Assembly (NCBI RefSeq): GCF_000243335.1
Contig: NZ_JH597773.1
Coordinates: forward strand, 4,238,115 to 4,302,114
DNA length: 64,000 nt
Direction: 5' to 3'
DNA from: Leptonema illini DSM 21528
Lineage (GTDB): Bacteria > Spirochaetota > Leptospiria > Leptospirales > Leptonemataceae
The notes below the pieces were generated by a model. That model had not been told where the DNA came from and did no database searches. It worked only from the letters and a program-made list of their open reading frames with translations. Positions 1 through 64,000 of this stretch are shown here, piece by piece; within the stretch, counting starts at the first letter, position 1, and each line of letters starts with the position of its first letter. The position numbers were made by a program, and so were the translations under genes.

Positions 1-1016
1 CCGGAGCTCTGATTCGCGAGGCCTTTCGCATTCCGCGTCCGCATGATTCCGAGATCTCTTCGCCGTTCGAGCATCTGAAACGCCGCGAGCGTCACCCGTA
101 TGCGCCGGTTAAGGTGTCGGATGGCTGTGACCGCAAATGCGCCTTCTGCGCAATTCCGCAGTTCCGCGGCGCCTTTCGCAGCCGCGAGAGCGACGAGATC
201 TTTACCGAGTGCTCCGATCTGGGAGCGGCGGGCGTGCGCGAGATCTGCCTGGTCAGTCAGGACACTAACGCCTTCGGTGGTAAGCCCGAAGCCCTTGTCG
301 ATTTGATCGAACGCCTGAATACGATCGATTCGCTGCACTGGCTGCGCCTGCTCTATCTTTACCCCGATAAAAAGACCGAGCGCATTCTGCGCCTGCTTGC
401 CGAGCGCGGTCTTAACCGATCGAAGCTTGTGCCGTATCTTGAAAGCCCGGTGCAGCACGTTTCGTCGTCGGTTTTGAAGGCCATGAAGCGAGCGGGGGAT
501 TCGTCTTACTTTAAAGATCTTTTTGCGCTGGCCCGCGAGCTCTTTCCAGGCCTGGAGATCCGCACGTCGTTTCTGCTCGGATTTCCGGGCGAGACGGCCG
601 CCGATGTCGACGAGCTGCACCGCTTCGTCGAAGAGACGCGGCTTGAGAAGATGGCTCTTTTCGCCTATTCGCCCGAAGAGGGCACAAGCGGTTATGCCCT
701 GGGCAATCTGCCCGATCCCGACGAGACAAAAGAGCGCATCAACGAACTGCGTCAGACGCACCTGAAAGTGCTTGCAGACATCCACCTGCAGCGCGTCGGG
801 CAAACATATAGATGTATGGTGGACGAGCTGCATCCGACTGAGATTATTTGTCGTCGCCCGCAAGACGCCCCGGAAATCGACGAGACGGTCGTCATTCCTT
901 TCAAATATCAGAAGGGAATGAAGTTGCCCGCTCCGGGGGATCTTGTAGAGGTGGAGATCACCGGCTTCTTTGAATACGATATGGAGGGAAGGCTGACCGG
1001 GGCCGAACCTGTATGA
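1..1016 (+). CDS. rimO: Ribosomal protein S12 methylthiotransferase RimO, 5'-truncated by window edge
   Basis: The reading frame is open from base 3, so the true start lies left of the window; 337 residues are visible. RimO is a radical SAM enzyme that methylthiolates a conserved aspartate of ribosomal protein S12, using two iron-sulfur clusters. The cluster motif CDRKCAFC is at visible residues 42-49, followed by IPQFRG. LRLLYLYP and the ESPVQHVS segment are typical of RimO rather than the related tRNA enzyme MiaB. The last ~65 residues form a TRAM-like domain. The N-terminal UPF0004 domain is missing from view. The stop overlaps the pgsA start as ATGA, which suggests coupled translation. 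Confidence 0.93.
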   Translation, partial: GALIREAFRIPRPHDSEISSPFEHLKRRERHPYAPVKVSDGCDRKCAFCAIPQFRGAFRSRESDEIFTECSDLGAAGVREICLVSQDTNAFGGKPEALVDLIERLNTIDSLHWLRLLYLYPDKKTERILRLLAERGLNRSKLVPYLESPVQHVSSSVLKAMKRAGDSSYFKDLFALARELFPGLEIRTSFLLGFPGETAADVDELHRFVEETRLEKMALFAYSPEEGTSGYALGNLPDPDETKERINELRQTHLKVLADIHLQRVGQTYRCMVDELHPTEIICRRPQDAPEIDETVVIPFKYQKGMKLPAPGDLVEVEITGFFEYDMEGRLTGAEPV

Positions 1017-1726
1017 CATGGAAAGATCTTAATATTCCGAATACGCTGACCATCCTCCGGGTGCTTTCCGTTCCGTTTTTCATCTACTTTCTTCTATCGC
1101 ATTCGCTGACCCTGCGTTTCGTCGCCTTTGTTCTTTTCTCCCTGGCGTCACTTACCGATCTCGTCGACGGCTATATCGCCCGTAAGCTGAATCAGGAGAC
1201 GGAATTCGGCAAATTCCTTGATCCGCTTGCCGATAAGTTCCTGGTGCTTGGCGCCTTCATTACGTTTCTCTTCATGACCGAACAGATTCAGATCTGGATG
1301 GTGCTCTGCATCGTCGGCCGCGATATGCTGATTACCGCCCTGCGCTACCTGGCGATCTGGAAAGGGAAGAGTATGCGCACGTCGCGCTTCGGCAAGATCA
1401 AGACGGCGTTTCAGATGTTCGCCATCATCGTCATACTGCTGAGCTTCGTGCTTATCACCTACAAAGAGCGCGGCACGATCAACCAGATGTATCTACAGGG
1501 AGCGGAGCAGGGCATCGGTCCTTTTCAGATGGCCGTCGACTCACTGCTGCGTTTTATCGAGGGCCCGAACGAGAGCGTCTTTTTCGGGTTATCCTCTTTT
1601 CTGCCTTATTTCCTGATGCTATTCACGACCATTATTACGGTGATCTCAGGGCTGCGATACGTGTACGCTAACTATCAGCTGCTTCTGCCTCCTTACAGGG
1701 CTCCGAAAGAAAAGCCTGAGGCCTGA
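1013..1726 (+). CDS. pgsA: CDP-diacylglycerol-glycerol-3-phosphate 3-phosphatidyltransferase
   Basis: Inner-membrane enzyme making phosphatidylglycerol phosphate from CDP-diacylglycerol and glycerol 3-phosphate, the first committed step to phosphatidylglycerol and cardiolipin. The CDP-alcohol phosphatidyltransferase signature is clear around residues 45-70: DG, then AR, then G, D and D at the family spacing (DGYIARKL, FGKFLDPLADK). The N-terminus NIPNTLTILR is typical of PgsA. Several membrane helices follow. At 237 residues it is longer than the usual ~180-200; the extra sequence lies in the C-terminal half, between predicted helices. It overlaps rimO by 4 bases. Confidence 0.93.
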   Translation: MTWKDLNIPNTLTILRVLSVPFFIYFLLSHSLTLRFVAFVLFSLASLTDLVDGYIARKLNQETEFGKFLDPLADKFLVLGAFITFLFMTEQIQIWMVLCIVGRDMLITALRYLAIWKGKSMRTSRFGKIKTAFQMFAIIVILLSFVLITYKERGTINQMYLQGAEQGIGPFQMAVDSLLRFIEGPNESVFFGLSSFLPYFLMLFTTIITVISGLRYVYANYQLLLPPYRAPKEKPEA

Positions 1727-1771
1727 GATCAACGAGAAGGATAACGCGATTCTACTGCGAAGGGTGCGACG

Positions 1772-2815
1772 ATGATTGACTATCTCAAGAAAGTGATGCA
1801 GGGCGAAGATCTCACCTCCGACGAGGCCCTGCGTTCCATGACCGAAATCATGACCGGACAGGCCGGCGAGATTCGCACGGCCGGCTTCTTGATCGCTCTC
1901 GCTTTAAAAGGCGAAACGGGCGAAGAGATCGAGTCCTTTGCCCGTGCGATGCGCAAGGCGGCGAAACCCTGGCCGTCGCGCGAGAAGTTCGATATCGTCG
2001 ACACATGCGGAACGGGCGGCGACGCCTCTTCGCTGCTGAACATCTCGACGATCGCCGCCCTTGTCGTTTCTTCGATGGGATTCAAAGTCGCCAAGCACGG
2101 CAACCGCGCCGTCTCATCGCCGACGGGATCGGCCGATGTGCTCGAAGAGCTGGGCATCAATCTTGAAATACCGCATGAAGAAAGCGTCGAGGCCCTGAAT
2201 GAGATCGGCATGTGTTTTCTTTTTGCTCCTGCGTGGCATCCGGCGATGCGCTTTGCCGCTCCCGTACGCAAGGCTCTCGGCGTACGCACCGTCTTTAATA
2301 TCCTGGGGCCGATCACCAATCCGGCGCCGGTCACGCATCAGCTGATGGGCGTCTATGATCGCAAGTTCCTCGCTCCCGTTGCGCGAGCACTTGTCGGTCT
2401 CGGACGCAAGCGCGCCTACGTGATCCATTCGCATGACGGGCTGGACGAGATCTCGATCTCCGCTCCGACCGATTTCATCTTCATCGACAACGGCCGCATT
2501 CAATCCGAGGGGACATGGCGCCCCGAGGACTTTGGGATTGATCCGACTCCGATCGATTCGCTGCGCGTCGCCGACCGCAAACAATCGGCCGAGCGCTTCG
2601 AGCGTATTCTTAAAGGCGAGGGCGACGCCGTCGAAAACATGATGGTTTCGGTCAATGCCGGAGCCGTTATCAGTCTGCTTCGTGAAGACCTGAATATCGC
2701 CGACGCCCGCGCCCTCGTACTCGATCATCTGAAGTCGGGCAAGGCGATTGAAACGCTGGATCGCTGGAGAGCGTTCCGTAACAACTCAGGCTCGGTTACC
2801 TCGGTCGGCAGTTAG
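1772..2815 (+). CDS. trpD: Anthranilate phosphoribosyltransferase
   Basis: Catalyses transfer of phosphoribose from PRPP to anthranilate, the second step of tryptophan synthesis, in the cytoplasm. The 347-residue length fits the family. The PRPP-binding loop CGTGGD lies near residue 76, and KHGNRAVSSPTGSADVLEELG follows in the usual place. The first ~70 residues are the helical domain shared with nucleoside phosphorylase class II proteins. No other trp gene is visible here, so it is not in a compact trp operon. It is on the same strand as pgsA after a 45-base gap and converges with the permease gene on its right. Confidence 0.95.
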   Translation: MIDYLKKVMQGEDLTSDEALRSMTEIMTGQAGEIRTAGFLIALALKGETGEEIESFARAMRKAAKPWPSREKFDIVDTCGTGGDASSLLNISTIAALVVSSMGFKVAKHGNRAVSSPTGSADVLEELGINLEIPHEESVEALNEIGMCFLFAPAWHPAMRFAAPVRKALGVRTVFNILGPITNPAPVTHQLMGVYDRKFLAPVARALVGLGRKRAYVIHSHDGLDEISISAPTDFIFIDNGRIQSEGTWRPEDFGIDPTPIDSLRVADRKQSAERFERILKGEGDAVENMMVSVNAGAVISLLREDLNIADARALVLDHLKSGKAIETLDRWRAFRNNSGSVTSVGS

Positions 2816-2837
2816 GCGCCGGGCGGTGCGCTCTCTG

Positions 2838-4658
2838 TCAGAATGGAAAGATTAAAGGCAGGACGATGATCATGATGACGCCCATGAGGATCTGCATCGG
2901 GCCGCCGACCCTTACATAGTCGACAAACGAGTATCGGCCGGGCGTCATCACCATCACATTGGACGGCGTTGAGAACGGACTGGCGAAGCACATACTGGCC
3001 GCCACGGTAACTGCCATGAGGAACGGATAAGGGCTGGCGCCGACGCTTTGCGCTACCTTGAAGGCAATGGGCGCAAAAAGTACGGCCGTTGCCGTGTTGC
3101 TGATAAAAAGAGTCAGCATGGACGTGCACAGATAGACTCCGGCAAGAAGACCGTAGACTCCCATTCCGCTGAAGGCATCGACAAGGCCGCCTGTAACAAG
3201 GCTCACCGTCCCCGTTTTCTCAAGAGCCGTTGCCATGGGCAGCATGGCGGCGAGAAGCACGACGCTTTCCCAGTTAATAAGCTGATAGGCCTCTTCCATG
3301 TTCCGTATGCATCCGGTGATGATCATCATCAGCGCGGCGGATATGATAGCGACTACAGGCGGCAGGATGTTCATCGCCATAGAGGCGATCATCAGCAGCA
3401 TGATCATCGCAGCAAGCGGAGCCTTGTGGTTCAGTGTGACCTTTGCCGCCTCTTCAAGAGGCTGACCGACGAGAACGATATTTTCATAATCCTGATGAAG
3501 CCGCGCAAGGTCCTTCCACCTTCCCTGAACAAGAAGCGTGTCTCCGGCGCGCATCACCTCATGGGCAAGGTTGTCGGATCTATACTGTCTGCGATGGTTG
3601 ATGGCGAGGATATTCACGTTATACTTTTTGCGGAAGCCCGAGTCTTTCACCTTAACGTCGACAAGCCCGGAATTGGGAAGCAGGACGGCCTCGGCAATGC
3701 CCATGCTGGAGGGCTCTTCTCTTGCGCCATGGATCAGCGTCAGCGAATGGTCTTCGATGAAGCGTTGCACGTTTTCTTCACTGCCGATGACGCTGATGAC
3801 GTCTTCGGCATGCAGGATCGTTTGAGGGCCGGCGATTTCGCTTTTCTCTTCTCCTTTTAATATGAAGCGCCTGGAATGCGCGCTTTTTCGGATAACGCCG
3901 GTGATATTTATCGAATATTTCTCGGGGATTCTCAGCTCTTTCAGCGTTCTGTCGCAGACGCCTGACGCCTCGGTAATTGCAGCGGTGAACGTGCGGATGC
4001 GGTATTCCTTCGCCAGCTCTTTAAGGGGCTTGCTGAGGTTTTTCGCTTTCATGTTTACTTTCTGAGAAAGAAATATCTTCGAGAGCGCCCAGAATCCCAG
4101 GATGCCTGAAATGAAGACGACGGTACCGACAGGAGCGAATGAGAAGAACTTGATGTCTGTATATCCGTTCTGAGTAAGAACTCCTTGAATCACAAGATTG
4201 GGCGCAGTGCCGATAAGCGTGAACATCCCGCCTATGCTTCCCGCAAAGGCCAGGGGCATGAGTAGCCTGCGGGCGTTTATATCGGATTGCATCGTCATGC
4301 TGACGACGATGGGCATCATGAGGGCGACAGTGCCGGTGTTGCTGACAAAGGCGCCGATGAGCGTGGTGACGGCGATGATCAAAAAGAAGAGTCGCTCCTC
4401 GTTCTCGCCGGCAAGTTTCAGGATTGTGCGGCCGACCATTTTCGCAAGGCCCGTGCGCAGGATCGCTCCGCTGACTACAAAGAGCCCCACGGTCATAACG
4501 ACAAGCGGATCAGAGAAGCTCGTCAACGCTTCAGCGGGCGTCAGTATGCCGGTAAGTATAAGAATCAAAAGCGCAGAGAGGGCGACAATATCGGCCCTGA
4601 CGCGTCCGGTTACGAAGAGAATGATACTGATGCCTAAAACGGCGAGGGTAACAAACAT
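2838..4658 (-). CDS. SLC13/DASS-family permease with two RCK_C (TrkA-C) domains
   Basis: Predicted inner-membrane anion permease of 606 residues. About ten to twelve hydrophobic segments flank a central soluble region (about residues 190-380) with two TrkA-C/RCK_C-like domains, recognisable by segments such as RFILKGEEK and GDTLLVQGRW. This architecture is shared with the SLC13-like family of sulfate, dicarboxylate or unknown-substrate carriers; the substrate cannot be told from sequence. I chose the ATG at 4658 because GGAGG stands 5 bases before it. An in-frame ATG at 4706 would add 16 residues but has no such site. Its first helix begins immediately after the chosen start. Confidence 0.85.
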   Translation of the reverse strand: MFVTLAVLGISIILFVTGRVRADIVALSALLILILTGILTPAEALTSFSDPLVVMTVGLFVVSGAILRTGLAKMVGRTILKLAGENEERLFFLIIAVTTLIGAFVSNTGTVALMMPIVVSMTMQSDINARRLLMPLAFAGSIGGMFTLIGTAPNLVIQGVLTQNGYTDIKFFSFAPVGTVVFISGILGFWALSKIFLSQKVNMKAKNLSKPLKELAKEYRIRTFTAAITEASGVCDRTLKELRIPEKYSINITGVIRKSAHSRRFILKGEEKSEIAGPQTILHAEDVISVIGSEENVQRFIEDHSLTLIHGAREEPSSMGIAEAVLLPNSGLVDVKVKDSGFRKKYNVNILAINHRRQYRSDNLAHEVMRAGDTLLVQGRWKDLARLHQDYENIVLVGQPLEEAAKVTLNHKAPLAAMIMLLMIASMAMNILPPVVAIISAALMMIITGCIRNMEEAYQLINWESVVLLAAMLPMATALEKTGTVSLVTGGLVDAFSGMGVYGLLAGVYLCTSMLTLFISNTATAVLFAPIAFKVAQSVGASPYPFLMAVTVAASMCFASPFSTPSNVMVMTPGRYSFVDYVRVGGPMQILMGVIMIIVLPLIFPF

Positions 4659-4775
4659 CAAGCCTCCAGGAATCCTCAACCATATTTTTGCTGCTGTTGA
4701 TGGCAAGTCTTCTGAGCAGGGCCATCTGGTAGATTCGCTTGACGGACGCTCAGTTCGGGCTCGTATGATTCAGCC

Positions 4776-5141
4776 ATGCCTTCCAGGAGCGTCTCTGTCG
4801 TATTAAAGGCCCTGACGCTCGTCGCTTTATTCGCGTCGTGCGCTACAACGGGCTCGATCTCTTCTTACAGGTCGGGCGATCTGATCATCTATTCAGGAAC
4901 TAACTATAATAGCAAAACGATCTCGGACGATCATTGTGCAACGGCGACGGAGAAGGCGATGGCACTGCTCGATTTCCCGGGCTCCTTCTTGCTTGATACG
5001 GCCGCTCTTCCCTTCTCGATATCGTTGCAGCTGGTCGCCGCCCTGGCGCAAACAGAAAAAGCCGAATCCCGGTTCGACTGGATGAGCTATTACGACCGAG
5101 AACGGCTGAGGCGAGGATGCGGGGCGGCGCGGCAACCATGA
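4776..5141 (+). CDS. YceK/YidQ-like small lipoprotein
   Basis: A 121-residue predicted lipoprotein. A signal peptide ends in the lipobox-like LFASC (Cys 22). The central segment FPGSFLLDTAALPFSIS matches the pattern of the YceK/YidQ (DUF1375) family, in which a short lipoprotein carries a D-P-x-S-x-x-x-D-T-x-x-L-P-like core; the assignment is from memory of that pattern. Its role is not known. It is divergent from the SLC13 permease and 100 bases before yajC, so it is probably a unit of its own. Confidence 0.65.
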   Translation: MPSRSVSVVLKALTLVALFASCATTGSISSYRSGDLIIYSGTNYNSKTISDDHCATATEKAMALLDFPGSFLLDTAALPFSISLQLVAALAQTEKAESRFDWMSYYDRERLRRGCGAARQP

Positions 5142-5241
5142 GCGCCCTTGCCTTGATCTGACTTTAAACGGCTCATCTAACGGAAACTTACGCCTGCCCG
5201 TTTTTGCTTGCCCCCCGACGATCGTCGTAAAGGCTTGCCCA

Positions 5242-5634
5242 ATGGATCCACGTTTTCTTCCCTACCTCGCTCAGCAGACCGCTGAGACGCAGGCGCCTGC
5301 CGCTCCGGCACAGCAGCAGTCATCGCCCATGGATATCTGGGCTCAATATTCGATGCCGCTCATGATTCTTGGCGTCTTTGCCGTGATGTATTTCTTCTCG
5401 ATCCGACCGGCTCGTAAAGAAGAGAAGCGCAAGAAAGAGATGCTCGACGCTCTGAAGAAGGGCGACACGGTCATCACCTCGGCCGGCATCATCGGCAGCG
5501 TACACGCCGTAAAAGAAGATACGGTCATTCTCAATGTGGGCGATAATACGCGCATGGAACTGCTGCGCTCGGCCATTCAGGAAGTGCGGGGCCGTTCCAG
5601 CACTGAGAAGGCCGAGAAGAAAGAAGGAAAGTGA
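5242..5634 (+). CDS. yajC: Sec translocase accessory subunit YajC
   Basis: Small single-span membrane protein that associates with SecDF and the SecYEG channel. It has a short Ala/Gln/Pro-rich N-terminus, one membrane helix (about residues 33-50, LMILGVFAVMYFF) followed by the family-typical SIRPARKEEKRKKEM, and a small soluble domain beginning GDTVITSAGIIG. The length of 130 residues is slightly above the usual ~110. It opens a run yajC, small membrane protein, secD, secF, all on one strand with short gaps, the order known from many bacteria apart from the inserted gene. Confidence 0.95.
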   Translation: MDPRFLPYLAQQTAETQAPAAPAQQQSSPMDIWAQYSMPLMILGVFAVMYFFSIRPARKEEKRKKEMLDALKKGDTVITSAGIIGSVHAVKEDTVILNVGDNTRMELLRSAIQEVRGRSSTEKAEKKEGK

Positions 5635-5640
5635 CGCTTC

Positions 5641-5997
5641 ATGCGTAGAACTGTTACAGGGATTGCAGCGCTTCTTTTTCTCGCCGGGCCGCTTCTTGCA
5701 GCTCCGGAGGGGGCTGATCTGACGCTGCCGCGCAGCACCGATCGCTATATTCCCGGTTTGATTTCGGGCGAAGAGGCGCAGGTCGACCGTCGCATGGAAG
5801 TGACGGAACATGAACAGCCTGCAGCGCCCGAAAAGCCGCAGCAGGAAAAGCCGACGAAGCCTGCCCTGGACGAAGAAGGCGAGGGCTTCCTGTCGAGCCT
5901 GTTCAAGGATCAGACGGTCATCAACCTGATCATTCTTGGCGTGCTTCTTGGCGTTTTTATCCTTTATCGATTACGTTCCGGAGGCTCGCGTCGCTGA
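5641..5997 (+). CDS. Small exported membrane protein between yajC and secD
   Basis: 118 residues, no family recognised. A signal-peptide-like N-terminus (residues 1-20) is followed by a polar Pro/Glu/Lys-rich stretch to about residue 85 and a single C-terminal membrane helix (about 94-110, VINLIILGVLLGVFILY). The bulk therefore probably lies in the periplasm with a C-terminal anchor. It starts 7 bases after yajC and 29 bases before secD, so it is almost certainly cotranscribed with the translocase genes. A role in secretion is guilt by association only. Confidence 0.7.
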   Translation: MRRTVTGIAALLFLAGPLLAAPEGADLTLPRSTDRYIPGLISGEEAQVDRRMEVTEHEQPAAPEKPQQEKPTKPALDEEGEGFLSSLFKDQTVINLIILGVLLGVFILYRLRSGGSRR

Positions 5998-6026
5998 GCT
6001 TTCGCATTTCTGAGACGAGATAACCT

Positions 6027-7934
6027 ATGAATAAACTGATCTGGAAGACGATTGTCGTCGGATTAAGCGTTGGCCTTTCGGCGTTGCTTCTCTGGCCTAA
6101 CTACGGAGAGCGAGAGGTTCGCATAACCTTTCTCGAATATACGCGCAATGCAGAAGGCCAGCGAGAGCCGCTGCCCGTCGAGAAAATCCGTATGTTCCTT
6201 GCTGATAGCGAGAAAGGCCTGCCCGCATCGTTTCCGGGAGCTACCTGCGAGGGGCAGCCCGAGGCGCAGCGGCAGTGCATCGTGAAGGCGCGATACGTTA
6301 CGGCCACCCAGATCAACGAGATGGTTCAGCGAAACGCCGACGTTCTTGACGACCGCCGGACGATCGTACTTCCGCATCCCGTCGAGCATTTCTTCGGATT
6401 CCTCTCCAAAGACGGCATCAAGCGTCTTGCCCTCAAGCTCGGTCTCGACCTGCAGGGCGGTATGCGCGCCGTTTTCCAGGCCAATTACGATACCTATCTG
6501 GCTAACCTGAAAGAAAGGTTTGATCCGGTCGTGAAGGATCTCGAGCAGAAGCTTGCCTCGGGCACCCTGCCCGAAGACGAACGCCTTGCCGCCGAAAACC
6601 GCCTGGCCGAGATGCGTCGCCTTCTCGACCTTTCCGAGGCAAGAAAGACCGAGCTTCTGCAAGAGGCCCTGCGCATCATTGAAAAACGGCTGATGAATCA
6701 GAACCTGACCGAGCCCGAGCTGCGTATGCAGCCCGGTAGCTACAGTATTGCCGTAGACCTTCCCGGTGTGGCCAACTCTACACAGGTCCTCGATATAATC
6801 AAAGATACTGTTACTGTGGAATACCGCATGGTGAACGATGCAGCGACGGCTCGCTTTGAAACTCCTGAGTTTCAAGAGACGCTTCTTCGAATTCAGGAAG
6901 TATACCGACAGGAGCACCCGGATTTTGTCGAGGTGAAGAGACTGATAGATGAGGCGGCTCTGCGTGCCGGATTGAAGCCCGAAGAGGGTCGTCTGTTTCT
7001 TTACTGGCGTAAGAATCAGGCCGGAACCGGTATCTCGCTTCCCCGTGAGTTTCGCGTGCTCGGCCCTGCGGTCATGGACGGAAGCGATATGACCGATGCT
7101 CGCGAAAGCCTGACGGGAGACAGCCCATGGTATCGCATCAACTTCGTTATGAGCAACGAAGGAGCGAATAAATTCGCCGACGTTACACGTAACAACATCG
7201 GGAAGCGCATGGCGATCATCTGGGGCGATCGAGTCGTATCTGATCCGGTGATTCAGACTGCTATCGTAGGCGGGTCGGGCGTCATTACCGGTCAGTTTGA
7301 TCTGGAAGAGGCTCGCGAGGTGGCTAACGTCATTCGCGAAGGCGCCCTTCCGCTTCCGCTTGATATCCTTTCTGTCTCTTTTATCGGTCCGTCGCTCGGC
7401 AAGCAGTCGATTGAGATGGGCGTCTATTCCGTCGTTGTCGGTTTTATTCTGGTCAACGTTTTCATGCTTCTCTACTACAGAGTGGCCGGTATCGTAGCGG
7501 TGATCGCTCTTTTTCTGAATCTTGTGATTCTGAGCGCTCTTCTTTCGCTTCTGGAATTCACGTTAACCCTGCCGGGCTTTGCAGGCCTTATCCTTACCGT
7601 CGGTATGGCCGTCGATGCGAACGTGATCATCTTCGAGAAGATCCGCGAAGATCTGAGAGCGGGTAAATCGATGAGCGTGGCCGTGCATTCCGGTTTTGAG
7701 TCGTCCTTCTGGACGATTCTCGATGCGAACGTTACGACGCTGATCTCTGCCGTGATCCTTTATTATAACGGCGACGGGCCGATTCAGGGCTTCGCTCTGA
7801 CGCTGTTCTTCGGTCTCGTTTCGTCGATGTTCACGGCGCTTTTTGTCTCGCGGTATCTTTTTGATCTGATGATCGACGGCCTTGGAATGCGCAACGTTCC
7901 GATCGGCACGGGCATAGCGGAGAAACTGAAATGA
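6027..7934 (+). CDS. secD: Protein translocase subunit SecD
   Basis: Inner-membrane RND-like subunit that uses the proton motive force to complete protein export with SecF. The 635 residues contain an N-terminal helix, the conserved LGLDLQGG segment near residue 140 that opens the periplasmic P1 domain, and a C-terminal half with five further helices. The late segment FAGLILTVGMAVDANVIIFEKIRE is the SecD/RND signature. The large periplasmic portion contains an extra charged helical region (about residues 165-225). The stop overlaps the secF start as ATGA. Confidence 0.96.
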   Translation: MNKLIWKTIVVGLSVGLSALLLWPNYGEREVRITFLEYTRNAEGQREPLPVEKIRMFLADSEKGLPASFPGATCEGQPEAQRQCIVKARYVTATQINEMVQRNADVLDDRRTIVLPHPVEHFFGFLSKDGIKRLALKLGLDLQGGMRAVFQANYDTYLANLKERFDPVVKDLEQKLASGTLPEDERLAAENRLAEMRRLLDLSEARKTELLQEALRIIEKRLMNQNLTEPELRMQPGSYSIAVDLPGVANSTQVLDIIKDTVTVEYRMVNDAATARFETPEFQETLLRIQEVYRQEHPDFVEVKRLIDEAALRAGLKPEEGRLFLYWRKNQAGTGISLPREFRVLGPAVMDGSDMTDARESLTGDSPWYRINFVMSNEGANKFADVTRNNIGKRMAIIWGDRVVSDPVIQTAIVGGSGVITGQFDLEEAREVANVIREGALPLPLDILSVSFIGPSLGKQSIEMGVYSVVVGFILVNVFMLLYYRVAGIVAVIALFLNLVILSALLSLLEFTLTLPGFAGLILTVGMAVDANVIIFEKIREDLRAGKSMSVAVHSGFESSFWTILDANVTTLISAVILYYNGDGPIQGFALTLFFGLVSSMFTALFVSRYLFDLMIDGLGMRNVPIGTGIAEKLK

Positions 7935-8923
7935 GTTTTGTTAAGTACAGACGCTACTATCTGATTTTTTCTCTGAGCGGCATGGCGCTGTTCTTCGGCG
8001 CCACCTTCTGGCATTTCGGTGGATTCGCTCGCTCGATCGCCTTTGACGGCGGCATCCGGCTGAGCGTCGTTCTGCCTGCCGATATGAGCCGCGACGGCGT
8101 TGAGGCAGCCGTGAAGGCTTCGGGTCTTGAGAATCCATTGATTCGCCAGACCGACGTCACAGGAAACAAATACGATATCGAATTCGGCCCCGATGTGCGA
8201 GACGCCTATCAGGCCATCGTTGATAAGGCGAACGCCGAAGATCGCAAAAAGTTCGAAGAAGAGCTAAAGAACAGGCCCGTCGTTGAGGGTGAGAAACGTC
8301 CGCTTTTCGTCGAGAAGACCGTAGCCGGTGAAATCGAGAAGGTGCTTCTACCGCATCTGAAGATCGAATCCGATAAGGTTGTATCGCGCGAAGTGATCTC
8401 AGCCTCTTATGGGGCTGATCTACTCAAGACGTCGTTGAAGGCGCTTTTGTATACGATGCTTCTGATCACGGCGTATGTATCATTCCGCTTCGATTTTTCG
8501 TATGCTCTTGGCGCCACGCTTGCTCTGCTGCACGATATCATCTTCACGCTCGGCTATATCGGTATCATGCAGATCGAGCCCTCTGTTCCCGTCATAGCCG
8601 CCGTATTGACGCTGATCGGTTATTCGATAAACGATACGATCATCATCTTCGACCGTATCCGTGGCACGATATCGGATCGGTCCGATCTGACTTCGTCGAC
8701 CATTCTCGATACGGCCATCAAAGGAACGCTTTCACGAACCATCCTCACATCGTTCTTAACGATGCTCTCCATCGTAGCGATCCTTATTAGCGGGGCCGAA
8801 TCGTTGAAGGACTTCGCCTCCATTCTCGTTTTCGGTATTATCATCGGTACCTACTCGTCTATCTGTGTGGCGAGCCCGATCGTGCAGGTTTATGAAAGGA
8901 TGCGACTGCGTCGACATTCCTGA
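7931..8923 (+). CDS. secF: Protein translocase subunit SecF
   Basis: Partner of SecD, 330 residues with six predicted membrane helices. The N-terminal helix is followed by FDGGIRLSVVLP, the equivalent of the usual FxGG motif. The C-terminal half carries GATLALLHDIIFTLGYIGI and IGYSINDTIIIFDRIR, the conserved SecF signatures. An insertion of charged residues (about 95-125) enlarges the periplasmic domain. Its 3' end overlaps the next gene, ribD, by about 32 bases. Confidence 0.96.
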   Translation: MSFVKYRRYYLIFSLSGMALFFGATFWHFGGFARSIAFDGGIRLSVVLPADMSRDGVEAAVKASGLENPLIRQTDVTGNKYDIEFGPDVRDAYQAIVDKANAEDRKKFEEELKNRPVVEGEKRPLFVEKTVAGEIEKVLLPHLKIESDKVVSREVISASYGADLLKTSLKALLYTMLLITAYVSFRFDFSYALGATLALLHDIIFTLGYIGIMQIEPSVPVIAAVLTLIGYSINDTIIIFDRIRGTISDRSDLTSSTILDTAIKGTLSRTILTSFLTMLSIVAILISGAESLKDFASILVFGIIIGTYSSICVASPIVQVYERMRLRRHS

Positions 8924-10190
8924 TGATACTTTGCAGGAGGCCCGCGCCCTCCTGCGCTTATCCATATTCGCCTCCGGTCGCACGGCGCCAAACCCCTCCG
9001 TCGCCTGCGTAATCAGCTCGGCCGATCTCAGTATTCTGATCGGCGGCGCCACAGAGCCGGCCGGCCGGCGCCATGCCGAGATTGTCGCCCTTGACGCCCT
9101 TGACCGCTTTGCCCTTGAGCATGCTCGTTTTGATCCGCCATTGCCGTTAACCATGACGGTGACGCTTGAGCCGTGCAGTCGTTACGGGAGGACGCCGCCC
9201 TGCGTTCAGCGCATCGGTCTGTATGGCAGAGAATCCGACTTTGCAAAGGCGCACGGCCTTTATATCGATACCGTGCGCATTGCAGAGGCCGATCCGTCGT
9301 TGCATGGGGCCGGTTTCGCCGCTCTTAGACAGATGGGCTTTCGCGTAGAGCAGGCCGATGGCCCGTTTCGCAGTTTTCTTCTGCCGTTTCTCTCACGATT
9401 GAAAGGACGTCCGCTTTATACGGTGAAACTTGCCACCGATCGCAACGGCGTCATGGGCCACCGGGACCGCTCGGTATCGTTAACCGGGGAGTCCGGTCGC
9501 ATTCTGACGATGCGATTGCGCGCGAAGTGCGACGGCGTGCTTGTCGGCCCCGGCACGGTCGCCGTCGATCGTCCGTCGCTTGATCTGCGTCCTCCGCTTC
9601 GCAGCGCGGTGATTCCATTCGAAGAATCGCCGATGGCTCCGGTCGCTGATGTGGATGCACGCAGGGTCTGGCTTCGTTCGCTTTTCGAGCCGGATAGCGG
9701 ATGGTCGGCGATTGAAGATCCGGAGCTGCGAAGGGAGTTCCAGCCCGTTCGTATCTTTCTGCTCGGGCGTCCCTTTGTCGGTCGAGAGTTATTCTTCGAG
9801 AGGCAGTATGCCCTGTCCTCGGCGACCGGACGCGAGGCGCTGTTCTTGAGCGTGCGCTCGATGAGCGGCCACTGGCCAGGCGCCATAGAGGTGCCCGACG
9901 TTACTGATCCTGCGTTTTTTAGCGAACTGTCGGAGCTGCTTGCCGAAAAGGGACTGAATCGCATTTTGATTGAATCGGGATACGGCCTTTTGCCGCTATG
10001 GCTGCGCTCATTGCAGGAAGACGACGTCTTTCTTCATGTGCAACATGAAGAGCCCCGCGATACTACTGATGACGGCTGGCTACGTATCGACGCCGGTTTT
10101 GACGAACTCGATCTGCTTGACGAATATCAATTCGCACCGGGAATGAAGGCCGTGGCGTTTGGCAGGAGGCGGATGGATGGAAACGGATAA
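8892..10190 (+). CDS. ribD: Bifunctional riboflavin biosynthesis deaminase/reductase RibD
   Basis: Carries out deamination of the early pyrimidine intermediate and reduction of its ribosyl side chain in riboflavin synthesis. The deaminase half shows TAPNPSVACVI, the zinc ligand and catalytic pair HAE, and the zinc-binding PCSRYGRTPPC. The reductase half begins at RPLYTVKLATDRNG and includes CDGVLVGPGTVAVDRPSLDLR. At 432 residues it is longer than the usual ~360-380, with extra sequence in the C-terminal half. The start is uncertain: ATG 8892 is used, with a weak AGG before it, and lies inside secF. An upstream ATG at 8865 is less likely. No other rib gene is adjacent. Confidence 0.85.
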   Translation: MKGCDCVDIPDDTLQEARALLRLSIFASGRTAPNPSVACVISSADLSILIGGATEPAGRRHAEIVALDALDRFALEHARFDPPLPLTMTVTLEPCSRYGRTPPCVQRIGLYGRESDFAKAHGLYIDTVRIAEADPSLHGAGFAALRQMGFRVEQADGPFRSFLLPFLSRLKGRPLYTVKLATDRNGVMGHRDRSVSLTGESGRILTMRLRAKCDGVLVGPGTVAVDRPSLDLRPPLRSAVIPFEESPMAPVADVDARRVWLRSLFEPDSGWSAIEDPELRREFQPVRIFLLGRPFVGRELFFERQYALSSATGREALFLSVRSMSGHWPGAIEVPDVTDPAFFSELSELLAEKGLNRILIESGYGLLPLWLRSLQEDDVFLHVQHEEPRDTTDDGWLRIDAGFDELDLLDEYQFAPGMKAVAFGRRRMDGNG

Positions 10191-12405
10191 CCTCAAAGCG
10201 ACGCTGGAGCGCGAGTTCCTCGAAGGACTCAATGATGTTCAGCGGGAGGCCGTGCTGCACGATGGCGGTCCGCTGCTCATCCTTGCCGGGGCGGGTTCGG
10301 GTAAGACGAGAGTCATCACGCATCGCATTGCTCACCTGATTCGCGTGCGCGATGTTCCGTCTCGCCGCATACTGGCCGTCACGTTTACGAACAAGGCTGC
10401 GGCTGAGATGCGCGAGCGAACGGAGACGCTTGTCGGTCCGTACGGGCGAGATGCCATGATCCGCACCTTTCATTCTCTTGGTTTGCAGATCTTACGTGAG
10501 AATGCTTCGCTTCTTGGGTTAAAAAGCTCTTTTACCGTTTATGACCCGGCGGCACAGAAGAGCCTGGCGAAGAAGATCCTCAAGGATCTAAAAGTGGAAG
10601 CCGCTCTACTACCTCCTGAGGCGGCGTTGAATGCGACGGAGCGTGCACGGGAGCGGCTGCTTGATCCCGATTCGTATGCGGCCGAGACGCGCAAAGATCC
10701 GTATCATCAATCCATAGCTCAGTTTTATCGCGAATACCATAAACGATTGCGGGAGCAGCAGGCGCTCGATTTTTCAGATCTGCTTTATGAGACGGTCATG
10801 CTGCTTCAAACGAACGCCCAGCTGCTTGAGATGTGCCGTCGCCGCTGGCAGCATCTGCTCGTCGACGAGTATCAGGATACGAACCATGCACAGTATCGCC
10901 TCGTTCTTTTACTTGCAGGCGGTCACCGCAATGTCGTCGTCGTCGGCGACGACGATCAATCGATCTATTCCTGGCGCGGAGCCGACATCAGCAACATCTT
11001 GAATTTCGAGAAGGACTTCCCCGAAGCAAAGGTTCTTCGTCTCGAAGAAAACTATCGCAGCACTCCGTCGATTCTCAAGCTGGCGGCCAGCGTTATCCAG
11101 AATAACTCGGAGCGCCGGGAAAAGACGCTTTTCACGAATCGCCCGGACGCTCGTCCTCCGAGCTTTCGTCTATATCAGGAGGAAGGCGAAGAGGCTCGCT
11201 CCGTTCTATCTCGCATTCGCGAGTTGCGCAGCGCCGGCGTTCGCCTGAACGAGATCGCCGTCTTCTATCGCACGAACGCTCAATCCCGCATTTTCGAGCA
11301 GGTTTTTCGCGAGGCGAACCTACCGCATACGGTTTTCGGCGGGTTTCGCTTTTTCGATCGCAAAGAGATCCGTGACCTGATGGCCTATATGCAGGTTCTG
11401 GTTAACCCGCTCGACGTGGAAAATTTTGAGCGCGTGCTTGCCAATCCGCCCAAAGGCATCGGCGAGAAGACCCTGGAATCGGCCCGCTTTCTTGCCGGAA
11501 CGACCGGCATCCCGTATCTTGAGGCACTGCGTCAGCTGGCCGTGAAGCCCGGCTTTCGCGGCGCGAAGCCGATCAACGCCTTTCTTGCCAATTATGAACG
11601 ATGGACCGATCTCAACGAATCCGGCGAACGACCGTCTGTGATCCTCAAAACGTTGATCGAGGAGTCGGGTATCGTCGAATATTATCGCAAAGAAGATGAT
11701 CCGGAATCCGTTTCGCGCATCGAGAATATGCAGGAGTTTGCGACCGCTCTCGCCGATTATGAAGATCGGGCAGGCGCCGAGAACCGTGAGGTCGACATCG
11801 CCGAGTTTCTACAGAGCGTTTCCCTGTATTCGTCTGAAAGCGACCCCGATCTCGAAGAAGAGGATCGCCAGGGCGTTCATCTGATGACGCTGCATAACGC
11901 GAAAGGCCTGGAGTTTCGCGTCGTCTTTTTCACGGGCCTTGAAGAGTCTCTTCTACCGCATCGTATGTCGCTTGAAGAGGGGAACCTCGAAGAAGAGCGG
12001 CGCCTTGTCTATGTGGGTATCACGCGGGCGATGGAGCAGCTCTATCTTTCTGCATGTCGTTTTCGGCGAACGGGTGGATCGTTTGATCCTCGTCTACCTT
12101 CACGTTTTCTCGAAGAGATGGGCATCCAGACTCGCCGGGAGCGATCCTATGACGAGTTTGATTCTTCGTGGTCCGATTCCTCTCGCTCGTATTCCGAACG
12201 CAAGGTCGTATCGCGGCCGGCTCCCGATTCGGGCTCAAGCGCCCTTAATCTTGTACCGGGTGATCGCATCAGACATAAAAGTTTCGGAACGGGCGAAATC
12301 GAAGACACAGAGAAGACGCCGGCCGGAACTAAGTTAACCATACGCTTCGACGACGGGACGACGCGACGGTTTCTCGATCGCTATACTCCGCTTGAAAGAA
12401 TCTGA
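10177..12405 (+). CDS. UvrD/PcrA-type DNA helicase
   Basis: Superfamily 1A 3'-5' helicase of 742 residues. It shows Walker A AGAGSGKT, the FTNKAAAEM segment, FHSLGLQILRE, Walker B VDEYQDTN, motif III GDDDQSIYSWRGAD, motif IV EENYRS, motif V LMTLHNAKGLEF and motif VI ERRLVYVGITRA. The C-terminal 60 residues resemble the PcrA-type Tudor-like end (PGDRIRHKSFGTGEI). It probably acts in nucleotide excision repair, transcription-coupled repair and removal of RecA or replication blocks. ATG 10177 is chosen because AGGAGG stands 7 bases before it; it overlaps ribD by 14 bases. A terminator follows. Confidence 0.93.
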   Translation: METDNLKATLEREFLEGLNDVQREAVLHDGGPLLILAGAGSGKTRVITHRIAHLIRVRDVPSRRILAVTFTNKAAAEMRERTETLVGPYGRDAMIRTFHSLGLQILRENASLLGLKSSFTVYDPAAQKSLAKKILKDLKVEAALLPPEAALNATERARERLLDPDSYAAETRKDPYHQSIAQFYREYHKRLREQQALDFSDLLYETVMLLQTNAQLLEMCRRRWQHLLVDEYQDTNHAQYRLVLLLAGGHRNVVVVGDDDQSIYSWRGADISNILNFEKDFPEAKVLRLEENYRSTPSILKLAASVIQNNSERREKTLFTNRPDARPPSFRLYQEEGEEARSVLSRIRELRSAGVRLNEIAVFYRTNAQSRIFEQVFREANLPHTVFGGFRFFDRKEIRDLMAYMQVLVNPLDVENFERVLANPPKGIGEKTLESARFLAGTTGIPYLEALRQLAVKPGFRGAKPINAFLANYERWTDLNESGERPSVILKTLIEESGIVEYYRKEDDPESVSRIENMQEFATALADYEDRAGAENREVDIAEFLQSVSLYSSESDPDLEEEDRQGVHLMTLHNAKGLEFRVVFFTGLEESLLPHRMSLEEGNLEEERRLVYVGITRAMEQLYLSACRFRRTGGSFDPRLPSRFLEEMGIQTRRERSYDEFDSSWSDSSRSYSERKVVSRPAPDSGSSALNLVPGDRIRHKSFGTGEIEDTEKTPAGTKLTIRFDDGTTRRFLDRYTPLERI

Positions 12406-12420
12406 AGTCAAATGCCTCTG

Positions 12421-12453
12421 CGCGCGGGCCGGCAGGTACGGTCGCGCTTTTTT
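12421..12453 (+). terminator. Rho-independent terminator after the helicase gene
   Basis: GCGCG at 12422-12426 pairs with CGCGC at 12443-12447, extended inward by GCC/GGT pairing with one bulge. Six T residues follow at 12448-12453. It sits 16 bases after the helicase stop and before the antiporter gene, so it probably ends the yajC-secDF-ribD-helicase run. Confidence 0.75.
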
Positions 12454-12524
12454 CTTGTCCCGAGAGGCGAATTGTTTTTTATTGGACAGCGAATCTGTGC
12501 GTAGTTATTCATAAATAAGAGGTG

Positions 12525-14009
12525 ATGCCTTTGAATTTAACGGCAGAGAACATATTGCTTGTCGGCTCCATTCTTCTTTTTTTGAGCATCCTGGCCGGCA
12601 AAACCTCCTATCGGTTTGGAGTTCCGACACTCGTTTTCTTCTTGCTGGTCGGTATGCTTGCCGGCTCAGAGGGGATCGGTGGCATCCAGTTCGATGATCC
12701 GAAGAAGGCGCAGTTCGTTGGCATCATCGCCTTTAATTTTATTCTTTTTTCAGGCGGCATGGAGACCGACTGGAAGGCCATCAAACCGATCCTCTGGCAG
12801 GGGATAACGCTTTCCACTCTCGGCGTGTTGATGACGGCGATAGGGCTTGGCGCCTTTGTGTACTACGTTACCGATTTCACGCTTTATGAGAGCCTGCTTC
12901 TCGGCTCGATCGTTTCGTCTACCGACGCCGCCGCCGTCTTCTCGATTCTGCGATCGAGAAGCCTGGCGCTGAAGCATAACCTGCGTCCGACGCTTGAACT
13001 GGAAAGCGGTAGTAACGATCCGATGGCAAACGTTCTCACGATTGTGTTCACCACGCTTGTTCTCAACGAAGAAGAGGGCATTGCCAGCATTGTTCCCTTT
13101 TTACTGAAGCAGCTTTTGATCGGCGGCGCGTTTGGCCTGCTTGCCGGGCATCTGAGCAAATTCGTTATTAACCGAATCCGGCTCGATTTCGAGGGGTTGT
13201 CTCCCGTTCTTGTAATGGCGCTAATGTTTTTCACGTATTCAGCCACCGATGCGCTTGGAGGAAACGGTTTCCTTGCCGTTTATCTATGTGCGGTGTATCT
13301 GGGAAACCAGGAGCTTCTTCATAAGAAGGGAATCATCAAGGCCTTCGACGGCTATGCCTGGCTCAGTCAGATCATTCTGTTTCTTACGCTTGGATTGCTT
13401 GTTTTCCCGAGCCAGATCGTGCCCGTCATCGGAATTGGGTTAGTCATCTCCCTTTTCCTTATGTTCGTCGTGCGGCCGCTGACAGTTTTCTTCAGCCTCA
13501 GCCTGTTTAGTATGAAGAATCGCAGCCGCTGGTTCGTGTCCTGGGTGGGTCTTCGCGGAGCTGTACCCATCGTTTTCGCCACATATCCTCTCGTTGCCGG
13601 CCTGGAGCGAGCGAATATGATCTTTAATATCGTCTTCTTCGTCTCTTTGAGTTCCGTCATGATACAGGGAACGACCCTGTCGTTTGTGGCGAAGATTCTT
13701 GGAGTGGGTCTGCCCGAATCGCTGAAGCCGCGCACCGACGTCGATCTTGAGCTGGCCGACTCAGTGAAATCTGAGCTTGTAGAAATCGTTCTCGAAGAGG
13801 GAGCTGCTGTCGGGCGTTCTATCGTTCAGCTTGGGTTTCCTCGAACGGCTCTAATATCGATGATTCAGCGAGACGGGCAGTATATCACTCCTAACGGAAC
13901 GACCGTGCTTGAGAAAGGCGATCGGATGTTTATCCTTGCCGAGGATAACGAGGCTCTGGCCGCGGCTCTGAAGGCGCTGGATTTCAAACTGGAGTCTGAG
14001 CAGGCGTGA
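12525..14009 (+). CDS. CPA1-family K+(Na+)/H+ antiporter with C-terminal RCK_C domain (NhaP2/CvrA-like)
   Basis: Predicted inner-membrane cation/proton antiporter of 494 residues, probably exporting K+ or Na+ to control cell volume and pH. About twelve hydrophobic segments include the family's SSTDAAAVFSILRSR and LESGSNDPMANVLT, where the acidic residues carry the transported ions. Residues from about 405 form a TrkA-C/RCK_C-like regulatory domain (ELVEIVLEEGAAVGRS, VLEKGDRMFILA), as in NhaP2/CvrA. Three clustered starts are possible: GTG 12522, ATG 12525 and TTG 12531. AAGAGG at 12517-12522 is best spaced for TTG 12531, so the N-terminus is uncertain by two residues. Confidence 0.9.
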   Translation: MPLNLTAENILLVGSILLFLSILAGKTSYRFGVPTLVFFLLVGMLAGSEGIGGIQFDDPKKAQFVGIIAFNFILFSGGMETDWKAIKPILWQGITLSTLGVLMTAIGLGAFVYYVTDFTLYESLLLGSIVSSTDAAAVFSILRSRSLALKHNLRPTLELESGSNDPMANVLTIVFTTLVLNEEEGIASIVPFLLKQLLIGGAFGLLAGHLSKFVINRIRLDFEGLSPVLVMALMFFTYSATDALGGNGFLAVYLCAVYLGNQELLHKKGIIKAFDGYAWLSQIILFLTLGLLVFPSQIVPVIGIGLVISLFLMFVVRPLTVFFSLSLFSMKNRSRWFVSWVGLRGAVPIVFATYPLVAGLERANMIFNIVFFVSLSSVMIQGTTLSFVAKILGVGLPESLKPRTDVDLELADSVKSELVEIVLEEGAAVGRSIVQLGFPRTALISMIQRDGQYITPNGTTVLEKGDRMFILAEDNEALAAALKALDFKLESEQA

Positions 14010-14052
14010 TGATACGGAGGAGGCCGGCCGGAAGTCGATAAAGGGCGACCGC

Positions 14053-14424
14053 TTAAATCCCGAAATCCGCTCTACTACGTTCGATTTCAATGCCAGCAAA
14101 TCGGGCAAGCGGCAGGGCGGCCGGTTTTTCTACACGTAACTGCAAGGCTTCAACTGCCGAGAAGTTGACCAGTATCATGCGCGCCATATCTTCAATCAGC
14201 GTCTCCAATAACAAGCGACTGGATGTCTCGGTGAAGTCGAGGATGTGCTCGGTGACTTTCTGATAGTCGACGGCATCGCCAATGAAATCCGACGCGGCGG
14301 CCTTTCTGATGTCTGTAAACAGCGTCAGGTGAATGCGTAATTCCTGTGCAGTTTCCCGTTCCTCGGGATGGATGCCGATCAGGCATCGCAGTCGCAGATC
14401 TCGAATGAGTATTCGATCGGCCAT
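14053..14424 (-). CDS. folB: Dihydroneopterin aldolase
   Basis: Folate-pathway enzyme that cleaves 7,8-dihydroneopterin to 6-hydroxymethyl-dihydropterin and glycolaldehyde. The 123-residue length is typical. The N-terminal IRDLRLRCLIGIHPEERETAQ matches the family start, with a conserved Glu near residue 22, and the C-terminal LRVEKPAALP carries the conserved Lys. ATG 14424 is chosen by homology; no strong ribosome-binding site is visible, and the frame stays open upstream for 49 codons. It follows the pteridine reductase gene by 109 bases on the same strand, which places two pterin enzymes together. Confidence 0.85.
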   Translation of the reverse strand: MADRILIRDLRLRCLIGIHPEERETAQELRIHLTLFTDIRKAAASDFIGDAVDYQKVTEHILDFTETSSRLLLETLIEDMARMILVNFSAVEALQLRVEKPAALPLARFAGIEIERSRADFGI

Positions 14425-14533
14425 CAGGGCCAGCGAAAAGTCGGCGGTAGTGCTGGCAAACGTAAAGCAGAGGTAAGAGAGAGTGCAGCGGCAGGGCGCC
14501 AGACCCGCGATCGAGAAAGGCCTCGCAACGCCT

Positions 14534-15295
14534 CTACACGTATTCGCCGCCGTCGACAGGCAGAATGACACCGGTCAGAAAATCCTGCTTTAACAGATGT
14601 AGAACGTTTGAGGCGATGATCTCGGGCGAACCGGGCCTCTGCAGCGGAACGTGCTTTTGAACGTAGGCGTCGAACAGGCCGGCTGCTCGATCGCCATCGG
14701 GGCGGATCGTGCTTCCGTCCGGCCCCATCTTTGCAGGAGGCAGGATCGCCCCGGGGCCTATGCCGTTCACGCGCACGTGCGGGGCCAGCTCAAGGGCAAG
14801 CATCAACGTCATCTCTTTCAACGCAGCCTTCGTCATCCGGTAGACGAAATTCTCGCAGCGGATGCGATTGAGGCCGGCATCAATCAGGTTAACAATCGCT
14901 CCGGAGCGATTACCGACGAAGAGCCTACGCGAGATTAGCATCGGAGCGAGCACGTTTACGTTCCACAGGCGATCCCATTGCTCCATATTGAACGTGAAGA
15001 AGCGGTCTTCGACCGGAAAGAGCGAGGCGTTGTTTATAAGTATATCGACCGGCCCGCGCTCGATTACCGATGCGGCTACGACTTCGATCTGCTCTCGATC
15101 CGAGAGGTCGCCCTGAACAGAAAAGCTGTGCGGCGAGAGTCGACGGATCTCGCTCAGCGTCTCGTCTGCTTCCTGCTTTGAATGACGATAGTGCAGGGCG
15201 ATAATGGCCCCTTCGCCGGCAAGAGCAAGTGCTATGGAGCGTCCGATGCGAGTCGCCGCTCCGGTGACGAGTGCAGTTCTGCCGGCAAGTTCCAT
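14534..15295 (-). CDS. SDR-family pteridine reductase (FolM/PTR1-like)
   Basis: NADPH-dependent short-chain dehydrogenase of 253 residues. The cofactor motif is TGAATRIGRSIA, with an Arg typical of the pteridine reductase branch; NNAS is the usual NNAG position. The catalytic region NLIDAG...YRMTK has Asp where classical SDRs have Ser, giving an Asp-Tyr-Lys set as in trypanosomatid PTR1 and FolM. This supports reduction of dihydropterins such as dihydromonapterin or dihydrofolate. folB directly downstream supports a pterin role. The gene starts 1 base after the S41-like gene ends. The exact substrate is inferred. Confidence 0.8.
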   Translation of the reverse strand: MELAGRTALVTGAATRIGRSIALALAGEGAIIALHYRHSKQEADETLSEIRRLSPHSFSVQGDLSDREQIEVVAASVIERGPVDILINNASLFPVEDRFFTFNMEQWDRLWNVNVLAPMLISRRLFVGNRSGAIVNLIDAGLNRIRCENFVYRMTKAALKEMTLMLALELAPHVRVNGIGPGAILPPAKMGPDGSTIRPDGDRAAGLFDAYVQKHVPLQRPGSPEIIASNVLHLLKQDFLTGVILPVDGGEYV

Positions 15296-15296
15296 G

Positions 15297-16520
15297 TTAC
15301 AGGGCTTTCAGTAGCGCCGCCTGAGCGGGATCCTGTTCGTCCGGTTTTGTCGACGGAGGGTTAACAGGAACAAAATCCTCGATTTCTATGTCGGGGTTGA
15401 GGCGTGAATCCTTGCCTTCGGCCGGTTCTATAACGGCGTCGATGATCATCGCATAACCGTCGTCTTCGAGAGGCACTTCGATTCCTGCGTAGGCTACGAG
15501 GGAGGTGTCCGGGCCGATAAACTTTACTTTATCTGAAAGTCGTAGAGCCATCGCCAGCGTTTTTACATGCGGCGACGTGCGATTGCTGACGAGTACGTAG
15601 GTTTTGCCCGAATAGAGTACGTTCGCATCGGCCTGCATGGGACGGGCAGCGATGCCCTTGCGTTTGATGAGTCCCATCTCTCCGCCGCCGACAAAGAGAT
15701 CGGCGATTGCAAAGGCCTCTTCAAAATCGCCCGAATTGAGCTTACGCAGATCAAGCACCATCGCATCAGGGTTGTTACTTTTCATCAGAACAGATTCAAG
15801 TTCGCGGGCGGCGCCTTTGCCGGCCGATCGCAGTTCAACGTAGAGAACGCGCTTCCCATCGACATCCCATTCAGATTTGCGCAGCAGCTGAACGGAATAC
15901 TGCCCGCGCACGAGCGTGTATTGCTTTCCGTCTACGGTTAACGATAGTGAAGTGCCTGAGGTGCCGCGGATCAGCGCCACGACGTCTTCAAGTTCAAGAT
16001 CGATAACGGGTCGATTTTCGATCTTTTCGAGCATCCCCTTCTGTGGAATACCGGCAAGGTGAGCGGCCGATCCCTCAAGCACGTCGACGATACGAAAGCG
16101 TCCATAGCTCTCACGAAAGAGAACAAGGCCGGCCCCTGCGTTCAGCGCAGGATCTTTCAGGCGACGGGCCGTTTCCAGTCCGATATAGTAGTTGCGGCGG
16201 TCGTTGCCTTCACCGCCGAGAAGTGCGTTGAATGCCTTGCGCATAGAATCGTCGCGCTGCGCCTCGGGCATTTCATTGATTCTGCTCGCAAGAGCGGCAG
16301 CGGCGTTTTCGCCGGGATTCCATGCAGACTGCGGATCTATGGCCTTTGCTGCCGCCTCATACGCAGCCTCAGAGAAGGCTGGCCCTTCTTCGTAAAAATA
16401 ATAGTTCTTCTGCACTGCCTGCTCAAGCGCAGAGATTAATTTAGCCGGATCGGCCTTCTTCTGGCAGCTGAAAAGCAGTGCAGGGATAAACAGGATTGCG
16501 ATCGCTTTTGTAAGGGACAT
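15297..16520 (-). CDS. Degenerate S41 (CtpA-like) PDZ lipoprotein
   Basis: 407 residues. The signal peptide ends at the lipobox ALLFSC (Cys 19), so this is a predicted lipoprotein. A PDZ-like domain lies at about residues 125-210 (GAGLVLFRESYGRF, VLEGSAAHLAGIPQKG). A C-terminal processing-protease fold follows, including VLYVELRSAGKGA and AMVLDLRKLNSGDFEEA. The position of the usual catalytic Ser (family pattern TASASE) reads TSPHVK, and the usual TxGKGxVQ Lys motif reads GPDTSLVA, so protease activity is doubtful. It sits between aroC (20-base gap) and the pteridine reductase gene (1 base). Confidence 0.7.
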   Translation of the reverse strand: MSLTKAIAILFIPALLFSCQKKADPAKLISALEQAVQKNYYFYEEGPAFSEAAYEAAAKAIDPQSAWNPGENAAAALASRINEMPEAQRDDSMRKAFNALLGGEGNDRRNYYIGLETARRLKDPALNAGAGLVLFRESYGRFRIVDVLEGSAAHLAGIPQKGMLEKIENRPVIDLELEDVVALIRGTSGTSLSLTVDGKQYTLVRGQYSVQLLRKSEWDVDGKRVLYVELRSAGKGAARELESVLMKSNNPDAMVLDLRKLNSGDFEEAFAIADLFVGGGEMGLIKRKGIAARPMQADANVLYSGKTYVLVSNRTSPHVKTLAMALRLSDKVKFIGPDTSLVAYAGIEVPLEDDGYAMIIDAVIEPAEGKDSRLNPDIEIEDFVPVNPPSTKPDEQDPAQAALLKAL

Positions 16521-16540
16521 GCAGGGCCTCTCGGTGTTTT

Positions 16541-17821
16541 TTATGATTCAGACATTTTCGACAGGTAATTTTTCGCGTTTTTTGAATATCGCAACCACCA
16601 TTCCGGATGAATGGCGCGCTGACGCAGCATCATATCCATCAGTACAAGATGAATCGCCGATTCGACGATCGGAACGGCGCGCGGCACGACACAGGGATCA
16701 TGACGTCCGCCGGCGCGAAGAGTGATCGGCTCGCCGCTTTCGTTAGCCGTGACCTGCCTTTTGCGAACGGTCGCCGTCGGTTTGAAGGCCAGTCTGAAGA
16801 GCAAGGGCATGCCGTTTGAGATGCCGCCCTGGATGCCGCCCGAGCGATTCGTCTTTGTGTATAACTCCGGAACGTTTTCGACGCCATGGACGGGATTCGG
16901 CACGTAGCCGGGACGCACGCGCTCCATGCTCTCTGCATCCGTATCGGACTCGTCGTCCTCGCCTTCCGTCGATGCGGCGTCTTTCCCTTTTACGAAGAAG
17001 GCGTCGTTATGCTCGCTGCCGCGCATCGTCGTGCCGGCGAAACCCGAACCGGATTCAAAGCCCTTGCAGGCCGGAATACTCAGACAGGCCTTCGCGACCT
17101 CGGCCTCAAGCTTGTCGAAGACGGGCTCGCCAAGCCCCGGTGGCACGTTGCGCACGATGACGCAGATCGTACCGCCTACGGAATCGCCGGCGAGTCGGGC
17201 CTGTTCGATCTCCTGAATCATGCGCTCCGAGACGTCGGGAATATGTGATCTGACGATAGAGGCATCGACCTCATCGATCGACGTAGGCGGATGCTCGTAT
17301 CCGCGGCCTGTCGTCTTACCGATGGAGTCGACCCATGCGATGACCTCTGTGCCGAACTCCTCTCTTAGAATTTGCGCGGCAAGAGCACCGGCGGCCACAC
17401 GGCCAATCGTCTCGCGCACCGATGCTCGCCCCCCGCCGATGGGCGTGCGGTAGCCGTATTTGGCATGATAGGTGAAATCGGCATGCGACGGACGGTAAAC
17501 GTCGGCCCAGCGGTAATAGTCTCCCGATTTCACGTCGGTGCTCGGCACGAAGAGGGCGATGGGCGTACCCAGCGTGCGGCCTTCGTAGACGCCGCTTAGA
17601 ATCTGAAAGCGATCCTCTTCGTTTCGCGGAGTCGTCAGCCGGTTCTGACCGGGGCGCCTTCGCGTGAGCTGCCTTTGAATAAAGTCGGAATCGATGGCGA
17701 TACCGGCGGGGCAGCCGTCGATGACGACGCCGATGCCGGGGCCGTGGCTTTCGCCGAAGGTGGTGATGGAAAACATTCTGCCAGAAGAAGAGGACACGCC
17801 GCCATTTGACGCTTCGCTCAT
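16541..17821 (-). CDS. aroC: Chorismate synthase
   Basis: Converts EPSP to chorismate using reduced FMN, the last step of the shikimate pathway. [52 protein letters not shown] and [13 protein letters not shown] are diagnostic. At 426 residues it is longer than the usual ~360-390. An acidic insertion of roughly 45 residues (about 275-320, rich in Glu, Asp and Ser) interrupts the segment between the AFFVKGKD-like and YTKTNR parts. An internal ATG at 17776 ([12 protein letters not shown]) would drop a Ser-rich 15-residue N-terminus and cannot be excluded. It is first in the aroC, S41-like, reductase, folB run. Confidence 0.94.
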
Positions 17822-17882
17822 GCGATGTCAAGCGCAGAGGACTTGTGGAACATCCAAGCAGTAGCGCGCAATGTGGAGCCGA

Positions 17883-18176
17883 TTAAGGGATAAGAGTATC
17901 AGGGTTTCGTCTGCTGTCCCAGACGTGCAATATTTCAATACGGTCCGGCTTTTCAGCATATACGATCAAGTAATGCGATATGACGAAGAACCGCTCGTGG
18001 CGGCCTTCAAGTGTGCGACCGATGGCGGGATACTGTGCGATCATTTTTACAACGCGCCGGATTTCGGCATCCAGGCGAGCGCTGTAAGAGGTTGATCCAA
18101 TCCGTTTTTGCCAGTAGTCCAGAATCGAAATACGGTCGGCGATGGCTTTTCGAGACCAGATTACCCGTTTAACCAT
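17883..18176 (-). CDS. ParE/RelE-superfamily toxin
   Basis: 97 residues, typical for this small toxin fold. The N-terminal VIWSRKAIADRISILDYW and the later IAQYPAIGRTLEGRHERFFV, with HYLIVYAEKPDRIEILHVWDSRRNP at the end, match ParE-type proteins rather than mRNA-cleaving RelE; the target (gyrase or other) is not decidable from sequence. It overlaps the preceding small antitoxin gene by 16 bases, the usual coupling. The pair lies between aroC and flbB, both minus strand. Confidence 0.85.
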   Translation of the reverse strand: MVKRVIWSRKAIADRISILDYWQKRIGSTSYSARLDAEIRRVVKMIAQYPAIGRTLEGRHERFFVISHYLIVYAEKPDRIEILHVWDSRRNPDTLIP

Positions 18177-18397
18177 TCGTCCACCAGTGCATCGGCTTCC
18201 TCGTTTGTGACATATAGTCCTTCGCGTATCTGTTGCGTTGATTCTTCTATACGCTGAATCTGATTTGGGGACAAATGCGGCGGATCCTGAGGAGTGTACT
18301 TTCGACCGGCGATTTCCTGCATGGCGAGCAAGATGGCCGGATCATCAATATTCTCAATGCTTTCATGCAGCATCGTTTTGATTTCTGTCATTTCCAT
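18161..18397 (-). CDS. Antitoxin partner of the ParE-type toxin
   Basis: 78 residues using ATG 18397, which has GGAGG 8 bases upstream; a longer frame to 18427 is less likely. The protein is acidic at its C-terminus (NEEADALVDEWLNG) and has a helical centre with LSPNQIQRIEESTQQIREG. This resembles the short antitoxins paired with ParE toxins, where the N-terminal half binds DNA and the acidic end wraps the toxin. The call rests largely on the adjacent toxin and the overlap. Confidence 0.75.
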   Translation of the reverse strand: MEMTEIKTMLHESIENIDDPAILLAMQEIAGRKYTPQDPPHLSPNQIQRIEESTQQIREGLYVTNEEADALVDEWLNG

Positions 18398-18506
18398 CGT
18401 GAAGCCTCCGCTCGTAATGAAGCACAAACTCGTTCGCTGTCAAGTCCTTCGGCGCCTATCGGCAAATGCTTTTTCCGTCAGATGAAAGTCGTGCAGAAAT
18501 CCTATG

Positions 18507-19127
18507 TCATTCAATGACCGGTTTGAGTCGTGCCTCCTCGTCCATCATCTGTGATGTGATGATGGAGGCGCGGTCTCTTGGCATCTTCGTCAGAAGATAG
18601 GGCACGATCGACGTCGTTCCTTCGGCCTCGGCGTTGCGTTCCATGCGCAGAAAGACGTCGACGATATCGGCGTCAGACCATCCGGTGAGGATGGCAACGG
18701 CGTCGGTCGGAGGCATGTTGTTCAGACGCTGCGCCATCTCGGCGATCATCTTCTCTTTCTGGGCGTCGGCGTTGCGTCGCTCTTCATAGCGTTTCTTCTC
18801 TTCAAGCAGGCCCTGTTTCAGCTCTTCATATTCTTTCTGCTTTTCTTCAAGAGAGCCTTTCTCTTCGGTAAGTCGGGCCTCCATCTCTTTCAGCTGCAGT
18901 TCGAGTTCGGCCAGACGCTCTTCTTCTTTGCGTCGCCGCTCTTCTTCAAGCAGGGCGATACTATCCGTCGTATCGCTTACGATCGGCGGCTGATCTGAAA
19001 GAAAAGGGATATACCGGCGCGCGTTGATAATGTTCCACGTATCGAGCAGATACAGGAACACTGCTATCGAGAAAAGGATGAGCAGCGTCAGATAGGCGAT
19101 CTTGATCTTAGGCGACAGCGAGTTCAT
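18507..19127 (-). CDS. flbB: Flagellar collar protein FlbB-like (MotE/MgtE_N domain)
   Basis: 206 residues: a short cytoplasmic start, one membrane helix (about 10-28, YLTLLILFSIAVFLYLL), a long Glu/Lys/Arg coiled coil (about 58-130) and a C-terminal MotE/MgtE_N-like domain (about 131-200, MAQRLNNMPPTDAVAIL). Length and layout match FlbB, the spirochete protein that organises the periplasmic flagellar collar and stator assembly. In Borrelia flbB also follows fliI and fliJ (flbA). Its ATG overlaps the stop of the small preceding gene (ATGA). The function is from family and position, not shown here. Confidence 0.82.
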   Translation of the reverse strand: MNSLSPKIKIAYLTLLILFSIAVFLYLLDTWNIINARRYIPFLSDQPPIVSDTTDSIALLEEERRRKEEERLAELELQLKEMEARLTEEKGSLEEKQKEYEELKQGLLEEKKRYEERRNADAQKEKMIAEMAQRLNNMPPTDAVAILTGWSDADIVDVFLRMERNAEAEGTTSIVPYLLTKMPRDRASIITSQMMDEEARLKPVIE

Positions 19128-19438
19128 GAGTGTTTCCGTGCAATCTCTGCGAACAGTCTGGTTCGATCTTCGAGTCGTTTCTTCTGATAATCGACGGAAT
19201 GCGGATCATAAGATTGTACCATGCGCCGCTCCGGATACAGCTTTCGCTCCAGCTCGGGTTGCGGGATCAGAGCGTACAGCTCGTCAGAGTCCCACGGATC
19301 TTCGTGCCTGTTCCTCTGTGAGTCCGGCCTGTTCAAGGTATTCGGCCCGACGACGGGCGTCTCTTGTGCGTAGATCTTCCGTTCGCTCTTCGCTTCCGTC
19401 TCCGTCGTCGAAAACAACTGACGTATCTTCTGAAACAC
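19124..19438 (-). CDS. Small protein overlapping the 3' end of fliJ and coupled to flbB
   Basis: 104 residues, highly charged, no family recognised. It starts at GTG 19438 with AGAGG 6-7 bases before it, inside fliJ and in a different frame, and ends in an ATGA overlap with flbB. It therefore overlaps fliJ by 155 bases and is the only frame filling the 157 bases between fliJ and flbB. The non-overlapping end (LYPERRMVQSYDPHSVDY, then KKRLEDRTRLFAEIARK) looks like ordinary coding sequence. A later ATG (MVQSYD) would leave only 32 residues. A frameshift joining it to FliJ is an alternative. Confidence 0.55.
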   Translation of the reverse strand: MFQKIRQLFSTTETEAKSERKIYAQETPVVGPNTLNRPDSQRNRHEDPWDSDELYALIPQPELERKLYPERRMVQSYDPHSVDYQKKRLEDRTRLFAEIARKHS

Positions 19439-19877
19439 TTGATACCTCTTTGCGCAACTGATTCAGTTCCTGTAATTCGCGACGCTCTTCGCGTCGCACT
19501 TCTTCGTTATAACGATTCAGATGTCTTTCGCGAAGTAGCTCTACGACTCGCTTTTCCCTTCGAGCCTCCAGTAGCTTCGCCTGCATCCGTTCGAGTTCGG
19601 GCCTCATCTCTTCAAGTCGATCGTGAGCCCGGGCCTTCTCGCCTTCGAGTCGATCGATATACCGGTCAAAGGTGCGATACATGTCGATCGAGAACGCTTC
19701 ACCCTGCGATCGGGCGAAGCGCTCCATCTCGTCGCGGTATTCCTGCTCGGATCGTTCGACGATACTTCGCTGATTGTTCACGCGCTCCGTGATATCGGCC
19801 ATCTCGGCCATCACCTGCTTCTGCTTGAGATCCCGGACTTTTAATAGCCCTTCGAGTGGAAAACGAAAGCGCTTCAT
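19284..19877 (-). CDS. fliJ: Flagellar export chaperone/stalk protein FliJ
   Basis: 197 residues, almost entirely predicted coiled coil, beginning MKRFRFPLEGLLKVRDLK, the typical FliJ start (F-R-F-x-L-x-x-L-L-x-x-R). FliJ is the central stalk of the FliH-FliI ATPase complex and recycles export chaperones in the cytoplasm. Usual length is about 145-150 residues. The last ~50 here (after QELNQLRKE) form a polar Asp/Glu/Arg tail that overlaps the next gene in another frame. The ATG overlaps the fliI stop by one base (TGATG). Confidence 0.88.
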   Translation of the reverse strand: MKRFRFPLEGLLKVRDLKQKQVMAEMADITERVNNQRSIVERSEQEYRDEMERFARSQGEAFSIDMYRTFDRYIDRLEGEKARAHDRLEEMRPELERMQAKLLEARREKRVVELLRERHLNRYNEEVRREERRELQELNQLRKEVSSVSEDTSVVFDDGDGSEERTEDLRTRDARRRAEYLEQAGLTEEQARRSVGL

Positions 19878-21226
19878 CAGTATTCTTCCTCAGGGGTGAA
19901 CGTCACCTGCGAGAGCTGATCCAGAGTCTGTTCGAAGGTGAAGCCCTGGCCGATGGGCTGCCTTAAGAACGCCTGGATCTGCGCCTGTCGTGCCAGATAC
20001 TGATCCAGGTCGGGATTGGATCCTCGCGCATAGGCTCCAAGCGAAACGATCTCTTCGTTTTCTCTGTACGCCGAGATCCACGTCTTCAGCTGATCGGCCT
20101 TATCTTTGTGATCGGCCGAAACGACCTGATCCATAACCCTTGAAATAGAGTCGGGAACCTCAATTGATGGATAATGATTCTTACGTGCGAGCCCGCGCGA
20201 AAGAATAATATGACCGTCAAGGATACCTCGCGTAGCGTCGGCAACCGGGTCGTTCATATCATCGGCCTCGACGAGTACGCTGTAAAAACCGGTGATCGTT
20301 CCTTTTGGAGAGACGCCCGAACGTTCGACAAGCCGGCTCAGTTTATACCAGACGGCAGGAGGATAACCGCCTGGTCCGAGCTGATCGCCCGAAGCAATGC
20401 CGATCTCGCGAAGCGCCATACAATAACGCGTCACCGAGTCCATAAGCAGGTTGACGTGCATGCCCTGATCGCGCAGGTACTCGGCGATCGTCGTTGCAAA
20501 AAGAGCGGCGTAGACCTTTTCGATGGCCGAACGGTCCGAGGTGGCGACTACAAGGACGGAGCGTTTCAGGCCTTCAGGACCGAGATCTCGCTCGATGAAC
20601 TCGCGTACCTCACGGCCGCGCTCGCCGACCAGACAGATTACGTTGGCATCGGCCCGTGTATAACGGGCGATCATGCCCAGCGTCGTCGACTTACCGACGC
20701 CCGTTCCGGCGAAGATGCCCAGACGTTGCCCGCGCCCGACGGTGAGCAGCCCGTCAATGGCCTTCACGCCCGTAACAAGCACCGAATCGATGGGCTTTCG
20801 ACTGATCGGATCAGGCGGATTGGCGTCGGCCGATCGTAACTCCCCGTGCAGGATGGGCGGCTTCCCGTCCATTGGCTGCCCCATTCCGTTCAGCATACGG
20901 CCCATCAGATCCATGGACGTATAGATGGACATGCGCCGGCCCGTATTGTGTACGACGGCCGAAGGATAAATACCCTCCGTCGAACCGAAGGGCATGAGAA
21001 TGAGCTGATTATTGCGAAAGCCCGTCACCTCGCAGAGCACCGGGCGGGAGCCGTCGGGCTCGATGCGACAGAGCTGGCCGATACTGGTGTCGGGCGGGCC
21101 GAAGCTGAGAATGGAAATGCCGTTCACCTCGACCACGCGGCCCAGCGGCAGAATGGGATCGGTTTCTTTGAGGATGGTCCGATATTTCTGGAGCACATCC
21201 TCGGGTTTTCGGAAATCGTCGAGCAT
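19877..21226 (-). CDS. fliI: Flagellum-specific export ATPase FliI
   Basis: Cytoplasmic ATPase of the flagellar type III export apparatus, homologous to F1 ATPase beta, 449 residues. Walker A is GIFAGTGVGKST (about residues 170-181). VCLVGERGREVREF and LLMDSVTRYCMALREIGIASG follow; GYPPAVWYKLSRLVERSG is the FliI/SctN signature. It is the first gene of a minus-strand run fliI, fliJ, small gene, flbB and is divergent from the PP2C gene. fliH, which often precedes it, is not here, so the flagellar genes are split in this genome. Confidence 0.96.
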   Translation of the reverse strand: MLDDFRKPEDVLQKYRTILKETDPILPLGRVVEVNGISILSFGPPDTSIGQLCRIEPDGSRPVLCEVTGFRNNQLILMPFGSTEGIYPSAVVHNTGRRMSIYTSMDLMGRMLNGMGQPMDGKPPILHGELRSADANPPDPISRKPIDSVLVTGVKAIDGLLTVGRGQRLGIFAGTGVGKSTTLGMIARYTRADANVICLVGERGREVREFIERDLGPEGLKRSVLVVATSDRSAIEKVYAALFATTIAEYLRDQGMHVNLLMDSVTRYCMALREIGIASGDQLGPGGYPPAVWYKLSRLVERSGVSPKGTITGFYSVLVEADDMNDPVADATRGILDGHIILSRGLARKNHYPSIEVPDSISRVMDQVVSADHKDKADQLKTWISAYRENEEIVSLGAYARGSNPDLDQYLARQAQIQAFLRQPIGQGFTFEQTLDQLSQVTFTPEEEY

Positions 21227-21332
21227 GGGCTTGCAGCAGCGTCATCCGTGCAGACTTCCTGTACAGTAAAAAAAGGGTGTCAGGCAATTTTTCTTGCGGC
21301 GGGCAGCCTCTGTATATCGTCTGCTGTTTAGC

Positions 21333-22208
21333 ATGGATGATTTACAGGTACTCGACGTCCTGTTCGAGCACGAACTCCTTCCCTTCGAGAGAAAAGGTGA
21401 GATCCAGGAGATGGTCCGGAAATCGACCGATCCGCTGGGAGCCTTTCTCGTAAAAAAGAAACTGCTCAGTGAACGAGCGCTGTACCGCTTCATCACGCGG
21501 GACCTCGGCATGAACAGCAAAGAGGTCTTTCGTTTCAAGGACTACGAGATTACGGGCCGCACCATCCCGAAGTACCGCACAAGCGGCGATTTTTTCGGTA
21601 TCTTCCCCCTCTCGAACAGTCGGGTTGCGGTAACACTCTGCGATGTGGCCGGCAAAGGTATTGAGGCCGCACTTCTTACGATCCATCTGGCCAATCTTTT
21701 AAACAGCGGCGTCGATATGAGCAGCGTCGTCCCTTCCTCGGTAATGAAGAAGGTCAACATTATCAGCCGGGCCTTCTTCGAGGTCGATCGTTATTCGACG
21801 TTTGTATTTATCATCCTTGATCTGCTTTCCGGTACGGTGGAGTATTCGGCTGCCGGCAGCCCGCCCCTTCTGCGGTATGCCTACCGCGAAAACGAGGTGG
21901 AGGAACTTGACACTCGAAATATTCCCATCGGTATCTTTGACGACTTCCAGTATCGGGGCAGCCGGTCAGACCTGAACCCCGGCGATGCCATCCTGCTCTA
22001 TACCGATGGTGCCTACGAAGGCGAAGATCTACAGGGGCGCGCCTACGGAATCGATCGAATGAAGCGCGTCTTTAAAAAATACGCACGACAATCGACGCGA
22101 AGTCTGCTGCGTCACCTGATCTTTGACTGGCGTCGACACTCCATCTTTCGCCGGCAGGCCGACGATACGACCTATCTTGTGCTGCGCCGGGTGAAGAAGA
22201 AGCGTTGA
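21333..22208 (+). CDS. PP2C-family (RsbU/SpoIIE-type) serine phosphatase
   Basis: 291 residues from ATG 21333. The N-terminal ~70 residues (LVKKKLLSERALYRFI) resemble small MshEN-like input domains. The PP2C domain shows SGDFFGIF, CDVAGKGIEAALL, VEYSAAGSPPLLRY, LYTDGAYEGED and the final DDTTYLVLR, with the metal-binding aspartates present. Such phosphatases dephosphorylate STAS-domain proteins in partner-switching pathways, and a STAS protein is encoded 2.3 kb downstream on the same strand. The gene is divergent from fliI. Target and signal are inferred. Confidence 0.87.
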   Translation: MDDLQVLDVLFEHELLPFERKGEIQEMVRKSTDPLGAFLVKKKLLSERALYRFITRDLGMNSKEVFRFKDYEITGRTIPKYRTSGDFFGIFPLSNSRVAVTLCDVAGKGIEAALLTIHLANLLNSGVDMSSVVPSSVMKKVNIISRAFFEVDRYSTFVFIILDLLSGTVEYSAAGSPPLLRYAYRENEVEELDTRNIPIGIFDDFQYRGSRSDLNPGDAILLYTDGAYEGEDLQGRAYGIDRMKRVFKKYARQSTRSLLRHLIFDWRRHSIFRRQADDTTYLVLRRVKKKR

Positions 22209-22237
22209 TTTTTCAACGCCGCCCGGAAAATGGGAAG

Positions 22238-23905
22238 ATGCAGAAGGCGGAGCGCAGGGTTTTTTATCTGCATGGCATCGCCGCCTCATCCGGCGATGCG
22301 TCCGGGCCTGCGGTCGTACTGCCTCCCGTTCATCGCTTCCTCCCCGAACGAGAAAGCCTGTCCGTCGATCAGGAGCGCCAGCTCCTTGAAAAGGGCATCG
22401 AGCAGGCCCTCGATCATCTGCGCCGTTTCGAAGAAGGACAGCCCGAGCCCATCCGTGAGATGCTGCATTTGCAGCAGGTCTTTCTGCGTGATCCACAGCT
22501 TGCCGACGAGATCGAGATCCAGCTGGCGGCGGGGTATAACGCTCCGACGGCGCTTTTCAGAGCCCTTGAGGTTCTCAAGAAGCGCTTTACCGAATCGGCC
22601 AACGACTTCTACAGGCAGCGCTGGGTGGACTTTGAAGACGCCGGGCGGACGGTCCTTGACATTCTGCTTGGCGTCTCTTACGAAGAGACCTGCCTTGAAC
22701 GGGTGCGCACGGCCGGCGATCGCCCCGTCGTCGTCGCCTTTGACCTTGCGCCGGCCATGTACCTGAAAATGCCGAAGCCGGCCGCCATCATTCTTCGCGA
22801 CGGAGGCCCATCGGGGCATCTGGCGCTTCTGGCCGCCAATCAGGGTATTCCCATCCTTGTGCGAACGGGACCGGCCGCCGAGTTTGAACGGATCAGCGAC
22901 GGCAACTGGATTGAGATCCACGGTGAAACAGGGGCCGTATACGAGGCGCGAGAGCGTATGTCTGACGTTATCGGCGCATCTGCTCCGACCGGTGTTCGAG
23001 AGGACAACAGTATAACTCTGGCCGATGGTCGGGTCGTGCGCCTTTCGCTTAACGCCGATGATGCCGAAACGATTCGCGAGCATGGCCTGCATCACAGAGT
23101 TTCGGTTGGATTGTTCCGTACCGAGTTTCTCTATCTTCGCGACACTTCGTTGCTTTTTGACGAGAAGCGTTCGGTGGCCGCCTATGGCGAGGTGATGCGA
23201 GCGGCCGGACAGGACGGCTCGGTGACGTTCCGGCTGCTTGATGTGGACGAAGACAAGTTCTCGGCCCATTTTTTCACGAAGCCAGGCAATCGCGGGCTGC
23301 GCGGAGCGGACTATTACCGCGCCGAGCCCGAGATCTTTCATGCGCAGATCAGATCTCTGTTTCAGGCTGCTATCGAGCATGGCTCCGGTGCGGAGCTGCG
23401 CATCATGGCTCCGATGATGCGCACGCCCGAAGACTGGCAGTTTGTTCTCTCTGCTCTTCAGGCAGAGCAGGAGCGCTCCGGCTATGAAGGCCCGTTCCGC
23501 GCGGGCATGATGGTCGAGATCCCCTCCGCTCTTTTTTCTATGGAGCGCATGCAGCATTCCGTGGATTTCTTCAGCCTCGGTACGAATGACCTCTTGCGAT
23601 ACGTCATCGGCAAGAGCCGCTCTCAACCGGCGCCCGACGATCTCTATGAGCCGGCCTTTTATCGACTGCTCTTTCACGGGATGCGACGCATAAAACGTGA
23701 GGTCTCGATCTGCGGTATGATGGGGGCGAGAGTGGAGTTTTTGCCGCTTTTTCTTGAGTTAGGCGTGACGAACTTCAGCGTGCCTCTCGGGGCCTACGAA
23801 ACCGTGCGTCAGCGGCTCATGAGCATCGATCCGCAGCAGAGGATGCTGAGGGCCCTTTTGCGTATGCAGAGCCGGGCAGAGATCCGCGAGGCTCTACAGA
23901 GTTAA
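22238..23905 (+). CDS. PTS enzyme I homologue (phosphoenolpyruvate-protein phosphotransferase)
   Basis: 555 residues with the order N-terminal, phosphohistidine and PEP-binding domains of enzyme I. The active-site His is at residue 194 in GGPSGHLALLAANQGIP, where most enzymes I read GGxTSH. The C-terminal barrel keeps GLFRTEFLYL, GMMVEIPSALF, FFSLGTNDLLRYV and the catalytic Cys in CGMMG, but DVDEDKF stands for the usual DIGGDK. No GAF domain precedes it, unlike PtsP. No HPr gene is near. It probably phosphorylates an HPr-like regulator. ATG 22238 is used; a TTG at 22205 overlapping the phosphatase stop is possible. Confidence 0.85.
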   Translation: MQKAERRVFYLHGIAASSGDASGPAVVLPPVHRFLPERESLSVDQERQLLEKGIEQALDHLRRFEEGQPEPIREMLHLQQVFLRDPQLADEIEIQLAAGYNAPTALFRALEVLKKRFTESANDFYRQRWVDFEDAGRTVLDILLGVSYEETCLERVRTAGDRPVVVAFDLAPAMYLKMPKPAAIILRDGGPSGHLALLAANQGIPILVRTGPAAEFERISDGNWIEIHGETGAVYEARERMSDVIGASAPTGVREDNSITLADGRVVRLSLNADDAETIREHGLHHRVSVGLFRTEFLYLRDTSLLFDEKRSVAAYGEVMRAAGQDGSVTFRLLDVDEDKFSAHFFTKPGNRGLRGADYYRAEPEIFHAQIRSLFQAAIEHGSGAELRIMAPMMRTPEDWQFVLSALQAEQERSGYEGPFRAGMMVEIPSALFSMERMQHSVDFFSLGTNDLLRYVIGKSRSQPAPDDLYEPAFYRLLFHGMRRIKREVSICGMMGARVEFLPLFLELGVTNFSVPLGAYETVRQRLMSIDPQQRMLRALLRMQSRAEIREALQS

Positions 23906-24002
23906 GACTCAATCTCATTATCTCAGGGAGGGTGCTAATTGAGAGAGCGCCGCCGAGAAAAATTATGTTGAGGATTGCCTTTAGAACGCAGATTATAGAA
24001 AG

Positions 24003-24467
24003 GTGGACGCCCTTTTTAAAATGATTGATCGGATGCTGCATGCCATCCCTCCTAACGTGCAGAAGATGGTGCGCCTCGGGGTGCTGGCCGTCTGGGGCGT
24101 CCTGGTCATCTTCGTTGTCATCTGGTCTTTTCGTGCTGGAAGCGATTCCGCTCCGCAAACGGGCGACGACATGTACCTGTCGAATATCAAAGAGAAGGTG
24201 TACAGAGATCGCATGAAGCGTGATCCGGCCGATGTGACGCTACCCGATCTGAACGAACTCAGCAAAGAGGAGGTCGCTCCGCTGTCGGTGTATGAGCCTG
24301 AGTCGACTCCGCCGCGGGGTGATGAGCCTTCTCCTGAAATATCGCCTCTGCCGATGAAGGGCGAAGACGACGACGTAATCTTTCCCGAAAAAGGCGTGCG
24401 TCCGGAACGGCGTGGGGAGCCTGCTCCGAAGGCGTCTGAGCCCGCCTTGATGTCTCCGGAGCGATGA
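24003..24467 (+). CDS. Single-span membrane protein with Pro/Glu-rich tail
   Basis: 154 residues, no family recognised. A short amphipathic N-terminus (MIDRMLHAIPPNVQKMVRLG) leads into one membrane helix (about residues 26-44, LAVWGVLVIFVVIWSF), then a polar tail rich in Pro, Glu and Asp with no predicted fold. The start is GTG 24003; ATG 24021 is an alternative. It lies between the enzyme I homologue and the VWA-STAS gene, all plus strand, so it may be part of that signalling run. Confidence 0.6.
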   Translation: MDALFKMIDRMLHAIPPNVQKMVRLGVLAVWGVLVIFVVIWSFRAGSDSAPQTGDDMYLSNIKEKVYRDRMKRDPADVTLPDLNELSKEEVAPLSVYEPESTPPRGDEPSPEISPLPMKGEDDDVIFPEKGVRPERRGEPAPKASEPALMSPER

Positions 24468-24513
24468 CAAGGGGCTTGACCTGAATGACTCCCCTGTTAC
24501 GCCGTAGAGGTTC

Positions 24514-26106
24514 ATGAAATTCAGTCTTCACCTCGAACAGAGGCAGGTTTCGGATCAGGAACCCGCTCTTCAGCATCTGCTGGTAAGGCTGGTCTCGCCG
24601 CCGGTCGATGAAGCGGGTCCGCACACCCCTCTGCGCGTGGCGCTGGCCATCGATCGCAGCAAATCGATGCATGGCGAAAAACTGGCCTCGGTGATTGAAG
24701 CGGCGAATGCTCTCGTCAACTGGCTTACACGCAACGATTCATTGGCCGTCGTCGCTTATGATACGAACGTCGAGGTGATCCAGCCGCTCCTGCCGCTCAC
24801 CGACAAGTTTTCGGTAACGCAGCGCATCGAGTCCATTCGAGCGGGCTCTTCGACGAATCTGAGCGGTGGCTGGCTACAGGCACTGCGTATGATAGAAGAA
24901 GAGCCGTCCGCAGAGAAAACGGCCGTGCGCCGGGTCATACTGCTGACCGACGGTATGGCCAATGCCGGCATAGTCAATCCGGCCGAGCTGCGACGCATCG
25001 CCCGCGATCATTTGCAGCGCAATATCAGCACGACGGCGATGGGATTCGGGCGTGACTTCTCGGAGCTGACGCTGCGCGAGATTGCCAGCGAAGGCGGCGG
25101 CAATTTCTACTTTATCGAGGGGCCCGAACAGGCCAGCTCTGTCTTTTTTCAGGAGTTCGGCGAGATCGCAGCCCTGTACGGACAGGGCCTTGAGATCCGA
25201 CTGCATTTTGCTCCGGGGGTGACGGTAAAAGAGCTTCTGAATGAGATCCCCCATGAACAGCATGGCAGCGAACTGATTCTGCGGCCCGGCGATGTTCGTT
25301 CTGATGATCTGATGAATCTCGTGCTCGTCATCGAGATCGATGGCCGCTCCATTTTGCCCGAACAGCCCCTTGTGACGGCGGAGTGCTCGTTCTATAACGT
25401 GCGTCAGGGGGCGAAGATGGAGCGGCTTTCGGCCGTGGCCTCCGCACAGGTCGGAACTCCGACCGAAGAATTCGACCCCGAGGTGCGCCTCGAAGCCATC
25501 ATCGCCTCAGCGGGCCGCGTGCTGCTCGAAGCATCCCGCCTTTCCGCCGAGAAAGACCTTGCCTCGGCTCGTGAACTCATCCGACGTAAGCGCCAGCAGA
25601 TCGAAGAATCGTTTGATCTGGACTCCGAGCTGCTGCACCGACTGCACGAACGACTGGGCATGACGGAACGCAATCTCGACGAGAATATCGGTCTTCTCAG
25701 CAAGCGCCTGATGGCAGAGGCCGAATCGATGGGGCGCCGGGATCTGCGCCGGGTGTCGGGATACCATGATCAGATTTTTGAGCTGACCCTTTCGGAGCAG
25801 CTGGACCTCTACAGATGCCCTGATCTGAAAGGGGCGGTTCGGCGGGCCATGGAAAACGGCTATCGTTTTGCCGTCTTTGACATGACAGATCTGTCTTATG
25901 TCGACTCATCGGGTATTGGAGCCCTGATTCAGATCTTCAACTGGCTGAAAAGTCGGGGTGGTCTGCTTGTTCTCTCTAATGTGCAGGGCGGCGTGGAACG
26001 CATCTTTCAGATGAGCAAGCTCGACGAGTTTTTCGTGCTACGGGACAGCCCGCTTTCGGCGCGCATGCTCATCGAAGAACTGCTTGCCGGGCAGGGAGGA
26101 AATTGA
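24514..26106 (+). CDS. VWA domain-STAS domain fusion protein
   Basis: 530 residues, no signal peptide. An N-terminal von Willebrand A domain (about 38-210) has a complete MIDAS: DRSKS at residues 47-51, the Thr in SSTNLSGG, and Asp in LLTDGMANAG. A middle beta-rich and helical region (about 215-430) follows. The C-terminal STAS domain (about 435-525) has FDMTDLSYVDSSGIGALI, where the second Ser (residue 466) matches the phosphorylation site of anti-sigma-factor antagonists. The fusion is unusual. With a PP2C phosphatase upstream this suggests a partner-switching regulator. Its stop overlaps the next start (TGATG). Confidence 0.85.
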   Translation: MKFSLHLEQRQVSDQEPALQHLLVRLVSPPVDEAGPHTPLRVALAIDRSKSMHGEKLASVIEAANALVNWLTRNDSLAVVAYDTNVEVIQPLLPLTDKFSVTQRIESIRAGSSTNLSGGWLQALRMIEEEPSAEKTAVRRVILLTDGMANAGIVNPAELRRIARDHLQRNISTTAMGFGRDFSELTLREIASEGGGNFYFIEGPEQASSVFFQEFGEIAALYGQGLEIRLHFAPGVTVKELLNEIPHEQHGSELILRPGDVRSDDLMNLVLVIEIDGRSILPEQPLVTAECSFYNVRQGAKMERLSAVASAQVGTPTEEFDPEVRLEAIIASAGRVLLEASRLSAEKDLASARELIRRKRQQIEESFDLDSELLHRLHERLGMTERNLDENIGLLSKRLMAEAESMGRRDLRRVSGYHDQIFELTLSEQLDLYRCPDLKGAVRRAMENGYRFAVFDMTDLSYVDSSGIGALIQIFNWLKSRGGLLVLSNVQGGVERIFQMSKLDEFFVLRDSPLSARMLIEELLAGQGGN

Positions 26107-27986
26107 TGCCGATCTTTTCCCGCGATCCATCGTCAGAGTACTGCACGCAGGGCAGCCTGGTGCCGATAATACGGGCTGAGATGTTTAATATTGGAAAAAG
26201 AGCGAGCGGCACTCTCAAGCGGGTGCTCTTTGCGATCAGAGCGGCCTCCGTTTCCGGGGGGCTTCTGGCGCTTCTGCTCTTTTCCGTACCGCTTCAGGCC
26301 GAGATCTACAAGCCGCCCGGACAGGGAGCCGGTCAGAACATGGAGGGGACGGGCTATGGCGTCGACACAGGCGTCAAAGACGTCGATGGCGACTATTACG
26401 TGACGATCACTCCTACCTTTGAGCTCCCGCTTTTTGGTTTTCGCATCGGCCTTCAGGTGCCTCTTGAAGTGCTCGTTTATGATCGTGACCCGCAATCTGG
26501 TGAAAAAGTCCCTTCGCTCCGCCCCGGCATGTACAATGAGAATTCTGACTACATGAAGCTGGTGAAGTACGTGCGCAAGGGCACGCATCTTTACTATAAT
26601 CCCGACGATCTCTTTAACTGGTCTTTTTTCTATGGTGAGATGACGGACGGCTATATCGGTCATCGTACCATCATACATCGTTACGTAAGCAGCTATGATC
26701 CGACCTTGTTTCGCCCTGGCCTGATGGCCGACATCAACAACAACTGGGGCGGGGTCGAGGTATTTCTATCGGACGTCTGGACGCGCGAGGTGCGCGGTGG
26801 ACGGGGATACATCCGCCCCGTCGGTATCTTTGTTACCGGATGGAATGCCTTTGTTGCGCGTGATTTCAACAGCCGCGATGTGGCCCGCTCTGTGGCCGAG
26901 AACAGGCGTGCGCGCAGAGAATATCTGTTTCAGGAGCGCGTGCCCGATCAGGGACAGGGCGGCGCTCTGCGTGAGCATCTCTATCGTCCACTGCGCGAAG
27001 ATCTCGAAGACAGCAAGATCGAATTCGTCGAGGTGAAAGATCCGGTGACGGGCGAAACGAAGATTGAGCCGGTGCTGAAAGAAGATCTTCCACCGAGCAA
27101 GCTTGATCCGACTCTGGAAAAACCGCCCGATCGTAGCGATACAAAGAAATCAAGTAAACTCGATCAGGGCTTCTGGAGTCGCTGGGCGATCGGGGCGACG
27201 CGCGTGATGGACTCCGATGCTCCGCTTGAGCTTGAAGTGGACGGTTCTGAGAACCTTGTCGTTGATCCTTATACGCTGCTGCCTCGTTCGATTGAAACGG
27301 AAAATCTCACTATCGAGGGGGTCGATACGGAGTTGCGTCTTTCTCCGTTTACCTGGCTTGATCTGACGGCCTATATCGACCGCAACCGCATCAAAGGACT
27401 CGATAATGCCGAAGGCACGCATATGGGCCTGATCTTCGAGATGCAGTTCAGCTCGCTCTTGCGGTGGTTTGTACGACCGGAATACCGTGAGGCGACGTCC
27501 AACTATCTGCCGACCTACTTCGACTCCTACTATGCAGTCGAACGCACGACGTATCTTCCGTCAGGAGCGACAAGCAGCACGACGCCGAAGCTGGCCTATC
27601 TGAAGTCGTTGCCCGACGATGGCGTAATCACGAAGGGGTACTTTGTCAATTCGACCCTGGAGTTCGTTGAATACGTAACTCTTGAAGCGGAATACCAGGA
27701 CTATGACGGTCCGAATAACTCGGCCGTGATGGTCGGCCTCTATATTCCCGATATGGGCGGCATCTTTGCAAACGGATACTACAAGAAGAAAGAATTCGAT
27801 AAGATGAAAGAGGCCTTTATCGTAAACGAGAACGCCCTGATGGCCGCCGAGGCCGGACTGCGCTTTTTCGGCGGTATGTACATCAAATATACGTTCCGGC
27901 GCACCTGGGTCTATGAAGAGGCCGATGGTCGCTATACGCCTGTCGATGAATCGGGCGTGGGCTTCGGCTACAGCTCCTCGCTTTAA
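26106..27986 (+). CDS. Predicted outer-membrane beta-barrel protein
   Basis: 626 residues. ATG 26106 has GGAGGA 5 bases before it and overlaps the VWA-STAS stop by one base, so translation is coupled. A hydrophobic segment (about 47-65, SGGLLALLLFSVPLQA) ends in a signal peptidase-like site; the preceding 45 residues are unusually long, and the internal ATG at 26181 would give a more normal signal peptide. The mature protein is rich in Tyr, Phe and Gly with alternating strands (LEFVEYVTLEAEYQDY) and ends in a strand-like GVGFGYSSSL, as expected of an outer-membrane barrel. A charged linker (about 255-350) interrupts it. Function unknown. Confidence 0.7.
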   Translation: MPIFSRDPSSEYCTQGSLVPIIRAEMFNIGKRASGTLKRVLFAIRAASVSGGLLALLLFSVPLQAEIYKPPGQGAGQNMEGTGYGVDTGVKDVDGDYYVTITPTFELPLFGFRIGLQVPLEVLVYDRDPQSGEKVPSLRPGMYNENSDYMKLVKYVRKGTHLYYNPDDLFNWSFFYGEMTDGYIGHRTIIHRYVSSYDPTLFRPGLMADINNNWGGVEVFLSDVWTREVRGGRGYIRPVGIFVTGWNAFVARDFNSRDVARSVAENRRARREYLFQERVPDQGQGGALREHLYRPLREDLEDSKIEFVEVKDPVTGETKIEPVLKEDLPPSKLDPTLEKPPDRSDTKKSSKLDQGFWSRWAIGATRVMDSDAPLELEVDGSENLVVDPYTLLPRSIETENLTIEGVDTELRLSPFTWLDLTAYIDRNRIKGLDNAEGTHMGLIFEMQFSSLLRWFVRPEYREATSNYLPTYFDSYYAVERTTYLPSGATSSTTPKLAYLKSLPDDGVITKGYFVNSTLEFVEYVTLEAEYQDYDGPNNSAVMVGLYIPDMGGIFANGYYKKKEFDKMKEAFIVNENALMAAEAGLRFFGGMYIKYTFRRTWVYEEADGRYTPVDESGVGFGYSSSL

Positions 27987-28176
27987 GAAGCAGGCGCAGG
28001 TCCTGTGTGGCCCCGATTACCTGTGGGCATCACGACAGCGTTGCGGAATCCGTGGACTCTCATTCGTTTCTGATACCCGGGGCCTTCTCGCTGGTTGCCG
28101 AAAAAGCTTTTCTTTGTGTTCAAAATCTGGCAGAAAAATACTCCCGATTCTGTCGCATTTGGTCGATCCATCGAAT

Positions 28177-28707
28177 ATGGTAGAGATCAAAGGCTTACAT
28201 ACTCAGCTTCGTGGCATGGTTCTTCGCGGTCAGCTGTCCGCTCGTAAAATCGTCTCTTTACTGGAGCTTCGAGAAATGGTCGATCGCATTGCTCCCGGTC
28301 CCCGAGTGGCCGAGCGCGAGGCGGCAGCTCTTGAGGCAAAATACGGGGCACGACCTGAAATCATCTCCTGGGGCGACTACTTCCAGACCGAGATCGCCTC
28401 GCAATACTTCGATCACACCGACGAAGAGTTCGAGCGCATCTGCGACACCGTTCACTTTGATCTCATCTCATCCCTTATGATCTTTCGCGGCAAATCGGCG
28501 GAGTTCCGACAGGCCGTTCGCGAAGAGGCGCTCGTCGTCTCGGGACTTGACGCAGAGCTGCGCAGCGAGAACGAACAGCAGGCCGAGCATCTTGGCATCC
28601 TGCTTCAGTATTTTGAAGAGATGAACCTCGATAAGGCCGAGCTCTCTGAAGAGGATCAGGCCTGGTTTGAAGGCTTTGTCGAAAGCACCCGCTCAGAAGC
28701 CGTTTGA
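28177..28707 (+). CDS. Hypothetical acidic cytoplasmic protein
   Basis: 176 residues from ATG 28177, mostly helical and acidic, with no signal peptide, membrane segment or recognised domain. The frame is open upstream for another 88 codons, but that part has poor, Cys/Arg-rich composition and overlaps the 3' end of the barrel gene, so it was left out. No strong ribosome-binding site is visible. The next gene starts 28 bases after its stop, which suggests cotranscription. Confidence 0.6.
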   Translation: MVEIKGLHTQLRGMVLRGQLSARKIVSLLELREMVDRIAPGPRVAEREAAALEAKYGARPEIISWGDYFQTEIASQYFDHTDEEFERICDTVHFDLISSLMIFRGKSAEFRQAVREEALVVSGLDAELRSENEQQAEHLGILLQYFEEMNLDKAELSEEDQAWFEGFVESTRSEAV

Positions 28708-28735
28708 GATTTGCGTTCATCTACGCAGGTATGCC

Positions 28736-29443
28736 ATGAAACGCTCTGCCGTTCTTTTCTTACTTTTTGTCCTGACGCTCTCTCTGCAGGCTCAGCCTGC
28801 AGAGATGCCCGAAACGTCCGAGCAGCCGGCGCAGCCCGTAAGGCCGACGAAAAAAGAAGAGAAGACCTTCCCGGTCCTTTCCAGCGTCGGATTGAGAAAT
28901 CAATCGGGCGAGCAGCTCTTTCAGGCGCAGGCGAGGGCCGATTTTGCGCTCGCCCTTGAGCTGAAGGATCGTCGGAATTATTCCTCCGCCCTGCGTCGCT
29001 TTCAGGATTTTCGCCTTCTTTACCCGGCGCATCCGCAGACGGCCATCGTCGTCGGCCATATCGCCGATATCTATGAACGGCTTTCACAGCCCGACCGCGC
29101 CCTCGCCGAGCTTCGCAAGTACCTGAAGACCTTTAACGGAGCGCCCCAGGCTTCGGCGCAGCCGCTGCTTGCACGTCTGGCCGATCTCGAGTACCGCCTC
29201 GGACAGTGGCCGCAGAGCATTGCCACGTATGAACTGCTGCTGGCAGCCTTTCCAGCCTCTGCTGAGGCCGAGCTGGCAGGCCGCCGACTTGCAGAGATGC
29301 AGGCCGAGCCCGAGCCGACAGAATCTGAAGGTGAAAAGCAGCCCGCCCCGCGAACCGATAACGAGACCACCCCGGGCAAAGCCCCGAAGAATGATGAATC
29401 ATCACTTGACAGGTTGGGCGAAGGTCTTGATATTGAAAATTAA
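28736..29443 (+). CDS. Periplasmic TPR-repeat protein
   Basis: 235 residues with a cleavable signal peptide (1-19, SAVLFLLFVLTLSLQA). After a Pro/Glu-rich linker, residues about 65-185 form helical repeats of the TPR type (ALELKDRRNYSSALRRFQDF, ADIYERLSQPDRALAELRKY, LADLEYRLGQWPQSIATYE), similar in style to YbgF/CpoB-like periplasmic proteins. The C-terminal ~45 residues are polar and disordered. It probably scaffolds an envelope complex; the partner is unknown, and the barrel protein two genes upstream is a candidate by position only. Confidence 0.75.
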   Translation: MKRSAVLFLLFVLTLSLQAQPAEMPETSEQPAQPVRPTKKEEKTFPVLSSVGLRNQSGEQLFQAQARADFALALELKDRRNYSSALRRFQDFRLLYPAHPQTAIVVGHIADIYERLSQPDRALAELRKYLKTFNGAPQASAQPLLARLADLEYRLGQWPQSIATYELLLAAFPASAEAELAGRRLAEMQAEPEPTESEGEKQPAPRTDNETTPGKAPKNDESSLDRLGEGLDIEN

Positions 29444-29544
29444 CTTCGAGCTCCGTTCTTTTCGCTGACCCGACGGTGAAATTCCGTCAAGGTGTGGCCG
29501 ATAATCAGGACGGATCTCCTTACGGGGAGACCCGGGTTCGGCGC

Positions 29545-30753
29545 ATGTCATTACAGATTGTAAAATTCAATCCGCAGGCCTATATCATCATCGAAGGCCA
29601 GGAGGAGCTCAAGGAGTTTTACATCATCCAGAGCGGGCAGGTGCGAACCTATAAGAGCACTCCGGTCTACGGTGATGATAAACCTACTGTGCTCGGCCCC
29701 GGCGATTTCTTCGGCGTCGAATCGGCCATGTCGGGGCATAAGCCTATCGAGGTTGCCCAGGCCCTCACTCCCGTTTCGGCGATCAAAGTAAAGAACGACC
29801 AGTTCGGCCTTTTGATTCAGAAGAGCGCCCCTCTGGCCATGAAGATCATCCGATCGTTTTCGATGAAGCTGCGAGCCTTCGATACGGCCATCACGCGGCT
29901 GTCGTTTCGAAACGCGCTTGATGAAGATCCGAGCCATCTCTTTGAGCTGGGTGAATCCTGGTTCAAAAAAAACCGTCTCGATCATGCGGCCTACGCCTTC
30001 CAGCGCTATCTGCAATACTGCCCCAAAGGGGAGCATGTCAGCCAATCGAAGATGTATTTGCAGAAGATGAATCGTCCTCTGCAGGCGCCTCCGGTGGCCG
30101 ATAAAAACATGAACCGGGTTTATCCTAAAGATAAGATCGTCTTCTGCGAGAACGAGCCCGGTTATGAGCTCTATATTATTCAGGGTGGCAGCGTCATGAT
30201 CACCAAGCTCGTGAACGGGCAGGAGGTCATGCTGGCCGTTCTTGCAACGGGCGACATCTTCGGCGAGATGGCCATCCTCGATAACAAGCCGCGCAGCGCC
30301 TCGGCCATCGTCGCCGAAGATACGCGCATGATGGCCATCAACAAGGCCAACTTCGAAGGCCTCGTAAAAAGCAATCCCAATGTCGCGGTCAAACTGATCA
30401 CACTGCTTTCAGAGCGCATCTGGACGGCCTATCGCCAGCTTGCGAACCTGACGATCGATGATCCGGTCGGCCGTCTCTATGACATGCTTCTGATCCAGGT
30501 CGAGAAGAACAAGACGCCCATCAAGGCGAAGACGACGCATGACTTCAACTTCGGCGCCGAAGATCTTCTGAAAATGGTCGGATTCGATCCGCAGAACGAT
30601 CAGCAGTATGTGGCCAGCCTGATCAACAAACATCGCTGGCTGCGTCTTGATCAGGGCACGCTGAAGTGCTATGATCTGCCCGAGCTCGAGAAGCAGGTGG
30701 ATTTCTACCGCAAACAGGTGCAGCGCAAGCGTCAGAAAGCCGCTGCAATGTGA
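29545..30753 (+). CDS. Crp-like regulator with two cyclic-nucleotide-binding domains
   Basis: 402 residues. A first cNMP-binding-like domain (about 8-105, IQSGQVRTYKSTPVYGDD, VLGPGDFFG) is followed by a short TPR-like helical pair (FELGESWFKKNRLDHAAYAF). The second cNMP domain (about 190-300) has the better phosphate cassette GDIFGEMAILDNKPRSASAI. The last ~90 residues may be a winged helix (DLLKMVGFDPQNDQQYVASL). The second cassette contains the Glu and Arg used for cyclic-nucleotide binding; the first (GDFFGVESAM) does not match well. ATG 29545 is chosen by homology; the 100-base leader holds two small hairpins. Confidence 0.82.
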   Translation: MSLQIVKFNPQAYIIIEGQEELKEFYIIQSGQVRTYKSTPVYGDDKPTVLGPGDFFGVESAMSGHKPIEVAQALTPVSAIKVKNDQFGLLIQKSAPLAMKIIRSFSMKLRAFDTAITRLSFRNALDEDPSHLFELGESWFKKNRLDHAAYAFQRYLQYCPKGEHVSQSKMYLQKMNRPLQAPPVADKNMNRVYPKDKIVFCENEPGYELYIIQGGSVMITKLVNGQEVMLAVLATGDIFGEMAILDNKPRSASAIVAEDTRMMAINKANFEGLVKSNPNVAVKLITLLSERIWTAYRQLANLTIDDPVGRLYDMLLIQVEKNKTPIKAKTTHDFNFGAEDLLKMVGFDPQNDQQYVASLINKHRWLRLDQGTLKCYDLPELEKQVDFYRKQVQRKRQKAAAM

Positions 30754-30759
30754 TACAGG

Positions 30760-30791
30760 CTCTGCGCTCTCTCCGTGTCTCCGTGGTTAAT
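30760..30791 (-). repeat. Dispersed CCACGGAG-type intergenic repeat, copy A
   Basis: On the minus strand this reads TTAACCACGGAGACACGGAG with an AGAGCGCAG-like tail. It lies between the Crp-like gene and mutA. Two related copies are at about 36850-36892 and 48252-48286. Confidence 0.65.
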
Positions 30792-30925
30792 CTGTCTTCA
30801 GTCAAGCGAAAAGTGCAAACGCATATCGACCGTGCTCCGGTTCAGTCGCTGTGCGGCTAAAAAGACCGGACCCCGTTCTTACATTTCTGCTGGAAAACCA
30901 GGCCCGTCACCGAATTGTGTTCTTC

Positions 30926-32815
30926 ATGGCACAGTCGGCAAGCGATCTCTTTCCGCCCTCCGATCTTAAACTTTTTGAAGAATTTCCTTCTTCTTCACGC
31001 TCAGCGTGGGAGCAGGAAATCGCCCGCACACTTGAAAAACAGGGAAAGGCCGGCCTTTCTCTGAACTGGGCTCTTCCGGACGGCATCTCACTCCCCCCTT
31101 TTTTACTTGAAGAGGATCTGGCCGAGTTGCCTTTTATCGGCGACTTTCCTGGCGTTTACCCGTTCACGAGGTCGACGCAGCGCGGCGGTCAGACGTGGTC
31201 GGCGCAGTATCCGCTGCAAGGGGACGGCAGTCTTGCCGATCGTCTGAGCGAGGCGCAGCGTCGCGGAGCGGATGGCGTGACGCTATTCGTCGGCGGAACG
31301 TTCCCGGCCGTCCCTTACGGCAGAGGACGTAACGACGCGGCCGCCGCTCTTGCACAGAGCGAGCTTCCCGTGCAGTGCGTCGGTTCGACCGCCGACCTTG
31401 TCGCGTTAGTCGGCGCATTGAAAAGTGGATCTGTTAAAAATACGAATTCATCGATTCTCATCGACCCCTTCTCGGACGTCCTGATCGGCGGCGACTTTGC
31501 TCTGAACGAAGCCGATATTTACGGCGCCATAAAGGCCGCTTTCGCGCAGATGAAGATTCCGGTCGGCGCCGTAAGGGCCGATCTCTTTCATAATGCCGGC
31601 GCCACTCCTGCCCTGGAGCTCGGCCTGACTCTTTCTGCGGCGGCCGATCTTGTTTCTGCTTTAGTCGACGCCGGTATGTCGCCGGTCGATGCTCTGAGTT
31701 GTATAACGCTCTTTCAACCTGTCGGAGCCCTTTATTTCGTCGAGATGGCGAAGTTCCGGGCGACGCGAAGGCTTTCGGCTATGGTTGCAAAAGGCTTCGG
31801 CGTGACGTCGTACGAAAGACCGGTGCTTGCTCAGTCCGCCGTGACGTCGCTTTTCAACGTCAGTCTCTATGATCCTTATACGAACATGCTGCGCGTCTGT
31901 ACCGAGGCGATGTCGGCCGTTCTGGGCGGCGCCTCTTCGGTGCTTGTACTGCCTCTTGATGCACCGTTCGATCGGGACGATGAATTTACCCGACGCATGG
32001 CGATCAATACGCAGCTTGTACTGCGTCATGAAAGCTATCTTGATCGCGTATCTGATCCGGCCGGCGGATCGTATTATATCGAAGCGGCCACAGATCAGAT
32101 TGCAGAGGCCGCCTGGAAGATATTCTTAGAGATCGAAGCCGAAGGCGGATATCGCAAGGCCCTCGAGAAGGGCAGCGTCCAGGCCCGTCTCAAGCAGGCC
32201 GGCGAACAGCGTCTGGATGCCCTGGCTCGTCGTAAAGAGATTCAGCTCGGCGTGAATCAGTTCCCGAACAATACCGAAATCCTGCGAGATTCCGAGTATA
32301 AAGACGCCTCTATTCCGGCGTTACCCGAAGCGAAGCAAGGGCGTTATGCGTCGGCGCCGATCTTCAGAGGGGCCGTGCCCTTCGAGCGTCTGCGACTGCA
32401 GACCGAAGAATTCGCGAAAAAAGGACACCGTCCCTTTGTGCAGCTTCTACCGTTTGGCAATCTATCGATGCAGCGAGCGCGTGCCGCCTTTATCGGTAAC
32501 TTTTTCGGCTGTGCCGGTTTCGCTGTGAACGATCCGGGATCTCTGGAAACGCCCGAGGCATGTCTGGCCTTCGCAAAAGAGGCCGCTGCAAAGCAGAAGA
32601 TCGACGCCTTCGTTCTCTGCTCGGCCGACGCCGAGTATCTGCCTGCGGCTACCGCCATCATGGCCGAGCTGAAGGCGATCGGTGTTCCGGTCATTCTTGC
32701 CGGGAATCCCGCCGAAGTCGAGGCGTTGAAGTCCTCCGGAATCGAAGATTTTATCCACGTTCGTCGCAACGTGTACGAAACACTGAGCGAGTATCAGAAG
32801 AGGTTCTGTGCATGA
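30926..32815 (+). CDS. mutA: Methylmalonyl-CoA mutase small (beta) subunit
   Basis: Non-catalytic partner of the B12-dependent mutase, 629 residues from ATG 30926. The TIM-barrel half shows [19 protein letters not shown] and [29 protein letters not shown], matching the large subunit. The C-terminal B12-like domain is degenerate: the DxHxxG motif is absent, as expected for the small subunit. Its stop overlaps the mutB start as ATGA. The upstream 75 bases of open frame were excluded because [15 protein letters not shown] is a more plausible start. Confidence 0.93.
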
Positions 32816-34977
32816 GACCGAATTTTGCCAACATCCCCTATACGAAAGAGCCTTTCGCTCAGATCAGCGAAGAGGAATTCGATCGTCTGCTTGCCGACGA
32901 CGTCTGGACGACGCCTGAGGGCATTCCCGTAAAACCCGTTTATGATCGCAGGGCTCTTGCGGGAATGGAGCATCTGCACTATGCCGCCGGTATCGCTCCG
33001 TTTCTTCGCGGACCATACCCGACCATGTACACGCTGCAGCCGTGGACGATCCGTCAGTACGCCGGCTTTTCGACGGCTGAAGAATCGAACGCCTTCTATC
33101 GTCGCAACCTGGCCGCCGGGCAGAAAGGGTTATCCGTAGCCTTCGACCTGGCGACGCACCGCGGTTATGACTCCGATCATCCGCGCGTCGTCGGCGACGT
33201 CGGTATGGCCGGTGTGGCCATCGATTCGGTCGAAGATATGAAAATCCTCTTCGATCAGATTCCGCTGGATTCGGTATCGGTTTCGATGACGATGAACGGC
33301 GCGGTGATTCCGGTTCTGGCCTTCTTTATCGTAGCGGGCGAAGAACAGGGCGTTCCGCATGAGAAGTTAACCGGAACGATTCAGAACGACATTCTCAAAG
33401 AATTCATGGTGCGGAATACGTATATTTATCCGCCCGCTCCTTCGATGCAGATCATCGCCGATATCTTCGCCTTCACATCGAAGAATATGCCGAAGTTCAA
33501 CTCCATCTCGATCTCGGGCTATCACATGCAGGAGGCGGGAGCGACGGCCGATATCGAGCTCGCTTATACGCTCGCCGACGGCATGGAATACATCAGAACC
33601 GGTCTGAAGGCCGGGCTGAGCATCGACGAGTTCGCTCCCCGCCTGTCGTTTTTCTGGGCGATCGGCATGAATCATTTCATGGAAATCGCAAAGATGCGCG
33701 CCGGACGACTGCTCTGGGCGAAGATTGTGAATTCGTTCGGGCCGAAGTCGGCGAAGTCGATGGCCCTGCGAACGCACTGCCAGACGTCGGGATGGTCGCT
33801 TACGGAGCAGGATCCGTTCAATAACGTTACACGAACCTGCGTCGAGGCCCTGGCTGCCTCGCTCGGTCATACGCAATCCCTGCATACAAACGCCCTTGAC
33901 GAGGCCATCGCTCTGCCCACCGACTTCTCGGCCCGCATCGCCCGCAATACACAGATCTATCTGCAAGAAGAGACGGGGATCACAAAGGCCATCGATCCGT
34001 GGGCCGGCTCCTATTACGTCGAAACGTTAACCCACATGCTTGCCCGCCGGGCATGGAAGCTCATCGAAGAGGTCGAAGGCCTCGGCGGAATCGCAAAGGC
34101 CATCGAAACGGGCCTGCCGAAGATGCGCATCGAAGAGGCTTCCGCTCGCAAACAGGCGCGCATCGATTCGGGGCGCGACGTCATCGTCGGTGTTAACAGA
34201 TTCAAGGCCGACCGCGATAAACCCGTCGATATCCTGGCCGTCGATAATACGGCCGTACGTGGGGCGCAGATCCGCCGCCTTGAGAAGATCCGTGCGGAGC
34301 GTAATTCGACCGACGTTGAGGCGGCGCTACAGGCGATCACGAAATGTGCCGAAACGGGGCAGGGCAACCTGCTCGATCTGGCCGTTCAGGCCGCTCGCAA
34401 GCGCGCGACGCTGGGCGAGATCTCTGAGGCGATGGAGAAGGTCTTCGGACGTTACCGCGCCGTTATCCGGACGATCTCCGGAGTGTATTCGAGCGAGATC
34501 ATGAACGACAACTCCTTTAAAGAAGCGAAGGATCTGGCCGATCGTTTCGCTAAGAACGAAGGCCGTCGCCCGCGTATCCTTGTTGCGAAGATGGGACAGG
34601 ACGGACATGACCGCGGAGCGAAGGTCGTCGCCACAAGCTTCGCCGACATCGGTTTCGACGTCGACGTCGGCCCGCTTTTTCAGACCCCTGAAGAGGTGGC
34701 GAAGCAGGCCATCGAGAACGACGTGCATATCCTCGGCGTATCGTCGCTTGCCGGCGGACATCGTACCCTTGTGCCCCAGGTCATTGACGAATTGAAGAGG
34801 CTCGGTCGCGACGACATTCTCGTCATTGCAGGGGGCGTTATCCCCCATCAGGATTACGAAGCCCTCTATAAGGCCGGCGTGGCCGCCGTATTCGGACCGG
34901 GCACGGTTATCGCCTCAGCGGCCGCTCAGCTGCTGAAGCTTCTGTTAGGCGAAGATCCGGCATCACGCTCGGCATGA
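32812..34977 (+). CDS. mutB: Methylmalonyl-CoA mutase large (alpha) subunit
   Basis: Adenosylcobalamin enzyme that interconverts (R)-methylmalonyl-CoA and succinyl-CoA, used for propionyl-CoA from odd-chain fatty acids, Val and Ile. The 721-residue length is normal. The substrate-binding barrel includes [20 protein letters not shown] and [20 protein letters not shown]. The C-terminal cobalamin domain has GQDGHDRG with the B12-ligating His at residue 599, GVSSLAGGH and [13 protein letters not shown] stands 8 bases before the ATG. With mutA and meaB it forms a complete mutase unit; the epimerase and propionyl-CoA carboxylase are not in the window. Confidence 0.97.
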
Positions 34978-34981
34978 TCGT

Positions 34982-36109
34982 ATGAAGGACGATCTGGATC
35001 AGGAAAAGACCGACGAATCGGCGCTGCACGTAATGGACGGCGTCGATGCTCCTCCTGCTCTGAATCCCGATCTTACGTTTCGTTCGCGTGTGAAGATTCG
35101 ACGCCGCCCCGACGCCGCCGCTCTGATCGACGGCGTGCGTCGCGGCGATCGAGTGCTACTCAGTCAGGCGATCACGCTGATCGAAAGCGAACGCCCCGAA
35201 GACCGCGAGACGGCGGCGCAGGTTCTCGAGGCAGTGATGCCCGAGGCCGGTCGCTCGCTGCGCATCGGTATTACGGGCGTTCCGGGCGTCGGCAAATCGA
35301 CCTTTATCGAATCGTTCGGACTGCACCTCGTCGAAGGCGGCCATAAGTTAGCCGTCCTCGCCGTCGATCCAAGCAGCGAACGTTCGCATGGTAGCATTCT
35401 CGGCGATAAGACGCGTATGGAGCTGCTTTCGCGTGAGCGCAACGCCTATATCAGGCCGACGGCATCAGGCGCTACGCTTGGCGGCGTCGCCCGGCATACA
35501 CGGGAGACGATTCTACTTGTCGAGGCGGCCGGCTTCGATCGCATACTTATCGAAACCGTAGGCGTCGGTCAGAGCGAGGTCATCGTTCATTCAATGGTAG
35601 ATTTTTTCATGCTGCTCTCGCTTCCAGGGGCGGGCGATGAGCTGCAGGGCATGAAACGCGGCATCATGGAGATGGCCGACGGCATCGTGATCACAAAGGC
35701 CGACGGGGACAACATCCCGCGGGCGAAGATCGCCGCTGCAGATCTGAATCGAGCCCTGCATCTCTTTCCTGCCCGTGAAGACGGATGGACCGTGCCGGTG
35801 CGACTGACCTCGGCCATGACGGGCGAAGGCCTTGTCGAGCTGGCCTCTCTGCTTGAGGGTTATACAGAGCAGATGACCGAAAAAGGATTCTTTGCTGATC
35901 GCCGTCGCCGCCAGGCACTTTTCTGGATGCAGCAGGCCATCGACGAGCATCTGAAGCAGGATTTCGAGCGCACCGTCGCCGCACGACGCGAAGAGATCGC
36001 AGGGCATGTCGAATCGGGTGCGATCAATCCGTTTGAGGCGGCGGAGCGGCTGATCGAGCTCTATCATGAAGAGCTTCGCTCGCGTATCTCGAATTCGGAT
36101 AACGCCTGA
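34982..36109 (+). CDS. meaB: Methylmalonyl-CoA mutase-associated G-protein chaperone MeaB
   Basis: G3E GTPase that loads and protects adenosylcobalamin on methylmalonyl-CoA mutase. 375 residues, a little longer than usual because of a polar ~40-residue N-terminus. Walker A is GVPGVGKST; LAVDPSSERSHGSILGDKTRM is the MeaB signature, followed by IETVGVGQSEV and the base-recognition TKAD. It starts 5 bases after mutB, so mutA-mutB-meaB is one transcription unit. The older name argK is a historical misannotation of this family. Confidence 0.95.
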   Translation: MKDDLDQEKTDESALHVMDGVDAPPALNPDLTFRSRVKIRRRPDAAALIDGVRRGDRVLLSQAITLIESERPEDRETAAQVLEAVMPEAGRSLRIGITGVPGVGKSTFIESFGLHLVEGGHKLAVLAVDPSSERSHGSILGDKTRMELLSRERNAYIRPTASGATLGGVARHTRETILLVEAAGFDRILIETVGVGQSEVIVHSMVDFFMLLSLPGAGDELQGMKRGIMEMADGIVITKADGDNIPRAKIAAADLNRALHLFPAREDGWTVPVRLTSAMTGEGLVELASLLEGYTEQMTEKGFFADRRRRQALFWMQQAIDEHLKQDFERTVAARREEIAGHVESGAINPFEAAERLIELYHEELRSRISNSDNA

Positions 36110-36149
36110 ACTTGATTCCATCTATCTTTAACGCAAGTAACGAGGTTTT

Positions 36150-36842
36150 ATGAAAGACGTAAACGCAAACGCCGACGGAAAGCGCAGAGCGGGCGAAGAG
36201 GCGGCCCGACGCGTGCAGTCGGGGATGACGGTCGGGCTGGGCACCGGTTCGACGACGGCCTTTGCTATAGCCGAACTCGGCCGCCGCGTGCGCGACGAAG
36301 GCCTGAAGATCGAATGCTGTGTTACATCGTTCTCTTCGCAGAACCTTGCGTTGCAGGCCGGAATTCGTCCGCTGCCCGTCGAATCGTTTGACCGTCTCGA
36401 TATCTCGATCGACGGAGCCGACGAGGTTGACCCGCAGCTTCGCCTGATCAAAGGCGGAGGAGCGGCGCATACCCGAGAGAAGATCGTGCATGCGCTTTCA
36501 TCGGAGTTCCTGTGCATCGTCGATCCGTCGAAGCTCGTCTCGCAGCTCGGAGCGTTTCGCGTGCCGGTCGAGTTCCTGCCCGTGTCGTTGAAGCTTGTTC
36601 AGCGAGAGCTTGTGAAGCTCGGCGGCGACTGTGCTTTGCGTATGGCCGTTAAGAAAGACGGCCCCGTCGTGACGGATAACGGCAATCTTGTCTTCGATGT
36701 CGCCTTTCCGCCTTTTGACGCCGATCTGCTTGAGAAAGAGATCAATACCATTCCGGGCGTTCTTGAAAACGGCCTCTTCGCTCGTTACCGACCGAGCGAG
36801 GTCATCGTCGGCGAATCTGAATTGCGGTTCCTGAAGCGTTGA
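36150..36842 (+). CDS. rpiA: Ribose-5-phosphate isomerase A
   Basis: Interconverts ribose 5-phosphate and ribulose 5-phosphate in the pentose phosphate pathway. 230 residues. GLGTGSTTAFAIAELG binds phosphate; SIDGADEVDPQLRLIKGGG contains the catalytic Asp and Glu, and REKIV follows; NGLFARYRPSEVIVG is the usual end. AGG stands 5 bases before the ATG. It follows meaB by 40 bases on the same strand and may be cotranscribed. Confidence 0.95.
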   Translation: MKDVNANADGKRRAGEEAARRVQSGMTVGLGTGSTTAFAIAELGRRVRDEGLKIECCVTSFSSQNLALQAGIRPLPVESFDRLDISIDGADEVDPQLRLIKGGGAAHTREKIVHALSSEFLCIVDPSKLVSQLGAFRVPVEFLPVSLKLVQRELVKLGGDCALRMAVKKDGPVVTDNGNLVFDVAFPPFDADLLEKEINTIPGVLENGLFARYRPSEVIVGESELRFLKR

Positions 36843-36849
36843 AGCGAGG

Positions 36850-36892
36850 GTTAACCACGGAGGCAGGGGGCACGGAGAAGAGGGCACGGAGG
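36850..36892 (+). repeat. Dispersed CCACGGAG-type intergenic repeat, copy B
   Basis: GTTAACCACGGAGGCAG is followed by two further CACGGAG units (GGCACGGAGAAGAGGGCACGG). It lies just after rpiA, at the left edge of the accessory island. It is the longest of the three copies in the window. Confidence 0.65.
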
Positions 36893-37005
36893 AAATCCAG
36901 TAAAGGCAGGAATTGAATTTCTAAAGAGAAGCCTAATAGTCCCTGGGTGCTGACTGCGGGAAAAAAAAGGATTGCCAGTGGCGACGTTTCGACGTCTCAA
37001 ATGAT

Positions 37006-37470
37006 ATGCGCTACGAAGAACGATCCCCCGTAATGGTCCTGCTTCTCACCCTGGTGACGTGCGGCCTGTATCTGGTTTACTGGTATTACTGCTTTTATCG
37101 AGATCTCTACTCGATTACGGGGCGGACGCCGACAGGGCTGCCGTTCTTTGTGGATTTTATCATCGCCATATTCACCGCCGGCCTCTGGGGTGCCTACGTC
37201 GATTACGGCATCTCACGAGAGCTGCAGCGCATCCGTCAGGCGAACGGCATCGACCTGCCCGATTCCACCGTCCTTGTTCTGGCTCTTGACGTCGTATCGA
37301 TATTTACGGCGCATCTGCTCTTTATCATCACAAGCGCCATCCAGCAGGATGAATGGAATAAGATGCTGCAGGCCAGAGCAGGGCAGCCATTTGAGCGCCC
37401 GGTGACCGTTGTGGCGACCATTGAGTCGAGCCCGAGACGAACAGACGATGCGAGCGGTGGGCCGTATTGA
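37006..37470 (+). CDS. DUF4234-like integral membrane protein
   Basis: 154 residues. The start RYEERSPVMVLLLTLVTCGLY, then LVYWYYCFYRD, is characteristic of the DUF4234 family. Three to four membrane helices follow, with a short polar C-terminus. No function is known for the family. It is preceded by 160 bases of non-coding DNA with repeat copy B. Confidence 0.72.
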   Translation: MRYEERSPVMVLLLTLVTCGLYLVYWYYCFYRDLYSITGRTPTGLPFFVDFIIAIFTAGLWGAYVDYGISRELQRIRQANGIDLPDSTVLVLALDVVSIFTAHLLFIITSAIQQDEWNKMLQARAGQPFERPVTVVATIESSPRRTDDASGGPY

Positions 37471-37560
37471 GAGGCGGGGGATGGGAGTAAGACTTGAAAA
37501 GACAGTATCAGGAGTATTGAGAAGAACCAGTAGATTGCTCGGAATAGGAGAGAAACAGAG

Positions 37561-37887
37561 GTGCCTATGGATGTTAACAAGTTAATGAACTATGCAAAAA
37601 CCGTATTCAATGAGATGATTAATAATAGCGATCGTCTGACCAACCAACAAATTGAAGCAATAATGGGCGAGGATTACTCTCTTTATGAAGATACAATCGT
37701 CTCCGGTTTACGCGAAATTGGCAAGGCCAGTCGCAAAGTAGGCCCTGGCGGTGGGATTCAATTCAACCCAAGACAGGGAGCGCAGAGGACACTTAGAGAA
37801 TCGAACATTAGCGCACTTCAAGCCTACTTCAATGCCAATTTGCCCGACGAGAGTGTCGAGGATTATACCCCGGCCCCAGATGATGAG
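37561..37887 (+). pseudogene. N-terminal fragment of an IS-split gene (wHTH-like)
   Basis: 109 codons from GTG 37561 (AGGAG about 10 bases before it; ATG 37567 is an alternative). The frame runs on for ten codons into the left end of the IS256-family element and stops at 37915-37917 inside the terminal repeat. LREIGKASRKVGPGGGIQF looks like the wing of a winged-helix domain. The C-terminal part of the same gene lies beyond the element. Base composition is clearly lower in GC than the neighbours, consistent with acquired DNA. A short product may still be made but lacks the nuclease-like part. Confidence 0.72.
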
Positions 37888-39266
37888 GACTATGTCCCAG
37901 TGATAGTTAGACTTTGAGGCGGGACCCACTGAATGCATCCTATGCCGAGATCCGCTCGTCAATCTTTTTATCCAGGAAGGTGTTTAAGAACTCATGGATA
38001 TGAGTGTATGACCGCACCTTACGGAATTGTTCCTCCTGTGATAGCAGGAGACTACCGACCCATCGGAGCACCTGGTCTGTCTGCGGCCTTGACCGTTTAA
38101 CCCGGTTAAGCTGAGACCTGGGATTCGAAAATGCCGAATCGATCAGATTGGTTGTGTAGAAGGATGTTCTCAACTTCGGCGGCATATTGATGCGATGCAG
38201 CGTTAACAGCGTCTCTAAGCCCTCCTGAAGGCTCTGGGAGGCACTGTAGCTGATGGATTCGAGCCATGATAGCACGGACCGCATCTCGCTTGCGACATCT
38301 TCGTAACTGTTCGCGCTGAATGCCTGCTTGTATCTCTTGCAGAATTCTGCATGATACTTCCGTGGGAGTTTTGCAAGGACATTTCTCTGTTTATGCAAGT
38401 AGCAGAGTTGAATTTCAGCTCTGCTACCGAAGAACTCTCTGGCCGCTTTTTCAAGAGCCTTTGATCCATCCATGACGACAAGCACACGATCTGTGAAGCG
38501 GATATCACGGCTCTCGATTGATTGAAGGACACTGAGTGCGCTATCAGCATTCTCTGTAGACCCCTCAGAAATGCCCAGAAAATGCTTGTTTCCGGCCGTA
38601 TCGACCCCGAGAGCAACGATTACGACAGAGCCGCCGAATACGATGCCATCAAGAACAATACACCAGAATGTCTGATCAGGAAACCTGCGTGAATTCAAAT
38701 GATTGAGCGACTCACGGCTGGACTTCACAAACTCCCGCGAAACCGCACTCCGCGAAAGGCCGAGAGAGGCTTCTGTCTTTCTCAGCGTCTTTTCATAGTT
38801 CCGGGTGCTGATGCCTGCCAGCATCAGGCGCTCAACATGCTCGCGAAGATCAGAGCGATCCTGAAGGATCTCATATCGCTCCAGCTTCACTTCCTTGCCA
38901 TTGCTTCGAGCTCTGGGCCTCTGGATGGCCACCCTTTCACCATCGAGCACAATGGAACCACGCTGGCTGCCGCCTCGATGGGCAAGACCACGGCCTCTCT
39001 TATGCTCCCCTGTCTTGCCGCATAACGTTTCGATTTCTTCGAGAATCAAAGCTCCTACGTAACCGAGTGCAAATTCGCGCACTCGAGCATCGAGGCTGGT
39101 TCGAATATAATCCCGAAAACCTTCGGCCGTAAGGCTTTGTGTTTGACTGGTTTCTGCCCGTTCGTTCTTCTTCATCTGGAACCCTCCGTAAGGGAATGTG
39201 GTGTTCGGCCCACTTTGGGCCAGGGTTCCGCCTTTTCAAACTCTAACTAAATTCGGGACATAATCT
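37888..39266 (-). mobile_element. IS256-family insertion sequence, about 1.38 kb
   Basis: One transposase gene bounded by imperfect inverted terminal repeats of about 45 bases. The left end starts GACTATGTCCC (37888-37898), then GTTAGACTTTGA (37906-37917) and GGCGGGACCC (37918-37927). The right end read inward gives GATTATGTCCC (39265-39255), GTTAGAGTTTGA (39247-39236) and GGCGGAACCC. The flanks GATGATGAG (37879-37887) and ATTGCTGAG (39267-39275) could be a decayed 9-base target duplication (6 of 9 match). The exact right end is uncertain by a base or two. Confidence 0.85.
37940..39175 (-). CDS. IS256/Mutator-family transposase
   Basis: 411 residues, full length for the family. The first catalytic Asp is at residue 176 (VLDGIVFGG) and the second at 236 (VVMDGSKAL). 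The characteristic QLCYLHKQRNVL follows. At the third catalytic position, where IS256 reads NLIES with Glu, this protein reads NLIDS with Asp 346. No frameshift or stop is seen. The substitution may reduce activity or may be normal in this subgroup. The gene is carried between clear terminal inverted repeats. Confidence 0.93.
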   Translation of the reverse strand: MKKNERAETSQTQSLTAEGFRDYIRTSLDARVREFALGYVGALILEEIETLCGKTGEHKRGRGLAHRGGSQRGSIVLDGERVAIQRPRARSNGKEVKLERYEILQDRSDLREHVERLMLAGISTRNYEKTLRKTEASLGLSRSAVSREFVKSSRESLNHLNSRRFPDQTFWCIVLDGIVFGGSVVIVALGVDTAGNKHFLGISEGSTENADSALSVLQSIESRDIRFTDRVLVVMDGSKALEKAAREFFGSRAEIQLCYLHKQRNVLAKLPRKYHAEFCKRYKQAFSANSYEDVASEMRSVLSWLESISYSASQSLQEGLETLLTLHRINMPPKLRTSFYTTNLIDSAFSNPRSQLNRVKRSRPQTDQVLRWVGSLLLSQEEQFRKVRSYTHIHEFLNTFLDKKIDERISA

Positions 39267-39758
39267 ATTGCTGAGAACATAGGAAACAACCATTCCTATA
39301 CTGGCATTTGGGAAAACCCAGATATTATTGCTGCCTCTCTGCCAGCGGGACATTTCTCTGTCACAGTTCCGAACGCACAGCTCACTGTTTTTGAGGTAAA
39401 GAACACTTGGCCCACAATACAGGATGCTATGCAAGCTGCGAGTTTTCTGAGGTATTTTAATGCTTCGTATCTTTGCTTCTACGATAGTACATACACGGGA
39501 AAGGACTTTGATTCACTCTTCTGGAAACTTGAACAAAATGGAATGAATTTCTGGTTGGAAAGGTTTCGAATTGGACTGATCATCTCTTTTCGGTCAACCT
39601 ATAGATCTGGATACTCGTTTCAATTAGTAAGGCCTGCGCCAGTTCTGCCGCTGTTGCCTGCTCAGGCTGCCGCGACCATTGAAAGGTATTACTCGAATAG
39701 TTCGAAAGAAGAGATGAAAAAAAAGTTTCGCGAGTCGGTCACTCAGCATATCCGATAG
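39264..39758 (+). pseudogene. C-terminal fragment of an IS-split gene (PD-(D/E)XK nuclease-like)
   Basis: The frame is open from 39264, just after a TAA inside the IS end, and has no start before ATG 39429. It encodes GIWENPDIIAASLPAGHFSV and then LTVFEVKNTWPTIQDAMQAA; the PD...(12-20 residues)...EVK pattern followed by an amphipathic helix resembles a PD-(D/E)XK nuclease core. Removing the element plus 9 bases of the flank joins codon GAG at 37885-37887 to AAC at 39276 in frame, giving a protein of about 270 residues. The nuclease assignment is inferred from the motif only. Confidence 0.7.
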
Positions 39759-39800
39759 ATGGACTTTAGTGTTTTTCGCTCACTGTGATTCATCTGTTGA

Positions 39801-40076
39801 AGACTTTGCAGAGAATCTGATAGTCGGTCATTATGGTATTCAGCCTTTATTCTCTTCCTTGCTACACTTGGTGGGCGGTGGGGATTCAGAAAGCTCAGAA
39901 GGTTCAACAATGCAGCCACGCCTGAGGACTTGAAGAATCTACCGTGGAATCATCTTGAGATGCTGAAAGGAAGGCGAAAGGGCCAGTTCAGTATTCGGAT
40001 CAATCAGCAGTGGCGCATTTGCTTTGGATGGTCGAATGGGCATGCTGCTCGGGTGGAGATAGTCGACTATCACTGA
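39801..40076 (+). pseudogene. higB-like toxin remnant without a usable start
   Basis: Frame open 39801-40076 ending in LKGRRKGQFSIRINQQWRIC, FGWSN and RVEIVDYH, with FNNAATPEDL before it; these are hallmark segments of HigB (RelE-superfamily mRNA interferase). The upstream part of the frame has no ATG, GTG or TTG. A GTG at 39785 stands where a HigB start is expected by length, but in another frame that stops at 39818, so a frameshift has probably disabled the gene. It lies 24 bases before the intact higA. Confidence 0.72.
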
Positions 40077-40100
40077 CAGTAAGATAGGAGCATTATTGAA

Positions 40101-40397
40101 ATGAAGCGTCTGAACAATGTACATCCAGGTGAAGTTCTTTATGAGGAGTTTCTCGTTCCTCTTGAAATGACCGCCTATCGGCTGGCGAAGGAGACCGGAA
40201 TCCCGCAGACGCGTATCAGTGAGATTCTAAAGAAGCGACGAGGGATATCGGCGGATACGGCGATTCGTCTGGGGCGTTTCTTTGGAATGAGCCCGCAGTT
40301 CTGGTTGGGTTTACAGAATGACTATGATCTGGAAGAAGAGCTGCTGAACAAGGCGAAGCATTTCGAGAAGATCCAGGCCTATGCGCATGGTCGATGA
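40101..40397 (+). CDS. higA: HigA-type antitoxin
   Basis: 98 residues, Xre-family helix-turn-helix. It begins RLNNVHPGEVLYEEFLVPLE, the HigA/VapI signature, then has YRLAKETGIPQTRISEILKK as the DNA-binding helix pair, and FFGMSPQFWLGLQNDYDLE, typical of this family. In intact systems it neutralises HigB and represses the operon. Here the toxin upstream appears broken, so HigA is an orphan unless another toxin exists elsewhere. AGGAG lies 11 bases before the ATG. Confidence 0.93.
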   Translation: MKRLNNVHPGEVLYEEFLVPLEMTAYRLAKETGIPQTRISEILKKRRGISADTAIRLGRFFGMSPQFWLGLQNDYDLEEELLNKAKHFEKIQAYAHGR

Positions 40398-40410
40398 TTA
40401 GTAGCCTGAC

Positions 40411-40821
40411 CTATCCCCTTCTAACCCAGTTCTCAATTCTCAATCCCGGTATTCGATTGAACTCGTTTTCATTATTGGTTACGAGAGTAAAGCCGCCGGC
40501 AAGGGCTGTAGCCGCTATGAGCATATCGTTTGCGCCGATCGGTTTGCCGCGGACTTCCAGATCGGCGCGGATCTTACCATAGAAAGGAGCCGCCTCTTCG
40601 CTGAACGGAATCACCTCGAAGGGCAAAAGGAATTTCATGAGGGCAATGGCGTTCTTTTGAGGAGTCGTGCTTTTGTGGACCCCGTATTCCAGCTCTGCAG
40701 CAGTAATAGAGGAAAGGCCGACGCTATGCCTGACTGAGACGGTTTTCAGTCTTTTTGCCACGTGTTCCGGTCTATTCCGGATAACGTAAATGCAGATGTT
40801 CGTATCGAGCAGATATTTCAC
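40411..40821 (-). CDS. vapC: VapC-type PIN-domain ribonuclease toxin
   Basis: 136 residues. The PIN active site is visible: Asp in YLLDTNICIYVIR (residue 6), Glu in ITAAELEYGV and Asp in GANDMLIAATA, with the final VTNNENEF typical of the FitB/VapC subgroup. VapC toxins cleave initiator tRNA or rRNA. The ATG overlaps the vapB stop as ATGA. It is convergent with higA, with 13 bases between. Confidence 0.95.
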   Translation of the reverse strand: MKYLLDTNICIYVIRNRPEHVAKRLKTVSVRHSVGLSSITAAELEYGVHKSTTPQKNAIALMKFLLPFEVIPFSEEAAPFYGKIRADLEVRGKPIGANDMLIAATALAGGFTLVTNNENEFNRIPGLRIENWVRRG

Positions 40822-41045
40822 AGAGGATCTCTTTCCTGTGCTTCGGGCTGATTGCGCTCTATCATGAAGTCGTCGCTGAAATCCGAAAGGTTGGAGAGCC
40901 AGTCCGCCCAGGCGCTCTTCCGGGGTATGAGAACGACCATATCTCCTATTTTGCGGATGTAGACCTCGCTGCCTGTGAATCGGAATTCCTTCGGCAATCG
41001 AACGGCCTGACTGCTTCCGTTCTTGAAAAGCTTTGCTTTTTCCAT
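40818..41045 (-). CDS. vapB: VapB-type AbrB-fold antitoxin
   Basis: 75 residues. AKLFKNGSSQAVRLPKEFRF is the swapped-hairpin AbrB/MazE DNA-binding motif, and the C-terminal half (DWLSNLSDFSDDFM) wraps the toxin. It precedes and overlaps vapC, the usual order. A palindrome immediately upstream probably binds the VapBC complex for autorepression. Confidence 0.95.
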   Translation of the reverse strand: MEKAKLFKNGSSQAVRLPKEFRFTGSEVYIRKIGDMVVLIPRKSAWADWLSNLSDFSDDFMIERNQPEAQERDPL

Positions 41046-41047
41046 GA

Positions 41048-41067
41048 GTATATATAGCAGTATATAC
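41048..41067 (-). promoter_or_regulatory. Palindromic operator upstream of vapB
   Basis: GTATATA (41048-41054) and TATATAC (41061-41067) form a perfect 7-base inverted repeat with a 6-base spacer, starting 3 bases before the vapB ATG at 41045. Its position is right for VapBC autorepression, and it stands out in an otherwise GC-rich region. An AT-rich -10 element may be contained in it. Confidence 0.65.
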
Positions 41068-41225
41068 CGAAAAGTGTCAAGAGAAAGTCGTTTTAATCAA
41101 TCGGACATGCACAATGAATGCATGGGGTGGAAAATCCGTTTGACTGATTGGAGCGAAGAGCTATCGTATGGACGAAACCCCACACCCATACGCAGAAGAA
41201 ATTCGTGAGAGGGCTGCTGAAAAGA

Positions 41226-42008
41226 ATGATCATCGTTTACACGAAAGAGCACATCCTGAAGGTCTTCGCCTGCAGTCACGAAATCGCTCGAGTCGTCGAC
41301 CCGGCAGTCGATCCCGGTCTGGAGCCGCGGGAGGATCTACTGCTCAGGGATTGGATCGAAGGTATGGACCTGATTCTCGATGCGCGCGTTCAGCTGGATC
41401 ATTTCAGAAAGGCCTACTCTGCATCGATCCCTGAAACGGAGTTCGGTAATCTATGGCGTTCAAAGGACTCCACCTTAGGAGCCCTTGCCGACCTGATTGC
41501 TGAGCACTCTCAGCCTGTGCACATTCCTGAATGGAAGTTCGTAGGACGGGAATGCGAACGCGGCACTATTCTGCGATTTCTTTTGCATTCAATTAACTCA
41601 CGATCCCCACAGAGGATCGCAACAGGTAGAACGTCGCTTGGCTTCCTTGCAAAGGGACGCGATTGGTCGTTTGTCGATGCTATTAACATTCCTTTCCCTG
41701 GTGTGTTACCGCCGCCGGTCAGAGTATCTCACAGGAGGCTTCAGCCGGTTCAGGTGCGCGTGATTCAATCGGCATTTTCTATTGTATCGGTTGCATCGGG
41801 CGTTGCAGTGGTTGCAGCATTCCTCCTGAAAGCACCGGCCGCTGCGATCATAGGTGCTTTCTTCCTTGCACTATCGATTACAAGCATGATACTGTTCCGC
41901 AAGCAACTCGGGCTGGCGTCGACCGTTCATTACATTTTTCCCGGAGTTCGTTCTTTAAGAGAGTTGTCGTTACTCATCTGCGAGAGGCGGAAAGGGGGCT
42001 CAGCGTGA
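41226..42008 (+). CDS. Hypothetical protein with two C-terminal membrane helices
   Basis: 260 residues from ATG 41226, no family recognised. The first ~165 residues are soluble with no clear motif. Two hydrophobic segments follow (about 191-212, IVSVASGVAVVAAFLL, and 214-232, AAAIIGAFFLALSITSMILF). A short basic tail ends the protein. The frame continues upstream to an ATG at 41148, but that part is His/Lys-rich and lacks a ribosome-binding site. It precedes the CPBP protease gene by 66 bases. Confidence 0.55.
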   Translation: MIIVYTKEHILKVFACSHEIARVVDPAVDPGLEPREDLLLRDWIEGMDLILDARVQLDHFRKAYSASIPETEFGNLWRSKDSTLGALADLIAEHSQPVHIPEWKFVGRECERGTILRFLLHSINSRSPQRIATGRTSLGFLAKGRDWSFVDAINIPFPGVLPPPVRVSHRRLQPVQVRVIQSAFSIVSVASGVAVVAAFLLKAPAAAIIGAFFLALSITSMILFRKQLGLASTVHYIFPGVRSLRELSLLICERRKGGSA

Positions 42009-42074
42009 TGGGCGCAAAGATCAAGAGAGGGTTCGAAGCGTTATCTGAAGGTCATTCTAACTGTATTTGAGCCC

Positions 42075-42827
42075 ATGATGCGTCATTCCTTGCGACATCC
42101 TTACGGCGAAACGAGAAATGCCGAAGACGAGAGGCGTTCGTTCGTGGCTCTTGCTATCTTTGCTCTCTCTGTACCCTCGCTTGCGAATGGATTCTATAAT
42201 CCGGTGTTGGCACAAAGCGCTGTCCTTTACTGGACTGCTGAGTTTTTTACGTGGATTGCCTGGCCGACTGTCTGGTTTCTCGTCCTTTATCGACGTGGCC
42301 TGACCCTGGCTGATCTTGGACTGACGCTTCCATCACCCATCTATCGCGGCTTGCTTCCGTTCATGGGCGTTACTCTCTTACTCTTCCCGTTGTCGTTTGT
42401 CTTCTACGGCGTCATCGGCTTTGTCGCTCAGATCATGATTTCGGACAACTGGCTGGATCAAGGCTTCCGCTATCCTTCGCAGATTCCGGCTGATGGAACG
42501 TGGCGAGTCATCGGTGCCATCTATCTCGCAGCTACAGCTGGTGTTGTTGAAGAGATCGTCTTTCGAGCTCTTCCCCGACTTCTTGCAGACAACAGCTGGA
42601 TTTCGTCCTTCTTTTATGTGCTGTCGTCTTCCGTTTTATTCGCCTGTGTGCATTGGGAGAACGGGCAAATAGCCTTAGTGGAAACTTTTTTCTGGGGTAT
42701 GTCCATGGCCGGACTCTTCCTGGCAACGCGCAGTCTGTGGCCGGGTATCATCATCCATTTCCTGACGGATTTTGTTATCTTCTACTATGACTTTTCCGTA
42801 CTGGGATGGCTCATGAAAGCGCTGTAA
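42075..42827 (+). CDS. CPBP (CAAX/Abi) family intramembrane metalloprotease
   Basis: 250 residues with about eight predicted membrane helices. The family motifs are present: EEIVFRAL (the EExxxR motif) near residue 158, FACVHWENG with the first His, and HFLTDFVIF with the second. In bacteria such proteins act in bacteriocin self-immunity, protein processing or unknown roles; nothing near it (no bacteriocin-like gene) points to one. It ends the accessory stretch before the proB block. Confidence 0.85.
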   Translation: MMRHSLRHPYGETRNAEDERRSFVALAIFALSVPSLANGFYNPVLAQSAVLYWTAEFFTWIAWPTVWFLVLYRRGLTLADLGLTLPSPIYRGLLPFMGVTLLLFPLSFVFYGVIGFVAQIMISDNWLDQGFRYPSQIPADGTWRVIGAIYLAATAGVVEEIVFRALPRLLADNSWISSFFYVLSSSVLFACVHWENGQIALVETFFWGMSMAGLFLATRSLWPGIIIHFLTDFVIFYYDFSVLGWLMKAL

Positions 42828-42946
42828 ACTGGTTGCTGCATGGTGGAAGGGCGGAGTGGATCATGTGGAGCTGAAGTCGAGCGCTCTCGAAGCATCGAGG
42901 ATCATCCGCATTGATGCGGATGCATTTTGTTACTCTTTGTGCCCCT

Positions 42947-44074
42947 TCACCCGATCTCAGTCTCGATGATCAGATCGTTGCGATGGATCACCTCGTATGA
43001 CAGTGGCTTCTTCGCATCGATCGATGCCTGGATCTCACGAGAGCCGGCGCGCACAATGCCGCGACCGATGCTCTGGCCGGCTGCATCGACGATCTCGACG
43101 ACGTCGGATTGTGCGAAGGCGCCGCGAAGCTCCTTGATGCCGGCTCCAAGAAGCGAGGATCCGCGATGACGCAGGGCGTTTACCGCTCCGTCGTCGATGA
43201 TGACCGCACCCCTCGTTCTTGCGAAAAGAAGCCACATCTTGCGCGCATTCATGTGAGAGGGCTCGGTGGAGCCTATAATGGTGCCGATGTCTTCTCCGGT
43301 AAAAAGGGACTGCACCGGCGCCCGGTCGCGACCCGGTAGTATGGCGACGCGAAACCCCGTGCGCAGACCGAGCTGTCCGGCGCGGATCTTCGTGCGCATG
43401 CCGCCCGATCCGGGGCCGCTTGGACCGCCGGCCGCCTCTAATACGTCGGCGGTGATCGACGTCAGCACGGGCACGCGCTGCTCGTTAATCAGAAAGCCGT
43501 TAACAGAAGTCAGAAGAACAAGAAGATCGGAACGCAGCAGTGCGGCGCAGGCGGCGCTTAAGAGATCGTTATCACCGAAGCGCAGCTCTTCGGTAGAAAC
43601 GGTATCGTTCTCGTTGATGATGGGAACGACGCCGAGACGCAGTAGCTCCTGAATCGTGTGGCCGATGTTCAGATAGGCGTTGCGATCGCGAAAGTCCCGC
43701 GCCGTGATGAGGATCTGCGAAACGGCCAGGCCCTTCTCGGCGAAGATCTCGCCGTATAACGAGATCAGACGTGCCTGGCCGACGGCGGCCAGGGCCTGCT
43801 TGCGCGAAAGCCCGGGATTCGACTGCGGATGATAACCGGCGAGCGTTTTGCGCAGCACGGAGCGTCCCATGGCGACGGCGCCGCTTGAAACAAGGATAAC
43901 CTCGATGCCGCGTTCGCGCAGAAAGAGCACCTCGTCGCGCAGCTTCTCGATCATGCTGCGATCCAGTCCATTCGGCTCGTTTGCCTCGTTCGCCGTGGCG
44001 ATCAATCCCGAGCCGATCTTCAGCACGACTCGCTTCGATTCTGTTAACGCCTTCTGTAGTTCTTTGCGGTCCAT
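42947..44074 (-). CDS. proB: Glutamate 5-kinase
   Basis: First enzyme of proline synthesis, phosphorylating glutamate. 375 residues, with an amino-acid kinase domain (VVLKIGSGLIA at the start, ILVSSGAVAMGR, IINENDTVSTEELRFGDND, GTGGMRTKI-like SGGMRTKIRAGQ) and a C-terminal PUA domain from about residue 285. The ATG overlaps the obgE stop by one base (TAATG). Its place after obgE and the ribosomal protein genes is common in bacteria. Confidence 0.95.
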   Translation of the reverse strand: MDRKELQKALTESKRVVLKIGSGLIATANEANEPNGLDRSMIEKLRDEVLFLRERGIEVILVSSGAVAMGRSVLRKTLAGYHPQSNPGLSRKQALAAVGQARLISLYGEIFAEKGLAVSQILITARDFRDRNAYLNIGHTIQELLRLGVVPIINENDTVSTEELRFGDNDLLSAACAALLRSDLLVLLTSVNGFLINEQRVPVLTSITADVLEAAGGPSGPGSGGMRTKIRAGQLGLRTGFRVAILPGRDRAPVQSLFTGEDIGTIIGSTEPSHMNARKMWLLFARTRGAVIIDDGAVNALRHRGSSLLGAGIKELRGAFAQSDVVEIVDAAGQSIGRGIVRAGSREIQASIDAKKPLSYEVIHRNDLIIETEIG

Positions 44075-45126
44075 TATCGCTTGCGGATCAGCCGTTCGGC
44101 ATGCGTTTCTTCTTTGAATAGAGAAAAGAGCGTTTCAAGAAAGCGATCGAGGTTCTTCTCTTCTTTCGCCGAGATGAAAAGGATATCGGCATCCTCTTTA
44201 AGCGGAGGATCAAGATCCCTGCCTTTTTCGCGAAAGAGCTCTTCGACGTTTTTCTCGAAGTCGGCGTCGTATTCGACCTGATCGGCCTTGTTAAAAAGAA
44301 CGAGATACGGCCTGTGTACAAGCGCCTCGGAGTACTTGCTTAACTCCATACGCAGCATGCGAAACTCAGCCGTCGGATCAAGCGAGCCTATATCGAGAAC
44401 GAAGATGATGACGTTCACTCGCTCGATATGTTTGAGAAAGGAAAGGCCGAGGCCGGCTCCTTTGCTCGCCCCTTCGATGATGCCGGGAATGTCGGCGAGG
44501 ATCAGGCGTCGCTCGCCGCGTATCAAGACGCCGAGGTTCGGGTTCAGCGTCGTAAACGGATAATCCCCGATCGCAGGATTGTTATTCGAAACGACCGAAA
44601 GCAAAGTCGACTTGCCGGCGTTTGGCAGGCCGATCAGACCGGCGTCGGCGATGAGCTTGAGCGTTAGCCGAAGTCGACGCTCCGTTCCGGCGATACCGGG
44701 CTGGGCGTAGGTCGGCGCCTGATTGACCGATGTGGCGAAGTGAACGTTACCCAGGCCGCCTTTGCCGCCTTCGGCGATGACGACGCTGTCTTCGGGATGG
44801 ATGAGCTCGCAGAGGAATTCGCCTGTGTCGGCGTCTTCGACGACGGTGCCGACGGGAAGTCTGATAACGAGAGGGTCGGCGTCCTGTCCGAAGCGGCGCA
44901 GGGAGCGACCGGGCTCGCCGTTAGGCGCGGCGAAGAATTTATGGGAGAGAAAGCGGTCGAGTGTGGAAAGGGAGGGATCGGCCTGCAGCACCACGTCGGC
45001 GCCGCGGCCGCCGTCACCGCCGTCGGGCCCGCCTTTTTCGACGTATTTTTCGCGGTGGAAGTGCGCTGAGCCGGGCCCGCCATGCCCGGCCCGCACTCCG
45101 ATTTCCACCGTATCGACGAATTTCAC
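44074..45126 (-). CDS. obgE: GTPase ObgE/CgtA
   Basis: Ribosome-associated GTPase with roles in 50S assembly and growth control. 350 residues: the glycine-rich Obg fold (1-160, with HFHREKYVEKGGPDGGDGG and GGKGGLGNVHF) and a G domain with GLPNAGKST, DIPGIIEGAS and NKAD. It lacks the C-terminal OCT domain found in some bacteria. It is 25 bases downstream of rpmA, the conserved L21-L27-Obg block. Confidence 0.96.
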   Translation of the reverse strand: MKFVDTVEIGVRAGHGGPGSAHFHREKYVEKGGPDGGDGGRGADVVLQADPSLSTLDRFLSHKFFAAPNGEPGRSLRRFGQDADPLVIRLPVGTVVEDADTGEFLCELIHPEDSVVIAEGGKGGLGNVHFATSVNQAPTYAQPGIAGTERRLRLTLKLIADAGLIGLPNAGKSTLLSVVSNNNPAIGDYPFTTLNPNLGVLIRGERRLILADIPGIIEGASKGAGLGLSFLKHIERVNVIIFVLDIGSLDPTAEFRMLRMELSKYSEALVHRPYLVLFNKADQVEYDADFEKNVEELFREKGRDLDPPLKEDADILFISAKEEKNLDRFLETLFSLFKEETHAERLIRKR

Positions 45127-45151
45127 GGAATCGACTGCGGAAAAAGGAGAA

Positions 45152-45409
45152 TCAGGCTACCGGATAAACCGATACCTTTTTCTTCTCTCGGTTAATATGT
45201 TCGAACGTCACCTTTCCGTCGACGAGGGCGAAAAGCGTATGATCACGACCGAGACCGACGTTCGTTCCCGGCTGGATCTGCGTTCCACGCTGACGGATGA
45301 TGATGTTGCCGGCCTTGATGACCTCGCCGCCGAAGCGCTTAACGCCCAGACGTTTACTCTGCGAGTCGCGACCGTTCTTTGTTGAGCCACCGCCCTTCTT
45401 ATGTGCCAT
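45152..45409 (-). CDS. rpmA: 50S ribosomal protein L27
   Basis: 85 residues, starting [20 protein letters not shown]. It has no N-terminal leader of the kind removed by Prp in Firmicutes. AGGAG stands 6-7 bases before the ATG, and the frame upstream ([10 protein letters not shown]) does not resemble the cleaved leader, so this start is firm. The flexible N-terminus reaches the peptidyl transferase centre. It lies between prp and obgE. Confidence 0.97.
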
Positions 45410-45478
45410 GACGTTCTCCTGAATTCCCTTGCAATTATGCTTCCAACTTCGAGGCCACCGGCCCCATGCCCGCAGGCT

Positions 45479-45796
45479 TTATGATAACTCCGGCTGAATC
45501 GTAATCCGGATGCGATCCGGATGCTGACTCTGTAGCCGTTTCAACGTCAGCAGCGTCGTGCCGCAGAGCAGCTCAGTCGCCGCTTCGGGGCGGATCAGAA
45601 TTCTGAGTTCGTCGCCGTCCCGCCTGACCTCAGCCGCTTTTACGACCTCCGAAAGCCCCGCAGCAAGGTTCTCAAGCAATGCCGAAACCGCCGCACAGAG
45701 GATGTCGTTGCCTTTTACTGCAAGACCGGCATGGCCGGTAGCCTGTAGCTCGGTCAGACGACCTTCGGAGTCGCTTCGCAGCGAGATCTCAATCAA
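45479..45796 (-). CDS. prp: Ribosomal-processing cysteine protease Prp
   Basis: 105 residues of the DUF464/YsxB family. The catalytic pair is visible as His 22 in TGHAGLAVKG and Cys 34 in NDILCAAVSALLENL, the same positions as in Staphylococcus Prp. There the enzyme trims the N-terminus of L27. Here it lies in the usual place between rplU and rpmA, its ATG overlapping the rplU stop (ATGA), yet the L27 made next door lacks that leader. The substrate in this organism is therefore open. Confidence 0.9.
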   Translation of the reverse strand: MIEISLRSDSEGRLTELQATGHAGLAVKGNDILCAAVSALLENLAAGLSEVVKAAEVRRDGDELRILIRPEAATELLCGTTLLTLKRLQSQHPDRIRITIQPELS

Positions 45797-46104
45797 GCCT
45801 TAATTTCGACGACCTTCAGTTTCTGCAGATCCTGACGGTGGCCCCAGCTTGTTTTGTAGCCGGTTTTCTTCTTGTACTTGAAGCCGTGAACCTTCGGACC
45901 GCGGATGTCGGCCAGAACCTCGACCTTCACCGATGCGCCCGAAACGAACGGCTTACCGACCTTCACGCCAGCGCCTTCACCGGCCAGAAGCACCTGCTCG
46001 ATCTGGAACGTTTCTCCCGGCTCTTTGCCGGTGCGCTCAGAGAGGAAAATCTGATCTTTCGTGATTTTGTGCTGCTTCCCTGCCAGCTCGACAATGGCGA
46101 ACAT
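45793..46104 (-). CDS. rplU: 50S ribosomal protein L21
   Basis: 103 residues, normal length. MFAIVELAGKQHKI and the final KKKTGYKTSWGHRQDLQKLK are characteristic (KKxxxYxxxxGHRQ). L21 binds 23S rRNA. It is the first gene of the rplU-prp-rpmA-obgE-proB run, with the last four bases shared with prp. Confidence 0.97.
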   Translation of the reverse strand: MFAIVELAGKQHKITKDQIFLSERTGKEPGETFQIEQVLLAGEGAGVKVGKPFVSGASVKVEVLADIRGPKVHGFKYKKKTGYKTSWGHRQDLQKLKVVEIKA

Positions 46105-46451
46105 ATCTACCTCAGTATACCAGAATGGAATGTACAGAAAACGCAGGGCGCTGTACCGAGCAACTCATTTTTGGGGCTAAGAACTGAGGCCCGAGCCATC
46201 CGGGTACCGATGCTGCGGCTTGAGCAAGGCTATCCTGAGCGCAGTCGGGGTCGCCCGATATTGATCCTGCGATGTAATTCAAGTATAAGGCAGCACCGAG
46301 ATTGACGTACTCTACATAGGATGTTGGCCTCGATGCGCTGATAGTGGCTGTAGACATCCCCCAGTTGTCCGTGAAAAATCCCTGGACGACTTCAGAATCA
46401 ATAGACCGAATCAGAACGAAATATGATGTTCTTTTTTCGAGCTTTCAAACG
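46105..46451. other. Non-coding stretch upstream of rplU
   Basis: No convincing gene is seen here. It must contain the promoter of the rplU operon. On the minus strand TATACT at 46287-46282 is a possible -10 box, but no good -35 element is found at 16-18 bases. A minus-strand frame at 46112-46357 has no ribosome-binding site or recognisable sequence. The right end adjoins the terminator of the cyclophilin gene. Confidence 0.4.
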
Positions 46452-46472
46452 AAAAAGCCCGATTTCTCGGGC
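46452..46472 (-). terminator. Rho-independent terminator of the cyclophilin gene
   Basis: On the minus strand GCCCGA (46472-46467) pairs with TCGGGC (46462-46457) around a 4-base GAAA loop, followed by five T (AAAAA at 46452-46456 on the plus strand). It lies 41 bases after the cyclophilin stop. Confidence 0.8.
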
Positions 46473-46512
46473 CTTCTTGTCCATGCAATGACCGGTTTTA
46501 AGACGGTATTGC

Positions 46513-47274
46513 TTATCTTTTATCGACGATCTCGACGCCCGTGATCTTCGAGTTGCCGTTGCCGGCGTTGATGATCTGATCGAGCACGGGGAAGGATTTG
46601 TCTTCAAGCTGACCGAAGAACGTATGCAATCCGTTCAGGTGCGGCGTCTCGACCTGATTGATGAAGAACTGCGAGCCGTTTGTGTTCGGTCCGGAGTTCG
46701 CCATGCCGAGCGTGCCGCGTTTGCCGGGCACGGATTTGAGTCCGCTCTTGAAGCTGTATCCGTTCAGTTCAAGAACGTCTTTCACGGATTTGTCGGCGAG
46801 GGATCGAGCCTCACGCTCAACCTCAGTGCGACGCTGTTGAAACGTGGCTTCGTCTTCGATGCCCAGCTTGCGAATGACGGCCATCATCATCTGACGTTCG
46901 TAATACGGAGCCTCGCCGGCCTTGACCTGATCCAGGCCCAGGGCTGCGGCATCGATCTCATCCTCGAACTTATAGCCGGGACCGCCTGTTCCGGTTCCCT
47001 GCGGATCGCCGGTTTGAGCCATAAACTGCGGGATTACACGGTGAAAGATGATTCCATCATAGAAACCTTTCTTCGACAGCGTAACGAAATTTTCTACGGT
47101 CTTCGGAGCGGCCTCGGGAAGAAGCTCGACTACGAGATCGCCTTTATCGGTGGAAATGACGGCAAAAAGCCCTTTTCTATCTGGCACAGAGGCAGCTTTT
47201 CCCTTACAGGCAGGCAGGGCAACCAGAAAGAGCGTAAAAGCGGCAAGCAGCGCCGTCGATCGATGTCGGAACAT
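46513..47274 (-). CDS. Cyclophilin-type peptidyl-prolyl isomerase lipoprotein
   Basis: 253 residues. The signal peptide ends in the lipobox VALPAC (Cys 23). The cyclophilin domain shows FVTLSKKGFYDGIIFHRVIP, FMAQTGDPQGTGTGGPGY, LGMANSGPNTNGSQFFI and LNGLHTFFGQL; the active-site Arg in FHRV, the Phe and the Gln in SQFFI are present. A helical insertion of about 60 residues (about 115-175, with EEVE/ARSLADKS-like charge) separates the two halves. It probably assists folding of envelope proteins. It is a single gene with its own terminator. Confidence 0.92.
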   Translation of the reverse strand: MFRHRSTALLAAFTLFLVALPACKGKAASVPDRKGLFAVISTDKGDLVVELLPEAAPKTVENFVTLSKKGFYDGIIFHRVIPQFMAQTGDPQGTGTGGPGYKFEDEIDAAALGLDQVKAGEAPYYERQMMMAVIRKLGIEDEATFQQRRTEVEREARSLADKSVKDVLELNGYSFKSGLKSVPGKRGTLGMANSGPNTNGSQFFINQVETPHLNGLHTFFGQLEDKSFPVLDQIINAGNGNSKITGVEIVDKR

Positions 47275-47399
47275 AGGCCGATACGAAATCCGGAACGTGC
47301 CGTGTAAAGATGATTTTGCATCGGCTTTCTGCCGTTCGAGTTTACAGTAACGGTTTGCCGTCTTCTACTCCAGGCTTTGCATTTTTTTTTCGCGCTCAA

Positions 47400-48125
47400 A
47401 TGATCGGTTTCTTACCTATTCTTCGTATGAAGCTACCAGAATTGCCTGTGCCTTTGCGCCAGCTGCTCGGTCCGACAGTCTCGGATTATTTTATTGACTA
47501 TCTACAGGAGTTGATGCAACTTCAGAGGGAAGAGGTCGTGCAGATGTCGATGACTCAATTTGACCGACGCCTGTTTCAAGAGATTTCAGGAATAAGACTG
47601 GATATGTCTGAAATGCGAGAAGAATACCGTTCCGGTCTGGCCGAGGTGAAAACGGAAATGGCCGAGCTGCGAGCCGATATGTCAGAGTTGCGTACCGAGC
47701 TGAAGACGGAAATGTCAGAGCTGCGGGCCGATATGTCAGAGTTGCGTACCGAGCTCAAGACGGAAATGGCCGAGCTGCGAGCCGACATGTCAGAGCTGCG
47801 TACCGAGCTGAAGACAGAAATGGCCGAGCTGCGTACCGAGCTGAAGACAGAAATGGTCGAGCTGCGAGCCGAGTTAAAGACGGAAATGGGCGAGCTGCGT
47901 ACAGAGTTAAAGACGGACGTGGCCGAACTCAGGTCCGATTTTGCCAGCCTGCGGGCCGAAACGTCGACGCAGATGGCTCATCTGCGAGCCGAGGTTAAAG
48001 CCGATATTGCAGGCGTTCACCACGAAATCAGCCTTCAGACGAAGTGGATTCTGGCGGCGATGGCCACATTTACCGTGCTCTATCCTGTTCTCAGTCAGGT
48101 AATATCTCGACTTTTACCCGCATGA
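47400..48125 (+). CDS. Coiled-coil repeat protein with C-terminal membrane anchor
   Basis: 241 residues from ATG 47400 (ATG 47427 is an alternative; neither has a good ribosome-binding site). Residues about 30-80 are helical. Residues about 85-171 are tandem repeats of TEMAELRADMSELRTELK (18 residues) and TEMxELRxELK (11 residues), a hendecad/heptad coiled coil. It ends in a membrane helix (about 213-236, WILAAMATFTVLYPVLSQVI). Layout resembles DUF1640/CCDC90-type proteins, from general shape only. Copy number of the repeats may vary between strains. Confidence 0.72.
   Translation: MIGFLPILRMKLPELPVPLRQLLGPTVSDYFIDYLQELMQLQREEVVQMSMTQFDRRLFQEISGIRLDMSEMREEYRSGLAEVKTEMAELRADMSELRTELKTEMSELRADMSELRTELKTEMAELRADMSELRTELKTEMAELRTELKTEMVELRAELKTEMGELRTELKTDVAELRSDFASLRAETSTQMAHLRAEVKADIAGVHHEISLQTKWILAAMATFTVLYPVLSQVISRLLPA
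47652..47912 (+). repeat. Intragenic tandem repeats, 3 x 54 bp and 3 x 33 bp
   Basis: Three 54-base units begin at 47652, 47706 and 47760; three 33-base units begin at 47814, 47847 and 47880. The 54-base unit is the 33-base unit with a 21-base insert. Most units start ACGGAAATGG and differ at few positions. All lengths are multiples of 3, so gain or loss keeps the frame. Confidence 0.9.
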
Positions 48126-48251
48126 TTTTCTAAATCCTTCCAGTGACGATTCTTAAAGGAATCAGAGAAGGGCTGAGGAACCCGAAAAATGGCTGCAATG
48201 GTGCACGAAAAATCGACCTGAAGTCTTTCTCTGATAACAGTCAGCAGCCCC

Positions 48252-48286
48252 CTGCCTTCTTTCTCCGTGCTCCCGTGGTTATTCTC
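48252..48286 (-). repeat. Dispersed CCACGGAG-type intergenic repeat, copy C
   Basis: On the minus strand it reads AATAACCACGGGAGCACGGA with a GAAAGAAGGCAG tail. It lies in the 279-base gap between the coiled-coil gene and leuB, which holds no gene that I can support. Confidence 0.6.
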
Positions 48287-48371
48287 ACCTTTGAATCAGG
48301 TTTTCGCTAATGATTGGAGCTATTGCGGAAGCTCTACCCTCGCTGGTCGGCGATCTCTGCTCCGTTCTTAG

Positions 48372-49499
<1,128 letters not shown>

Positions 49500-49521
49500 G
49501 CCAGAGGGCGCAGGAGGCATC

Positions 49522-49896
49522 ATGCAGGCTAAATTCTTGATCTGTGATGATCAGAAGATCCGTGTTCAGGAGATCCGGCAGTTCCTCGGTGCGAATCCGA
49601 AATACACCATCGTCGAGACGTTCACCAACGGACGTGAGGTAGCGGACTGGGTGAAACGCAATCCCGGTAAGGCCGACGTTTTAATCCTCGATATCATCAT
49701 GCCTGTGATGGACGGCTATGCGGCCTTCTTCGAGATCAAGCAGGCTGATCCGAAGTTGAAGGTTTATTTTGTGTCGGTGGAGAACTCGCCTCCTCTTGTT
49801 AAAGAGCTGGCAGCACAGGGTGCCGTCGGCTTTTCACCGAAGCCTCTGGATCGCGATAAGTTCGTCGAGAAGATCAAGCAGATCGTCGGTTTTTAA
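49522..49896 (+). CDS. Stand-alone CheY-like response regulator receiver
   Basis: 124 residues, one receiver domain and no output domain. The acidic pocket (Asp-Asp in LICDDQ, residues 9-10), the phosphorylated Asp in LILDIIMPVMDGY (about residue 57) and the Lys in SPKPLD are present; the conserved Thr/Ser is the S in YFVSVEN. AGGAGG precedes the ATG. Leptospiral genomes hold many such proteins; the cognate kinase is not in the window. Confidence 0.92.
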   Translation: MQAKFLICDDQKIRVQEIRQFLGANPKYTIVETFTNGREVADWVKRNPGKADVLILDIIMPVMDGYAAFFEIKQADPKLKVYFVSVENSPPLVKELAAQGAVGFSPKPLDRDKFVEKIKQIVGF

Positions 49897-49931
49897 GTTG
49901 CCGCTCTTACTTCGCTTCATTATCAGTATCT

Positions 49932-52535
49932 ATGTCTTCCGTTCCCGTAGAGTCGGTTCCGGCTTTACAATCTCTTTCGTCTGATCCTTTTTTTCCGGGC
50001 GCCGTGCCCCATCCGGAGCGCGGTTCACGTCCGTTTGCTCCACAGCTCTGTGCGCTTGATGGCCGTCGCCTGAAGGCGCTCTGGCAGCGCGTCGAAAAAC
50101 CCGGACGATATACGGGAGGCGAGTTCGGTATTCCTGATAAAGATCCGACTCGGGCAAGGGCGCGGGCCGTCTTCAGCTACCCTGATACGTATGAGCTGGC
50201 GATGTCGAATGAGGGCTTGAAAATCCTCTATGACCGGGTGCAGCGCCGTGACGATCTTTACGCCGACCGGACGGCGCTTCCGTGGCCTGACTTCGGTGCC
50301 CTGCTGCAAGAGCATGAGATCCCGCTTTACAGTCTGGATCGTTATCTCACCGTACGTTCCTTTGATCTATGGGGCTTCAACGTCTGCCATGAGCTGCATT
50401 TTACGAATTTGCTCTATGCGCTTGATCTGGCCGGTATTCCGCTTCTTCGCGTAGAGCGCGGGCCCGAAGACCCGCTTATCATCGCAGGCGGTACGGCGGT
50501 TACCAATCCCCTGCCGTTGATGGCCTTTGTCGACGGCATCTTCATGGGCGACGGCGAAGAGGCCATCCTTGAGATGATGGATCTTATCGCCGCCGGCAAA
50601 GAGAAGGGCCTCAGTCGCCTGCAGATTCTGCAGAGCATGCATGCGGTCGAGGGGTTAGTCATCCCCGATCTGTGGGATGTGAAGATCGACGAGAACGGAC
50701 CGCATTATATCGGCGAGCGAGTCGGCAAGCGAACCTACAGGGCGCCTGAATTCGCGCGACTCGAACACGTCGTTCTGCCCAGCCTGGCCATCACGCAGGA
50801 TCGTGCCGTCGTCGAGGTGAACCGCGGATGCGGGCAGGGCTGTCGCTTCTGTCATGCCGGTTTCTGGAAGCGTCCCGTGAGAAACGCAGAGGTCGATCGT
50901 CTTGTGGAGATCGCCGAGCACATGGTGCGCAAGACGGGCGCCGATACGCTGACCCTGCATTCGTTATCCATCGCCGATTATCCGTGGCTTGAAGAGCTTG
51001 TAATCGCCCTCGCTCAGAAGTTCGGGCCCGAAGGCATATCGCTTTCGGTCCCTTCTCTTCGTGTGCAGGTGCGCACGATTCCGATTCTCGAGATGACGTC
51101 GGGCATCCGTCGCTCGAATATCACGTTCGCCCTTGAGGCGGGGTCAGAGCTGATGCGCGAGCGTATTCATAAAAAGTCGTCAGAGGAGAATCTGCACTAC
51201 CTGATCCATCTCGTTTACGAGAAGGGCTGGGAGCTTGTTAAGGTCTACTTCATGCTCGGGTTGCCGGATCGCGACGGTCGCGAGGTCGAAGATCTGATTC
51301 AGTCGATCAATGCGCTCGGCGAGCTGGCGAAAGAGCATGGTCCGCGCAAAAACGCGAACGTCGCCGTCTCGCTTTTTGTGCCGAAGCCTTTTACGACATT
51401 CCAGTGGGAAGAACAGAAAGACCCCGCCTTCTTCGAAGAGTCTATCGAAAAGATCAAGGCAGGCATGAAAACGCGTCGCGTCCGCCTGAAACATCCGTCG
51501 CCGTGGATGGCCTGGGTGGAGGGACTGCTTTCGCGCAGCGATCACCGCATCGCTCCTTATATTCTGGAAGCCTATCGCCAGGGCGCTCGCTTCGATTCGT
51601 GGGATGACGGATTCAAGAAAGAGGTCTGGAAACCCGTCTATGATTCCATCCCGAAAGAGTTAGCCGACCTCTGGATGAAGGCACGGCCCGGCGGATCGCA
51701 CGTCCCCTGGGAAGATGTCATCGACGGATTCCCGCGAGAAAAGCTCGTTCGGGATTTCGAGAAGTTCGAGTCGATCAACGAAGAGAATATGAATCCGGCG
51801 AAGAAGCAGGAGTTCAAGGCATCGGATTTTCCGCCCGAGCTTCTGCAACCCGTCAGTATTCCCGCCGAGCGCTTCAAGACGGTCCGTTACCTTCGTCTTG
51901 TATTCCAGAAGAAGGACGCCTTCGCCTACATAAGTCATCTTGATACGGTCGAGGTCGTTCGCAAGGCTCTGCGTCGCATCGGGCTGCCGATGACGTTCTC
52001 GCAGGGCTTCAACAAGCACGAGAAGTTTCATCTGGGCGGATCGTTACCCATTTACTTTCACTCCAGAAACGAAAGAATCATCGTCGAGCTGTATAACGAC
52101 ATCGATGAAAAGGCCATGCGTCCGGCTCTGGAACAGAACCTTCCCGCCGGCCTTGTGCTTCTTGATTTTAGCCTGATTGACCGTCTGCCCGATATGAAGA
52201 CCGGGAGCGTTACGTATGGCATCTACTGTCTCTCGCAAGAATCGGCCGATACCATTTATGCCCGGCTGCTTGAGGCCCCCGAGTCTATCGAGTTCGAAAA
52301 GAGAGATAAGAAAACAAAGGGCAGGCAGATGCGTCGGGTGAGCAAACGTCTTTCGTCGGCGTTGAGCGATATTCGCCTTGAGGCCGTCGACGATGAAGGC
52401 TGGGCGAGCCGGGTCATTTTCACGATTGAAAGCCCCGAAGAAGGAGCGATCTCGGTGACCGATCTTCTTTCAAAGTATCTCTCTCTGTCGAGCGAACGCT
52501 GGAACGTCGATGTAAAGATCGAGAAAATCCGGTAA
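49932..52535 (+). CDS. Radical SAM protein fused to DUF2344 (TIGR03960-TIGR03936 type)
   Basis: 867 residues. An N-terminal B12-binding-like domain (about 85-230) precedes a radical SAM domain with GCGQGCRFCHAGF near residue 300, the three cluster cysteines. The last ~230 residues (from TVRYLRLVFQKKDAFAYISH) are the DUF2344 domain, with SQGFNKHEKFHLG. In many bacteria this protein is next to rplU/rpmA or rng, hinting at a ribosome or RNA role; here it is about 4 kb from rplU. In some genomes the two halves are separate genes. The reaction is not known. Confidence 0.85.
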   Translation: MSSVPVESVPALQSLSSDPFFPGAVPHPERGSRPFAPQLCALDGRRLKALWQRVEKPGRYTGGEFGIPDKDPTRARARAVFSYPDTYELAMSNEGLKILYDRVQRRDDLYADRTALPWPDFGALLQEHEIPLYSLDRYLTVRSFDLWGFNVCHELHFTNLLYALDLAGIPLLRVERGPEDPLIIAGGTAVTNPLPLMAFVDGIFMGDGEEAILEMMDLIAAGKEKGLSRLQILQSMHAVEGLVIPDLWDVKIDENGPHYIGERVGKRTYRAPEFARLEHVVLPSLAITQDRAVVEVNRGCGQGCRFCHAGFWKRPVRNAEVDRLVEIAEHMVRKTGADTLTLHSLSIADYPWLEELVIALAQKFGPEGISLSVPSLRVQVRTIPILEMTSGIRRSNITFALEAGSELMRERIHKKSSEENLHYLIHLVYEKGWELVKVYFMLGLPDRDGREVEDLIQSINALGELAKEHGPRKNANVAVSLFVPKPFTTFQWEEQKDPAFFEESIEKIKAGMKTRRVRLKHPSPWMAWVEGLLSRSDHRIAPYILEAYRQGARFDSWDDGFKKEVWKPVYDSIPKELADLWMKARPGGSHVPWEDVIDGFPREKLVRDFEKFESINEENMNPAKKQEFKASDFPPELLQPVSIPAERFKTVRYLRLVFQKKDAFAYISHLDTVEVVRKALRRIGLPMTFSQGFNKHEKFHLGGSLPIYFHSRNERIIVELYNDIDEKAMRPALEQNLPAGLVLLDFSLIDRLPDMKTGSVTYGIYCLSQESADTIYARLLEAPESIEFEKRDKKTKGRQMRRVSKRLSSALSDIRLEAVDDEGWASRVIFTIESPEEGAISVTDLLSKYLSLSSERWNVDVKIEKIR

Positions 52536-52574
52536 GCGTCATAGCGGAAGGGGCTTTTTTCTTAGCACGGGTAC

Positions 52575-52614
52575 AGCGTTGCTGTCAGGCGATCAGTGGC
52601 CAGACAGCAACGCT
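52575..52614. repeat. 12-base perfect inverted repeat at the 3' end of the TauE/SafE gene
   Basis: AGCGTTGCTGTC (52575-52586) and GACAGCAACGCT (52603-52614) form a perfect 12-bp stem with a 16-base loop. It spans the stop of the permease gene and lies 40 bases after the convergent radical SAM gene. No T-run follows on either strand, so it is not a standard terminator; it could stabilise both 3' ends. Confidence 0.6.
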
Positions 52615-53414
52615 ATGCGCAGACCGGCGACTCCAAGAGCAATGGCCAGCGATTTCATGATCCAGCTGCCATGAACGCGCCTTGCCAGCAAGGCGCCGCC
52701 CTGAGCTCCGATAAGAGCTCCGATGCCGATCCATAAGGTGCGATGAATTCCGCCATGAGAGAAAGCGCCGGTGTAAAAGTGAACGAGCGTTCCCGCAAGG
52801 GCCATAATGGCAAGGATGAAGTGAGACGTTGCCGTCGCTATGTGCACGGGAAAGCGAAGCAGCCGATGCAGCGCCGGAACATGTATGATTCCGCCGCCGA
52901 TTCCAAGAAGGCTCGATATATAACCGACGGCCGCACTGATGAAAACACCGGGTCGTAAATCGTAAGAGAACCGATGCTGTTCGCCGTTTCGTTCGACTAA
53001 ACTTCGATGGATAACCCAGCGACCTGAATCAGGGCCTGCATTCCCTTCGGTCTCGCTTTGTTTGAAGAGCAGATACAGTGAGGCCATGATCATCAGCAGG
53101 CCGAATGTTATGTTGAAAAGATCCCGCGGGATCAGATTCGTCGTCAGAGCACCCAGGACGGCTCCCGGAACGGTGACAGCGGCAAAAATCCAGCCCGAGC
53201 GATAGTCGATACGTCCCATCTTTGCGTAGGCCAGTGATCCTGACGCCGCGTTAAAAAAAACGACCGCCAGCGAGATGGCCGTTATCGTTTCAGGCGACGC
53301 CGTCGGATAAAGCAGCAAAAGAATCGGAACGAGTATAAAGCCGCCGCCCGCACCAATCAGAGTTCCGAAGACTCCAACGGCAATGCCGAGCAGGATCAGA
53401 CCGATGGCAGGCAT
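52593..53414 (-). CDS. TauE/SafE-family membrane permease
   Basis: 273 residues with about eight membrane helices. The family's glycine-rich repeats are present twice: GTLIGAGGGFILVPILLLL at the start and SSLLGIGGGIIHVPAL in the middle, each followed by TAxSH-like segments (TATSHFILAIMA). Members export sulfite, sulfoacetate or other organosulfonates, or have unknown substrates. A soluble loop of about 35 residues separates the two halves. No sulfur gene is nearby to name a substrate. Confidence 0.9.
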   Translation of the reverse strand: MPAIGLILLGIAVGVFGTLIGAGGGFILVPILLLLYPTASPETITAISLAVVFFNAASGSLAYAKMGRIDYRSGWIFAAVTVPGAVLGALTTNLIPRDLFNITFGLLMIMASLYLLFKQSETEGNAGPDSGRWVIHRSLVERNGEQHRFSYDLRPGVFISAAVGYISSLLGIGGGIIHVPALHRLLRFPVHIATATSHFILAIMALAGTLVHFYTGAFSHGGIHRTLWIGIGALIGAQGGALLARRVHGSWIMKSLAIALGVAGLRIALLSGH

Positions 53415-53469
53415 GGGTCCGTTTTTTTGCTCTGATCCGCTGGAGCAAGGGATTCATACGAGATCTGTG

Positions 53470-53495
53470 AAAAGAGCGGGCCCGAGTCGGGCCCG
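53470..53495 (-). terminator. Rho-independent terminator of ssb
   Basis: CGGGCCCGA (53477-53485) and TCGGGCCCG (53487-53495) form a very GC-rich stem, followed on the minus strand by CTCTTTT. It starts 9 bases after the ssb stop. Confidence 0.75.
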
Positions 53496-53503
53496 ACGAT
53501 GAA

Positions 53504-53842
53504 TCAGGCGGCCTCCTGTTTTTTCGAATTTTCGAAGCGCACGTTGCGCGCAAGGATCTTGATGCGGCTGTGGTTCTTTCCCTGGTCGTCCTGCCAGCGC
53601 TCCTGCCGAAGGGCGCCTTCGACCGTAACCCTGCTTCCTTTCACGAGATACTTCGCGCAGTTCTCGGCCAGCTTTCCCCAGGTTTCGACAGGGATGTAGC
53701 TGACGCCGTCACGATCCTCTTTGCCTGAAGGATGGTTGATGGCGACGGAAAACGTCGTCAGTCGTTTGTTATCGCCGACGATGCGCGCTTCCGGGTCCTG
53801 CGTGAGGTTGCCGTCAAACAGCACAAAATCAATGTTAATCAT
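53504..53842 (-). CDS. ssb: Single-stranded DNA-binding protein lacking the acidic tail
   Basis: 112 residues, one OB fold (INIDFVLFDGNLTQDPEARI, VSYIPVETWGKLAENCAKYL, VTVEGALRQERWQDDQGKNH). The protein ends RFENSKKQEAA shortly after the fold, so the Gly/Pro-rich linker and the DDDIPF-like tip that recruit repair and replication proteins in most SSBs are missing. AAGGAG stands 7 bases before the ATG. A second ssb with a tail may exist elsewhere. It is divergent from a UvrD-like helicase gene. Confidence 0.93.
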   Translation of the reverse strand: MINIDFVLFDGNLTQDPEARIVGDNKRLTTFSVAINHPSGKEDRDGVSYIPVETWGKLAENCAKYLVKGSRVTVEGALRQERWQDDQGKNHSRIKILARNVRFENSKKQEAA

Positions 53843-53956
53843 GGGATTCTCCTTACATGCCGCCTCTGCGGCATTCTGTATGTGGGGGTAAGAATCCGGT
53901 CGATTGTGCGAAAAAAAAAGCGCGGGCAGATAAAAAAAAACAACTCATCCGTTCGA

Positions 53957-55318
53957 ATGCTGACCTTTCACAGTATGCCACCCCTTTCAGCAAAGCACCG
54001 AAATACTCTCGAAGGCTTCTCTTCGGCTCAGATCGCTATCATTACAGAAGAGAAGGCCTGCAAGCAGGTCGTCGCCGCTGCCGGTAGCGGAAAAACGCGA
54101 ACCGTTATCGGTTTAACCAGGTTCCGATTCGAGTCCGGTCTGGAACGTGCCGGACGTTTTCTTATTCTGAGCTTCAGCAGAAAGGCCTGCGGCGAGATTC
54201 GAAGCCGTCTGCCCGCACAGCTGCATGATGCCGTCGAGATCCGCACCTTCCACAGTTTCTGTTACAGGCGTCTTCTGGAGCTGCATCCGACGTTGAGTCG
54301 ATCCTCGTTTCGCATCCTTGAAGAAGAAGAGCGCAATCGTTTTCTCTATAAGATTCTGCGAGAACATCCCGATGTGATCGGCGGCATCCCTTTCTCGCTT
54401 ATCTTGAAAAGTCGCGAAACCTTCTACGAATATTTTCCCGAGCTTGCGATGAAAACATACCGAGCTCTGCATGCATATAAACGAGAAAACGATCTGCTTG
54501 AATACGACGACCTCATTCAGATTCTTCTGTGGGGATTGCGTCGACAGGAAAGCTGGGCGCTTCACATGAAATCTCTATACGACATGATCCTTGTCGACGA
54601 GTTTCAGGATACCGATCCGCAGCAGCTCGAGTTTCTTCTGCGCATGAATTCGCCGAGGCTGATGGTCGTCGGCGACGACTGGCAGGCCATCTACAGCTTT
54701 CGCGGCGCTACCGTGCAGCCCTTCCTGGATTTTAAGAAGCTCTTTCCGAGAACCGTCCTGTACCCGTTAACCGAAAACTATCGCAGCCTGCAGCCCATCG
54801 TTCACGGCGGTAGCGGCATCATCAAGCATTCATCGCGGCAGATTCGCAAGAAGGTGAAGGCGGTACGCGGGCGCGGTCCTAACTTTCCCGTTCTGTCGTT
54901 CGCACTGCGTCCGGGCGAAGAACCCGACTTTGTACGCTTGATAGAGCAGCATGACGTCGTCATTCTCACACGCAGTAACTTCAGACGCGATCTGTGGATC
55001 GCCGCCGGCTTTCCCGAAAATCGGATTCTGACCATACATCGTTCGAAAGGGTTGGAGTTTCCGGTCGTGCTGCTTGATGTCATAGGCGGCTGGAGCGGCG
55101 AGACCTTTCTTTCAGACGAAGAGATCCGCATCGCCTACGTCGGCATGACGCGCGCCGAGAATCTATTCTGCTGTCTTCATCGTCCGGTTTATCCGGAACA
55201 GGCGATGGAGAGGACCGTATTCGAGGTGCTGTTTCGGCCGATCTGTCGTCCGGAAGTCAGAGACGGCCTGAGCGGTCTGTTAGAGCAGGAGGCGCAGTAT
55301 CGCGATCACGACGCCTGA
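53957..55318 (+). CDS. Compact UvrD-like superfamily 1 helicase
   Basis: 453 residues from ATG 53957 (ATG 53975 is possible). All helicase motifs are present: AAAGSGKTRTVIG, LSFSRKACGEIRSRL, FHSFCYRRL, ILVDEFQDTDP, VVGDDWQAIYSFRGA, LTENYRS, TIHRSKGLEFPVVLLD and IAYVGMTRAENLFC. The distance between motifs IV and V is only about 115 residues, so the large 2B subdomain of PcrA is absent. It is probably an accessory DNA helicase. The region before it has two A-rich runs. It overlaps the convergent TetR gene by 13 bases. Confidence 0.88.
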   Translation: MLTFHSMPPLSAKHRNTLEGFSSAQIAIITEEKACKQVVAAAGSGKTRTVIGLTRFRFESGLERAGRFLILSFSRKACGEIRSRLPAQLHDAVEIRTFHSFCYRRLLELHPTLSRSSFRILEEEERNRFLYKILREHPDVIGGIPFSLILKSRETFYEYFPELAMKTYRALHAYKRENDLLEYDDLIQILLWGLRRQESWALHMKSLYDMILVDEFQDTDPQQLEFLLRMNSPRLMVVGDDWQAIYSFRGATVQPFLDFKKLFPRTVLYPLTENYRSLQPIVHGGSGIIKHSSRQIRKKVKAVRGRGPNFPVLSFALRPGEEPDFVRLIEQHDVVILTRSNFRRDLWIAAGFPENRILTIHRSKGLEFPVVLLDVIGGWSGETFLSDEEIRIAYVGMTRAENLFCCLHRPVYPEQAMERTVFEVLFRPICRPEVRDGLSGLLEQEAQYRDHDA

Positions 55319-55983
55319 GGCTGGTTCGGCGAGGCCTTCATGCCTTCGATAAAATAGTCGATGGAGTTGGCCGCCAGTTTGTCGAGGTCCTGCTTGAGAA
55401 GCGTAAGGTTGCGGCGATGAAAGAGAACGAGGATGCCGTCGAGAATGGCCCAGAGGCCGGTAGCCGCCGCTCCGGAATCGCTGATCGGGAATTCCCGTCT
55501 GAGGATGCCTTCGCGCACGACGGCCTGTACGAACTTCAGAACATCACGTGCCTTGCGGTCGATCTCACGACTGATGCGGGATCGGTTCTCGCGCAGCTCT
55601 TCTTCAGTCAGATTCAGGACGGCGATGATGTCGAAGTATTCAGGGTTCTGTCTGTAGAATTCAAGATAGGCCCGGGCGACGATGCGAAGCTTCTCGGTGG
55701 AGGAATCTACGCCCGACTCTGAGACGGCCTGGCGCAGATGGTTTTCCAGAAGGACGATGCCTTCGAGAAGAACGCATTTATAGACGTCGACCTTATCCTC
55801 GAAATAAAGATAGAAGGTTCCGATAGACAGGCCGGCCCTGTCGGTGATCTCTTTAATCGTCGTATTCTGGTAGCCTTTCTCAAAGAAGGTGGACCGTGCG
55901 GCGTCGAGGATTACGTTTCGTCGCTGCTCGCGGGCCTGCTCCGTCCGGGCACGTTTAAAGCTGGAATTCGACTGATTTTCCAT
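55306..55983 (-). CDS. TetR/AcrR-family transcriptional regulator
   Basis: 225 residues from ATG 55983. The helix-turn-helix domain is clear: REQRRNVILDAARSTFFEKG, then IKEITDRAGLSIGTFYLYFE. The helical ligand-binding domain follows. LEFYRQNPEYFDIIAVLN resembles fatty-acid-related regulators, but no target gene is adjacent. A longer form from ATG 56040 is possible. No palindrome was found to mark its operator. Confidence 0.88.
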   Translation of the reverse strand: MENQSNSSFKRARTEQAREQRRNVILDAARSTFFEKGYQNTTIKEITDRAGLSIGTFYLYFEDKVDVYKCVLLEGIVLLENHLRQAVSESGVDSSTEKLRIVARAYLEFYRQNPEYFDIIAVLNLTEEELRENRSRISREIDRKARDVLKFVQAVVREGILRREFPISDSGAAATGLWAILDGILVLFHRRNLTLLKQDLDKLAANSIDYFIEGMKASPNQPQAS

Positions 55984-56160
55984 CGGAACTTCAGCCCTAA
56001 ATGAATAGGGTTTCAGGTAAACCCTTTTTTCAGGAATCATTCTCAGTGCCTCAAGTCCTCAATGTGCTTTTTGAGACTGCCTGGCATGATCGCCTGGCCT
56101 TCCCGAAAACTGCCGGCGTCTTCCTCTTGACAGGCATATCAATGCAACCAGTCTCTGCCG

Positions 56161-56727
56161 ATGGATCCGATTCGCTGGATTGACGCTTCGATGCTTGATG
56201 GACTTGTGCAGCAAGCAGCGGACACTCCGCGGGGTCGATTGAATCGTAACTTTCATCATACGCTTGAAGAGAATCCGCATCGATTCCTGAATGCGATGAT
56301 GCGCCGAACGTATGTGCGTCCGCACCGCCATCTTCTGCCGCCAAAACCCGAATCGTTTGTTTTGCTTTCCGGTGCGGTGATCTTCCTCATCTTCGACGAT
56401 GACGGACGCATCAAAGAAAGTCGCCTGATCGCCGCTCCCGATCTTCTGGGCAAGAATCATTCCGAGGCAAAGATGGCCTTCGACAGAGAGCGCAGAAACC
56501 TGACCGAACAGTGTCGTGAGAATCCGGCTATGGGCGTCGACATCGATCCAGGGATCTGGCATACGCTGCTTCCCGTAACCGATGTCGCCGTTATCTTTGA
56601 AGTGAAACCGGGGCCGTATACGCCGGCCGACGACAAAGAATTCGCCGCATGGGCGCCTCCTGAAAACCATCCCGACGCGAAGGCCTATCTTGACTCTCTG
56701 TATAAAATGTGTTACGGTGAGCCATGA
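56161..56727 (+). CDS. WbuC-family cupin-fold protein
   Basis: 188 residues. RGRLNRNFHHTLEENPHRFL, then YVRPHRHLLPPKPESFVLLS with the metal-binding HRH, and GAVIFLIFDDDG match the WbuC cupin family, usually encoded in O-antigen gene clusters and of unknown function. Here its stop overlaps the glgX start (ATGA), so the pair is cotranslated. A role in carbohydrate metabolism is inferred from that coupling only. Confidence 0.75.
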   Translation: MDPIRWIDASMLDGLVQQAADTPRGRLNRNFHHTLEENPHRFLNAMMRRTYVRPHRHLLPPKPESFVLLSGAVIFLIFDDDGRIKESRLIAAPDLLGKNHSEAKMAFDRERRNLTEQCRENPAMGVDIDPGIWHTLLPVTDVAVIFEVKPGPYTPADDKEFAAWAPPENHPDAKAYLDSLYKMCYGEP

Positions 56728-58838
56728 CGCGCAAAACAGGGTGGATTCGACCGGGACGTAGCTTTCCACCCGGCGCTACGGTTCAAGCAACAGGCACGAA
56801 CTTCTGCGTCTTTTCGCGCAACTGCGACAGCGTCGAGCTGCTTCTTTTTGACAGAGTAGATGCGGAGCCGACCGACGTCATCGAGCTTGATCCGACCCTG
56901 CATCGCACGTTCTATTACTGGCATATCTTCCTCGAAGGCGTCGGCCACGGGCAGCTTTATGGCTGGCGTGTAAAAGGCCCCTTTATTCCCGAGGAAGGCC
57001 TCTTCTTTCGCGGAGACAAACTGCTTCTTGATCCCTATACGAAATCAGTCGCCGTGCCTTCGACCTACCGACCTGAGTATGCCATTGAAGACGGCGACAA
57101 CGCGGCGACGATGATGAAAAGCGTCGTCGTCGATTTAAGCCGCTACGACTGGGATAACGATCATGCGCCGCACATGCGACCCGGTAAGACTCTGATCTAT
57201 GAAATGCACGTCGCCGGCTTCACGAAGCATCCGTCCTCTGCCGTAGCGGCGCAGCATCGCGGAACCTACAGCGGACTCATCGAAAAGATCCCCTATCTGA
57301 AAGAGCTGGGCGTGACGACGGTCGAGCTCATGCCCGTTCAACAGTTTGATCCGTTTGCCGCTCCGCAGGGGCGCACAAATTTCTGGGGATACAGTCCGGT
57401 CGCCTTCTTCGCTCCTCATGCGGGTTATGCGACCGGAGCCGCCTTCAATGACGCCGATGCAGGCGAGGCCTTTAACCCGTCCGGACCGGATGACCCGACG
57501 GCCGTCGTCGACGAATTTCGCGATATGGTGAAGGCCCTGCATGCGGCCGGCATCCGCATTATCCTTGATGTCGTGTATAACCATACGGCGGAGGGCGACG
57601 AAGACGGGCCGACGCTATCGTTTCGCGGGCTTGAGAATCGAGCCTATTATATTCCGCATCCGGAAAGTCGCGGGCGTTATGCGAACTATTCGGGATGCGG
57701 GAATACGGTGAACGGCAATCAGTCCATCGTGCGTCGCCTGATCCTCGACAGCCTGCGCTACTGGGTTTCAGAGATGCATATCGACGCCTTCCGTTTCGAT
57801 CTCGCCTCCGTGCTTGCGCGCGACGAATGGGGAGCGCCGCTGAAAAGCCCGCCCATTCTGTGGGAGATCGAATCCGACCCGGTGCTGGCCGGTACGCCCA
57901 TCATCGCCGAAGCGTGGGATGCGGCCGGCCTCTATCAGGTCGGATCGTTCATCGGCCATCGATGGGCGGAGTGGAACGGACGCTTTCGCGATGACGTGCG
58001 CAGGTTTATACGCGGAGACGGGCAAACGGTCTGGCCGCTCATGCATCGCATCACGGGATCGCCCGATCTCTATCTCGACGCCGAACGCGACATCGGCCGC
58101 ACCATCAACTTCCTCACCGCCCATGACGGATTCACGCTTATGGATCTTGTCAGTTATGCGCGCAAGCATAACGAGGCGAACGGTGAAGAGAACAGAGACG
58201 GAAGCGACGAGAACTTCAGCTCGGGCTGGGGAGCTGAGGGCGAAACCGACGACGTGCAGATCAAGGAGTTGCGTCTGCAGCAGATCCGAAACATGCTGCT
58301 GATTCTGCTTCTTTCGCAGGGCACGCCCATGATCCTGATGGGCGACGAGATGGGACGCAGCCAGAAGGGAAACAACAACGCCTACTGCCAGGATAACGCG
58401 CTCGGATGGCTGAACTGGGAAGATCTTCAGCGTAACGGAAGCATCGCGAGTTTTCTCAAGAAGGTGCTCTCTTTACGTCGTCTGCATCCGGCATGGGAGC
58501 AGGATTCGTCCTGGATCTTACCCGTCGAGCATCCTCGTATTCGATGGAGCGGCGTTCGTCTGCATGAGCCCGATGTATCGGATCATTCGCATACGCTGGC
58601 CTTTACGCTGGAGGGGCCTGGGCCACGCATGCATGTGATGCTGAACGCCTATCATGAGCGATTGTCCTTTGCCCTGCCTGAAGCCGAGATGCGCTGGCAT
58701 CTGCTTATCAATACGGCTGCAAAAGAGCCCTTCGCCGAAGGAGAGCTCTCGCCCGTTTCAGGCAGAAGCTATTACGTTGATGCGCATGCCAGCGTTCTTT
58801 TGATCGACGGCGTTTCGCAATATCCGTTTACGATATAG
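56724..58838 (+). CDS. glgX: Glycogen debranching enzyme GlgX
   Basis: GH13 isoamylase-type enzyme of 704 residues that hydrolyses alpha-1,6 branches of glycogen. An N-terminal CBM48 (about 10-100, ATVQATGTNFCVFSRNCDSV) precedes the catalytic barrel with VYNHTAEG, AFRFDLASVLARD (nucleophile Asp), IIAEAWDAAG (acid Glu) and FLTAHDGFTLMDLVSY. The segment NGEENRDGSDENFSSGWGAEG and the NNAYCQDN region are typical of GlgX. It is coupled to the WbuC cupin gene. Confidence 0.95.
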   Translation: MTRKTGWIRPGRSFPPGATVQATGTNFCVFSRNCDSVELLLFDRVDAEPTDVIELDPTLHRTFYYWHIFLEGVGHGQLYGWRVKGPFIPEEGLFFRGDKLLLDPYTKSVAVPSTYRPEYAIEDGDNAATMMKSVVVDLSRYDWDNDHAPHMRPGKTLIYEMHVAGFTKHPSSAVAAQHRGTYSGLIEKIPYLKELGVTTVELMPVQQFDPFAAPQGRTNFWGYSPVAFFAPHAGYATGAAFNDADAGEAFNPSGPDDPTAVVDEFRDMVKALHAAGIRIILDVVYNHTAEGDEDGPTLSFRGLENRAYYIPHPESRGRYANYSGCGNTVNGNQSIVRRLILDSLRYWVSEMHIDAFRFDLASVLARDEWGAPLKSPPILWEIESDPVLAGTPIIAEAWDAAGLYQVGSFIGHRWAEWNGRFRDDVRRFIRGDGQTVWPLMHRITGSPDLYLDAERDIGRTINFLTAHDGFTLMDLVSYARKHNEANGEENRDGSDENFSSGWGAEGETDDVQIKELRLQQIRNMLLILLLSQGTPMILMGDEMGRSQKGNNNAYCQDNALGWLNWEDLQRNGSIASFLKKVLSLRRLHPAWEQDSSWILPVEHPRIRWSGVRLHEPDVSDHSHTLAFTLEGPGPRMHVMLNAYHERLSFALPEAEMRWHLLINTAAKEPFAEGELSPVSGRSYYVDAHASVLLIDGVSQYPFTI

Positions 58839-58859
58839 AGTCGGAACCCGTCCTGAAAC

Positions 58860-59591
58860 TCAGGGCAGGTTTTTGATCACTTTCAGATCGCCGTAGTGCA
58901 GGCGAAAGGCGGCGATCAGGCCGAAGCCTGCGGCGGTCAGAATGCCGGCGACGGGAATGAGCAGCAGCACAAGCGAACCAAGCCCGAGGCCAAGCGACTC
59001 CGGGCGTAGCGCCTTCAGGGTCTGCATGCGGGCCGCGCTTTTCGGATAATCCCGTTCGAGCAGCATATCGAAGACTCCGCGGCCGATGAAGTAGCCGTCA
59101 TAGAGCGCAAGCGGAATAAACTGAAACGGCCCCAGAGGCAGCGTGACCAGCATAAGCAGCAGCATGCCGGCGATCTGAAGCAATGCGCGCAGCGAACCGA
59201 GCAGCGCATTACCGATGTCGGCGGAAAGCGCCGTCTCTTTTCTCTGGCCGAATTGCAGCTGTTCGAGCCGATCTTGCAGAGGGCTTAGAAACGGTAAAAC
59301 GACAAGGGCCGTTACAAGTCGGTAGCTTATGAAATAGAAGAAAACGGCCTGAACAAGGGCGATGATCCAGAGGAAGGGCAGGGCTGCATCGGCCATCGTG
59401 CCTGGAATCAGCACGATCAGCCATTCAAGCAGGGCAAGAGCTGCATAGAAAACCCCGACGGCAAGCGCCGTGCCGAGAACAAGGCTGAGCAGTCCTGGCA
59501 ATACAAAATAGGACCAGAGCCTTTCTTCGCGAACGATCTTCAGCGAGCGAAAGACGGATAGGAAGGCACGGACGACGCGCTGCAATCTCAT
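58860..59591 (-). CDS. EI24/CysZ-like integral membrane protein
   Basis: 243 residues with about four strongly hydrophobic regions. The N-terminal FRSLKIVREERLWSYFVLPG, then LVTALVVLPFLSPLQDRLEQ and PLGPFQFIPLALYDGYFIGR, match the EI24 (DUF540, CysZ) family. CysZ takes up sulfate in E. coli, but most members are uncharacterised. It directly follows panD (no gap) on the same strand. No sulfur gene is nearby. Confidence 0.75.
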   Translation of the reverse strand: MRLQRVVRAFLSVFRSLKIVREERLWSYFVLPGLLSLVLGTALAVGVFYAALALLEWLIVLIPGTMADAALPFLWIIALVQAVFFYFISYRLVTALVVLPFLSPLQDRLEQLQFGQRKETALSADIGNALLGSLRALLQIAGMLLLMLVTLPLGPFQFIPLALYDGYFIGRGVFDMLLERDYPKSAARMQTLKALRPESLGLGLGSLVLLLIPVAGILTAAGFGLIAAFRLHYGDLKVIKNLP

Positions 59592-59969
59592 TCAGACACT
59601 GAGAAGCTCACCGGTCATCGAACGAATGCGATTTGATTCGTCCACATGAACGACGCGGGGCTCGTAGTCGGCCGGAATCTCTTCGGCGTTGTAGTAGGCG
59701 TAGGTGATGATGATGATCTTGTCGCCGGCATGGCCCAGACGGGCGGCGGCGCCGTTCAGGCAGATCGTTCCGCTACCGCGTTCTCCGCGAATGGTGTAGG
59801 TTTCGAGGCGTGCGCCGTTGTTCACATTGACGATGGCTACTTTTTCGTAGACCTTGATGCCGGCTGCATCGAGCAGATCTTCGTCGACGGTAAGAGAGCC
59901 CTGATAGTTCAGATCGGCTTCGGTTACCGTAGCGCGATGGATTTTCGATTTGCACATCTCAATCAGCAT
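59592..59969 (-). CDS. panD: Aspartate 1-decarboxylase proenzyme
   Basis: Makes beta-alanine for pantothenate and coenzyme A. 125 residues from ATG 59969, which has GGAGG 8 bases before it; a TTG at 59975 is possible. The self-processing site YQGSL has Gly 24-Ser 25, the same number as in E. coli, which supports this start; Ser 25 becomes the pyruvoyl group. [14 protein letters not shown] and [20 protein letters not shown] are the usual conserved parts. No other pan gene is adjacent. Confidence 0.96.
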
Positions 59970-60141
59970 GATCAACCCTCCACCCTGAGCCCGGAGGCCC
60001 GAACAGTCCTGCTTTCAAGAAGGACCGCTTTTGAAAAAATCCAACCATTTTCCGGTCACAGTTTCGGTCATCTCCTGCATGGGGCCGATTCTGAAAACGA
60101 AAAAAAGTTCCCTTGATTTGCAGGCGGCGTACGAACCCCGC

Positions 60142-60171
60142 TTGATGCCGTCTCTCTTTTATTCATATAAG
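60142..60171 (+). promoter_or_regulatory. Candidate sigma70-type promoter of the HD-GYP gene
   Basis: TTGATG (60142-60147) and TATAAG (60166-60171) are separated by 18 bases, a plausible -35/-10 pair with matches of 4/6 and 5/6. An 11-base run of T lies at 60185-60195, between the promoter and the ATG at 60235. It sits in the 265-base gap between panD (minus) and this gene. Confidence 0.4.
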
Positions 60172-60234
60172 ACGATTTGTTTCCTTTTTTTTTTTACTGG
60201 CATTTCCGCCTGAGTCGTTCAACGTTTGTTCGCG

Positions 60235-62274
60235 ATGGATTCTCTAAAAGAATCAGACTCAAAATCAGACGTCAGACAGGACGCTCCGCTCCCCCTTTCT
60301 GCCGAGCGGCGTCGGGGAACGGAGCTGGCGCGTTATGTCTTTCTGTCGCCCGATATAGACTCCTCTTCTTTTGATGAGTTGCATATCAGGCAGATCGACA
60401 ATGCCGATCACCGCGCCGAGCCGGCGCAGGTTCAGGATCGTTTCGTTTCGGCCATCTGTATCGTTACCGAGCAGTATGCCGATGACAACGCCGCTATGCT
60501 CGGCCAGTGGCTGGAGGGGATCTTTTCGCGTGAGATGCTTTTTTTGATCCTGTGTAAAAGGGAGCGCGGCCGCAACTCCTTTCAGGGGATTCCCTCCGAA
60601 TTGATCTATCTTATCATGCCGTCGGGCACGCCCGGTCCATTTTTGCGTCAGCTTGTGGAGAACGCCTACCGCGAGATGTCGCTGCGACTGGATCGCCTCG
60701 GCTATCAAACCCGTCTCGAACTCAGCCTGCAGGATATGCGGCGCATTATCCGCATCGGTCAGCTGCTCTCGACCGAGAAAGATTTCGAGGTATTGATCGG
60801 GAAGATTCTTCACGAGGCGATGGGCGTCGTCGGCGCCGATGCCGGTTCGATCTATGTAACCGAGCCGTATAAAGGCGATCGTCCGGAATACCTGCGATTT
60901 AAGAAGTCAGCCTTACAGCTGAATGCAAGCGAGTTCGTGCTTCCCATCGATGCTCGTTCTATTGCCGGCTATGTGGCATCTTCAGGCGCTCCGCTGATGA
61001 TTCCCGACTGCTATGCCCTTTCGGGAGAGGAGCCTTACCGTTTCAATAGAGAGTATGATCAGCAGCATCGCTACTTCACGAGATCGATGCTCGTTATTCC
61101 GATGAAGAACTATCGCAACGAGATCATCGGCGTTATCCAGCTCATCAATAAAAAGCCCGAGGCCGGACGATCCCTTCGCTTTGAAGAGATGCGAGACGGA
61201 GCCGTGCGTCCGTTCACGACGGCCGATATGGATAAGGCCAGCGCCGTCGCCGGTCAGGCCGCCGTCGCTATCGAGAACAACCGACTGATCAACGACATCA
61301 ATCATCTTTTCGAAGGATTTGTGCGAGCCTCGGTGACGGCCATTGAACAGCGAGATCCGACGACGTCGGGCCATTCGTTTCGCGTCGCCGAGTATACGGT
61401 GGGACTTGCCGAGGCCGTCGATCGACTGTCTTCGGGCCGTTTTCAGCATCTCAAATTCACGAGAGAGCAGATTCGCGAGATCCGCTATGCCTCTTTGCTG
61501 CACGATTTTGGTAAGGTCGGAGTTCGCGAGCAGGTGCTTGTTAAGGCGAAGAAGCTGTATCCCGATCAGTTAAACGAGATTCGCTGGCGGTTCCGGTATG
61601 CGCGAAAGGCCCTTGAATATAAATACTCGCAGAAGAAGCTGAACTACCTCAAAGAGAACGGCGAGGGCCCTTTCCGCGACTACGAGCGTTATATCGACGC
61701 CGAGCTTGCACAGAAGATCGAGGAATTGCAGGGCATGCTTCAGATCGTCGAGCTCTCAAACGAGCCGAACGTCGTTGACGGCGATTCCATAGTTCAGATC
61801 GAGCAGGTCGCCCTCAACCGCCTCCACCTCGACGATGGAACGATCGTTCCCTTTCTCACGGATAACGAGCTTATGAGCCTTCAGGTGCGACGCGGAAATC
61901 TCGATCAACGTGAAAGGCTTGAGATCGAAAGCCATGTCACACATACCTATCGGTTCCTGGTACAGATCCCCTGGACGGGCGATCTCAAGCGCGTTCCCGA
62001 CATCGCTTACGGACACCATGAGAAGCTTGACGGCTCGGGTTATCCGCTCGGGTTGAATCGGCCCGAGATCCTGCCACAGACGCGAATGATGACGATCGCC
62101 GACATCTATGATGCGCTTACCGCTCCGGATCGTCCCTATAAGAAGTCGCTTCATTCCGACGCCGCCCTGGATATCCTTGGCAAAGAGGCGCGTGATGGAC
62201 ATCTCGACCCTGAGATGCTGAAGGTCTTTATAGAGGCGAAGGTCTTCGAGAAAAGAGGAGAAGGCGCCTACTGA
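60235..62274 (+). CDS. GAF-HD-GYP cyclic di-GMP phosphodiesterase
   Basis: 679 residues, no membrane helix. An N-terminal region of unknown type (1-165) precedes a GAF domain (about 180-350; GVVGADAGSIYVTEPYKGD, SMLVIPMKNYRNEIIGVIQL). The HD-GYP domain has HSFRVAEY, the metal pair His 423-Asp 424 in LLHDFGKVG, HHE at 594-596 and GYP at 602-604. HD and HHE are 171 residues apart against about 60 in typical proteins, so about 110 residues are inserted. It should hydrolyse c-di-GMP under control of the GAF ligand. No GGDEF domain is present. Confidence 0.92.
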   Translation: MDSLKESDSKSDVRQDAPLPLSAERRRGTELARYVFLSPDIDSSSFDELHIRQIDNADHRAEPAQVQDRFVSAICIVTEQYADDNAAMLGQWLEGIFSREMLFLILCKRERGRNSFQGIPSELIYLIMPSGTPGPFLRQLVENAYREMSLRLDRLGYQTRLELSLQDMRRIIRIGQLLSTEKDFEVLIGKILHEAMGVVGADAGSIYVTEPYKGDRPEYLRFKKSALQLNASEFVLPIDARSIAGYVASSGAPLMIPDCYALSGEEPYRFNREYDQQHRYFTRSMLVIPMKNYRNEIIGVIQLINKKPEAGRSLRFEEMRDGAVRPFTTADMDKASAVAGQAAVAIENNRLINDINHLFEGFVRASVTAIEQRDPTTSGHSFRVAEYTVGLAEAVDRLSSGRFQHLKFTREQIREIRYASLLHDFGKVGVREQVLVKAKKLYPDQLNEIRWRFRYARKALEYKYSQKKLNYLKENGEGPFRDYERYIDAELAQKIEELQGMLQIVELSNEPNVVDGDSIVQIEQVALNRLHLDDGTIVPFLTDNELMSLQVRRGNLDQRERLEIESHVTHTYRFLVQIPWTGDLKRVPDIAYGHHEKLDGSGYPLGLNRPEILPQTRMMTIADIYDALTAPDRPYKKSLHSDAALDILGKEARDGHLDPEMLKVFIEAKVFEKRGEGAY

Positions 62275-62321
62275 AATCGCTGCGCTCGTTATTTCACCGA
62301 TTTCGCATTCCATCGGGCAAC

Positions 62322-62852
62322 GTGTTCCTGATTTTCACCGGAGCAATGTTACTGTTGCTTCATGCGGGTATGCTTTACGACTGTCCTGTGATTTTTCCGT
62401 TTGCAGCCGCTACTATCGCTCTTGATGCAGCCGTGATAAGAATTGCAGGCCGGCAGAAGATCTCTTTTGGACCAGTGGCCGAACAGCTTGTTATTTTGCA
62501 GCTGCCGCGTCTGGCCGTTTCTCTGTTAACGATGGCGATCGGCGTCTGGGAGCCCCGCTGGATCCTGCTGCTTCTTATCTGGGGCAGCTTGCAGCTTGCC
62601 GGATTTGCCGTATATGTGTACGGATATCTGGTCGGTCCGCGCCGGGTCCAGCTTTCAGAGGAGGAGTTGAGCGTGGATTCTCTCTCATCTGCTTCGCTGG
62701 CATCCGGGACTCCCGTTTCTGCGTTGAAAATACTGCATCTTTCTGATCTTCATATGGAATACTGGAGCTTGAGGGTAGAGCAGATACTCGCTCTTGTGAA
62801 GCAGAGTGAATCTACAGGCATTATCCCGGCCGTATTGATATCTTCAATCTAA
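62322..62852 (+). pseudogene. Truncated membrane metallophosphoesterase
   Basis: 176 codons from GTG 62322; the frame is open back to 62271, where no good start exists. Three to four membrane helices are followed by LKILHLSDLHMEYWSLRVEQ, the first metal-binding motif (DLH) of calcineurin-like phosphoesterases of the YkuE type. The frame then ends in [13 protein letters not shown], before the remaining GDxxN, GNH and H motifs. The next gene, catalase, starts 68 bases later, so the 3' two-thirds appears deleted. The product would be inactive. Confidence 0.72.
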
Positions 62853-62920
62853 AGATAGTATTAATTGATTTGCGTTATTTCATTCCTTCCTGTAGAGTCG
62901 GGGAATCAAAGGGAGGAAGT

Positions 62921-64000
62921 ATGAGCGAACAGAAATGTCCATTTCATACGACGACGGCCGGAGCGCCGATCGCCGATAACCAGAATTCAAAGACGGCCGG
63001 GCCTCGCGGACCGGTGCTGCTTGAGGACTGGCAGTTACTTGAGAAGCTGGCACACCAGAATCGGGAGCGTATTCCCGAACGAGTCGTGCATGCAAAAGGC
63101 TGGGGAGCGTTTGGAACGCTGACGATCACGAAAGACATCAGCCGTTATTCAAAGGCAAAGGTCTTCAGTGGAATCGGGAAGAAAACGCCGATGCTTGCAC
63201 GGTTTTCAACGGTGGCCGGCGAGATGGGTGCGGCCGATGCGGAGCGCGACGTACGCGGATTCGCCTTGAAGTTCTATACCGAAGAGGGCAACTGGGATAT
63301 GGTCGGCAACAATACGCCGGTCTTTTTCATTCGAGATCCTCTGAAGTTTCCGGACTTCATCCATACGCAGAAGCGACATCCGAAGACGAATCTCAGAAGC
63401 AATACCGCCGCCTGGGATTTCTGGAGCCTTTCGCCTGAAAGCCTGCATCAGATCACGATACTGATGAGCGATCGCGGTATCCCTGTAAGTCCGCGATTCA
63501 TGAACGGTTACGGTAGCCATACCTATAGCTTCTGGAACGAGAAAGGCGAGCGTTACTGGGTGAAGTTTCATTTCAAGACGCAGCAGGGGCATAAGACGCT
63601 TACGAACGCCGAAGCGGAGGCCGTCGTTGCAAAAAGCAGAGAAACCTATCAGGAAGATCTCTTCTACTCGATTGAGAAGGGGGAATTCCCGAAGTGGACG
63701 ATGTATGTGCAGGTGATGCCCGAGGCCGACGCCGAGAAGACGTCGTACAACCCGTTTGATCTGACGAAGGTCTGGCCGCATAAGGATTATCCACTGATCG
63801 AGGTCGGTGTGATGGAACTGAACCGCAACCCGGATAACTATTTTGCCGAGATCGAGCAGGCCGCTTTTTCGCCGAGCAACGTCGTTCCGGGTATCGGTTT
63901 TTCGCCCGATAAGATGTTGCAGGCAAGGATCTTCAGCTATGCCGACGCTCATCGGTATCGCCTCGGAACCCATTACGAAGCTCTGCCGGTGAATGCTCCG
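62921..64000 (+). CDS. Catalase (monofunctional haem type), cut by window edge
   Basis: Frame open from ATG 62921 to the end of the window (360 codons), so the 3' end is missing; the usual total is about 480-500. Decomposes hydrogen peroxide. The distal His is in [13 protein letters not shown], the distal Asn in [14 protein letters not shown], and the haem-ligand Tyr in [15 protein letters not shown]. These are small-subunit (clade 3-like) features. GGGAGGAAGT precedes the ATG. The AT-rich 68 bases upstream probably hold the promoter; no clear PerR or OxyR site could be assigned. Confidence 0.95.

Follow-up and report, generated by a model that had tools for sequence, protein, structure and literature searches.

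A conserved VWA-STAS fusion protein of the class Leptospirae as a candidate phosphorylation-switched adaptor

The VWA-STAS protein and the systems it resembles

STAS serines are phosphorylated by kinases of the RsbW-like HATPase type, and FHA domains are phosphothreonine readers. The phosphorylation site of the STAS protein SpoIIAA is Ser58 (PMC3517971), and SpoIIE phosphatases are known to act on STAS serines (PMC11418112). The VWA proteins ArnB and vWA2 of Sulfolobus engage in phosphorylation-dependent interactions, with ArnB being bound by the FHA protein ArnA and phosphorylated in its C-terminal region (PMC6509490). A neighbour of the gene studied here belongs to the family of ImpL63, which in Leptospira serves as an inner-membrane marker and is not surface-exposed (PMC2698987, PMC2780356). 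In the open-access literature searched we found no description of the VWA-STAS family treated below, and nothing relevant on VWA with STAS or on partner switching in Leptospira.

We analysed a 64,000-nucleotide stretch of the Leptonema illini DSM 21528 genome (the window). It contains a gene (24514..26106, + strand) for a 530-aa protein that is conserved along its full length in the class Leptospirae and is predicted to be cytoplasmic, as neither a signal peptide nor a transmembrane segment was seen. A sequence-only reading had described this protein as a VWA-STAS fusion with a complete MIDAS, and domain matches bore this out. The VWA domain spans residues 42-206 (24637..25131, + strand; PF00092, 6.3e-19) and the STAS domain residues 418-511 (25765..26046, + strand; PF01740, 8.6e-18). 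All five MIDAS residues (D47-R-S49-K-S51, T114 and D146) are present and are invariant across the 26-28 homologues aligned.

The STAS domain scores above the cut-off of the anti-sigma factor antagonist model TIGR00377 (61.4 bits, cut-off 53.45), and its best PDB match is SpoIIAA. It carries a DSSG motif at residues 464-467, and D464-S465-S466 (25903..25911, + strand) shows no variation among 28 aligned sequences, which are 37 to 58% identical to the window protein. The intact serine of the earlier reading is present, but the residue aligned with SpoIIAA Ser58 is S465, the leading serine of the two, and not S466 as had been proposed. This numbering includes a step of one, since the PDB chain 1auz starts one residue shorter than SpoIIAA. 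By the alignment, invariance of the MIDAS and DSS residues at this level of identity is far beyond chance.

A beta-strand region (residues ~221-309) and helices (residues 322-403) lie between the two domains (25174..25722, + strand) and, judging from an AlphaFold2 model and PDB fold matches, may complete an ArnB-type trunk. The order of elements in the model agrees with such a trunk; the pTM is 0.47 and domain placement is of low confidence. With Foldseek, the top PDB matches of the trunk were 8s05, 4fx5 and 5a8j over ~420-460 columns, with rmsd values of 17-18 Å and TM scores of 0.3-0.4, so that the domains are not rigidly superposed. By fold, the N-terminal 400 residues came closest to ArnB and vWA2 of Sulfolobus and to 4fx5 of Catenulispora, which were also among the sequence matches of the protein.

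The protein shares with ArnB and vWA2 (8s05, 5a8j) and with 4fx5 a MIDAS-intact VWA domain, probably followed as in these by a beta-sandwich and a helical region, and differs from ArnB in carrying a fused STAS domain. With SpoIIAA and RsbV it has in common the STAS fold, the DSSG phosphoserine motif and a genome that also encodes HATPase kinases and SpoIIE-type phosphatases. Unlike in these systems, the STAS domain here forms the C-terminus of a VWA protein of 530 aa, and no gene for a kinase, phosphatase or sigma factor is conserved alongside.

Descent of the family and homologues with other modules

Full-length VWA-STAS proteins were found in 19 of the 22 genomes of the window's own family (f1), in 6 of 8 genomes of the second family of its order (f2), in several f3 genomes and in one f6 genome. 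A seventh f2 genome (G026) has the gene split into two frames (L069:4906-6442), through either an assembly error or a real break. No fusion was detected in genus g21, in f4 or f5, or in the rest of the phylum, whose matches were STAS and VWA proteins encoded apart; families outside the class, tried as further carriers, gave STAS matches and a few VWA matches.

We also searched a collection of named genomes, where an alignment query returned 180 matches and a single-sequence query none. The best 30 loci (L092-L121) all combine VWA and STAS and come from MAGs, mostly labelled Leptospiraceae, Leptospirales or spirochaetes. Among 49 further homologues from other phyla, STAS was present in one, from Candidatus Riflebacteria. 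In a tree of the VWA part, all 26 Leptospirae rows group together with 99% SH-aLRT support, and the f1, f2 and f3 sets are separated, as descent predicts. Because of this grouping and separation, the VWA-STAS fusion is, on the tree, an ancient and vertically inherited family of the class Leptospirae.

The Riflebacteria homologue (L126:4706-6844, 713 aa) has the homologous VWA trunk and a C-terminal STAS domain with DSSG, and differs from the window protein in an RsbW-like HATPase_c_2 domain between the two. It falls beside the Leptospirae clade on the VWA-only tree, on a long branch, and is the one example of this chain. By its domain order it is a natural fusion in which a member of the VWA family is joined to a kinase of the type acting on STAS serines. 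In all four Chloroflexi homologues tested (e.g. L123 and L130), the homologous trunk likewise bears a C-terminal phospho-signalling module, which is FHA in place of STAS. Taken together with the ArnB matches, the kinase fusion and the FHA proteins make the family look like one protein-binding trunk that bears different phospho-signalling modules.

Gene neighbourhood of the fusion

The sequence-only reading had placed the fusion in a strand run that begins with a PP2C phosphatase, passes through an enzyme I homologue and continues into an outer-membrane protein with a coupled start. The phosphatase, enzyme I and VWA-STAS genes do lie on the same strand, but the run had omitted a gene (24003..24467, + strand) upstream of VWA-STAS. 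Its product is small, has a single membrane helix at the N-terminus and a tail rich in proline, and weakly matches the NCBIfam LIC_11485 family (NF047776), below the cut-off. It is found upstream of VWA-STAS in 13 of 17 f1 relatives, on the same strand and often separated from it by a further gene, which codes for a TPR protein where tested. Of the four exceptions, two lie at contig ends. Upstream genes of 143-173 aa at two f2 loci were considered as its relatives and gave no match.

The downstream gene (26181..27986, + strand) encodes an envelope protein of the ImpL63 family (NF047543, 5.1e-90) and so, by family, a relative of an inner-membrane marker, where an outer-membrane protein had first been proposed. 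Its 302.6 bits fall short of the equivalog cut-off of 1000, which makes it a divergent relative and a non-orthologue of ImpL63 by the NCBI rule. The coupling of its start is uncertain: ATG 26106 overlaps the VWA-STAS stop, but ATG 26181, just before the signal-peptide helix, is an equally possible start, and in relatives the two genes are mostly 13-181 bp apart. The suggested tie to an envelope protein gene is supported: in 18/18 f1 relatives (17/17 fetched, and G018 by coordinates) the VWA-STAS gene is followed on its own strand by an ImpL63-family gene. In one f1 relative an inverted gene is inserted between them. This adjacency is no proof of interaction. The ImpL63 family is present in f2 genomes, unlinked to VWA-STAS, and was not detected in f3-f6 genomes; the link is therefore a trait of f1 and ImpL63 an unlikely ancestral target, so that the linkage probably does not reflect what VWA-STAS originally did. 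Three f3 genomes instead have a RelA/SpoT gene immediately before VWA-STAS, in the same orientation (L061:3342-5447, L062:10681-12735 and L065:6965-9022).

The phosphatase and enzyme I genes were themselves correctly recognized. The PP2C gene (21333..22208, + strand) encodes a SpoIIE-type phosphatase (PF07228, 2.8e-38) that keeps its catalytic aspartates. The following gene (22205..23905, + strand) encodes a divergent, PtsI-like enzyme I (TIGR01417, 1.1e-55; 189 bits, below the cut-off of 342) that keeps the His and Cys positions. Its product is the only EI-type protein found in the genome, a 1036-aa PEP-utilizer being pyruvate phosphate dikinase. The usual GGRTSH of enzyme I is replaced by GGPSGH, with the His kept in all orthologues, and a single HPr gene is located at a distant site (genome position 1895964). 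The N-terminus of the phosphatase (21333-21510) weakly resembles an MshE-type c-di-GMP-binding motif (NF053729, 13 bits, cut-off 38); two orthologues reach 27 bits against the same cut-off.

Both genes lie outside the conserved VWA-STAS cluster. The synteny check in relatives placed neither a PP2C nor an enzyme I gene beside VWA-STAS at any of 33 loci, so the three-gene set of the sequence-only reading is not supported. Both genes have orthologues in the family. PP2C followed directly by enzyme I was found away from VWA-STAS at 10 fetched relative loci, a pairing seen in at least 10 relatives, and most of these loci show divergent fliI, fliJ and flbB genes, as does the region left of the window PP2C gene. 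The conserved left block is flbB-fliJ-fliI, divergent from PP2C-enzyme I, and the right block comprises the gene at 24003, VWA-STAS, the ImpL63-family gene and the gene at 27913. Because each block is conserved separately in relatives, the window is the meeting point of the two, at a 97-bp gap (23906..24002, + strand; placed by the synteny of both blocks), a junction seen in one genome of the genus. On this gene order, the position of PP2C and enzyme I beside VWA-STAS is an accident in one genome. The gap holds a weak promoter-like match (23939-23966); in the promoter and terminator scan the count of such matches was near chance, and for that reason no operon claim rests on the junction scans.

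In the left block, positions 18507-23905 hold a PP2C and enzyme I unit divergent from fliI-fliJ-flbB and kept in about 10 relatives, which couples a phosphatase linked to flagellar genes with an enzyme I of the PTS. At one f3 locus an unrelated HAMP-SpoIIE gene lies ~4 kb from VWA-STAS on the opposite strand. Further right of the VWA-STAS block, several relatives have a gene for a cNMP-binding protein and methylmalonyl-CoA mutase genes; in the window, the cNMP-binding protein gene is succeeded by a pair of such mutase genes (30851-34977).

A possible mechanism and its alternatives

The genome has ten HATPase_c_2 matches, six of them above the cut-off, and all lie outside the window, in agreement with the earlier statement that it holds no HATPase gene. 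This is not odd, given that the genome encodes RsbW-like kinases at other sites. Two of the matches sit in STAS-kinase-SpoIIE clusters, and standalone RsbW-like kinase genes lie at genome positions 2243216, 3961889 and 3472024. SpoIIE phosphatases number 25, and a random genome position has such a gene within 2.5 kb in 3% of cases and within 5 kb in 6%. Among the neighbours identified at 34 VWA-STAS loci, we recognized no conserved family of kinase or sigma genes; the only such link is the in-chain kinase of Riflebacteria. As an obligate partner we considered P0007, the best standalone RsbW-like kinase, which is common in f1 but was undetected in f3 genomes that have VWA-STAS. The PP2C protein at 21333-22208 was considered as the specific phosphatase and is no better placed than the 24 other SpoIIE genes.

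We lean towards reading the VWA-STAS protein as a cytoplasmic partner-switching adaptor that is controlled by phosphorylation and has an ArnB-like trunk. The STAS domain would be the input, with S465 phosphorylated by an RsbW/SpoIIAB-type HATPase kinase encoded elsewhere and the phosphate removed by one or more of the 25 SpoIIE-type phosphatases. The phosphorylation state of S465 would then decide whether the ArnB-like VWA trunk binds a target through its MIDAS. In f1, the target or beneficiary may well be the envelope unit that the flanking genes encode, with the small membrane protein on one side and the ImpL63-family protein on the other.

Several observations argue for the adaptor: the invariant DSS and MIDAS residues, the STAS score above the antagonist cut-off with SpoIIAA as best match, the Riflebacteria kinase fusion, the FHA homologues of Chloroflexi, the likeness to the phosphorylation-dependent ArnB and vWA2, the kinases and SpoIIE phosphatases of the genome, and the ImpL63-family adjacency in all f1 members examined. 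The domains and motif thus support the phospho-switch joined to VWA that the first reading had suggested. That S465 is phosphorylated, which enzymes add and remove the phosphate, what the trunk binds and how the cell responds are inferred. Counting against the adaptor, on the loci and the model at hand, are the lack of a consistently linked kinase gene, the mismatched spread of P0007, the restriction of the ImpL63 link to f1 and the low pTM of the model.

A conventional anti-anti-sigma factor would use its unphosphorylated STAS domain to capture an anti-sigma kinase and free a sigma factor, with the VWA part as sensor or localiser. The TIGR00377 score and the complete STAS-HATPase-SpoIIE clusters of the genome speak for such a role, but no linked sigma or anti-sigma gene was seen at the loci, where the recurring neighbours are envelope genes in f1 and RelA/SpoT at the three f3 loci. 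No anti-anti-sigma factor is known to have an ArnB-like trunk, and we consider this role rather unlikely. We are similarly hesitant about a separate class of partner-switch effector, in which a phosphoserine STAS domain would gate an ArnB (Sec23/24-like) trunk. Together with the small membrane and ImpL63-family proteins, this trunk would build an envelope complex, and the switch would not control a sigma factor.

That an envelope protein gene is always its neighbour in f1 would also suit a structural scaffold for an envelope complex, with STAS as an unphosphorylated docking or lipid-related module of the MlaB or SulP type. Both DSS serines are however invariant in 28 homologues from several families, the MlaB model matched one homologue at an E value of 0.098 and did not match the window protein, and the Riflebacteria fusion contains a kinase domain; a scaffold of this kind is improbable. 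A dedicated operon, in which the neighbouring PP2C protein would dephosphorylate VWA-STAS and enzyme I would be the third member, fits the shared strand, the lack of a long gap in this genome and the known action of SpoIIE phosphatases on STAS serines. Against it, the arrangement recurs at none of the 33 relative loci, PP2C and enzyme I form a conserved pair of their own, usually beside fliI, and with 25 SpoIIE genes the chance of such adjacency is ~3-6%. We regard the operon as very improbable. Where one genome holds 25 PP2C genes, PP2C-STAS adjacency means little without synteny, and the interest of the locus rests on the VWA-STAS family and less on the proposed operon.

If the adaptor proposal is true, bacterial partner switching would act here on an ArnB-like protein-binding scaffold and not on a sigma factor, and ImpL63, a much-used yet unexplained leptospiral marker family, would gain its first functional partner. 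A structure model of the ImpL63-family protein (mean pLDDT 51, low confidence, and not used as evidence of location) has a signal helix and long beta-strands in a barrel-like arrangement, and Foldseek matched it to porins. Given the use of the family as an inner-membrane marker on the one hand and these porin-like fold matches on the other, its location deserves a re-check.
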